Source: Actinomycetes bacterium
Lineage (GTDB): Bacteria; Actinomycetota; Aquicultoria; UBA3085; Oleimmundimicrobiaceae
Length of the DNA stretch: 39,482 nucleotides
Assembly: GCA_030614255.1 (NCBI GenBank)
Contig: JAUWKI010000011.1
Coordinates: 1 to 39,482 of the forward strand
Direction of reading: 5' to 3'
Shown here: positions 1 through 39,482 of the stretch, in pieces
Layout of the letters: every line of letters begins with the position of its first letter
How positions within the stretch are numbered: position 1 is the first letter of the stretch
Position numbers and translations under genes: made by a program
The notes under the pieces: generated by a model
The model's input: the letters and a program-made list of their open reading frames with translations, nothing else
What the model was told of the DNA's origin: nothing
Databases searched by the model: none

Positions 1-1
1 A

Positions 2-91
2 GACAAGCCCACTGTGTTTATAGGTGTCAGTATCATATTGTTTGGATATCAAGAGAAAGAAGACTTAGGACAAGCGAAGCTTGAAATGTAG
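2..91 (+). CDS. C-terminal fragment of an unidentified protein, cut by the window edge (reads DKPTVFIGVSIILFGYQEKEDLGQAKLEM*)
   Basis: Open frame from window start to TAG at 89-91. Hydrophobic segment loosely resembles the last TM helix of an EamA/DMT transporter. Too short to assign. Confidence 0.3.
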   Translation, partial: DKPTVFIGVSIILFGYQEKEDLGQAKLEM

Positions 92-95
92 GAAA

Positions 96-115
96 CCACG
101 GACGTAAGTCCGTGG
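96..115. repeat. Perfect hairpin CCACGGAC-GTAA-GTCCGTGG
   Basis: 8-bp perfect inverted repeat with 4-nt loop just after the 2-91 stop codon. Confidence 0.7.
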
Positions 116-200
116 TAGTTCATTTAAGAGGAAAGAAGGTCTATTCGGAGAAATCTTGTGAATGAGACCATAATTTTTGTTCAACCGGGGATTAATTGTT

Positions 201-671
201 ATGGGATTGGATAAGTATTGGAGAAAGAGGAAGTTTAAAGAAACGCCTGAGCCAAAAGGTGGAGCAAAAGAAGAGGGGCAAGACAGGTTTGTGGTTCAAG
301 AACACCAAGCCACTCATCTCCACTATGATTTTCGTCTTGAGATGCCTGCTTCACCGGAAGGTGGAGAATGGGTTTTAAAATCCTGGGCTGTTCCAAAAGG
401 GGTGCCAACTGAAAAAGGAGTCAGACATCTGGCAATTCAAGTTGAGAATCACCCTGTTGATTATATCGATTTTGAAGGGACCATTCCAGAGGGGCAATAT
501 GGGGCAGGCACCGTTAAGATTTGGGACTCTGGCGAATATGATTTGATTAAGCGAGTCCCGAAGGAAATCGAGTTTATCTTGAAGGGCTCAAAACTTAAGG
601 GCAGATATATTTTGATTTTTACGGGCTGGAAAGAAAAGAATAACTGGCTCATATTCAAGACAGAACGATAG
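201..671 (+). CDS. Stand-alone DNA ligase D 3'-phosphoesterase (PE) domain protein
   Basis: Motifs FVVQEHQATHLHYDFRLE, WAVPKGVP, DFEGTIPEGQYGAGTVKIWD, WLIFKT typical of LigD PE domain; no polymerase or ligase domain. Start moved to ATG 201. Confidence 0.9.
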   Translation: MGLDKYWRKRKFKETPEPKGGAKEEGQDRFVVQEHQATHLHYDFRLEMPASPEGGEWVLKSWAVPKGVPTEKGVRHLAIQVENHPVDYIDFEGTIPEGQYGAGTVKIWDSGEYDLIKRVPKEIEFILKGSKLKGRYILIFTGWKEKNNWLIFKTER

Positions 672-705
672 AGTCGGTAGTTGGGAGTGGGGAGTCGGTA
701 GTAAT
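671..705. repeat. Short heptad array GAGTCGG-TAGTTGG-GAGTGGG-GAGTCGG-TAGTAAT
   Basis: Five in-register 7-mers; first base is the last base of the upstream stop codon. Confidence 0.6.
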
Positions 706-761
706 AAAAACTTAAAACCCTCGACTTTCGACTAACAAACTCTCGACCATAAGGAGGTAAG

Positions 762-1085
762 TTGGATTATTCTTTAATTTATATAACTACTCCGAACATT
801 AAAGAGGCACGGGATATTGCTCAAGATTTGCTCAAGAAGCGGCTTGTTGCCTGCGTGAATATTATTCCGGGGGTGGAGTCTCGCTACTGGTGGAACGGGG
901 ATATTTGCGAAAGTACGGAAGCTCTTATTTTTGCAAAGACGACTGAAGAAAAAGCTAAAGATGTTATATCCGAGGTTAAGGAGATACATAGCTATGAAAC
1001 CCCAGCGGTAAGTGTGTTTAAAATTAGTGGTGGAAATACCGAATTTTTAAGATGGATAGAAAATGAAACGGGTGATTTAAAATGA
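762..1085 (+). CDS. cutA: Divalent-cation tolerance protein CutA
   Basis: [42 protein letters not shown]...[10 protein letters not shown], canonical CutA1; TTG start after AAGGAGG. Confidence 0.93.
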
Positions 1086-2008
1086 AGAAAAAAACCAAAA
1101 TAATAATTGGTCTAGTTGTAGCCGGGGCTTTGCTCCTTTACTTGGCAGTAGTCGTCATGCTCATTTTCTTTGCTACCGGTGCTGGTTTGAGTGGAGATAC
1201 GGTGGCGGTGATTTCGTTGAGTGGTTCAATTGCCGATGGTGAAGGAGAAGGACTTATGGCCTCTGCGGGAATTACTCCCGATTTTGTTCGCACGCAGCTC
1301 GATAAGGCAAGAAATGATGCTGCGGTTAAAGCCATTGTTATAAAAGTAGACAGTCCCGGGGGCTCTGTGGGAGCATCTCAAGAGATTGCTCAGGAGATTA
1401 GGGAAACCGAAAAACCGATAGTTGTATTCATGGGAGACATGGCTGCTTCAGGTGGCTATTATATCTCGGCCCCCGCGGATAAAATTGTTGCCAAAGAGGG
1501 GACGTTGACCGGAAGCATAGGAGTTATCTCTCAATTTATGGACTTAAGCGGTCTTTACGAAAAATTGGGCATAAAAACTGAGACGATTAAGTCGGGGAAA
1601 CATAAGGATATGTTCTCAAGAGAATTAACCGAGGAGGAGCAAAAGTTGTGGCAAACTCTCTCGGATGAGCTTTACGGTCAATTTATAAAAGAAGTAGCCG
1701 AAGGCAGAAAATTGGATGTTGAGGAGGTCAAAAAGTTGGCCACAGGAGAGCTCTTTAGCGGAACACAGGCAAAGGAGTTGGGATTGGTTGATGAATTAGG
1801 TGGTTATAACGATGCCATCGATTTGGCAGCTGAACTAGCCGGCATCGAAGAGCCCATTATTGAAGAGTATCCCGCAAGAACATTTTTCGAGTCGTTTTTT
1901 GGTTTTACAGCGAGCCAAATTAGGAACTTGATTAGAGCAAAACTTTTTGGCTCAGACTATGTCATTCTAGAGTCTTTGAAAGAATCATTTCCTGTTCCAC
2001 GGTATTGA
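1082..2008 (+). CDS. sppA: Signal peptide peptidase SppA
   Basis: N-terminal [17 protein letters not shown] and [10 protein letters not shown] serine-protease motifs, [10 protein letters not shown]; overlaps cutA stop. Confidence 0.93.
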
Positions 2009-2070
2009 TTGGGCAAAATAGCATCATGAAATTTTGTCTGATATAATGTGGGTTCATTTTAGAAACCGGT

Positions 2071-3009
2071 TTGGGGTATTTTGTGAAAGCAAAAAGAACA
2101 CTTCTTCCTTTCTTGCTTGGTTTTTTTGTGGGATTTTCAATTTCCAAGAAGACTAAGTCGTCAACTAAAGAATTTGCCAAACTTCATGGAATTCATAGTC
2201 CTTTGAATTTTCTCCACGGTTATTCTTATATGAGATGGCCAAAGCATTATGTATTCACTCTTAGGACCGGGGGTAGAGTGTATGAGCTCATCAAATCACC
2301 TCAGGCAAGTTTATTAAAGAAACGTCTTAGAAGCACTTACCACGGTAAAGTTATCAAACTTTCGGATGCCGAGTTTCTTATAAAATTAAATAAAGAGGTT
2401 TCTCTAACCAATCTTGAGAAAGTTATTCCCTATAAACATGCCAGAGATATTATAATCAAAAATCCCGAGAGCATAGCGGTAATCGATTGTCCGTGTCGTC
2501 TTTCGATGGATAGTCCCTGCCAGCCGTTGGATGTCTGTTTGATTGTGGGCGAGCCCTATGTGAATTTTGTAATTGAGCATAAGACAAAAGGAGCGCGCAG
2601 GATATCTAAAGAAAAAGCTCTTAGGATTTTAAAAGAGGAAGATGAAAGGGGTCATATCCATACCGCGTGGTTCAAGAGTGCCATGGGAGATAGATTTTAC
2701 GCTATCTGTAACTGTTGTAGCTGTTGTTGCGCCGGGATGAAGGCTTTTAAGGATTATGGCATTCCAATGCTTGCTTCATCCGGCTATGTTGCAAAAATCG
2801 ATGAAGAGATGTGTTTAAACTGCGGCTTATGCTCAAAAATTTGTCCCTTTGATGCAATTGAGGTGAATAGTGATAAAGCCGCGGTAAATTACGATAAGTG
2901 TATGGGTTGCGGAGTGTGCGTTACAAGATGTAACCCTGGTGCTATTTTGCTCTTAAGAGACCCATTAAAAGGAGAGCCACTTTCGATAGAAGAGTTGACT
3001 AAAGTCTGA
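2071..3009 (+). CDS. 4Fe-4S ferredoxin-type protein with extra Cys clusters
   Basis: Two CxxCxxCxxxCP-type motifs near C-term (CLNCGLCSKICP, CMGCGVCVTRCNP) plus CNCCSCCC and CPCRLSMDSPC. Confidence 0.8.
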   Translation: MGYFVKAKRTLLPFLLGFFVGFSISKKTKSSTKEFAKLHGIHSPLNFLHGYSYMRWPKHYVFTLRTGGRVYELIKSPQASLLKKRLRSTYHGKVIKLSDAEFLIKLNKEVSLTNLEKVIPYKHARDIIIKNPESIAVIDCPCRLSMDSPCQPLDVCLIVGEPYVNFVIEHKTKGARRISKEKALRILKEEDERGHIHTAWFKSAMGDRFYAICNCCSCCCAGMKAFKDYGIPMLASSGYVAKIDEEMCLNCGLCSKICPFDAIEVNSDKAAVNYDKCMGCGVCVTRCNPGAILLLRDPLKGEPLSIEELTKV

Positions 3010-3069
3010 AAATTTTGTAAAAAGGACAGATTTTGTGTTGAAAAACACTTAAATTACTAGGAGGAAAGA

Positions 3070-3672
3070 ATGGAGACAATTGAAGTAATAAATAAAAGGC
3101 GCAGCGTTAGGCATTTTAAAGATGAGCCGATTCCTGAAGATATCTTAAGGCAAATTCTTAAAGCTGGCTGCTACGCGCCTTCTGCCCACAACAGCCAGCC
3201 ATGGGAGTTTATAGTGCTTAAAGGGGACAAAAAGGATGAGCTTGGAGATGTATTTTTAAACATTTCTAAGGAGGAGCGTTATAAGGAATATACCGGTTTT
3301 TACGTTAATAGATTATTGAAGTATTCAAGCAAAATGGTTAAAGAGTCGCCGATTACAATCGTTGTTTTTAACGATGGCTCTTTCTGTAAGACCGCAAGCA
3401 AATATTTTAGACAAAGCAAAAAAGAGATTCTTCACATGATGGAAGTTCAGAGCATAGCGGCAGCCATAGAAAATATGCTTTTGGTCTGCCATGATCAGGG
3501 GCTGGGGGCTGTTTGGCTGGGCGTGCCGCTTCTCATGCCGCAGGAACTTATAGAGGACTTTTTCGAAACCAAAAATGATCTTATGGCAGTAATTCCTATG
3601 GGGTATCCTTCTAAAAAACGTGCAATTGAGAAAAAAGTCGATGTTGATAAGCATGTGACTTATTTTGGTTAA
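3070..3672 (+). CDS. Nitroreductase family protein
   Basis: RRSVRHFKDEPIPEDILRQILKAGCYAPSAHNSQPWEF, GLGAVWLG. Confidence 0.92.
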   Translation: METIEVINKRRSVRHFKDEPIPEDILRQILKAGCYAPSAHNSQPWEFIVLKGDKKDELGDVFLNISKEERYKEYTGFYVNRLLKYSSKMVKESPITIVVFNDGSFCKTASKYFRQSKKEILHMMEVQSIAAAIENMLLVCHDQGLGAVWLGVPLLMPQELIEDFFETKNDLMAVIPMGYPSKKRAIEKKVDVDKHVTYFG

Positions 3673-3837
3673 AGGGACGTTAAACTAAAGGAATTGTTTT
3701 AGAGTCGGTAAAAAATTAAAGCAAGAATGGTTTCTAGTCTCAACACTGCTTACTTAATCGGGTGTTTTTGCTTAATGATAATTTAAGAAAATGTTTATCG
3801 AGGAATCCAAGAAAGGATTGTGATGAACTTGCCCGAG

Positions 3838-4647
3838 ATGCCAGAAGTTGAAACCATAAAGTTGCAACTGAGGGAAAAAGTTAAAGGCAAGAGAATAGAA
3901 AGAATCCAGGTTATATTAGATAAGCCCTTGAAAGGCATAACCGTGGAAGAGTTCAAAGATAGAGTAGAGGGCTCATCCATAAAAGAGATAAGAAGACGTG
4001 CAAAAATCTTAATCATTGAATTATCTACCGGCGAAAGTTTGCTTATCCATTTGAAATTGACGGGACGGTTGTTGTACTTAAAGCCCGATGAACCGATAGA
4101 AAAACATACTCATCTCATCTTCCATTTAAGTGGCGGGCGCCAATTAAGATTTTGGGATTTAAGGCAGTTTGGATACGTTAAACTTATCTCGGGCGAATTG
4201 GCCGAAGAGCCCAAATTAAAAGAACTTGGGCCTGAGGCAATTGGGTTAAACCTCGATGAATTTCGGAGACTCTTGGCCGGTAAAAGATCAGGTAAGATTA
4301 AGCCCCTTCTTATGAATCAAAATTTTATAGCTGGGATAGGTAATATTTACTCAGATGAAGTGCTTTTTTATGCTGGAATTCATCCCGCGAGAAATGTTGC
4401 TACTTTAACAGTTAAAGAAGTTGTTAAATTACACGAGGGAATAAAAAAAATATTACCTGCTGCTGTAAGATATGGAGGCTCTTCCGTAGATGATTATGTT
4501 GATTTATATGGGGAGCAAGGCAATTATGTCATGTATCATAGAGCTTATCGCAGAACCGGTGAACCGTGTGAAAGATGCGGCGTTGCAATCAAGAGAATAA
4601 AATTAGGCGGCAGAAGTGCTCATTTTTGTCCGAGATGTCAAGTTTAG
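3838..4647 (+). CDS. mutM: Formamidopyrimidine-DNA glycosylase
   Basis: MPEVETIKLQL with catalytic Pro2/Glu3, LMNQNFIAGIGNIYSDEVLF, C-terminal CERC-CPRC zinc finger. Start corrected from 3820 to 3838. Confidence 0.93.
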   Translation: MPEVETIKLQLREKVKGKRIERIQVILDKPLKGITVEEFKDRVEGSSIKEIRRRAKILIIELSTGESLLIHLKLTGRLLYLKPDEPIEKHTHLIFHLSGGRQLRFWDLRQFGYVKLISGELAEEPKLKELGPEAIGLNLDEFRRLLAGKRSGKIKPLLMNQNFIAGIGNIYSDEVLFYAGIHPARNVATLTVKEVVKLHEGIKKILPAAVRYGGSSVDDYVDLYGEQGNYVMYHRAYRRTGEPCERCGVAIKRIKLGGRSAHFCPRCQV

Positions 4648-4730
4648 TGAACTTGGTTGAGAACTAATGTTTAGAGTTATCTCCATTCGAAGTCATAGTA
4701 CCTGAGCCAGCTTCTGTATCATTTCCCGAA

Positions 4731-6005
4731 TTACCGGGGGCTTGCGCAACTTCCTTCAGAAGCACTGTTGCCCTCCGAGATATTAATCTTTCCAGAGACG
4801 GCGTTACTATTTGAGGCTACAGATTCAAGATTACCTCCCGGAGATATCGGAGATGGTTTTTTGTTCTCTCCTATTGATGGGGTTGGTATGGGGGAGAAGT
4901 CAGGTTTTTGCGGCTCATTGTACTGATTTTGAGACGGAGACTCGGGTTTATTGTATTGATTCTGAACTTGTGTCTGAATATTGGATTGTGTTTGGACGTT
5001 GGCCTGTGTTTGAGTTTGTATTTCCTCGCAAAGAGTTTTATTTGCGGAGGGGCTTATGTTCTTTGTGGAAATTTCAATATTTTCTTTTGCTGAGTATTCT
5101 TCGGCGGTCTCTTCTGAGAGAGCTTTAATGTTTTTAACATCTTCTTTTGCGGAGTATTCTTTTCCCATGTTCAGCATTTCACAGGCAAGTCTCGTTTCTG
5201 TTATTTTATTGAACGGTGATTCTATTCTTGGTTCACTGTTGCTGAGGGCTACTCCCCCGCCAAAACTTAAAGTCAAGATAACCCCGGTTGTTATTGCTGT
5301 ATTTTGTAATGGTTGGAAGCAAGGGACAATATTTTTAAGCTGTCGAAATTTTGCTAGCGGGAGCAAAAGAAGGGCATTGAAGTCAACTCTTGGTTTATCT
5401 AATACTTTTATAAATTCATCTACAACGGCTGAATCAAACTGTTTGTTCTTCCCCCTTTTGAGCTCTTCGATTGCCTCTTTTTTACTTAACGCTTTTCTGT
5501 AAGGGGTGTCAGAGCGCATTGCGGCGTAGCTATCTGCCGCCGATAGTATTCTGGCCGAAAAACATATCTCATTACCCTTCCAACCTCCCGGATAACCTTC
5601 ACCATCGATTCTTTCATGATGTTTTTTTATGATGATGGCAATTTCTTTTGTGACGCCCAAGGGTTTCACCAACATTTCGCTAAAGAAAGGGTGGCCTTGA
5701 ATACTCCAATATTCTTCAAGGGTTAATGGCTCTTCTTTAGTGAGAATGTTGATCGGTATCTCGGTTTTTCCTATATCGAAGAGCAAAGCCGCTGTTTCAA
5801 GGTCTTTTATTTCGTGCGGAGGGAGCTTCATCGATTCGGCTATTTGTGAAGCATAATTAGCCGTACAAATGGTGTGCTTTAACAGGCGTGACTTTTCACT
5901 TTCTGGAATCTCTGCAAATTTTGGGGCCAGTGTTTTATATAACTCCTCAAGATTCAAATGAAGCGAAGAGTTACCTTTTATTAAACTTAATTTTGCTTTT
6001 GACAT
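4731..6005 (-). CDS. HD-GYP-type phosphohydrolase domain protein with low-complexity Q/N/S-rich C-terminal tail
   Basis: LLKHTICTANYASQIAESM, LLFDIGKTEIP, HPFFSEMLV, IIKKHHERIDGEGYPGG, ILSAADSYAAMRSDTPYRKALS; central TM-like segment; tail may be frameshifted at 4736-4740. Confidence 0.85.
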   Translation of the reverse strand: MSKAKLSLIKGNSSLHLNLEELYKTLAPKFAEIPESEKSRLLKHTICTANYASQIAESMKLPPHEIKDLETAALLFDIGKTEIPINILTKEEPLTLEEYWSIQGHPFFSEMLVKPLGVTKEIAIIIKKHHERIDGEGYPGGWKGNEICFSARILSAADSYAAMRSDTPYRKALSKKEAIEELKRGKNKQFDSAVVDEFIKVLDKPRVDFNALLLLPLAKFRQLKNIVPCFQPLQNTAITTGVILTLSFGGGVALSNSEPRIESPFNKITETRLACEMLNMGKEYSAKEDVKNIKALSEETAEEYSAKENIEISTKNISPSANKTLCEEIQTQTQANVQTQSNIQTQVQNQYNKPESPSQNQYNEPQKPDFSPIPTPSIGENKKPSPISPGGNLESVASNSNAVSGKINISEGNSASEGSCASPR

Positions 6006-6218
6006 AAGTACTCCAAAAAGTGAGTTGCTTTTCTTAAATTAAACTACTTTATGCACCTATGGTCAAGAAAAAGAGTACTATTTGTGAGCTTTTTTGACAC
6101 CACCTGTAGGTTAAACATTGCAACTGCTGCTGAGTTTAAACAAACCATCTTTCTTGCTACTTTCCGATTAATTCTGTAAAATTACCTTGCTTAAATGTAA
6201 ATATTTGGAGGTAATTTG

Positions 6219-7103
6219 ATGGTTAAAAAGGGGACTTCTAGAATCAAGAAGGGGCTTGCTGAGATGCTTAAGGGTGGTGTCATTATGGATGTCACCAACG
6301 CTGAGCAGGCTAAAATAGCTGAGGTAGCAGGTGCGGTTGCGGTTATGGCATTGGAGCGTGTCCCCGCAGATATCCGAGCTGCCGGTGGTGTGGCCCGCAT
6401 GGCTGATCCGTTGGTTATCGAAGAAATTATGAACACTGTTACTATTCCTGTGATGGCAAAGGTGAGAATAGGACATTTTGTAGAAGCACAGGTCCTTGAG
6501 ACTTTGGGCGTAGACTATATTGATGAAAGCGAAGTTCTTACACCTGCCGATGAAGCTAATCACATCAATAAGTTCAATTTTACCGTTCCTTTTATATGTG
6601 GTGCCACCAATTTAGGAGAGGCATTGAGACGTATAGGTGAAGGAGCGGCCATGATGCGTACCAAAGGCGAAGCGGGAACCGGCAATGTTGTTGAAGCTGT
6701 TCGTCATATGCGAACCATAATAGCCGAAATCAGCTGGCTGAAGGGTTTGCGGGAAGATGAGTTGATGGCTGCGGCCAAGAAATTGCAAGCTCCTTATGAA
6801 CTTATATGCGAGGTAGCACAAACAGGAAAGCTCCCCGTTGTAAACTTTTCAGCTGGGGGAATCGCGACTCCGGCCGATGCTTCCTTGATGATGCAGCTGG
6901 GAGCGGATGGTGTTTTTGTAGGCTCGGGCATATTTAAATCAAAGAATCCCGAAGCGCGTGCTAAGGCAACTGTTGAAGCTACAACGCACTTCAACGACCC
7001 GCAGGTCATTGCCAAGGTTTCTAAGGGTATCGGAGAAGCAATGGAGGGTCTCGATATCGGCGAGATTGAGAAAAATAAGCTGATACAATACAGAGGATGG
7101 TAA
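6219..7103 (+). CDS. pdxS: Pyridoxal 5'-phosphate synthase lyase subunit PdxS
   Basis: [55 protein letters not shown]. Confidence 0.97.
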
Positions 7104-7160
7104 ATATCAATTTCCACTAAGTTCCTTTCGTATTTATCCTTTTGGGATGGAGATTAAAAG

Positions 7161-7742
7161 TTGGTTAAGAAGAACATCGGTGTGCTCTCTCTTCAGGGAG
7201 CCGTAAGAGAGCATATTCATATGATAGAAAGCTGTGGAACTCGTGGGACTCCTATAAAGAGACCCGACGAGCTTTTTTGTATAGATGCTCTCATTATCCC
7301 GGGCGGGGAAAGTACGACCATTGGGAAACTGATGCTAAAGTATGGTTTTATGGATACGATAAGGCAACTTTGCGAGGAGGGGATGCCGGTATATGGAACG
7401 TGTGCCGGTTTAATTCTTCTTGCAAAGAAAATCAAAGATGGAGATAGGACCTGGCTTGGTTTAATGGACGTAGAAGTTAGACGAAATGCTTTTGGCCGAC
7501 AAAGAGAGAGCTTCGAAACTAATCTAGACATTCCCGATATCGGCAAAGATCCATTTGCCGGGGTTTTTATTAGGGCTCCTTGGGTTGAATCGATAGGGAA
7601 AGATGTCCGCGTTATGTCAAAGTTTGAAGATAAAATCGTGATGGCTTGCCAGGGAAGAATTTTAGTTACCGCATTTCATCCGGAGCTTACCGGAGACAAT
7701 AGAATCCATAATTATTTTATAGAGATGATTAAAAAAAGTTAA
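7161..7742 (+). CDS. pdxT: Pyridoxal 5'-phosphate synthase glutaminase subunit PdxT
   Basis: IGVLSLQGAVREHIHMIE, IIPGGESTTIGKLM, YGTCAGLILLAKK, TAFHPELTGD; follows pdxS. Confidence 0.96.
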   Translation: MVKKNIGVLSLQGAVREHIHMIESCGTRGTPIKRPDELFCIDALIIPGGESTTIGKLMLKYGFMDTIRQLCEEGMPVYGTCAGLILLAKKIKDGDRTWLGLMDVEVRRNAFGRQRESFETNLDIPDIGKDPFAGVFIRAPWVESIGKDVRVMSKFEDKIVMACQGRILVTAFHPELTGDNRIHNYFIEMIKKS

Positions 7743-7776
7743 ATTAGATGTATCAATTTTTTTAGATACTTTTTCT

Positions 7777-7962
7777 CTATTCTTCCTCTAATTTAATTGC
7801 TTCCATCGGACATTCCTCTACGCAGGCACCACAACCCTCGCAAGCATCTTCATTTACAATGGTTGATACGTCATCGACTAACTCGAGGACATCATTGGGG
7901 CAAACATCTATACAGATTCCACATCCGGTACATTCATCAGTGTCAATAATTGGCCTTGGCAT
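7777..7962 (-). CDS. 2[4Fe-4S] ferredoxin
   Basis: CTGCGICIDVCPNDV and CEGCGACVEECPMEAI. Confidence 0.93.
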   Translation of the reverse strand: MPRPIIDTDECTGCGICIDVCPNDVLELVDDVSTIVNEDACEGCGACVEECPMEAIKLEEE

Positions 7963-8259
7963 ATTTTTCTCCTCCCCGATTGGGTTCTTTAGAAAGTTTA
8001 TACAAAATTGTAAATGTTTTGTAAAGGATTTTTTTAAATAATTTAAGGTATCAGTGCAAATATAATTTAAGCATGATTATGCGAGAAAAAATTTTCTTTG
8101 GCGGGAATAAAGAGTTAATAATTTATCGGGCTTACGTTCACTGTGCTTGACTTCGTTATCATCTTTATGAAAAGTTATCTAAAAAATTGCAACTCTTGTC
8201 TCAATAATTAACTTCTTAAAATAGCTATTTAGCTTGGGAATAAACTTGTTTTAGTAAAA

Positions 8260-8289
8260 CTTGACAATAATAGACTAAGATTTTATAAT
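8260..8289 (+). promoter_or_regulatory. Sigma70-type promoter of dnaK (TTGACA - 17 nt - TATAAT), overlapping a degenerate HAIR-like element
   Basis: TTGACA 8261-8266, TATAAT 8284-8289, spacer exactly 17 nt; CTTGACA-N7-ACTAAGA resembles the HspR box CTTGAGT-N7-ACTCAAG imperfectly. Confidence 0.65.
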
Positions 8290-8333
8290 AATCATACACT
8301 AAAATTTTAATAGTCTTATAAGGAGTGAGCAAA

Positions 8334-10190
8334 ATGGCAAAAGTGATAGGTATGGATCTTGGTACAACCAATTCTTGCATGGCAGTTTTAGAAGCTGGAG
8401 AACCTACTGTTATACCCAATGCCGAGGGTGGCAGAGTAACTCCATCAGTTGTTGCTTTTTCTAAAACCGGAGAAGTGCTTGTGGGCGAGGTGGCTAAGCG
8501 ACAGGCGATAGTAAACCCGGAGCACACCATTAGGTCCATAAAGAGGAAGATGGGGACGAAAGAAAAGATAAAGATTGAAAATAAGGAATATACTCCCGAG
8601 CAGATTTCGGCATTTATCCTTCAAAAACTTAAGAGAGATGCCGAAGCTTATCTTGGAGAGAAAATAACGCAGGCAGTTGTTACGGTCCCCGCTTATTTTG
8701 ATGATGCGCAGCGAACTGCGACAAAAAATGCTGGAACTATTGCGGGGCTTGAGGTGCTAAGAACAATCAATGAGCCCACTGCAGCTTCTCTTGCCTATGG
8801 TTTGGGGAAAGGTAAAGAAGAAACCATCCTTGTTTTTGACTTGGGCGGCGGAACCTTTGATGTCTCAATTCTTGAGTTAGGTGAGGGTGTTTTTGAGGTC
8901 AAGGCAACGAGTGGGAATACTCGTCTTGGTGGAGATGATTGGGATCAAAGAATCATAGATTGGATGGCCGATGACTTTAAATCGAAACATGGCGTCGATT
9001 TAAGTAAGGATAAGATAGCATTACAGCGTTTGAGAGAAACTGCTGAGAAAGCCAAGTGCGAATTATCTACAATGCAGACCACGAGTATTAATTTGCCGTT
9101 TGTCACAGCTACAGAACAAGGCCCATTGCATCTTGATATGACCCTAACGAGGTCAGAGTTTCAAAAGATGACTTCAGATCTTCTTGAAAAATGTGTTAAA
9201 TCCTTTGAACGGGCGCTAAAGGATGCCGGGCTGAGTATAAAAGATATCAACCATGTGATTCTTGTTGGTGGCTCTACCCGTATGCCAGCTGTGCGCGATT
9301 TGGTTAAGAAGATGACCGGCAAAGAACCCCACAAGGGAGTTAACCCGGACGAAGTGGTGTCTGTGGGTGCTGCTATTCAGGCGGGAGTTCTTAAGGGTGA
9401 AGTAAAGGACGTATTACTACTTGATGTCACACCGCTTTCACTTGGTATTGAGACTAAAGGCGGGATACTTACTAAACTGATTGAGCGCAATACGACCATT
9501 CCTACTAAGAAGAGTGAAATATTTACAACTGCTGAGGATGGGCAGACCAGCGTGGAAATTAATGTTCTTCAAGGGGAGCGTCCAATGGCTTTGGATAACA
9601 AGACTTTAGGAAAATTCCATTTAATCGGTCTTCCTCCTGCGCCCAGAGGCATACCGCAGATTGAGGTTGCTTTTGATATTGACGCAAACGGTATCGTGCA
9701 TGTGTCCGCAAAAGACCTTGGTACAGGGAAAGAGCAGGCAATGACTGTAACGGGGACTTCTACGCTTTCGGGCGAAGATATTGAGAGGATGGTTGGAGAG
9801 GCAGAGTCTCACGCCGAGGAAGATACGAGAAAGAAAGAAGAGGCAGAAGTTAGAAATGCCGCTGACAATATGATATATAACACGGAGAAGAGTCTAAAAG
9901 AAGCCGGAGATAAACTTAGTTCTGAAGATAAAACAAACATTGAGAATGCTATTTCTGAAACCAAAGAGGCCCTCAAGGGCTCCGATGTTCAGAAGATTAA
10001 GGAAGCTACAGAGCGATTACAACAAGCTTCCTATAAACTTTCAGAGGTGCTTTACGCTCAAGCTCAACAGCAACAAGCACAAGAAGCTGGTGCTCAAGCA
10101 GCGGGCGAGCAAGACAGTACAACCGAGGGTGAAGTCGTAGATGCCGATTATGAAGTGGTTGACGAGGACAAGAAAGAGGAGAACAAGTAA
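8334..10190 (+). CDS. dnaK: Chaperone protein DnaK
   Basis: [20 protein letters not shown]...; ATG 8334 preferred over GTG 8325. Confidence 0.98.
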
Positions 10191-10292
10191 ACTTTAAAGA
10201 TTTTTAGGAGAAGGGTTTGTGTTTCTGATATAGATAGGTAGCCGGGGGTTTAAGTCCTTCTCCTTATTCAAAGAGCTTGGGGGGTATGGTTG

Positions 10293-10874
10293 ATGAGCGA
10301 AAAAAAGAAAGAAAGAATCTTAGAGAGCACAGATAAAAAAATGAAAAAATCAGGCAAGAAAGAAGAAAAAAGGAAAAAAGAGAGTATATCTCTTAAGGAC
10401 CAGCTAAAAAAGAAGGAAGAGGAAATCGCGGCACATATTAATATATTGAAACATCTTCAGGCTGAATTTGAGAATTATAAAAAAAGAATCATCAGGGAAC
10501 AGACCGGTTTCTTGGAGTTTGCCTCCAAGGGTATCATCGCAAAGATGTTACCGGTCTTAGATAATTTTGAGAGGGCTTTGAACTCTGCTCATGAGCCGAA
10601 TGATTTTGAGGCCTTCAAAAAAGGTGTAGAGATGGTTTATGTTCAATTAGTGGATATTTTAAGTAAGGAAGGATTGAAGGTTGTTGACCCGGTGGACAAA
10701 CAATTTGATCCACGAGAGCATGAAGCAATTATGCAGGTTGAAATGAACGAATGTGAAGAAGGAACAGTAATCGAGGTTCTACAAAAGGGCTATCTCTTAA
10801 AGGAAAAAGTTTTGAGGCCGGCTGTTGTCAAAGTGGCTAAGAACTATAAGTCAGAGATAAAAGAAGACGAATAA
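10293..10874 (+). CDS. grpE: Nucleotide exchange factor GrpE
   Basis: Coiled-coil N-term, LQAEFENYKKRIIREQ, MLPVLDNFERAL, VLQKGYLLKEKVLRPAVVKVAK. Confidence 0.96.
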   Translation: MSEKKKERILESTDKKMKKSGKKEEKRKKESISLKDQLKKKEEEIAAHINILKHLQAEFENYKKRIIREQTGFLEFASKGIIAKMLPVLDNFERALNSAHEPNDFEAFKKGVEMVYVQLVDILSKEGLKVVDPVDKQFDPREHEAIMQVEMNECEEGTVIEVLQKGYLLKEKVLRPAVVKVAKNYKSEIKEDE

Positions 10875-10939
10875 ACATAGAGAAAAAGATGGGTTAAAAA
10901 ATTAGAGAAAGCAAATAAAAAATGAAAGATTGAGCTACT

Positions 10940-12046
10940 ATGGCTAATCGAAAACGTAAAGATTATTACGAAATATTAGGTGTAAACAAAAGCGCGACTC
11001 AAGATGATATAAAGAAAGCTTATCGGAAGCTTGCGCGCAAATATCATCCCGATAAAGTTTCTAAGGGTGAGAAGAAGCAGGCTGAGGAGAAATTCAAAGA
11101 GATTTCTGAAGCATATGAGATTTTAGGAGATCCCAAAAAAAGGCAGGAATACGATCAAAGTGTGCGCTTTTTCGAGTCGGGTTTTCAACCAGGAGCGGAT
11201 TTTGGTTCCGGTCAGTCATTTGGTGACTTCAGCCAATTTTCTGATATCTTTGATCTTTTTGGAATGGGAAAGAGGGGGCGAGGTTATGAAGCGCCCGAAA
11301 GAGGTCGGGATCTCCAATACAACGTTCAACTCTCCTTTGACCAAGCTTTAAAGGGTGCGGCTATCAAACTTAATATTGTTCGCGAAGACGTGTGCTCAAA
11401 TTGCGGGGGAACCGGGGCAAAACCGGGGACTTATCCGAAAAAATGTCCTACATGTGGGGGAAGAGGACAAATAGCCCAAAACCAAGGTTTTTTCAGTATT
11501 AGCAGACCATGTCCGAAGTGTTTGGGTCGAGGAGTCGTAATTGATACCCCATGTCCCACTTGCCGGGGGACCGGGCGAGCCAAAAAAGGTGAACCTATTA
11601 CGGTTAAGGTACCTGCTGGTGTTACGGATGGCTCGAGAATCAGATATCCAAGTAAAGGGGAGGCGGGTCTCAGAGGGGGTCCTCTTGGAGATTTATATAT
11701 AATTACCATAATAAAACCACACGCGATATTTAAGCGAGATGGGAGCAATCTTTCACTGGATTTGCCGATAACCTTCACGGAAGCGGTTTTGGGAACCAAA
11801 GTGAAAGTTCCCACAACGAATAGGCCTGTTTCTTTGAAAATACCCGCAGGGACCCAAGATGGCCAGATTTTTAGATTGAAGGGCAAAGGGGCTCCCCGAC
11901 TTAAGGGATTGGGCAAAGGTGATATGTTGATAAAGGTTAAAGTGATTGTTCCAAAGAAACTTAACAGCGAAGAGAAGAAGCTTTTGAAAATATTTGCGGA
12001 AAAATATGGAGACAGTCCAAGAGGACACCTGGAAAAGTTCATGTAA
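10940..12046 (+). CDS. dnaJ: Chaperone protein DnaJ
   Basis: J domain with HPD, G/F region, four zinc-binding Cys motifs ([32 protein letters not shown]). Confidence 0.97.
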
Positions 12047-12059
12047 ACACATTGCTTAA

Positions 12060-12470
12060 ATGAGGGACGAAATGATGGTGAAGAAAGAGGGAAAAGGTCT
12101 TTATATGATAAGTGTGGCGGCTAAGCTTGCGGGGATGCATCCGCAAACCCTAAGAATGTATGAGCAAAAAGAGTTAATCTACCCAAGCAGGAGCATTGGT
12201 AGCACGCGGCTCTATTCGGATGAAGATATAGATAGGTTGAAGTATATCCAGAAACTGACCCAGGCTTTTGGCATAAATCTTGCGGGTGTGAAGATGATTT
12301 TTGATTTAAATGTCGACTTGGGTCAGCTGCGGAAAAAAATTAGCGAGATGGAAAGACATTTTGATGAGACGCAGAAGGAAATGGAATGCGAGATTGAAAA
12401 AGTGCATAAAAAATACAAAAAAGAGATTGTTCTTATTCCAAAAGGAAAAATCATGAGGCAAAAGGGATAG
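12060..12470 (+). CDS. hspR: MerR-family heat-shock repressor HspR
   Basis: MISVAAKLAGMHPQTLRMYEQKELIYPSRSIGSTRLYSDEDIDRLKYIQ; follows dnaJ. Confidence 0.93.
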   Translation: MRDEMMVKKEGKGLYMISVAAKLAGMHPQTLRMYEQKELIYPSRSIGSTRLYSDEDIDRLKYIQKLTQAFGINLAGVKMIFDLNVDLGQLRKKISEMERHFDETQKEMECEIEKVHKKYKKEIVLIPKGKIMRQKG

Positions 12471-12484
12471 TGGGGGTGATACAA

Positions 12485-14917
12485 ATGTTTGAACAATTTA
12501 CCGAAAAAGCGCGTGAAGCTATCGCGGTAGCGCAAGATGCTTTGCGACGAACCAACCAAAATCAGATGGGCACGGAGCATTTATTGCTCGGACTTTTTGC
12601 TCAAACTGACGGAATCATATCTCAAATCTTTTCGCTCTTAGGAACCGATATCGGCGAGGCAAGAATAAGAATAAATGATGTGGTTGAATTGAGACGCAAA
12701 GAAAAATCACAGAGTTTTGTCGAACAAATTCTTCTTACGCCGAGACTTAAAAAAGCGGTTGATGTTGCAACCGAGGAAGCCAAAAAACTTGGGGACAATT
12801 ATATCGGTACGGAGCATCTGCTTCTGGGGGTTTTAAAGGAGGGCGAAGGTGCTGGGGCCGTAGTCTTAAATGAACTCGGTTTTACTGAAGATAAAATATA
12901 TGGGGCCTTGCGGCAGATACGACAGGGTGGGATGAGTGATGAGGTTCTTAGTTCCCCAAAAAAGATGCTTAAAAAATATAGCAGAGACCTTACCGAACTT
13001 GCAAAAGAAGGTAAGTTAGATCCTGTAATAGGTAGAGATGAAGAGATTAAAAGAGTTATCCAGATTCTTTCTCGAAGGACCAAAAATAATCCTGTCTTAA
13101 TTGGTGAGCCCGGGGTTGGTAAGACCGCGATAATTGAGGGATTGGCTCAAAAAATTGTTAACAACGAGGTGCCTGAGCTTTTAAAAGAAAAGCAAGTTGT
13201 TGCTCTTGACCTCGGTAGCTTGGTCGCCGGTGCTAAATATAGAGGCGAATTTGAGGAGCGCTTAAAAGGTGTAATAGACGAAATAAAGAAGGCGTCAGGG
13301 GAGATAATTCTATTCATCGACGAACTCCATAACGTTATTGGAGCGGGTGCTGCTGAAGGAGCTTTGGATGCTTCGAGCATGCTAAAACCGGCGCTTGCGC
13401 GTGGTGAGTTACAGTGTGTGGGCGCAACGACTCTCGATGAATTCAGGAAACATGTTGAAAAAGATGCTGCTTTGGAACGCAGATTCCAGCCGGTGATGGT
13501 CAACGAACCTACTGTTGAGCAGACCATCGAGATACTTAAGGGGTTAAGGGACAGATATGAAACTCATCATAGGATAAAAATAAGTGACGATGCATTGGAA
13601 GCAGCAGCCAAACTTTCTCATCGTTATGTAGCCGATAGATTCTTGCCCGATAAAGCAGTCGATCTTGTCGATGAGGCTGCTTCAAAACTGAGACTTGAAT
13701 CGATAATGCTTCCACCCGATTTGCGCAAGTTGGAAAATAAGTTTGTGGAGTTGACCAAAGAGGGGGAGGCGGCTGTTCAATCGAGGGAGTATGAGAAAGC
13801 AGCCAAAATAAGGGATGAGACGGATGAAATTCAAAAGGAACTGACTGAAAAAAAGGAAAAGTGGTTAACCGGGAAGGGCCTTAAGAGCGCTACGGTAAAC
13901 GCGGAGCATATAGCTGAGATTGTGTTTAGCTGGACGGGTATTCCTGTGACGAGAATGATGGAAGATGAGATGGAAAAATTAATTAGAATGGAAGAAGAAA
14001 TTCACCAGAGGGTTATCGGTCAAGATGAAGCCGTGAGATGCATTTCGGAGGCTATTAGACGAGCGAGAGCAGGCCTTAAGAGTCCAAAACTTCCCATCGG
14101 TTCATTTATTTTCCTTGGGCCAACCGGTGTTGGAAAGACCGAGCTAAGCAAGGCCTTAGCCGAATTTCTTTTTGACGATGAGAATGCTCTTATAAGAATT
14201 GATATGTCTGAATATCAAGAGAAGCACACTGTTTCAAGACTTGTTGGCGCACCACCGGGTTATATTGGTTATGAGGAGGGCGGTCAATTAACAGAAGCAG
14301 TAAGACGTCGGCCTTATTCGGTTATTTTGCTTGATGAAATTGAGAAGGCGCACTACGATATATTTAATATTCTTCTTCAGATATTGGATGATGGGCGTTT
14401 GACCGATGCCCAGGGTCGCACTGTCAATTTTAAAAACACGGTGATAATAATGACCTCAAATATCGGGGCACGCCTTATTCAAAAAGGTCGTGGCCTGGGG
14501 TTTGCAGGCGAGCAGGAAGAGGTACAGTCTTACGAAGAAATGAAGAAGGCAATAATAGGTGAGTTGAAGAAGAGTTTCCGCCCGGAATTTCTTAATCGTA
14601 TAGATGAGGTAATCGTTTTCCATCAACTAACTCAAAAGGAAATCCTCGCAATCGTCGATTTGATGTTCGAACAGCTGCGTCAGCAACTTAAAGAGCGTGA
14701 TATGGATATAGAGATTACGAAAGATGCCAAAGAGCTTCTGGCCAAAGAGGGCTACGACCCTCTGTTGGGAGCCCGCCCTCTACATAGGGCGATTCAACGG
14801 CTTGTTGAGAACCCTATTTCCTCAGAGATCATTCGAGGCAAGTTTAACGAGGGTGATGTTGTCAAGGTTGGCCTAAAAGACGGCGAACTTACTTTTTCCA
14901 AGAAAAAGAAAGGTTAG
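12485..14917 (+). CDS. clpC: ATP-dependent Clp protease ATP-binding subunit ClpC
   Basis: [18 protein letters not shown]-term repeats, two AAA+ modules, UVR-like [18 protein letters not shown]; start corrected to ATG 12485. Confidence 0.95.
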
Positions 14918-14934
14918 CTTGGCCGCTGGTAGGC

Positions 14935-15205
14935 ATGGTGTGCACCCACTCAGTCGGCTCTCTCATTACGAAAAACTTCTTTTTTTGTGGCTCTCACTGG
15001 AGACTCTGCTTGCGCCCGCCTCTGGAGGGTTGCTGTCCCCCCGGCCCACGGGGTGTTAAAAACTAAAAGCAAGAGATAGCTTCGGTCGAAACCCCGCCTC
15101 GTCGATTGTTTGTCAGCACTCTCATATGCTCGCCCACCTCCCCACCTGCCTACGCCTATTATGCCGTTAGGCATTGGCGGGCAGGTGGAGGGTCGCCCAC
15201 GAACA
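14935..15205. repeat. GC-rich noncoding block, candidate interspersed repeat
   Basis: Sharp composition change; runs CCCCCC; terminal inverted segments CCTCCCCACCTGCC / GGCAGGTGGAGG (~15145-15192); no convincing ORF. Confidence 0.45.
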
Positions 15206-15336
15206 ACCCCCCGGTTAGAAGAACTAATGACTCTTGACTAGCGAAGCGGTTGATTTTTGACTTTCTCCATACTCTATATTCCATATTCAACTTTCCCCTC
15301 TACCCCTGCCTGCCGGTAGACACGGTCGGGGCTGCA

Positions 15337-15387
15337 AGCACAGCTCTCGCCAGATGCTGGTCTGTATCAGATATCAGGCAAACTCCC
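15337..15387 (+). repeat. Left copy of 51-bp inverted repeat
   Basis: AGCACAGCTCTCGCCAGATGCTGGTCTGTATCAGATATCAGGCAAACTCCC; reverse complement matches 15985-16035 at 49/51. Confidence 0.9.
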
Positions 15388-15503
15388 AACTGATGGGCTG
15401 ATGGCTGTGAGAAACTATTTAAATTAAAGGAATTTGCCTTAATTGACGAAAAGGTAATTATAACAATGAGGTTGATTATAACTTTGAGAAGGAGGTGAAA
15501 GAG

Positions 15504-15887
15504 ATGGAACAAGGACCAGTTGCTCCCCCTCCACAAACTTCGAGTACGGGTATGGACCCAAAGATAGCAGCTTTGCTTTCTTATCTTTTTGGTTGGGTTA
15601 GCGGGCTTATATTCTTTCTTATCGAGAAGGAAGACAAGTATGTGCGGTTCCACGCTATGCAGTCTATACTTCTCAGCGTAGCATGTATTGTGATTATGAT
15701 TGCTTCAAATATTATTCTTGGAATTCTTACAGCTATTGTTGATATCTTTGGGCTACTTTTTTTAGTGGTCAGTCCCTTGCTCAGCATTGGTTTCCTTATT
15801 CTCTGGATTATGCTTATGGTTAAAGCATATTCGGGGGAGAAATGGAAACTTCCCATTATTGGGGATATGGCTGAGAGGTACGCTTAA
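15504..15887 (+). CDS. DUF4870-type small membrane protein
   Basis: KIAALLSYLFGWVSGLIFFLIEKEDKYVRFHAMQSILL...KAYSGEKWKLPIIGDMAERYA; AAGGAGG RBS, ATG 15504. Confidence 0.88.
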   Translation: MEQGPVAPPPQTSSTGMDPKIAALLSYLFGWVSGLIFFLIEKEDKYVRFHAMQSILLSVACIVIMIASNIILGILTAIVDIFGLLFLVVSPLLSIGFLILWIMLMVKAYSGEKWKLPIIGDMAERYA

Positions 15888-15895
15888 GATTTAAA

Positions 15896-15930
15896 AAAGG
15901 AGAGGGATAAAATCCCTCTCCTTTATGTTT
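15896..15930 (+). terminator. Rho-independent terminator after DUF4870 gene
   Basis: AAAGGAGAGGGAT-AAA-ATCCCTCTCCTTTATGTTTTT. Confidence 0.9.
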
Positions 15931-15984
15931 TTCTGTATTTTTCACTAATCTTTATTTTGAGTCAGTGGTCTATGGTCATGAGCA

Positions 15985-16035
15985 GGGAATTTGCCCGATA
16001 TCTGATACAGACCAGCATCTGGCGAGAGCTGTGCT
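15985..16035 (-). repeat. Right copy of 51-bp inverted repeat
   Basis: GGGAATTTGCCCGATATCTGATACAGACCAGCATCTGGCGAGAGCTGTGCT; see 15337-15387. Confidence 0.9.
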
Positions 16036-16059
16036 TTAGCTTGTTTGTTTTTTCATACT

Positions 16060-16371
16060 CTAAACTCTCCGCTCCGTGCTCCACGCTCTACACTTTTAAC
16101 TATGTCTCTATGTGGCCACGTAACTACGTCTCCGTGTTTAACTCTACTCTTTCCCCTATACATACCCTGTTAGTCGGGAGTTTCTTAGTTAGGAGTCGGT
16201 AGTTTATAGTTTGCTGGTTGGCTAGTTAGTTAGTTTGTTGGTTAGTTGGCTGGTTTGCTTATTTTTCCAACTCCAAGCTCTCCGCTCCATACTCTATATG
16301 CTATCTGCCATCTGCCATCAGCCAAATGCTATCTACTATATTTTACTACCGACTCCCCACTCTCCACTAAG
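16060..16371. repeat. Mosaic of degenerate heptanucleotide repeats
   Basis: 16267-16371 reads as 15 consecutive 7-mers (CCAACTC CAAGCTC TCCGCTC CATACTC TATATGC TATCTGC CATCTGC CATCAGC CAAATGC TATCTAC TATATTT TACTACC GACTCCC CACTCTC CACTAAG); related words 16060-16260. Confidence 0.8.
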
Positions 16372-16378
16372 AGACTAA

Positions 16379-17437
16379 TTAGACTTCAATTCGTGCTTTT
16401 AAATCCTCGATTTTCTCTCTAAGCCCCGGGGAAACATGGACGGCACCATCTGAAGTAACTACTATTCCTTCAATCTCATTATTTTCTTTTATGAAGTCCA
16501 TTCCTTTGGGATATCCCATTACGAATATCGCGGTGGATAAAATATCTGCTTCGGCGGCGCCAAGATTAGTTATTATGGTAACGCTTATACATTCGCTTAC
16601 AGGTATTCCCGTCGCTGGATTTAGAATATGATGGTAACGTACCTTGTCTTTTATGAAATATTGCTGGTAATCTCCCGATGTGCTTATGCTTTTATTTGTT
16701 GTAGATATCTTACCCATCAGGTTTTCTTCAGTTTCGCTTGAGCGAGGGTGCTGAATCCCAATTTTCCAAAGACTGTTTCTCGCCTTAAATCCCATCACCT
16801 TAGTTGTGCTTCCTGTTGTGATAAGAGCGCCGGTTACCCCTTCTTTTTCCAGTATATCCATGGCTCTATCTACGGCATAACCTTTTGCTACTCCGCCAAA
16901 GTCCATCTTCATACCATCTTTTAGAAAAGAGATAGCATTCTCATCCTTATTTAATTCAACGAAGCGATAGTCTACTAAAGGTAAACTTACTTCCATTTCG
17001 GATTCGGTAGGCATTTTTTCCTTCCCAAAGTTCCATAGGTCGGTTAGCACGCCAATTGTTGGGTCGAAGGTACCACTGGTTTTGCCTGCATAAGCTAAGG
17101 AAAGGGATATTATTTCAATCATGTCATCCGAAATTTTTACAGGTTTCTCTCTCACTGCGTTATTTATCTTTGAAATTTCGCTTTTTTCATCATAGAAATT
17201 CATCGAGCTATCAATTCGTTTAATCTCCATCATTGCCTTATCGACCGCTCTTTCAACCTTACCGTTGCTCTCTCCATAGGCCTTTATAGTTACATATGTA
17301 TCCATTACGGTATCTTCTTTGATGTAGGGGTTGTTAACATAAGCTCGTTCTTTTGCTATCCAAACCCAGCTTACGAGGATTATGATTCCAATTAATGCAA
17401 TTATTTCGAAAACTCTTCTTAGTTTCATTTTCTCCAT
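16379..17437 (-). CDS. apbE: FAD:protein FMN transferase (ApbE family)
   Basis: VMDTYVTIKAYGES, FDPTIGVLTDLWNFG, MKMDFGGVAKGYAVDRAMDIL, HHILNPATGIP. Confidence 0.94.
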   Translation of the reverse strand: MEKMKLRRVFEIIALIGIIILVSWVWIAKERAYVNNPYIKEDTVMDTYVTIKAYGESNGKVERAVDKAMMEIKRIDSSMNFYDEKSEISKINNAVREKPVKISDDMIEIISLSLAYAGKTSGTFDPTIGVLTDLWNFGKEKMPTESEMEVSLPLVDYRFVELNKDENAISFLKDGMKMDFGGVAKGYAVDRAMDILEKEGVTGALITTGSTTKVMGFKARNSLWKIGIQHPRSSETEENLMGKISTTNKSISTSGDYQQYFIKDKVRYHHILNPATGIPVSECISVTIITNLGAAEADILSTAIFVMGYPKGMDFIKENNEIEGIVVTSDGAVHVSPGLREKIEDLKARIEV

Positions 17438-17554
17438 CGATTCATTTTTTGTAATGATAGCAAATTTTATCTGTTGGGGCGATTTTCGTTGTTCATTTAT
17501 CTAAATTAAGGTTATAATTTAATTTGTTCCCACTAAATTAAGGGGGGGGCAATC

Positions 17555-18517
17555 ATGAAGGTAGGAGTGCCGCGAGCATTACTATATTATAAGTATTTTC
17601 CTCTCTGGGATACTTTTCTCTCTGAACTTGGTGCAGAAGTAGTATTATCTCCTCGAACGAACAAAAGGATTTTGAATCTTGGCACGGGAGCGGCCGAAAA
17701 TGAAGTTTGTTTGCCCGTAAAGGTTTTTTATGGGCACGTTCTTTCACTTAAGGATAAGGTAGATGCACTTTTTATTCCCAGGGTTGTAAGCGTTGAAGGC
17801 GGGGCTTATACGTGTCCGAAGTTTTTAGGTTTGCCCGATATGATACGGGCACTCGATGTAGATTTGCCGCACATTATTTCCCCCACATTTAATCTCAAAC
17901 TGGGCTTGCGAGAATTTTGTTGTTCAATCTTTGAATTGGGCGGTTATTTCACCAAGAATTTTTATAAGATAATTTCTGCTTTTTACAAAGGTCTGAATAA
18001 GCTCAGAAATTTTGAGGGCCTTATGCAAGACGGCTATTTACTTAATGAGGCGCTGACGGGAAGATTGTCGCCTACTCCCAAGGGGTCGCTTCATATCGGT
18101 GTTGTGGGCCATCCATATAATATTTTCGATTCTTACGTGAACATGAATCTTATTGAGCGCTTAAAAAGAAGGGACATAAAGGTTTTGACCGCGGAGATGA
18201 TAGCTCCCGAAATAATCGATGAAATAGTGTCGAATCTACAAAAAAAACTGTTTTGGACTTATGAAAAGGATGTTGTCGGAGCGGTTTTTCACTGGCTAGA
18301 TACGAAATCTGTCGATGGAATAATTTACGTGCTTTCCTTTGCCTGTGGCCCCGATTCTCTAATTCAGATTCTTATTGAGCATGAGGCTAGAAAGCAGGGT
18401 TTTTCGGTCCCCATTATGCCCATTGTAATTGACGAACATAGCGGTGAAGCTGGGTTAGTTACGCGCCTCGAAGCGTTTACGGATATGATAACACGCAACA
18501 AGGTAGGAAGATTATGA
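17555..18517 (+). CDS. DUF2229/HgdB-like acyl-CoA dehydratase activase-related protein, copy 1
   Basis: MKVGVPRALLYYKYFPLWDTFLSELGAEVVLSPRTNKRIL...ENEVCLPVKVFYGHV; C-term PIVIDEHSGEAGLVTRLEAF. Confidence 0.85.
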   Translation: MKVGVPRALLYYKYFPLWDTFLSELGAEVVLSPRTNKRILNLGTGAAENEVCLPVKVFYGHVLSLKDKVDALFIPRVVSVEGGAYTCPKFLGLPDMIRALDVDLPHIISPTFNLKLGLREFCCSIFELGGYFTKNFYKIISAFYKGLNKLRNFEGLMQDGYLLNEALTGRLSPTPKGSLHIGVVGHPYNIFDSYVNMNLIERLKRRDIKVLTAEMIAPEIIDEIVSNLQKKLFWTYEKDVVGAVFHWLDTKSVDGIIYVLSFACGPDSLIQILIEHEARKQGFSVPIMPIVIDEHSGEAGLVTRLEAFTDMITRNKVGRL

Positions 18518-19608
18518 AAATAACATTTCCGCACATGGGGACCTTGGATATCGTTCTTTCAGACCTTTTTTCTCGCCTTGATGTTGATTTTGTCGTCCCT
18601 CCCAAAACTACCACTAAAACAGTTAATTTGGGAGTTAAGCATGCACCGGAGTTTGCATGTTTTCCGCTAAAGGTTACAATAGGCAACCTCATTGAGGGAC
18701 TTGAAGCAGGGGCGGACACTATAATTATGGTGGGGGGCACTGGCCCTTGCCGCTTCGGTTTTTACGCGGAGGTCCAAAACAAGATATTGCATGATATCGG
18801 ATACGATTTTGAGATGATTGTGCTTGAACCACCTATGACTGACATAAAAGACTTCATCAAAAAATGTAAGAAAATTGCTCCGAAGAAGTCACTTATACAA
18901 ATTTTTCACGCGGTGCGTGTAGGATGGAAAAAAGCTGTTGCAATCGATGAGGTTGAGAGAGAAACTTTAAAAACAAGAGCCTTTGAAAGAAATTTTGATG
19001 ATACCACAGTCGCTCGCAAGAAAGCTCTAACAGTTCTCGAGCAAGCCGTAACGTCTCTCGAAATAAGAGAAGCGAGGGAAGAGGCCTTATCTTTAATAAA
19101 CAAAGTGGAGAAAGATCACACAAGACGAGCGTTAAAAATCGGTATAGTTGGAGAGTTTTATGTTCTCCTGGAGCCTTATATAAATTTTGATATTGAGAAG
19201 TATTTGGGACAGAAGGCAATTTATCTAGAGCGCCCCGTTTATTTAACTGATTGGATTAGTCCTTCAAAAAATAATCCCGTAATGGGCATAAATAGTGACG
19301 AAATTAAAAAAGCCGCAAAGCCCTATCTTTCGCATTTTGTAGGAGGGGAAGGCCAGGCAACGGTTGGGCACGTTGTGAAATTTGCTGAAGAGGGATTCGA
19401 CGGAATTATTCAACTTTTACCCTTTACATGCATGCCAGAGATAATTGCAAAAAGCATATTGCCAAGAGTTTATAAAGATTTGGACATTCCTGTGCTGACA
19501 CTGGTCATTGATGAGCAAACTGGAAGAGCCGGCATAGTTACTCGTCTTGAAGCTTTCATGGATTTACTTTGGAATAGAAGAAAGAAAAAACTATCGGTTG
19601 TTAGTTAA
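18514..19608 (+). CDS. DUF2229/HgdB-like acyl-CoA dehydratase activase-related protein, copy 2
   Basis: ITFPHMGTLDIVLSDLFSRLDVDFVVPPKTTTKTVNLGVKHAPEFACFPLKVTIGN; C-term LVIDEQTGRAGIVTRLEAFMDLL. Confidence 0.85.
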   Translation: MKITFPHMGTLDIVLSDLFSRLDVDFVVPPKTTTKTVNLGVKHAPEFACFPLKVTIGNLIEGLEAGADTIIMVGGTGPCRFGFYAEVQNKILHDIGYDFEMIVLEPPMTDIKDFIKKCKKIAPKKSLIQIFHAVRVGWKKAVAIDEVERETLKTRAFERNFDDTTVARKKALTVLEQAVTSLEIREAREEALSLINKVEKDHTRRALKIGIVGEFYVLLEPYINFDIEKYLGQKAIYLERPVYLTDWISPSKNNPVMGINSDEIKKAAKPYLSHFVGGEGQATVGHVVKFAEEGFDGIIQLLPFTCMPEIIAKSILPRVYKDLDIPVLTLVIDEQTGRAGIVTRLEAFMDLLWNRRKKKLSVVS

Positions 19609-19610
19609 TA

Positions 19611-19694
19611 GAGTATAGAGTGGTGAGTTTAGAGTATAAAAAAACAAACAAACCAGCCAACAAACTACCGACTCCCCACTATCGACTACCAACT
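19611..19694. repeat. Heptad array, 12 consecutive 7-mers
   Basis: GAGTATA GAGTGGT GAGTTTA GAGTATA AAAAAAC AAACAAA CCAGCCA ACAAACT ACCGACT CCCCACT ATCGACT ACCAACT. Confidence 0.85.
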
Positions 19695-19712
19695 AAACAG
19701 AGGTGATTAACT

Positions 19713-20690
19713 ATGATTGGATATCTTGGTGTTGATGTTGGTTCTGTGAGCACCAATTTGGTAGTTATCGATGAAAAAACTAATGTGGTTTCCTATATTT
19801 ATCGAAGAACCATGGGTGAACCCATTCGGGCGGTTCAGGAAGGGCTTCGTGAACTCAAAGAGCTTTTGCCGTCCAAAATCGATATAGAAGGTGCCGGCAC
19901 TACGGGAAGTGCCAGATATCTTAGTGGAGTTATCGTTGGGGCCGATGTAATAAAGAATGAGATAACCGCGCATGCGGTTGCGGCAAGCCATTTTGTGCCG
20001 GATGTCCAGACGGTGCTCGAGATAGGGGGGCAGGATTCAAAAATCATAATCCTTCGCGAAGGGGTCGTCGTGGACTTTGCGATGAATACGGTTTGTGCCG
20101 CAGGCACGGGTTCTTTTCTTGACCATCAGGCTGCAAGGATTGGTATTCCAATTGAGGAATTTGGCGCTTATGCTCTTAGGTCTGAAGCTCCTGCACAGAT
20201 TGCGGGGCGGTGTACGGTCTTTGCAGAATCTGACATGATACACAAACAACAGATGGGTTACCATACTGAGGACATCATTTATGGTCTTTGTCAATCTCTC
20301 GTCAGAAATTACTTGAATAATATTGCAAAAGGTAAAGAATTGCTTTCCCCTATTGTTTTCCAGGGTGGCGTTGCGGCAAATCTTGGAATTAAAAAGGCCT
20401 TTGAAGAAGTATTGGAGACAGAGACAATAATTCCCAAGCATTATAGCGTCATGGGAGCAATAGGTGCCTCTCTCTTGGCAAAAGAAAAGATGAGAGAAAA
20501 AGCCAAATCATCCTTTAAAGGTTTTTCCACTTCTGATATAGAATTTAAGACGAGCAGTTTTTACTGCAAGGGATGCTCAAATAACTGTGAAATAGTGAAG
20601 ATAGAGGTTGAAGAAGAAGTTCTTGCTTGCTGGGGTGGTCGATGCGGTAAGTGGGAAGTTGAGCAAACAGGAACCACCCCAGTTTCCTAG
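19713..20690 (+). CDS. CoA-substrate-specific enzyme activase (BadF/BcrA/HgdC ASKHA ATPase)
   Basis: GYLGVDVGSVSTNLVVID, EGAGTTGSARYL, EIGGQDSKII, DFAMNTVCAAGTGSFLDHQAARIGI, GRCTVFAESDMIHKQQ. Confidence 0.92.
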   Translation: MIGYLGVDVGSVSTNLVVIDEKTNVVSYIYRRTMGEPIRAVQEGLRELKELLPSKIDIEGAGTTGSARYLSGVIVGADVIKNEITAHAVAASHFVPDVQTVLEIGGQDSKIIILREGVVVDFAMNTVCAAGTGSFLDHQAARIGIPIEEFGAYALRSEAPAQIAGRCTVFAESDMIHKQQMGYHTEDIIYGLCQSLVRNYLNNIAKGKELLSPIVFQGGVAANLGIKKAFEEVLETETIIPKHYSVMGAIGASLLAKEKMREKAKSSFKGFSTSDIEFKTSSFYCKGCSNNCEIVKIEVEEEVLACWGGRCGKWEVEQTGTTPVS

Positions 20691-20737
20691 ATACTGGTCT
20701 GATGATAGTATCTGAGCAAGAAGATTTAAAAATTTCT

Positions 20738-20940
20738 TTATTCGCTATAAACACCTATAGTGATGGTAACTTCCTCATCGGATGTTCCAAACGTGACCGT
20801 CCCGTTACGGGAGCCCTTTGTGATAATAAAGATAACGGAAGTTTCTCCCTCGCTGGAAATGGTGGCCGATTCTTCAACGGTCCACCCGTTTGCGGGCAAT
20901 TCCGTATTCGGGCTTTACGAAGTTTCGGCGCAGCCGAAAC
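20738..20940 (-). pseudogene. Decayed fragment of a lipoprotein paralog
   Basis: Minus-strand frame reads ...ETS*SPNTELPANGWTVEESATISSEGETSVIFIITKGSRNGTVTFGTSDEEVTITIGVYSE*, sharing ELPANGWTV with the 21110-21763 protein. Confidence 0.6.
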
Positions 20941-21039
20941 TTGGGTGGACGAAATGAGCCGTATAGCCCATATTATATGACCGAGCTGAAGGTAAGGCAA
21001 GGTTGCGTAGCAACCGCCGAGTTCCGAACCTTTGCTATT

Positions 21040-21288
21040 TTATTTGCTGATTTGTTTCTCAGTAAAATTACCCGCCACGGGCAGCTTAAATCTTTCTCCC
21101 TTGAACGCCTTATACATTAACACCACCAGCCAAAGAATTAACCCCAAAGACGTTATTAAAATTGATATCATCCATCCGATATACAGGATCATTACAACGA
21201 CCGTTGCTATCATTGATATCACGAATAGTGCCAGAAATGTCACCAGTGACTGCATTGTATGAAACCTGACAAACTTGTCTTCTTTTTT
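21040..21288 (-). pseudogene. 5'-truncated DUF4870 gene
   Basis: Minus strand KKEDKFVRFHTMQSLVTFLALF...YKAFKGERFKLPVAGNFTEKQISK aligns by eye with the C-terminal portion of the intact DUF4870 protein at 15504-15887; upstream N-term missing. Confidence 0.65.
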
Positions 21289-21763
21289 TCAAATTCAGTT
21301 TTCTATAATGAGGTACGTTGTGTAATTTGGGCCATAGTAAATATACCCCCCCTGCCTCTGCATGTTCTTCACTGCGAGAGCACTCAACCATCAATTCTCT
21401 ATTCCCTTTATCTGCCCCTATCACAATTGAATAATCTACTTGCCCTCTACCAAAAACTGTCCAGCCATTTGCAGGAAGTTCTTTTTCATAGAAAGCCAAA
21501 ACTTCGTCAATACTCGCTGATGTTACATATAGTATCAGCCCCTCACGTAAATAATCCGTCCGTACTGAGCCTGGATAACGGGGCACATCTGGAATGTCCT
21601 CTCCCGCAACATCTGAAGCTGGAGGGCCTTCTGCTGGTATTGCTACTTCCCCTTCTTCTTTCACTGGAGCATCTTCAACAGGACCTACACATCCACTTAT
21701 CAGCACAACTGCAATTATCATTACTGCTAAGAGTGCCAGCATCCCTAATTTTTTCATGTTCAT
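21110..21763 (-). CDS. Small lipoprotein; likely true end 21295 if a 1-nt homopolymer frameshift is corrected
   Basis: Signal peptide and lipobox LLISGC-like (VVLISGC); PRYPGSVRTDY...FYEKELPANGWTV; C7 run at 21346-21352 then frame enters DUF4870 remnant. Confidence 0.65.
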   Translation of the reverse strand: MNMKKLGMLALLAVMIIAVVLISGCVGPVEDAPVKEEGEVAIPAEGPPASDVAGEDIPDVPRYPGSVRTDYLREGLILYVTSASIDEVLAFYEKELPANGWTVFGRGQVDYSIVIGADKGNRELMVECSRSEEHAEAGGVYLLWPKLHNVPHYRKLNLKKRRQVCQVSYNAVTGDISGTIRDINDSNGRCNDPVYRMDDINFNNVFGVNSLAGGVNV

Positions 21764-21794
21764 TTTGTACCTAAATCAACCAGTTCTTCCACTA

Positions 21795-22532
21795 CTATAC
21801 ATCCCCGGGCATGCCAGGTATGCCAGCAGGTATCTCCATTATTTCTACACCCGCAGGTAATTCAAACATGTTGTCGGGAATGTCAACGAATTCAATGTTC
21901 CTCCAGTCCGTCCTCCCTGTACCCTCAGGTGTCGTTATTTCCGTTCGGATAGGAAACCCGTGCTCTAGCCATATCCACATCTTTGCCTTACCCTCGGGGG
22001 AAGCATATTCAACGACGGTGCAGAGCTTTCCATCTATTGTTTCAGTGCCAATGCCCGTTGGGTTATAGGCCTCAATAGAACCAACTTCTTCTGTGGCTGA
22101 TTTCTCTGTGGCTGATTCCGTAGCCTGGCTGAAATCAATTTTTGTTGCCATATTCTCATCAGGAAAATATGTATACGCCTCTTGTTTATCTCCATTCATT
22201 ATCATAATCATAGTCTGCCCTTCCACAGTCATTTCCGTCCTCATATTATGCCCTTTCATCCATACCGTGGATGTCACTGATGGCTCTCCGGGGATTGTTA
22301 TCACCATGTCGTATTTGACTGAACCTATGCCTACTGCCTTAGCCAAAACATCGCTTAACGATTCGTCACTTGGTGGCGTTGTAGTTTCTTCTATAGGTTG
22401 TGTTACAGGTCGTTCAGTCGGTGTCTCTGGTTTTTCAGACGCTCCTCCACATCCACTTATCAAAACAACTCCAACTATCAGCACTGCTAAGAGTGCCAGT
22501 ATTCCAAAAGTTTTTATGTTCATTTTCATCAT
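21795..22532 (-). CDS. LolA/DUF4412-like outer lipoprotein
   Basis: Lipobox VVLISGC; MWIWLEHGFPIRTEITTPEG, WRNIEFVDIPDNMFELPAGVEI. Confidence 0.75.
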   Translation of the reverse strand: MMKMNIKTFGILALLAVLIVGVVLISGCGGASEKPETPTERPVTQPIEETTTPPSDESLSDVLAKAVGIGSVKYDMVITIPGEPSVTSTVWMKGHNMRTEMTVEGQTMIMIMNGDKQEAYTYFPDENMATKIDFSQATESATEKSATEEVGSIEAYNPTGIGTETIDGKLCTVVEYASPEGKAKMWIWLEHGFPIRTEITTPEGTGRTDWRNIEFVDIPDNMFELPAGVEIMEIPAGIPGMPGDV

Positions 22533-22562
22533 GATTTATAACCTCCTTATTTTTTAAATAGT

Positions 22563-22982
22563 CTATGTTTCGACCTTAAAATATTTTACCAAATGTATCG
22601 ATTTTTTCAAAGCGGGGTTCGGAATTTCATATAACTTCTTATAGTAGTCTTTAACTTGGTCAACGGAATCTTGGGTTATCAGAACAACCGTTAAGTCTTC
22701 TGCGCCGGCTTCCCCCGCAATACCCACGCTTCCTTGAATCTCCGCATCTGGATAGACGGGCATATCGCTTGGCCAGTTATCTGGTATCTTGGCTCCCGTT
22801 TCAATTTCTACTTTTTCACCCTCATCGCTCTCTATTGTAACTTTTCCTCCATCGGCTTCGCTCTCTATTTTAACTTCTCCTTCTTCTGTTTTTATGGTTG
22901 TAGTCTTTTTTGCGCATCCTGCTATCAGGACCAAAGAAATTAACAAGGTGAAGATTGTGAGTAATGCTAAAATTCTTTTCAT
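22563..22982 (-). CDS. Small lipoprotein, possibly C-terminally truncated
   Basis: Lipobox SLVLIAGC; charged EEGEVKIES repeats; DNWPSDMPVYPDAEIQGSV...VDQVKDYYKKL. Confidence 0.7.
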   Translation of the reverse strand: MKRILALLTIFTLLISLVLIAGCAKKTTTIKTEEGEVKIESEADGGKVTIESDEGEKVEIETGAKIPDNWPSDMPVYPDAEIQGSVGIAGEAGAEDLTVVLITQDSVDQVKDYYKKLYEIPNPALKKSIHLVKYFKVET

Positions 22983-23205
22983 TTTTTACCTCCTTTCAAA
23001 TTTAAAATAAGCTATATTTAAGATTTCTACAAATTGGGAAAACTTCCTCTCATTTAAGAAAAGCATCTAAAGTTTTTTGGTATTTCAATCCTACCGGCAG
23101 GCAAGCGAATTCCGATATTTCATCGGGGCGAAGCAATCTCGTGTTGACTTTTTCTGTCATATCGTAAATATTTGGAGTTAACTTTATTTAATAGGAGCTG
23201 TTTGA

Positions 23206-24075
23206 ATGTTTAAAATTTTAGACAAGGAGAAACTCGCGCTTTCGATTTTCCGTTTTGAAATTGAAGCTCCAAAAATAGCGCGAAAAGCTAAAGCAGGGCA
23301 GTTTGTAATTCTGCGTCTAGATGAGCAGGGTGAACGTATCCCTTTAACCATCTGTGATTTTGATGAGAAGAAATCCAGCATTTCTCTCGTCCTTCAGGAG
23401 GTTGGAAAGACCACTCAGCAACTCGCTTCACTTTCTTGTGGAGATTGCATAGCGGATGTTGTTGGGCCTCTAGGTAAACCATCTGAAATTAAAAACTTTG
23501 GCACAGTTGTCTGTGTTGCGGGTGGGGTTGGGGCAGCGGTCATTCTTCCCGTGGCTCGGGTGCTCAAAGGAGTTGGCAATAAGATAATTACCATTTTGGG
23601 GGCAAGAAGCGAAGAGTTGCTGATTTTGGAAGAGGAGCTTTCCTTGATAAGCGATGAATTTTTCATCATGACTGATGATGGGAGCAAGGGAAGATGTGGA
23701 GTATGTACGGATATTCTTAAAGAACTTATCGAAGGCGGTTGCGATATAAGTCGGGTTGTTGCAATCGGCCCGGTAATAATGATGAAGTTTGTTTGTAAGA
23801 CAACAGAACCTCATAAAATAAAGACAGTAGTTAGTCTTAATTCAATAATGGTTGACGGGACCGGAATGTGTGGCTCTTGCCGGGTTACAGTTGGCGGGGA
23901 AACGAAATTTTGCTGTGTTGACGGCCCTGAGTTCGATGGTCACCTGGTTGATTTCGACGAGTTGATAAACAGGCAAAGGATGTATTTAGAGGAAGAAAGT
24001 TTATCACTTGAGCTGCACGATGTTAAAAGGGTCGAGTGTAGATGCAAGAAGCACAAAAAGAGAGAAGGTAATTGA
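23206..24075 (+). CDS. nfnA: NADH-dependent ferredoxin:NADP+ oxidoreductase / sulfide dehydrogenase beta subunit (NfnA/SudB-like)
   Basis: FAD/NAD reductase fold motifs, VAGGVGAAVILPVARVL, MVDGTGMCGSCRVTVGGETKFCCVDGPEFDGH. Confidence 0.88.
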   Translation: MFKILDKEKLALSIFRFEIEAPKIARKAKAGQFVILRLDEQGERIPLTICDFDEKKSSISLVLQEVGKTTQQLASLSCGDCIADVVGPLGKPSEIKNFGTVVCVAGGVGAAVILPVARVLKGVGNKIITILGARSEELLILEEELSLISDEFFIMTDDGSKGRCGVCTDILKELIEGGCDISRVVAIGPVIMMKFVCKTTEPHKIKTVVSLNSIMVDGTGMCGSCRVTVGGETKFCCVDGPEFDGHLVDFDELINRQRMYLEEESLSLELHDVKRVECRCKKHKKREGN

Positions 24076-24079
24076 CAGG

Positions 24080-25480
24080 TTGGAGCAGAATAACAAGCAA
24101 GTCCCAAGTCGCATTCCGGTAAGTGAGCAAACTCCTAAAGAGCGAGTTTCAAATTTTAATGAGGTTACTTTAGGGTATACCGCTGAGCAAGCGGTTGCCG
24201 AAGCGAGTCGGTGTTTACAGTGCAAGTTGGCACCATGCATACAAGGCTGCCCAGTTGGAATCAGTATTCCTTCGTTCATAAAGTTAATTAAAGAGGGAAA
24301 CTTCAGAGGGGCTATCAACAAGATTAAAGAAAAAAATTGTCTTCCCACAGTCTGTGGCCGAGTTTGTCCGCAGGAAAATCAATGTGAGAAATTATGTACT
24401 CTAGGAAAAAAAGGAGAACCGGTTGCGATTGGTCGTCTTGAGAGATTCGTCGCCGATTATGAAAGAGAATCCGGAAAAATATCTTTGCCAAAAAAGAAGG
24501 AACCGACAGATAAAAAAGTTGCTGTAGTGGGCTCGGGACCAGCTGGTCTAACTTGTGCGGGAGATTTAGCTAAGTTGGGTCACAAGGTTACTATTTTTGA
24601 AGCTCTTCATAAGCCGGGCGGTGTTCTCTTATACGGAATCCCGGAGTTTAGATTGCCGAAGGCGGTAGTTGAATCGGAGATAAGCTATATCAAGAAGCTG
24701 GGGGTCGAAATTAAGACGAATATGGTTGTCGGTAAAATAACAACCATAGATGAGTTATTTTACGAAGGGTATGATGCTATTTTTATAGGGGTGGGCGCTG
24801 GTCTTCCACGATTCTTGAAGGTCCCAGGAGAGAATTTTAATGGCATTTATTCCGCCAACGAATTTTTGACACGCGTTAATTTAATGAAGGCCTATCTTTT
24901 CCCGAAATATGATACCCCGATAAAAAAAGGAGAGAATGTAGTGGTTGTTGGTGGCGGGAATGTGGCGATGGATTCCGCCCGAACGGCTCTTCGTCTTGGG
25001 GCAAAAAAAGTGTATCTTCTTTATCGGCGTGCCAAAGAAGATATGCCCGCGCGTAAAGAAGAAGTTCAACATGCAAAAGAAGAGGGGATAGATTTTAGAA
25101 TTTTGGCTACCCCAAAAAGGTTTATTGGTATTGAAGGCCGGGTATCGGCGGCAGAGTGTGTTGAGACTAGACTGGGCGAGTTAGATAATTCGGGCAGAAG
25201 AAAGCCGGTTATCAAGGAAGGTTCTGAGTTTCTTTTGGCTGTGGATGTTGTGATTGTCGCTATTGGAGCAAAGGCTAATCCTTTGTTGCCTAAGGCAACT
25301 CCGGGACTTAAACTTTACAAAGAAGGATATATCGCCACGGATCAAAACTGTGTAACCAGCAAGGAAGGCATCTTTGCTGGAGGCGACATTGTCACCGGTT
25401 CCGCAACTGTAATTTCAGCCATGGGAACAGGTAGAAAAGCAACATTAGAGATTGACCGTTACCTGGCCACTCTTAAATAA
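24080..25480 (+). CDS. nfnB: NfnB/SudA (GltD-like) flavoprotein subunit
   Basis: CLQCKLAPCIQGCPVGISIPSFI, VVGSGPAGLTCAGDLAKLGHKVTIFEA, VVVGGGNVAMDSARTALRLGA; TTG 24080 chosen as start (track start 24008 overlaps nfnA deeply). Confidence 0.9.
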   Translation: MEQNNKQVPSRIPVSEQTPKERVSNFNEVTLGYTAEQAVAEASRCLQCKLAPCIQGCPVGISIPSFIKLIKEGNFRGAINKIKEKNCLPTVCGRVCPQENQCEKLCTLGKKGEPVAIGRLERFVADYERESGKISLPKKKEPTDKKVAVVGSGPAGLTCAGDLAKLGHKVTIFEALHKPGGVLLYGIPEFRLPKAVVESEISYIKKLGVEIKTNMVVGKITTIDELFYEGYDAIFIGVGAGLPRFLKVPGENFNGIYSANEFLTRVNLMKAYLFPKYDTPIKKGENVVVVGGGNVAMDSARTALRLGAKKVYLLYRRAKEDMPARKEEVQHAKEEGIDFRILATPKRFIGIEGRVSAAECVETRLGELDNSGRRKPVIKEGSEFLLAVDVVIVAIGAKANPLLPKATPGLKLYKEGYIATDQNCVTSKEGIFAGGDIVTGSATVISAMGTGRKATLEIDRYLATLK

Positions 25481-25691
25481 AAAACAAAGCTAATGTTGGA
25501 CTAATGATATCCTTCCTATGTTTAATTAAACCCATCTTCTTATTATGATTTTTTGCGTACAATATTTCTCTTCCCTTTTCCTTGAAAGATTTCTATTTTT
25601 TCTTGACCCATAGAACTCCTTGTGTTAAACATATCTTATAAAAATTATAAATTTTAGTTATGAGAACTCAAAGACTAGAGGAGGTGGGACG

Positions 25692-25910
25692 ATGGCAGTG
25701 GAGGTTGATGCCAGAGGGCTTTCGTGTCCTTTGCCGGTTTTAAAAACCAAAGAAGCAATTACTAAAAATCCAAACGAAGAAATCATAGTTTTGGTAGATA
25801 GCCAGGTTTCGAAAAAGAACGTTACGCGAGTGGCTGAGAGCAACGGATACTCAGTTAAAGTCGAAATGTTGGAAGATGAATTTCGCTTGAAATGTAAAAA
25901 GGGGGATTAA
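25692..25910 (+). CDS. TusA/SirA-like sulfur(selenium)-carrier protein
   Basis: VEVDARGLSCPLPVLKTKEAI. Confidence 0.92.
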   Translation: MAVEVDARGLSCPLPVLKTKEAITKNPNEEIIVLVDSQVSKKNVTRVAESNGYSVKVEMLEDEFRLKCKKGD

Positions 25911-25914
25911 GCAC

Positions 25915-27015
25915 GTGAAAAAAGAAAATATACTCATTTGGCTCTCAGGAGCCGTTGTTGGTCTTTTGGCAGTTCTTCTTGTTCTGTTTGGCAATCCTTT
26001 AAACATGGGCTTTTGTATCGCTTGTTTTGAGCGCGACATCGCCGGAGCTCTGGGACTTCATCGGGCCGCAGTTGTTCAGTACATCCGCCCGGAAATTTTG
26101 GGTATAGTCTTAGGGGCTTTTATTGCCGGGTATGTCGGCAAGGAATTTCGCCCTGAAGGTGGCTCCTCTACCATTACCCGTTTTTTTCTAGGAATCCTTG
26201 TAATGGTTGGAGCCCTTGTTTTTCTCGGTTGTCCTTTGAGGATGATGATTCGCCTCGGCGGAGGTGACCTGAATGCTCTTGTGGCGCTCATCGGTTTCAT
26301 CGCCGGAATTGCAGTTGGCGTTTATTTCTTAAAATCAGGGTTTGATCTTGGAAGAGCTCGCGAGCAGCGAACTTTTAGCGCATGGGTTCTTCCCATCGTT
26401 ATGGTCGGTCTTTTACTTTTACTCATACTTGCTCCTGTTTTTAATCCTGATGCGGGTGGCCCCATCTTCTTTAGCGCGGAAGGCCCCGGCGCTCAGCACG
26501 CAGCCGTTGCTCTTGCTTTAATCGCGGGACTTTTGGTCGGGTATTTAGCACAAAGGTCTAGACTATGTCTGGCTGGCGGTACACGGGACTGGTTGTTGAT
26601 AAAAGACAGTTATCTTATCAAGGGATTTATAGCTATTCTTGCTGTTGTATTGATTGGAAATATTTTGGTTGGAGTTTTAGGTATTACAGGGGTAAATACA
26701 CCTGCTTTTAATTTGGGATTTGAAGGACAACCAGTCGCTCACGCGGTGCATCTCTGGAATTTCTTAGGGATGGCTTTGGTTGGCTTGGGCTCGATTCTTT
26801 TAGGAGGTTGCCCCCTTAGGCAATTGGTTTTGGCCGGAAACGGAAACACCGATTCCGCGGTGGCAGTTCTGGGTATGATTATAGGCGCTGCTATTTCGCA
26901 CAACTTCATGCTCGCGGCAAGTCCCAAAGGCGTGCCCGATTTTGCAAAATATGCGGTTATTGGTGGATTGATTATCTGTCTTGCTGTTGGAGCTTTAAAT
27001 CGGGAAAAAGCTTAA
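25915..27015 (+). CDS. yedE: YedE-family putative selenium transporter
   Basis: Multi-TM; NPLNMGFCIACFERDIAGALGLHRAAVVQYIRPEI, FLGCPLRMMIRL, LLGGCPLRQLVLAGNGNTD. Confidence 0.9.
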   Translation: MKKENILIWLSGAVVGLLAVLLVLFGNPLNMGFCIACFERDIAGALGLHRAAVVQYIRPEILGIVLGAFIAGYVGKEFRPEGGSSTITRFFLGILVMVGALVFLGCPLRMMIRLGGGDLNALVALIGFIAGIAVGVYFLKSGFDLGRAREQRTFSAWVLPIVMVGLLLLLILAPVFNPDAGGPIFFSAEGPGAQHAAVALALIAGLLVGYLAQRSRLCLAGGTRDWLLIKDSYLIKGFIAILAVVLIGNILVGVLGITGVNTPAFNLGFEGQPVAHAVHLWNFLGMALVGLGSILLGGCPLRQLVLAGNGNTDSAVAVLGMIIGAAISHNFMLAASPKGVPDFAKYAVIGGLIICLAVGALNREKA

Positions 27016-27102
27016 ATTCAAAATAGTTGTAAAATGTGGGGAGGGCTTTTTTATTAGCGCGCCCTCTCCTGATTTTGTTGTGGAATTTAAGAGGTGTTTT
27101 AA

Positions 27103-27678
27103 ATGAAAGAAGTTGATGTTAGAGGGTTGGCTTGTCCACAACCGGTTATCTTGACCAAGAAAGCGATTGAGGCGGGTGCTGAGCAAATTGAGGTCTTGGT
27201 GAGCGGAGACGTTGCTCGAGATAATGTTAGAAGGATGGCAGAAAAATTGGGTTGCTCTGTTTCCTATGAGAAAAAAGAGGGCTATTGGCGACTAAATATC
27301 AAATCTGGTAGCAAAGTTTGCAAAAAGGTGGTTGAAAAGGGAAAATCGACGGTTATCTTCATAAATAGTAGCAGGATTAGGAAAGGGAGCGATGAGTTGG
27401 GCGAAGTTTTGATGAAGGCCTTCTTCAACACGCTTTCCCAGAGCGAGCCCTGGTTTGATAAAGTCGTTTTCATGAATGGTGGAGTTGAGCTGGTTGCAGA
27501 AGGTTCTCCGGTTTTAGATGCCCTCCGTTGTCTGCTTGATAAGGGCGTTCAAATTCTTGCCTGCGGGACATGTCTCGACTACTTTGGCTTAAAGGAGAAG
27601 ATAGCCGTTGGAACCATCTCAAATATGTATGATATAGTCGATGCTTTCAATGAAGCCGCGAAAGTAGTTACAGTTTAG
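27103..27678 (+). CDS. yedF: Selenium metabolism protein YedF (TusA domain + DsrE-like domain)
   Basis: VDVRGLACPQPVILTKKAIE fused to VIFINSSRIRKGSDELGEVLMKAFFNTL...ILACGTCLDYFGLKEKIAVGTISNMYDIV. Confidence 0.92.
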   Translation: MKEVDVRGLACPQPVILTKKAIEAGAEQIEVLVSGDVARDNVRRMAEKLGCSVSYEKKEGYWRLNIKSGSKVCKKVVEKGKSTVIFINSSRIRKGSDELGEVLMKAFFNTLSQSEPWFDKVVFMNGGVELVAEGSPVLDALRCLLDKGVQILACGTCLDYFGLKEKIAVGTISNMYDIVDAFNEAAKVVTV

Positions 27679-27689
27679 AGGGGAAAATC

Positions 27690-28844
27690 ATGTCGATTTA
27701 TCTTGACAATGCCGCAACTTCATACCCCAAGCCATCGTGCATGCTTGAGGCATGTAAGGTTTTCACTGAGCAAGTGGGGGCAAATCCCGGCCGCTCAGGT
27801 CATCGGCTCTCTGTTGAGGCGGGTCGAATTTTGTATGACGCTAGAGCTTCTGTGGCGCAGCTTTTCAATATCGAAGACCCCTTGAAAATAATCTTTACTT
27901 ACAATGCGACCTATGCCATAAATATGGCTCTTTTCGGGTTCTTAAAACAGGGGGATCACGTCATAACCAGTTCAATCGAGCATAATGCCATCGCGAGGCC
28001 CCTTCGGTATCTTGAAAGTCAGGGTGTTGAACTTACGCGTGTACCGGTTGACCCAAAAACTTGTCAAGTTGACCCCATAGATTTTAAGAAAGCCATGAGG
28101 CCAAACACGAAACTTATAGCCATTCTTCATGGCTCGAACGTGACCGGTGTGATTTTTCCGGTAGCCGAGATAGGTAAAATTGCCCGGGAAAATAACGTGT
28201 TATTTCTCGTTGATTCCGCTCAAACTGCCGGAGTTTATCCCATCGATGTTGAGGCAATGAATATCGATTTTCTCGCCTTTACGGGACACAAGTCTCTCTT
28301 TGGTATGCAGGGGACAGGCGGGCTTTATGTTAAAGAGGGGACAAACTTGCTTCCTTTGGTCAGAGGTGGCACGGGCAGCAAATCGGAAGAAGATATCCAA
28401 CCCGATTTTATGCCTGATTGTCTTGAGAGCGGAACGCCCAATACACCCGGCTTAGCTGCTTTGGCAGCAGGAGTGAAATTTGTGCTTGCTGAGGGAATAT
28501 TAAAGATTCGTTCTCGCGAGGAAGAACTTATAAAGCAGTTAATAGACGGACTTTCTGCAATTAATGGTGTAAACCTGGTTGGAAATATGACGTTAGATTG
28601 CCGGTTGCCGGTTATTTCTTTCAACGTGAGCGGACTTTTGCCTTCGGAGGTTGGGCAAATTCTTGATGAAAAGTACGATATTATGGTAAGAGTAGGGCTT
28701 CACTGTGCTCCCTGGGCTCACCAAGCAATGGGAACTTATCCAAAAGGAACTGTTCGCGTAAGTTTAAGTTATTTAAACAAAAGCGATGAAGTTAAATATT
28801 TTTTAAACGCAGTTAATGAAATTAGCGAAAAAAGGAGAACTTAG
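27690..28844 (+). CDS. Class V aminotransferase / cysteine desulfurase family protein
   Basis: YLDNAATSYPKP, TYNATYAINMALFGFLKQGDHVITSSIEHNAIARPL, FTGHKSLFGMQGTGGLYV, VRVGLHCAPWAH. Confidence 0.93.
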   Translation: MSIYLDNAATSYPKPSCMLEACKVFTEQVGANPGRSGHRLSVEAGRILYDARASVAQLFNIEDPLKIIFTYNATYAINMALFGFLKQGDHVITSSIEHNAIARPLRYLESQGVELTRVPVDPKTCQVDPIDFKKAMRPNTKLIAILHGSNVTGVIFPVAEIGKIARENNVLFLVDSAQTAGVYPIDVEAMNIDFLAFTGHKSLFGMQGTGGLYVKEGTNLLPLVRGGTGSKSEEDIQPDFMPDCLESGTPNTPGLAALAAGVKFVLAEGILKIRSREEELIKQLIDGLSAINGVNLVGNMTLDCRLPVISFNVSGLLPSEVGQILDEKYDIMVRVGLHCAPWAHQAMGTYPKGTVRVSLSYLNKSDEVKYFLNAVNEISEKRRT

Positions 28845-29069
28845 TTGTCCGATTATTCCGTTGTAACTTTTTACTCTACTCACCATGCTTTAAAGGCCGA
28901 AAAGGTTTTAAAGAAAGAAATTAAGATTTCTGTTGTGCCAGTCCCTCGTTCTACCAGCGCAAATTGTGGGATTGCCATAAAATTTCTCACCGAGTACTTA
29001 AAAGAAGTTGAAAAGATTTTAAAGAGCAATCACGTGGGTTTTGAAGGCATCTTTCCTTGGCCGAAATAA
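28845..29069 (+). CDS. DUF3343 protein (putative Se/S carrier-like)
   Basis: VVTFYSTHHALKAEKVLKKEIKISVVPVPRSTSANCGIAIKF; TTG start abuts upstream stop. Confidence 0.88.
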   Translation: MSDYSVVTFYSTHHALKAEKVLKKEIKISVVPVPRSTSANCGIAIKFLTEYLKEVEKILKSNHVGFEGIFPWPK

Positions 29070-29091
29070 TAAATTTAGACCATCTCTAATG

Positions 29092-29988
29092 TTACCTGTT
29101 GAGTACGAAATCAATGAATTCCTTTTGGGCCTTAGTCATTAATCTATTCTTGTTATAAATTAGGTAAATATCTCTTGTTAGACGCATATTTGCAAAGGGA
29201 ATCGTTTTAATTGACCCAAGAGATAAATCTCTCTCCGCTGCAAATTTCGAAATGATTGAAATTCCAAGGTCTGCTTCAACAGCAGCAAGTATTGCTTGAA
29301 TGCTCCCAAGCTCCATAGTGACATTAAGATTTTCTTCTGGAATGTTTTGATTCTTTAGCAGGTCTTCAAATGTTTTTCGGGTGGCGGAACCTTTCTCACG
29401 AAGAATCAACGGGCAAGATATAGTTTCTTTAAGGGTAATAGTTTTTTTCTTAGCAAGTTGGTGTTGGGGGGGAGTAATAAGTATTAGTTCATCCGAAGCA
29501 AACTTTTTGCTTTCAAGGTTATCTTCCGAGATTTTTCTACCTACGAAAGCGATGTCTATCTCATGATTAGCAAGCTTCTCCACGATATCATCCGTGTCTG
29601 CAATGAATAGTTCGGGCTCCACATCGGGGAACTTCTTTTTGAATTGACCCAACATTTTGGGGACTAAATATTCCCCCGGGGTGGTGCTTGCTCCAAGCGC
29701 AAGTTTTCCACCAACTACATTCTTTAATTTATTCAAGGATTCTTTTAGGAGATTATTGTTTCTTACCATATCTTTAGCAAAGCGATAAAAGATTTTTCCG
29801 GTCTCAGTGGGTCTGGCTTTATTCCCTGATCTGTCGAGAAGTATCTGCCCATACTCTTTTTCCATTGCCCGTATCTGAAAGCTAATGGCGGGCTGAGACA
29901 CATTCATTGCTTTTGCAGTTTTGGAAAAGCTTCTTTTTTCAATTACCATGATAAATGTTTCAAAATAATTAAGATTCATGATAAGCAA
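29092..29988 (-). CDS. LysR-family transcriptional regulator
   Basis: MNLNYFETFIMVIEKRSFSKTAKAMNVSQPAISFQIRAMEKEYGQILLDRS; substrate-binding domain; divergent from selD. Confidence 0.93.
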   Translation of the reverse strand: MLIMNLNYFETFIMVIEKRSFSKTAKAMNVSQPAISFQIRAMEKEYGQILLDRSGNKARPTETGKIFYRFAKDMVRNNNLLKESLNKLKNVVGGKLALGASTTPGEYLVPKMLGQFKKKFPDVEPELFIADTDDIVEKLANHEIDIAFVGRKISEDNLESKKFASDELILITPPQHQLAKKKTITLKETISCPLILREKGSATRKTFEDLLKNQNIPEENLNVTMELGSIQAILAAVEADLGISIISKFAAERDLSLGSIKTIPFANMRLTRDIYLIYNKNRLMTKAQKEFIDFVLNR

Positions 29989-30015
29989 ATTTTATCACCA
30001 AAATGAATTAATTTA

Positions 30016-30049
30016 AATGCTTACTTCGACTTTCTTCATAAGTAGCATT
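30016..30049. promoter_or_regulatory. Imperfect inverted repeat AATGCTtACTT ... AAGTAGCATT in the lysR-selD intergenic region
   Basis: Dyad located between the divergent genes; candidate LysR-type operator. Confidence 0.4.
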
Positions 30050-30101
30050 TTAAAAAAAGTGTTATACTTTTAATAAGTAAATTTTTTTAAGGAGCATTAA
30101 A

Positions 30102-31142
30102 GTGACCAAAAAGGTAAAACTTACCAAATATTCTACAAAGAGTGGTTGAGCTGCAAAGTTGAGTCCGTGTGACTTAGCCTCAATACTTAAAGACGTTCCT
30201 TTCAAAAAAGATAAGAATCTTTTGAGAGGAATTGATGATGCTGAGGATGCCGCTGTCTATCGGCTAACCAATGAGCTTGCAATTGTACAGACGGTGGATT
30301 TCTTCACCCCAATAGTGAATGATCCCTATCTCTTTGGTCAGATAGCTGCCGCAAATTCCTTAAGTGATATATACGCGATGGGCGGAGAGCCTTTAATTGT
30401 TTTAAATCTGGTCATGTTTAATCCGGAAATTGGCTTGGATGTGCTCAAAGAGATACTTCTTGGAGGTCGCGATAAGATTGAAGAATCAGGTGCCATTGTA
30501 GCAGGCGGGCACACCGTCGAAGATAAGGAGCCGAAATTCGGTTTTTCAGTTACAGGGGCGGTCCATCCGGACAAATTTATATCGAACGCCAATGCAAAGA
30601 TTGGGGACAAATTGGTTCTTACTAAGCCCATTGGGATGGGCATACTTGCCACCGCATTGAAGGGGGAGCTTGTTGAAGAAGAAGATATTATGGATGCAAT
30701 TAATTCAATTAGGGCATTAAACAAGGACGCATCTTTGGCGATGAAGGAAGTTGGGGTCAATTCCTGTACCGATATAACCGGTTTTGGTTTTTTGGGCCAT
30801 CTTATGGAAATGCTTTTGGCGAGCGGTACCGCTGCCGTTATTTGGGCTGATGCCATCCCTAAATTTGAGAGAGTATTTGAGTTTGCGAAGATGGGCTTGG
30901 TCCCGGCCGGGGCTTGTTCCAACCGTAAATATGTTGGGAATCGTGTTCGGTTTGACTCAAAGATAAATGAAATTGACCAAGATATTTTGTTTGACCCTCA
31001 AACATCCGGAGGGTTGCTGATTTCTGTTCCCACTGACCGTTGTGACGATTTAGTAACTGAGCTGAAGAGGCGAAATGTTTCTACTCGAGCGGTTATTGGC
31101 GAGATTGTAAGTGGGAATGTAGGAACAATTGAGGTTGTTTAA
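30102..31142 (+). CDS. selD: Selenide, water dikinase SelD, selenocysteine-containing (in-frame TGA at 30147-30149 read as Sec)
   Basis: GTG 30102 after AAGGAG; MTKKVKLTKYSTKSG-U-AAKLSPCDLASILKDV...; downstream canonical SelD (DDAEDAAVYRL, TVDFFTPIVNDPYLFGQIAAANSLSDIYAMGG, DPQTSGGLL). 346 aa. Track ORF 30159 is truncated. Confidence 0.93.
30147..30183 (+). promoter_or_regulatory. Bacterial SECIS-like element following UGA
   Basis: Arms TTGAG 30159-30163 / CTCAA 30179-30183, inner TC/GA pairs closing a CGTGT loop, placed about 10-35 nt after UGA. Confidence 0.55.
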
Positions 31143-31206
31143 CGATAAAAGAAGAAGCCATAAATAAATTTTATTTGATTCATTTTTATTATTTATAGTA
31201 TTATTT

Positions 31207-31234
31207 AAGCTGCTTTATGGCAGCTTATTTTTTT
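31207..31234 (+). terminator. Rho-independent terminator (possible attenuator)
   Basis: AAGCTGC-TTTATG-GCAGCTT-ATTTTTTT. Confidence 0.85.
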
Positions 31235-31244
31235 GAGGGTGGTT

Positions 31245-32012
31245 ATGGAACCGAAGATAGCCGTTTGTGCAAAACCGATGAATGTTCTTAGTAAAACAGT
31301 GGATTATGCCATTGAAAATGATTATCCTGCCATCGATTGGTCTTTTGATTCCAAAGGCCTCTTGGCGCTCAAGAGCGATGGTCAAATGTTTTTTAATCTT
31401 ATGAGAGAGAATGAAGACATAGAAGTTCGTTATCATTGCTTTATGGAAAACGTTGAGCTCGCCCATGTTGACCTAAATGTAGCCGAAGATTCATTGGATA
31501 ATTTCAAGTTTTGTGTAGATAAGATTTGCGAGTTTGGCGGTCATTTTATGACCGTCCATATTGGTTTATGGTCAAAGACCTCCGAGGAAGTAAGCTGGAA
31601 TAATGCCGTGAAAAATCTTTATTCTCTGGTAGAGTACGGTAAAAATAAAGAAGTTACAGTTTGTTTGGAAAATTTAAAAAAAGGGTTTACCAGCGACCCC
31701 GGACTTTTCCAAAAAATAATTGAGCTTACAGAAGCAAAGGTTACCTTCGATCTTGGACACGCAAACTCCAGTATTCATGCAAAAAATGGTTTCATTGGTT
31801 TAGATTTTCTTAAGTTGATGGCTCCGCACATAGCCAATGCGCATGTTTATGAGAGAGAAGAACCTCATCATATTGTTCCACAAGACCTCAACCTTATAGG
31901 ACCCATGCTTGAGCATTTGCTTGAGACCGATTGCGACTGGTGGGTTATCGAGTTATCGGATAGGCAAGAAGTTGAACATACGAGGTCGCTATTAAAATCT
32001 CTCTTTTCATAA
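31245..32012 (+). CDS. Sugar phosphate isomerase/epimerase-like TIM-barrel protein
   Basis: VCLENLKKGFTSDPGLFQKIIELTEAKVTFDLGHANSS...IANAHVYEREEPHHIVPQD; xylose isomerase-like AP endonuclease 2 fold signature. Confidence 0.75.
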   Translation: MEPKIAVCAKPMNVLSKTVDYAIENDYPAIDWSFDSKGLLALKSDGQMFFNLMRENEDIEVRYHCFMENVELAHVDLNVAEDSLDNFKFCVDKICEFGGHFMTVHIGLWSKTSEEVSWNNAVKNLYSLVEYGKNKEVTVCLENLKKGFTSDPGLFQKIIELTEAKVTFDLGHANSSIHAKNGFIGLDFLKLMAPHIANAHVYEREEPHHIVPQDLNLIGPMLEHLLETDCDWWVIELSDRQEVEHTRSLLKSLFS

Positions 32013-32164
32013 GTTTTTAATTATTTAAGAGAGATTTTTCTTCAGTCCAAAAATTCTTCGCAAAAATCGTCAGAGAAATAAACGTATCGATACTTGGAAA
32101 TCATTTTTGAAATTAGAAGTTTGGGTTATACTCAAATTATATTTTGGCTGTTGAAGGCGGGAGG

Positions 32165-32986
32165 ATGGGAGAGATCAAATTTCTGAAAAGCGTCAAAAAA
32201 AATATATCCTACCAGCTTAAGAACGAAGTTTCCAAAGCAAAGAGTTTAGCGATTGGAGAAATTGCCGGAAGAGATAGCATAGCTGCGATTATAAAGGCAG
32301 CGGAACAAAACGATTTGGACGCTGTGCTACCCACTATTGTCTATACGGGAACAGAATATGGAGAACGTGGAGTTCTCGAGGACAACGTGAAATATCTGCG
32401 TGGACGATTGGACGACTTGGGTTTTTCCGCTGGTCATGAAAAGTTTGTTTTGAACCGAATTACTCTAGGTGAGCCTGCTTTGTGGCACGCTTTAAACGGT
32501 AGATTCCTTTCGGTTCTTTTTAAGAGATTTGGTTTCTGTTCCTCTTGTTTGGGTTGTCATCTCTACATGCATTTAATTAGGGTCCCTTTGGCCTGGCACA
32601 TTGGGGCGGATAAGATTATTAGCGGCGAGAGAAAATCTCATGCTGGAAGTATAAAGATAAATCAGCTACCTGTGGCTCTTGATGCCTACAAAGAGGTGCT
32701 TAGTTATGCGGGAGTAAAACTTTTGTTTCCCTTAAAAGAGATTGTATCAAATGATGAGATTGAGTCTCTCATAGGTTCGGGCTGGAGGCAGAGGAAAAGA
32801 CAGTTGAATTGTGTGTTAAGTAGTAATTATCGAGCTTTAGATGACGAAGTGGAATATGATGAAGATAATTTGAAAAGATATTTTGATGAATTTGCGGTGC
32901 CCGTCTCCAAAGAGGTCTTAAAGTTGTGGAAAGAAGATAAAGAAGTCGATTATATTAAAGTGGTTAGAAAGATTCTCGAAAGCTAG
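32165..32986 (+). CDS. PP-loop (adenine nucleotide alpha-hydrolase-like) protein with CxxCxxC motif, function unknown
   Basis: AIGEIAGRDSIAAIIKAA resembles SGGxDS PP-loop; CSSCLGCHLYMHL; SGERKSHAGSIKINQ. Confidence 0.6.
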   Translation: MGEIKFLKSVKKNISYQLKNEVSKAKSLAIGEIAGRDSIAAIIKAAEQNDLDAVLPTIVYTGTEYGERGVLEDNVKYLRGRLDDLGFSAGHEKFVLNRITLGEPALWHALNGRFLSVLFKRFGFCSSCLGCHLYMHLIRVPLAWHIGADKIISGERKSHAGSIKINQLPVALDAYKEVLSYAGVKLLFPLKEIVSNDEIESLIGSGWRQRKRQLNCVLSSNYRALDDEVEYDEDNLKRYFDEFAVPVSKEVLKLWKEDKEVDYIKVVRKILES

Positions 32987-33013
32987 AATCAGAACTTTTA
33001 GACGGGAGTTTAA

Positions 33014-34312
33014 ATGAAGGTTCTCTTTGTTACGTTGGATGGTTTAGGTGATAGGCCGGCTCCCGAGCTTGATGGGAAAACCCCTTTGGAAATCGCACAT
33101 ACCCCCAACCTTAATAAGTTAGCATCTCATGGCATAACAGGTTTGTTAAACTCCCTTTCTCCTGGCATTGCTCCTGGAAGCGATACCGCTCATTTTGTTC
33201 TCTTTGGATATTCTCTTGATGAATTTCCCGGGAGGGGAGTCTTTGAAGCGGTTGGGGAGGGGATCGACTTAAACTTTGAGGACGTTGTTCTTAGAGCGAG
33301 TTTTGCCTCCGTTGCGGAAGAAAATGGTTGTTTGAAAATTGCAAGTCGCGGTATAGGTGCCGAGGAGGAAGTTTGTCGAGAGCTTGCAAAAGATATTCTT
33401 GACGATGAAATTGAAGGAGTAAATATCCGCTTTGTTTATAACTCAAAAAGACAGGGCATCATCTTTTTAAGCGGTGGCGTAAGCTCCGATATTACCGATT
33501 CAGATCCCTTTTGCAACGATTTGCCGGTGATAAAAATTCAACCGATGCTGGATGCTAAGGACAAAGAAAAGGCTAAGGCTACGGCCCACGCGTTAAACAC
33601 TTATCTAAGAAAAGTTTACTTTAAATTGAAAGACCACCCAATCAATATCGAAAGGATTAAGCGGGGTTTGCCCCCGTTAAATTTCTTGCTTACCAAGTGG
33701 GCATCCAGAAGAAAAAGGTTGACTTCCTTCTCTGATAAGTTCGGTTTCAAAGCGGCGATGGTTACCTCGAGCGTGCTCTTTAAAGGTATGGCATCTGAAA
33801 TTGGAATGGATTTTATCGAATTGCCCTATCTTGAAGATGTCCATAAAGATATGAAAAGGCGTCTTGAAGCGGCGAAGAAAGTGTTTGAAGACGGTTACGA
33901 TTTCGTCCACGTTCATACCAAAGTTCCCGACGAAGCAGCACATACAAAGAAACCCGTTTTCAAAAAAGAGGTAATTGAAAAACTCGACGAGGCTTTTGGC
34001 TCAATCTTATCTGAATTTGATGATGATATTTTAATCGTTGTGACATCGGATCACAGCACGCCCAGCTCGGGAAGCTTGATTCATTCCGGAGAGCCGGTTC
34101 CAATTGTAATTCTCGGAAAGACAGTTCGGGTAGATGATGTTAAAGAGTTTGGTGAAAGAACTTGTTTGTGTGGTGGTCTTGGGAGAATTGATGGCCACAA
34201 CCTCATGAACATAATTTTAAACTTCACCGATAGAGCAAAGTATTTCGGCTCAAGGTCCGTTCCTTTGGATACATCGCATCGTCCCTCAATGATTAATCCT
34301 TTTAGGATTTAG
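33014..34312 (+). CDS. apgM: 2,3-bisphosphoglycerate-independent phosphoglycerate mutase, archaeal type
   Basis: MKVLFVTLDGLGDRPAPELDGKTPLEIAHTPNLNKLASHGITGLL...GSDTAHFVLFGY; VHTKVPDEAAH; VVTSDHSTPSS. Confidence 0.88.
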   Translation: MKVLFVTLDGLGDRPAPELDGKTPLEIAHTPNLNKLASHGITGLLNSLSPGIAPGSDTAHFVLFGYSLDEFPGRGVFEAVGEGIDLNFEDVVLRASFASVAEENGCLKIASRGIGAEEEVCRELAKDILDDEIEGVNIRFVYNSKRQGIIFLSGGVSSDITDSDPFCNDLPVIKIQPMLDAKDKEKAKATAHALNTYLRKVYFKLKDHPINIERIKRGLPPLNFLLTKWASRRKRLTSFSDKFGFKAAMVTSSVLFKGMASEIGMDFIELPYLEDVHKDMKRRLEAAKKVFEDGYDFVHVHTKVPDEAAHTKKPVFKKEVIEKLDEAFGSILSEFDDDILIVVTSDHSTPSSGSLIHSGEPVPIVILGKTVRVDDVKEFGERTCLCGGLGRIDGHNLMNIILNFTDRAKYFGSRSVPLDTSHRPSMINPFRI

Positions 34313-34425
34313 CCCAATGCTTGAAGAAAATCAAAATTTCCCAACAAATCACTTGTTTTTTTCAAACAAAGCTGATAAACTTTTTTTGTTTATAAGCAAT
34401 AATTATTAATAAGATAAATTATATT

Positions 34426-34560
34426 TATAATCTCCGACTTATTTTCTCCCTCAGGGAGAGATAAGCGATAGGGTATAAAAAGCAATTTTTATGCCTGCCG
34501 ATTTTGCAAAGGAGATCCATGAATTTTATCATGGGTTTCTTTTTGTTTTTAAAAGTTGTT
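34426..34560 (+). ncRNA. Putative structured leader RNA with terminator-like 3' hairpin
   Basis: TATAAT at 34426-34431 then hairpins TCTCCC-TCA-GGGAGA, GGTATAAAAA-GCAA-TTTTTATGCC (GNRA loop), CCATGA-ATTTTA-TCATGG followed by TTTCTTTTTGTTTTT. Confidence 0.45.
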
Positions 34561-34587
34561 TTTATTTTTGGATGTGATTTGTTGAAA

Positions 34588-34776
34588 ATGGATAAAAGCA
34601 ATTTAGATGTTTTATTCAAGGAGTTCGATAAATTTTGCAATCAGCTGGATGAAAAGACCTTGAATGGTTTTGTGGTTTCCATGAGAGATTTTATTGAGAA
34701 TGAGTACGCTTCTTTAACCATTGTAAAGAAGAATGGAAGAATTACGGGTTTTGATCTTAAGATTACATACAGGTAA
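34588..34776 (+). CDS. Small conserved-looking hypothetical protein (62 aa)
   Basis: MDKSNLDVLFKEFDKFCNQLDEKTLNGFVVSMRDFIENEYASLTIVKKNGRITGFDLKITYR; start moved downstream of leader hairpin. Confidence 0.6.
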   Translation: MDKSNLDVLFKEFDKFCNQLDEKTLNGFVVSMRDFIENEYASLTIVKKNGRITGFDLKITYR

Positions 34777-34845
34777 GGATAAGCAAAAGTAGGCTGCATT
34801 AAAAACGAATAATCTAACGAGGAATGGCCAGCACGGAAAAACCGA

Positions 34846-34890
34846 GGGCTATTAAGCGATGTTTATCTCGCTTAATAGCCCCTTATTTTT
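34846..34890 (+). terminator. 14-bp perfect hairpin terminator/attenuator upstream of NapH-like gene
   Basis: GGGCTATTAAGCGA-TGTTTATC-TCGCTTAATAGCCC then CTTATTTTT. Confidence 0.85.
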
Positions 34891-34904
34891 AAGAGGCGAA
34901 TGGC

Positions 34905-35840
34905 ATGAGTAGAAAAACTTTGCAAACGTTTCGAAAACTCGTTCAATCTTTAGTGTTTTTTTCAATAATTCTTATTCCTCTTTTGAGTTCATATCGAATT
35001 AATCTATCAAGCGAGGGCCTAGTCTCCGTTGGGCGGCCGGAATTAAAGGCGGTATTTTGGTGTTTTGATAGAGTTATTGGTGGTCTTACCGATGTAAATC
35101 TAATTGGAAGTTCCGTATGGTCTGTAAACATTCTTGGTTTTAACATAATGGACCCACTTGCCGTCGCCAGTCATATTTTTGCCACACGCCATATTTACCC
35201 ATTGGTCTTATTAAGTAGCATCATTCCTCTTATTTTTACTCTCATTTTTGGAAGAATATTTTGCGGATGGATTTGTCCGTTCAATTTTATTATGGAGATG
35301 AATGCCAAGCTGCGGTCTTTCTTGCAAAAGAAGAATGGCATGGGTCTGGAAGACGTAATTTTTAGCCGTAAACATAAGTATTTTGTCCTCGGCCTAGGTC
35401 TCTTATTGTCTGTCATATTTGGCATCCAATTGCTCCCTGTAATCTATCCGCCCGCAGTTATCGGAAGGGAAATTGCATCTCTTGTTTCTTATCGCGGAGC
35501 TGGGATTGGTGCTTGCTTAATAATTCTTCTGATTGTCTTCGAATTGTTTTTTTCGAGAAGATGGTGGTGCAAATATATTTGCCCCGGTGGAGCTCTTTAT
35601 TCTCTTCTGGGCTCGGGACGTATTCTTCAAATTCAAAATGATGTGGATAAGTGTAATGGCTGTCTAAAGTGCAAAAAGGTTTGTCCGCTGGGGTTGAATC
35701 CCGCCGAAGGCGAAGTTGGTATGGAATGCACAAATTGTGGAGTTTGTTATTCGAACTGTCCGAAGAAAGCTCTGAAATTCAAGTTTGGAAAACCCGGGAT
35801 AAACCTCTCCTTATTAAAAAGAAAAAAAGGGAAACCATAG
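34905..35840 (+). CDS. NapH/polyferredoxin-like 4Fe-4S membrane protein
   Basis: Multiple TM segments, FGRIFCGWICPFNFIMEMN, RRWWCKYICPGGALYSLLG, CNGCLKCKKVCPLGLNP, CTNCGVCYSNCP. Confidence 0.9.
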   Translation: MSRKTLQTFRKLVQSLVFFSIILIPLLSSYRINLSSEGLVSVGRPELKAVFWCFDRVIGGLTDVNLIGSSVWSVNILGFNIMDPLAVASHIFATRHIYPLVLLSSIIPLIFTLIFGRIFCGWICPFNFIMEMNAKLRSFLQKKNGMGLEDVIFSRKHKYFVLGLGLLLSVIFGIQLLPVIYPPAVIGREIASLVSYRGAGIGACLIILLIVFELFFSRRWWCKYICPGGALYSLLGSGRILQIQNDVDKCNGCLKCKKVCPLGLNPAEGEVGMECTNCGVCYSNCPKKALKFKFGKPGINLSLLKRKKGKP

Positions 35841-35850
35841 TTTTGAAAGT

Positions 35851-36504
35851 TTGATGTTTGTGAAAGGAGATAAAACTTTGGAAATAAAGAGGAGAGACTT
35901 TTTAAAAAAGACCGGGAGTTTGGCGTTGGGGGCTGCGGGAATTTCCCTCCTGTTTTTAGGGAAAGATGTTTACGGTGAGGAATTAAAAATCCGATTGCTC
36001 AACAGCTATTACGAGAGTGGTTTATTAAGACCACCCGGAGCGGTAGAAGAAAATCAGTTTTTAAGCAAGTGCATTCGGTGCTTAAGATGTGCGGAAGTCT
36101 GCCCGGTTGGGGCCATAAAATGTGCTGATACCGGAAGTCTTCTAGCCCTCGGCACTCCTTTTATTGTTCCAAAAGAAAGAGGATGCACTCTCTGTATGAA
36201 TTGTACGAGGGTTTGTCCCACTGGGGCCTTAGAGAAAATTGAAGATGACCAGGATGTTGTCCGAAAAAAGGTGAAGCTAGGCGAGATTGTGTTGGATGAG
36301 TCAATTTGTTCGGCTCATACGGGAAAAAGAAAATGCGCGGCTTGTTTTTACGCATGTCCGTTCTCTGGTAAAGCAATAGAAATTATGCCTCCCGACTTAA
36401 AACCAAAGGTAAATGTGAACAGTTGTGTGGGCTGTGGCCTTTGCGAGGAGGTGTGCACTCAAGGAGCAATAAGAATTAAGCCTCATGGTTTAAATAAGGC
36501 TTAA
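35851..36504 (+). CDS. NapG-like TAT-exported 4Fe-4S ferredoxin (true start possibly TTG 35878)
   Basis: IKRRDFLKKTGSLALGAAGISLLFLG twin-arginine signal; CIRCLRCAEVCPVGAI, CTLCMNCTRVCPTGAL, CVGCGLCEEVCTQGAI. Confidence 0.9.
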   Translation: MMFVKGDKTLEIKRRDFLKKTGSLALGAAGISLLFLGKDVYGEELKIRLLNSYYESGLLRPPGAVEENQFLSKCIRCLRCAEVCPVGAIKCADTGSLLALGTPFIVPKERGCTLCMNCTRVCPTGALEKIEDDQDVVRKKVKLGEIVLDESICSAHTGKRKCAACFYACPFSGKAIEIMPPDLKPKVNVNSCVGCGLCEEVCTQGAIRIKPHGLNKA

Positions 36505-36576
36505 GAAAGGAAACATTAATTCAAGAGAGGTGAGAAGAGTATGAAGGATAAAAAGATGTTAAAGGAAGAGGAATTT

Positions 36577-38739
36577 ATGAAAAAGAGGGGAGGAATTACT
36601 AGAGCGCAATTTTTAACTCTTATGGAGTGGACTGCGCTGGGCATCGGTTGTGGTGGACTCGGGTTCATAACTGGCTGTGGGACGAAAAGCGGAGTCGAAG
36701 GTGTGGGAGAAAATGCCACCACGGAGCTAATCAACACGGTGTGTAGAATCTGTGGTCCTCGCTGCGGCATGACGGCCACTGTTAAAGGTGACAAAATTGA
36801 GAAACTTGAAGGTTGGAAGGAGTTTAAAAGCAAAGGGTATCTATGTCCCATGGGCCTCTCCCTAAAAGAGTTTGTCTATGCGCCCGACCGTCTCAAGTAT
36901 CCTATGAAAAAAGAGGGCGGGAGTTGGAAGAGGATTTCCTGGGAAGAAGCTCTGGATACAATCGCCGAAAAGTTAAATGGAATTAAAAAGGAGTACGGCG
37001 CCGAAGCTGTGGATTTTCACTTTGGGAAGGCGTTGGTGGCGCAGGAGAGTAGGTATTACATGGAGAGACTTTGCAATGCTTTTGGCACTCCTACATATTC
37101 GTCGGTAGGGAGTCAATGTCATGGTGCCAAATTGATAGGCCATAAACTGACTTATGGCGGTATCCCTAGTCCTGATTATAAAAATACTCAGTGCGTTATA
37201 GTTTGGGGTTGTAATCCCGAGGCCTCAAATCCTTTGGCAGCGGAAAGTATTCTAAAAGCCAAAGAAGGGGGAGCCAAGCTAATTGTTATTGATCCCGTAA
37301 AAATTCCACTTACAAAAGAGGCCGACGTGCATTTACAGGTTAGGCCGGGTACCGACGGAGCCCTAGCGCTTGGCATGCTAAATATAATTATATCGGAGGA
37401 CCTCTACGACAAAGAATTTGTGGAAAATTGGACCGTAGGTTTCGATAAACTTGTTGATTTGGTCAAGGGATATTCTCCAGAGAAGGTTTCCGAGATAACT
37501 TGGGTTCCGGCCGATATGATTAGAGAAGCTGCTCGGATATATGCGAGCAACAATCCTGCTTGCATTTGCCAAGGGAACGCACTCGATCTTCACACAAATA
37601 CCATTCAGATGATTCGCTCCATCGCCATACTCCAAGCAATTTGTGGCAATTTGGATGTGGCAGGAGGGGGTCTAGTGGGAGGCGGGGCCAAGCTTGCTGA
37701 TATCTCACTTGAGAAAAAACGTCCGGAGATAAAGCCGGTGGGTTCAACCGAGCACCCCTTATTTTATGAATTTAGACATCAAGCTCAAGCCAACTACTTG
37801 CCGGAGGCGATACTTTCGGAGAAGCCCTATCTAATTAAGGCGATGGTTGTTGTAGGTGGCAATCCACTTTTAACTGGTCCGAATGCCAACAAAATGGAAA
37901 AGGCGCTTAAAAAGCTTGACTTTGTCGTGGTCATGGACTTTTTTATGACTCCGACGGCTGAGTTGGCTGACATTGTTCTACCCGCTGCCACCTTCTTTGA
38001 ACGAGCTGACCTTGTTACAAGAGGTAAAATAATGTTTTTGGATAGGGTAATACCGGAATACGAGGAAAGTTGGCCCGATTGGAAGTTCATTTTTAAATTG
38101 GGTAAGAAGTTGGGGTATGAGGAATATTTCCCCTGGGAAAATGTAGAAGAAGCTTTCGATCACAGATTAAAACCACTGGACATCACGGTCGAGAAACTGA
38201 AGAAAGAGCCATTAGGTATTGCTTTGAGCGAGAAAAGTTATAAGAAATATGAGAAGGGTGGATTCAAGACACCCTCGAAAAAAGTTGAGATTTACTCAGA
38301 GAAGTTGGAGAAATTTGGATATGATCCTCTCCCAACTTTTGTAGAGCCCAACGAGAGCCCCATAAGCAAGCCCGATTTGGCTGAGGAATACCCCTTGGTT
38401 CTAACCTCAGGAGCGAGGATACCCGTATATATGCATACGATGATGCGGAATATTGAATCTTTGCGGAAGATGGTTCCGGACCCTGTTATAAACATTAATC
38501 CTGTGAAAGCGAAGGAGTTAAACATCGAAGATGGTAACAAGGTGATTGTTGAAACGCCTCGGGGTAGCATTGAAGTAAAAGCCAAATTTACCAAGGAAAT
38601 TGATTCCCGAGTAGTTCACGTCCCGCATGGGTGGAGCGATCCGGCCAACGTGAATGTCTTAACTGACGATGAGGTTTTGGATCCTATCTCAGGTTTTCCT
38701 GCTTACAAATCGTTATTGTGTAAGGTTGAGAAAGCTTGA
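36577..38739 (+). CDS. Molybdopterin (bis-MGD) oxidoreductase catalytic subunit, Cys-type
   Basis: CRICGPRCGMTATVKGDKI...GYLCPMG Fe-S motif, SSVGSQCHGAKL active-site Cys, VVGGNPLLTGPN, C-terminal molydop-binding domain. ATG 36577 chosen. Confidence 0.9.
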   Translation: MKKRGGITRAQFLTLMEWTALGIGCGGLGFITGCGTKSGVEGVGENATTELINTVCRICGPRCGMTATVKGDKIEKLEGWKEFKSKGYLCPMGLSLKEFVYAPDRLKYPMKKEGGSWKRISWEEALDTIAEKLNGIKKEYGAEAVDFHFGKALVAQESRYYMERLCNAFGTPTYSSVGSQCHGAKLIGHKLTYGGIPSPDYKNTQCVIVWGCNPEASNPLAAESILKAKEGGAKLIVIDPVKIPLTKEADVHLQVRPGTDGALALGMLNIIISEDLYDKEFVENWTVGFDKLVDLVKGYSPEKVSEITWVPADMIREAARIYASNNPACICQGNALDLHTNTIQMIRSIAILQAICGNLDVAGGGLVGGGAKLADISLEKKRPEIKPVGSTEHPLFYEFRHQAQANYLPEAILSEKPYLIKAMVVVGGNPLLTGPNANKMEKALKKLDFVVVMDFFMTPTAELADIVLPAATFFERADLVTRGKIMFLDRVIPEYEESWPDWKFIFKLGKKLGYEEYFPWENVEEAFDHRLKPLDITVEKLKKEPLGIALSEKSYKKYEKGGFKTPSKKVEIYSEKLEKFGYDPLPTFVEPNESPISKPDLAEEYPLVLTSGARIPVYMHTMMRNIESLRKMVPDPVININPVKAKELNIEDGNKVIVETPRGSIEVKAKFTKEIDSRVVHVPHGWSDPANVNVLTDDEVLDPISGFPAYKSLLCKVEKA

Positions 38740-38765
38740 TTTTAGCAATGAATGGGAACGAGCTT

Positions 38766-38796
38766 AAAAAGGCGCGGATTAAATCCGCGCCTTTTT
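38766..38796 (+). terminator. Rho-independent terminator of the molybdoenzyme operon
   Basis: AAAAAGGCGCGGATT-A-AATCCGCGCCTTTTT. Confidence 0.93.
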
Positions 38797-38870
38797 AATT
38801 TGTTTAAGTGCGATATAATTTAATTTGATGAAAAAAGACTTAGTTAAAAGTATTTCAAGAGGATGGATAT

Positions 38871-39074
38871 ATGGTTGAAATCATATCCATAAAAATCGGA
38901 GATGTAGTAAAACTTAAAAAACCCCATCCTTGCGGCGCGAATGAATGGGAAGTGACAAAGCTCGGAATGGATATTGGGCTCAAATGTGTAAACTGTGGCC
39001 GAAAAGTCCGGCTTTTGAGATACGATTTTGATAGGAGATTTAGGGGATATATAAAGATAGCTGATGGCAGATAG
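38871..39074 (+). CDS. DUF951 family protein
   Basis: IGDVVKLKKPHPCGANEWEVTKLGMDIGLKCVNCGRKVRLLRYDFDRRFRGYI. Confidence 0.92.
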   Translation: MVEIISIKIGDVVKLKKPHPCGANEWEVTKLGMDIGLKCVNCGRKVRLLRYDFDRRFRGYIKIADGR

Positions 39075-39345
39075 CTTATAGCAAATAGCATATGGCAGGT
39101 GGCTGATGGCAGGTAGCAGATGGCTGATGGCTGATGGCAAATGGCAGATTGTTAAAAGCGGAGAGCGCGGAGCATAGAGCAGAGAGAGTATAGAGTATGG
39201 AGTATAGTAAAACCAGCAATCTGGCTAAAGCACAGCTCCTGTATCAGGCAAACTGCCGACTCCCGACTAAGAAACTATTTGGCAGATGGCAGATGGCAGG
39301 TAGCTGATAGAGTATAGAATATAGAGTATGGAGTATGGAAGAAAT
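39061..39345. repeat. Heptad array (13 CWGATGG-like units, then 7 units, then mixed units)
   Basis: 39061-39151 reads CTGATGG CAGATAG CTTATAG CAAATAG CATATGG CAGGTGG CTGATGG CAGGTAG CAGATGG CTGATGG CTGATGG CAAATGG CAGATTG; 39158-39206 GCGGAGA GCGCGGA GCATAGA GCAGAGA GAGTATA GAGTATG GAGTATA. Confidence 0.88.
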
Positions 39346-39482
39346 GAAAAATGGAGAATGTAGAAATAAAAACGATAATTAAAAATTAAGAAAGTTTTTG
39401 AAAGCGTTTTAGAATTTTATTTTTTAGGGCTTGGTTTTCAATTTTAAATTTTTCTATACCGTGCCTACCGCCGTGCCTACCG

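Follow-up and report, generated by a model that had tools for sequence, protein, structure and literature searches.

A selD gene with an in-frame TGA at its catalytic codon, encoding a predicted selenocysteine-type selenophosphate synthetase in an Actinomycetota genome

The selD locus and its neighbourhood

The window, by which we mean the whole stretch of 39,482 nucleotides that was analysed, contains the following genes and features around selD:

25915–27015, plus strand: yedE, putative selenium transporter (TIGR04112, 480.6 bits against a cut-off of 200)
27103–27678, plus strand: yedF, selenium-metabolism protein (TIGR03527, 207 bits against a cut-off of 110)
27690–28844, plus strand: cysteine desulfurase / selenocysteine (Sec)-lyase-like protein (TIGR01977, 463 bits against a cut-off of 377)
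29092–29988, minus strand: LysR regulator of a selenium-metabolism-associated family, divergent from selD (NF040786, E 1.8e-93, 312.8 bits against a cut-off of 250)
30102–31142, plus strand: selD, selenide,water dikinase (selenophosphate synthetase), predicted Sec form of 346 aa (TIGR00476, AIRS and AIRS_C domains, conserved GTG start with ribosome-binding site)
30147–30149, plus strand: UGA, predicted to be read as Sec, at the catalytic position, residue 16 (column alignment with the E. coli and Aquifex SelD proteins)
30162–30174, plus strand: predicted bacterial SECIS apical hairpin AGUC-CGUGU-GACU (best stem in 25 Sec-type relatives, with compensatory change)
31206–31227, plus strand: terminator-like hairpin followed by a T-run, 3' of selD (9 pairs, tail TTTTTTT, -13.0 kcal/mol)

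This neighbourhood is one that has been described for selenium-using bacteria (PMC5322559). The cysteine desulfurase resembles SclA, yet stays under the SclA cut-off (362.5 versus 525 bits). The terminator-like hairpin after the gene suggests that selD is transcribed alone, with terminator-like matches in the region showing only a slight excess over shuffled sequences (3 versus 2.3). The intergenic region separating selD from the divergent LysR gene contains an imperfect inverted repeat (TGCTTACTT...AAGTAGCA, 30018–30047), a possible LysR site that is weakly kept in the aligned relatives. Further downstream on the plus strand we observed a xylose-isomerase-like TIM-barrel protein (31233–32012) with a weak, below-cut-off match to the cobamide-remodelling enzyme CbiR, and a 280-aa ORF (32144–32986) that adjoins a phosphoglycerate-mutase-like gene and has no Pfam or NCBIfam match. 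A molybdenum/tungsten cofactor riboswitch (RF01055, 34420–34530, plus strand, 57.8 bits) precedes iron-sulfur proteins (34905–36504) and a 732-aa molybdopterin oxidoreductase (36541–38739).

The TGA codon at the catalytic position

Read from the sequence, the selD frame runs on the plus strand from GTG 30102 to the TAA ending at 31142, with TGA 30147–30149 as its single interruption; when UGA is taken as Sec, this gives a product of 346 aa with the N-terminus VTKKVKLTKYSTKSGUAAKLSPCDLAS. The mechanical ORF list holds a version starting at TTG 30159 and extending to 31142 (stop codon at 31140–31142). The initial annotation had instead traced the frame upstream through one TGA to GTG 30102 with an AAGGAG-like ribosome-binding site, and the sequence agrees: AAGGAG, the putative ribosome-binding site, is present at 30089–30094, 7 nt 5' of the GTG, and the three nearest relatives, all family members, likewise have the GTG start and a similar site. 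Within the family, the 13 codons 5' of the TGA show a pN/pS of 0.29, which points to purifying selection, whilst the phylum-wide value is 0.36 versus 0.38 for the downstream stretch: the codons before the TGA are under purifying selection in the same manner as those behind it, and hence are translated in one protein with them. Together with the TGA found in the matching column of the relatives (below), this confirms that the TGA-interrupted frame of 346 aa is real, being the result of neither chance nor a read error.

The recoded protein matches the selD model TIGR00476 with 371.8 bits (E 2.5e-111; cut-off 125) as well as NF002098 with 320.3 bits (cut-off 299), and contains AIRS and AIRS_C domains. 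Its catalytic motif reads YSTKSG-U-AAKLSP as compared to YSHGAG-C-GCKISP in E. coli, and the UGA was found to sit at the catalytic residue, as had been claimed from the sequence: its counterparts in the alignment are Cys/Sec13 of Aquifex SelD and the catalytic Cys of the E. coli enzyme. Positions U16, K19, D49, D66, N85, D89 and D224 are invariant in the 21 SelDs compared, with the LT motif and the catalytic column also invariant across SelD. The features by which SelD is recognised are thus present, namely a catalytic Cys/Sec-x-x-Lys motif near the N-terminus, which has been described as essential (PMC4210487), and the invariant Asp/Asn residues. In case of E. coli SelD (PDB 3u0o, E 5.7e-67), gene family and catalytic position are shared, but the E. 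coli enzyme has two Cys in its motif (GCGCK), the first where the present protein has Sec and the second where it has Ala. The best solved relative is SelD from Aquifex aeolicus (PDB 2yye, 2zod and 2zau; E 7.1e-73 for 2yye), which shares the S-G-[C/U]-A-A-K motif, including the Ala where E. coli has its second Cys, but is distant, stems from another phylum and has Cys in the crystallised chain. The natural A. aeolicus selD gene encodes Sec at the catalytic site.

The catalytic column was then read in 106 SelD loci, with TGA in 83, TGC in 16 and TGT in 7; the pattern used allowed Sec or Cys only and 4 loci lacked the motif, meaning that rarer residues may exist. A search for SelD in 60 genomes, from the genus outwards, returned matches mostly with exactly one TGA. 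The matching column is TGA in the four closest relatives, which belong to the same family as the source genome (proteins 90, 82, 76 and 59% identical), and in most SelD genes examined in the class and phylum; Cys-form selD genes exhibit TGC or TGT where the Sec forms have TGA. The in-frame UGA is therefore placed in a column occupied by Sec or Cys in homologues, as anticipated for a selenoprotein gene. This TGA column is common to Sec-type SelD from Actinomycetota, clostridia, Deltaproteobacteria and others, most of which possess a hairpin of the GGUC-N5-GACC type; the present gene differs from these by sequence divergence only, with an A-U outer pair (Ser AGT / Leu TTA) in the closest family members of the window. 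SelD with Sec counts among the classical selenoprotein families (PMC1794560, PMC4561486): Sec occurs in 19% of the SelDs from the reference prokaryotes of one survey, always at one and the same position (PMC4561486), and the UGA-recoded SelD genes of Aquifex and Haemophilus ducreyi have been listed (PMC1242214).

Scanning the window for in-frame TGA codons revealed no convincing Sec gene besides selD. Two candidates were rejected: the match to the yedE model does not include TGA 25888, which precedes that gene, and in the molybdopterin enzyme of 732 aa, Cys-His-Gly takes the place of the Sec-His of FdhA (placed by eye).

Selenocysteine machinery and the predicted SECIS hairpin

The source genome (1.44 Mb in 52 contigs, 97.2% complete) contains the following genes for Sec synthesis and insertion, together with two further genes with in-frame TGA:

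Contig C43, 93941–94033, minus strand: tRNA-Sec (74 bits, anticodon TCA)
Contig C43, 94287–96182, minus strand: selB (418.5 bits)
Contig C43, 96239–97612, minus strand: selA (631.5 bits)
Locus L128, 1480–4239, minus strand: formate dehydrogenase alpha (FdhA) gene with in-frame TGA at the Sec motif
Locus L131, 1201–2265, minus strand: FdhA gene with in-frame TGA at the Sec motif

The genes for tRNA-Sec, SelB and SelA are located side by side on the minus strand (C43:93941–97612), and selD thus resides in a genome with the complete set expected for a selenoprotein. The two FdhA genes belong to a classical selenoprotein family and are predicted to encode further selenoproteins; their Sec-His motifs are intact (ARLUHAPTVAG and ARIUHSATVAA), and both genes would be split by a standard ORF caller. 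One SelD was found in the genome, the other two matches being 27–28% identical and scoring in the range of related ATP-binding enzymes such as ThiL and HypE. A profile search of the genome for the selenouridine enzyme YbbB/MnmH gave no match, with the profile recovering that of E. coli; the search for GrdB (glycine reductase) gave no match in the genome, nor for the control. The FlpD-type subunit is present in one copy without an in-frame TGA.

Beginning 12 nt after the UGA, a SECIS-like hairpin is predicted with a 4 bp stem and a 5-nt loop, which G-U and U-A pairs can lengthen to 30160–30176. In 25 Sec-type relatives from the phylum, one of them the gene of the window itself, every 4-bp stem with a loop of 3–14 nt was considered between 30 nt 5' and 72 nt 3' of the TGA: AGUC/GACU is the best stem of the region and is fully paired in 92% of them. 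The outer pair is G-C in 19 of the 25 and A-U in the remaining 6, with no mismatch, and in this swap a change between Gly and Ser codons (GGT/AGT) goes along with one between Leu codons (CTN/TTA); on the tree, the swap requires at least four switches, three of which are forced by well-supported branches. Across 12 aligned relatives the hairpin cells are paired in 100% of cases, versus 8–50% for shifted partners. In 23 Cys-type selD genes the stem does not rank near the top and frequently has disrupted pairs, so that the hairpin is largely absent. Amongst 83 Sec-type genes from many phyla the stem leads, but only 63% retain the full 4-bp form in exact register, and the SECIS geometry thus differs between lineages. 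The folding energy is unremarkable for a 71-nt stretch (z -0.84) and better for a 42-nt stretch (z -2.58), and Rfam gave no match at the site at the gathering threshold. A stem-loop just 3' of the UGA, as found in selenoprotein genes, is thus provided by the predicted hairpin.

The initial annotation had foreseen selA, selB and tRNA-Sec elsewhere in the genome and had proposed a search for a SECIS element: all three genes occur in one cluster, and a hairpin with covariation follows the UGA. We also looked for a lack of selA/selB/selC and for another base at 30147, and encountered neither. Every prediction that could be checked held, which supports the reading of selD as a selenoprotein gene.

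Decoding of the UGA codon and its implications

That the gene of the window encodes a Sec-containing selenophosphate synthetase is, in our assessment, close to certain. Frame, TGA conservation, machinery genes, hairpin covariation and gene context are established by sequence comparison, whilst Sec insertion, catalysis, SelB binding and LysR regulation are assigned through homology. The ribosome would start at GTG 30102 and reach the UGA at codon 16, where SelB carrying Sec-tRNA-Sec, bound to the hairpin just downstream, would insert selenocysteine. SelD would then use Sec together with Lys19 of the U-x-x-K motif to convert selenide and ATP into selenophosphate, which SelA would employ in Sec-tRNA synthesis for SelD itself and for at least two formate dehydrogenases. 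Since the only SelD found is the Sec form, synthesis of the fully active enzyme should depend on selenophosphate that SelD itself has produced; such self-support of Sec-type SelD has been noted before (PMC1794560).

Decoding of the UGA as a residue other than Sec (Trp by a near-cognate tRNA, or Cys/Ser on tRNA-Sec), at least under low selenium, could also start this self-dependent loop: with a single SelD found, the first molecule would be either inherited from the mother cell or made with a mis-inserted residue. As the full SelA/SelB/tRNA-Sec set and the covarying SECIS-like hairpin argue for Sec as the main product, we consider this explanation improbable. Even less probable is a start at TTG 30159 with the upstream TGA as a true stop, which is what a standard ORF caller returns and which would leave SelD N-terminally shortened, possibly inactive or divergent. 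The comparative evidence is strongly opposed to this: the codons 5' of the TGA are conserved (pN/pS 0.29–0.36), the ribosome-binding site precedes GTG 30102, the TGA is kept across the class with TGC/TGT in Cys forms, and the catalytic residue would be lost from a column that, like the LT motif, is invariant across SelD. That the codon is in truth TGC/TGT, misread during sequencing or assembly, is an explanation for which we found no support; it is already refuted by relatives at the genus, family, class and phylum level, whose independently assembled genomes carry the TGA as well.

Returning to the UGA as a Sec codon, the finding of no SelD other than this predicted selenoprotein leads to a further reading, albeit an unlikely one: the UGA might act as a built-in selenium sensor, with low selenium leading to less SelD and the Sec system becoming locked off, thereby forming a two-state inherited switch, perhaps together with the divergent LysR regulator.

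Sec-type SelD has long been known from many bacteria, which makes the gene described here an ordinary member of this familiar variant and leaves the view of selenium metabolism unaltered. What changes is the annotation: translation by the standard code strips the catalytic N-terminus from the sole SelD found in the genome, and this is now corrected. In addition, the predicted hairpin is a clear example of compensatory change within a bacterial SECIS element, in an Actinomycetota lineage with small genomes.
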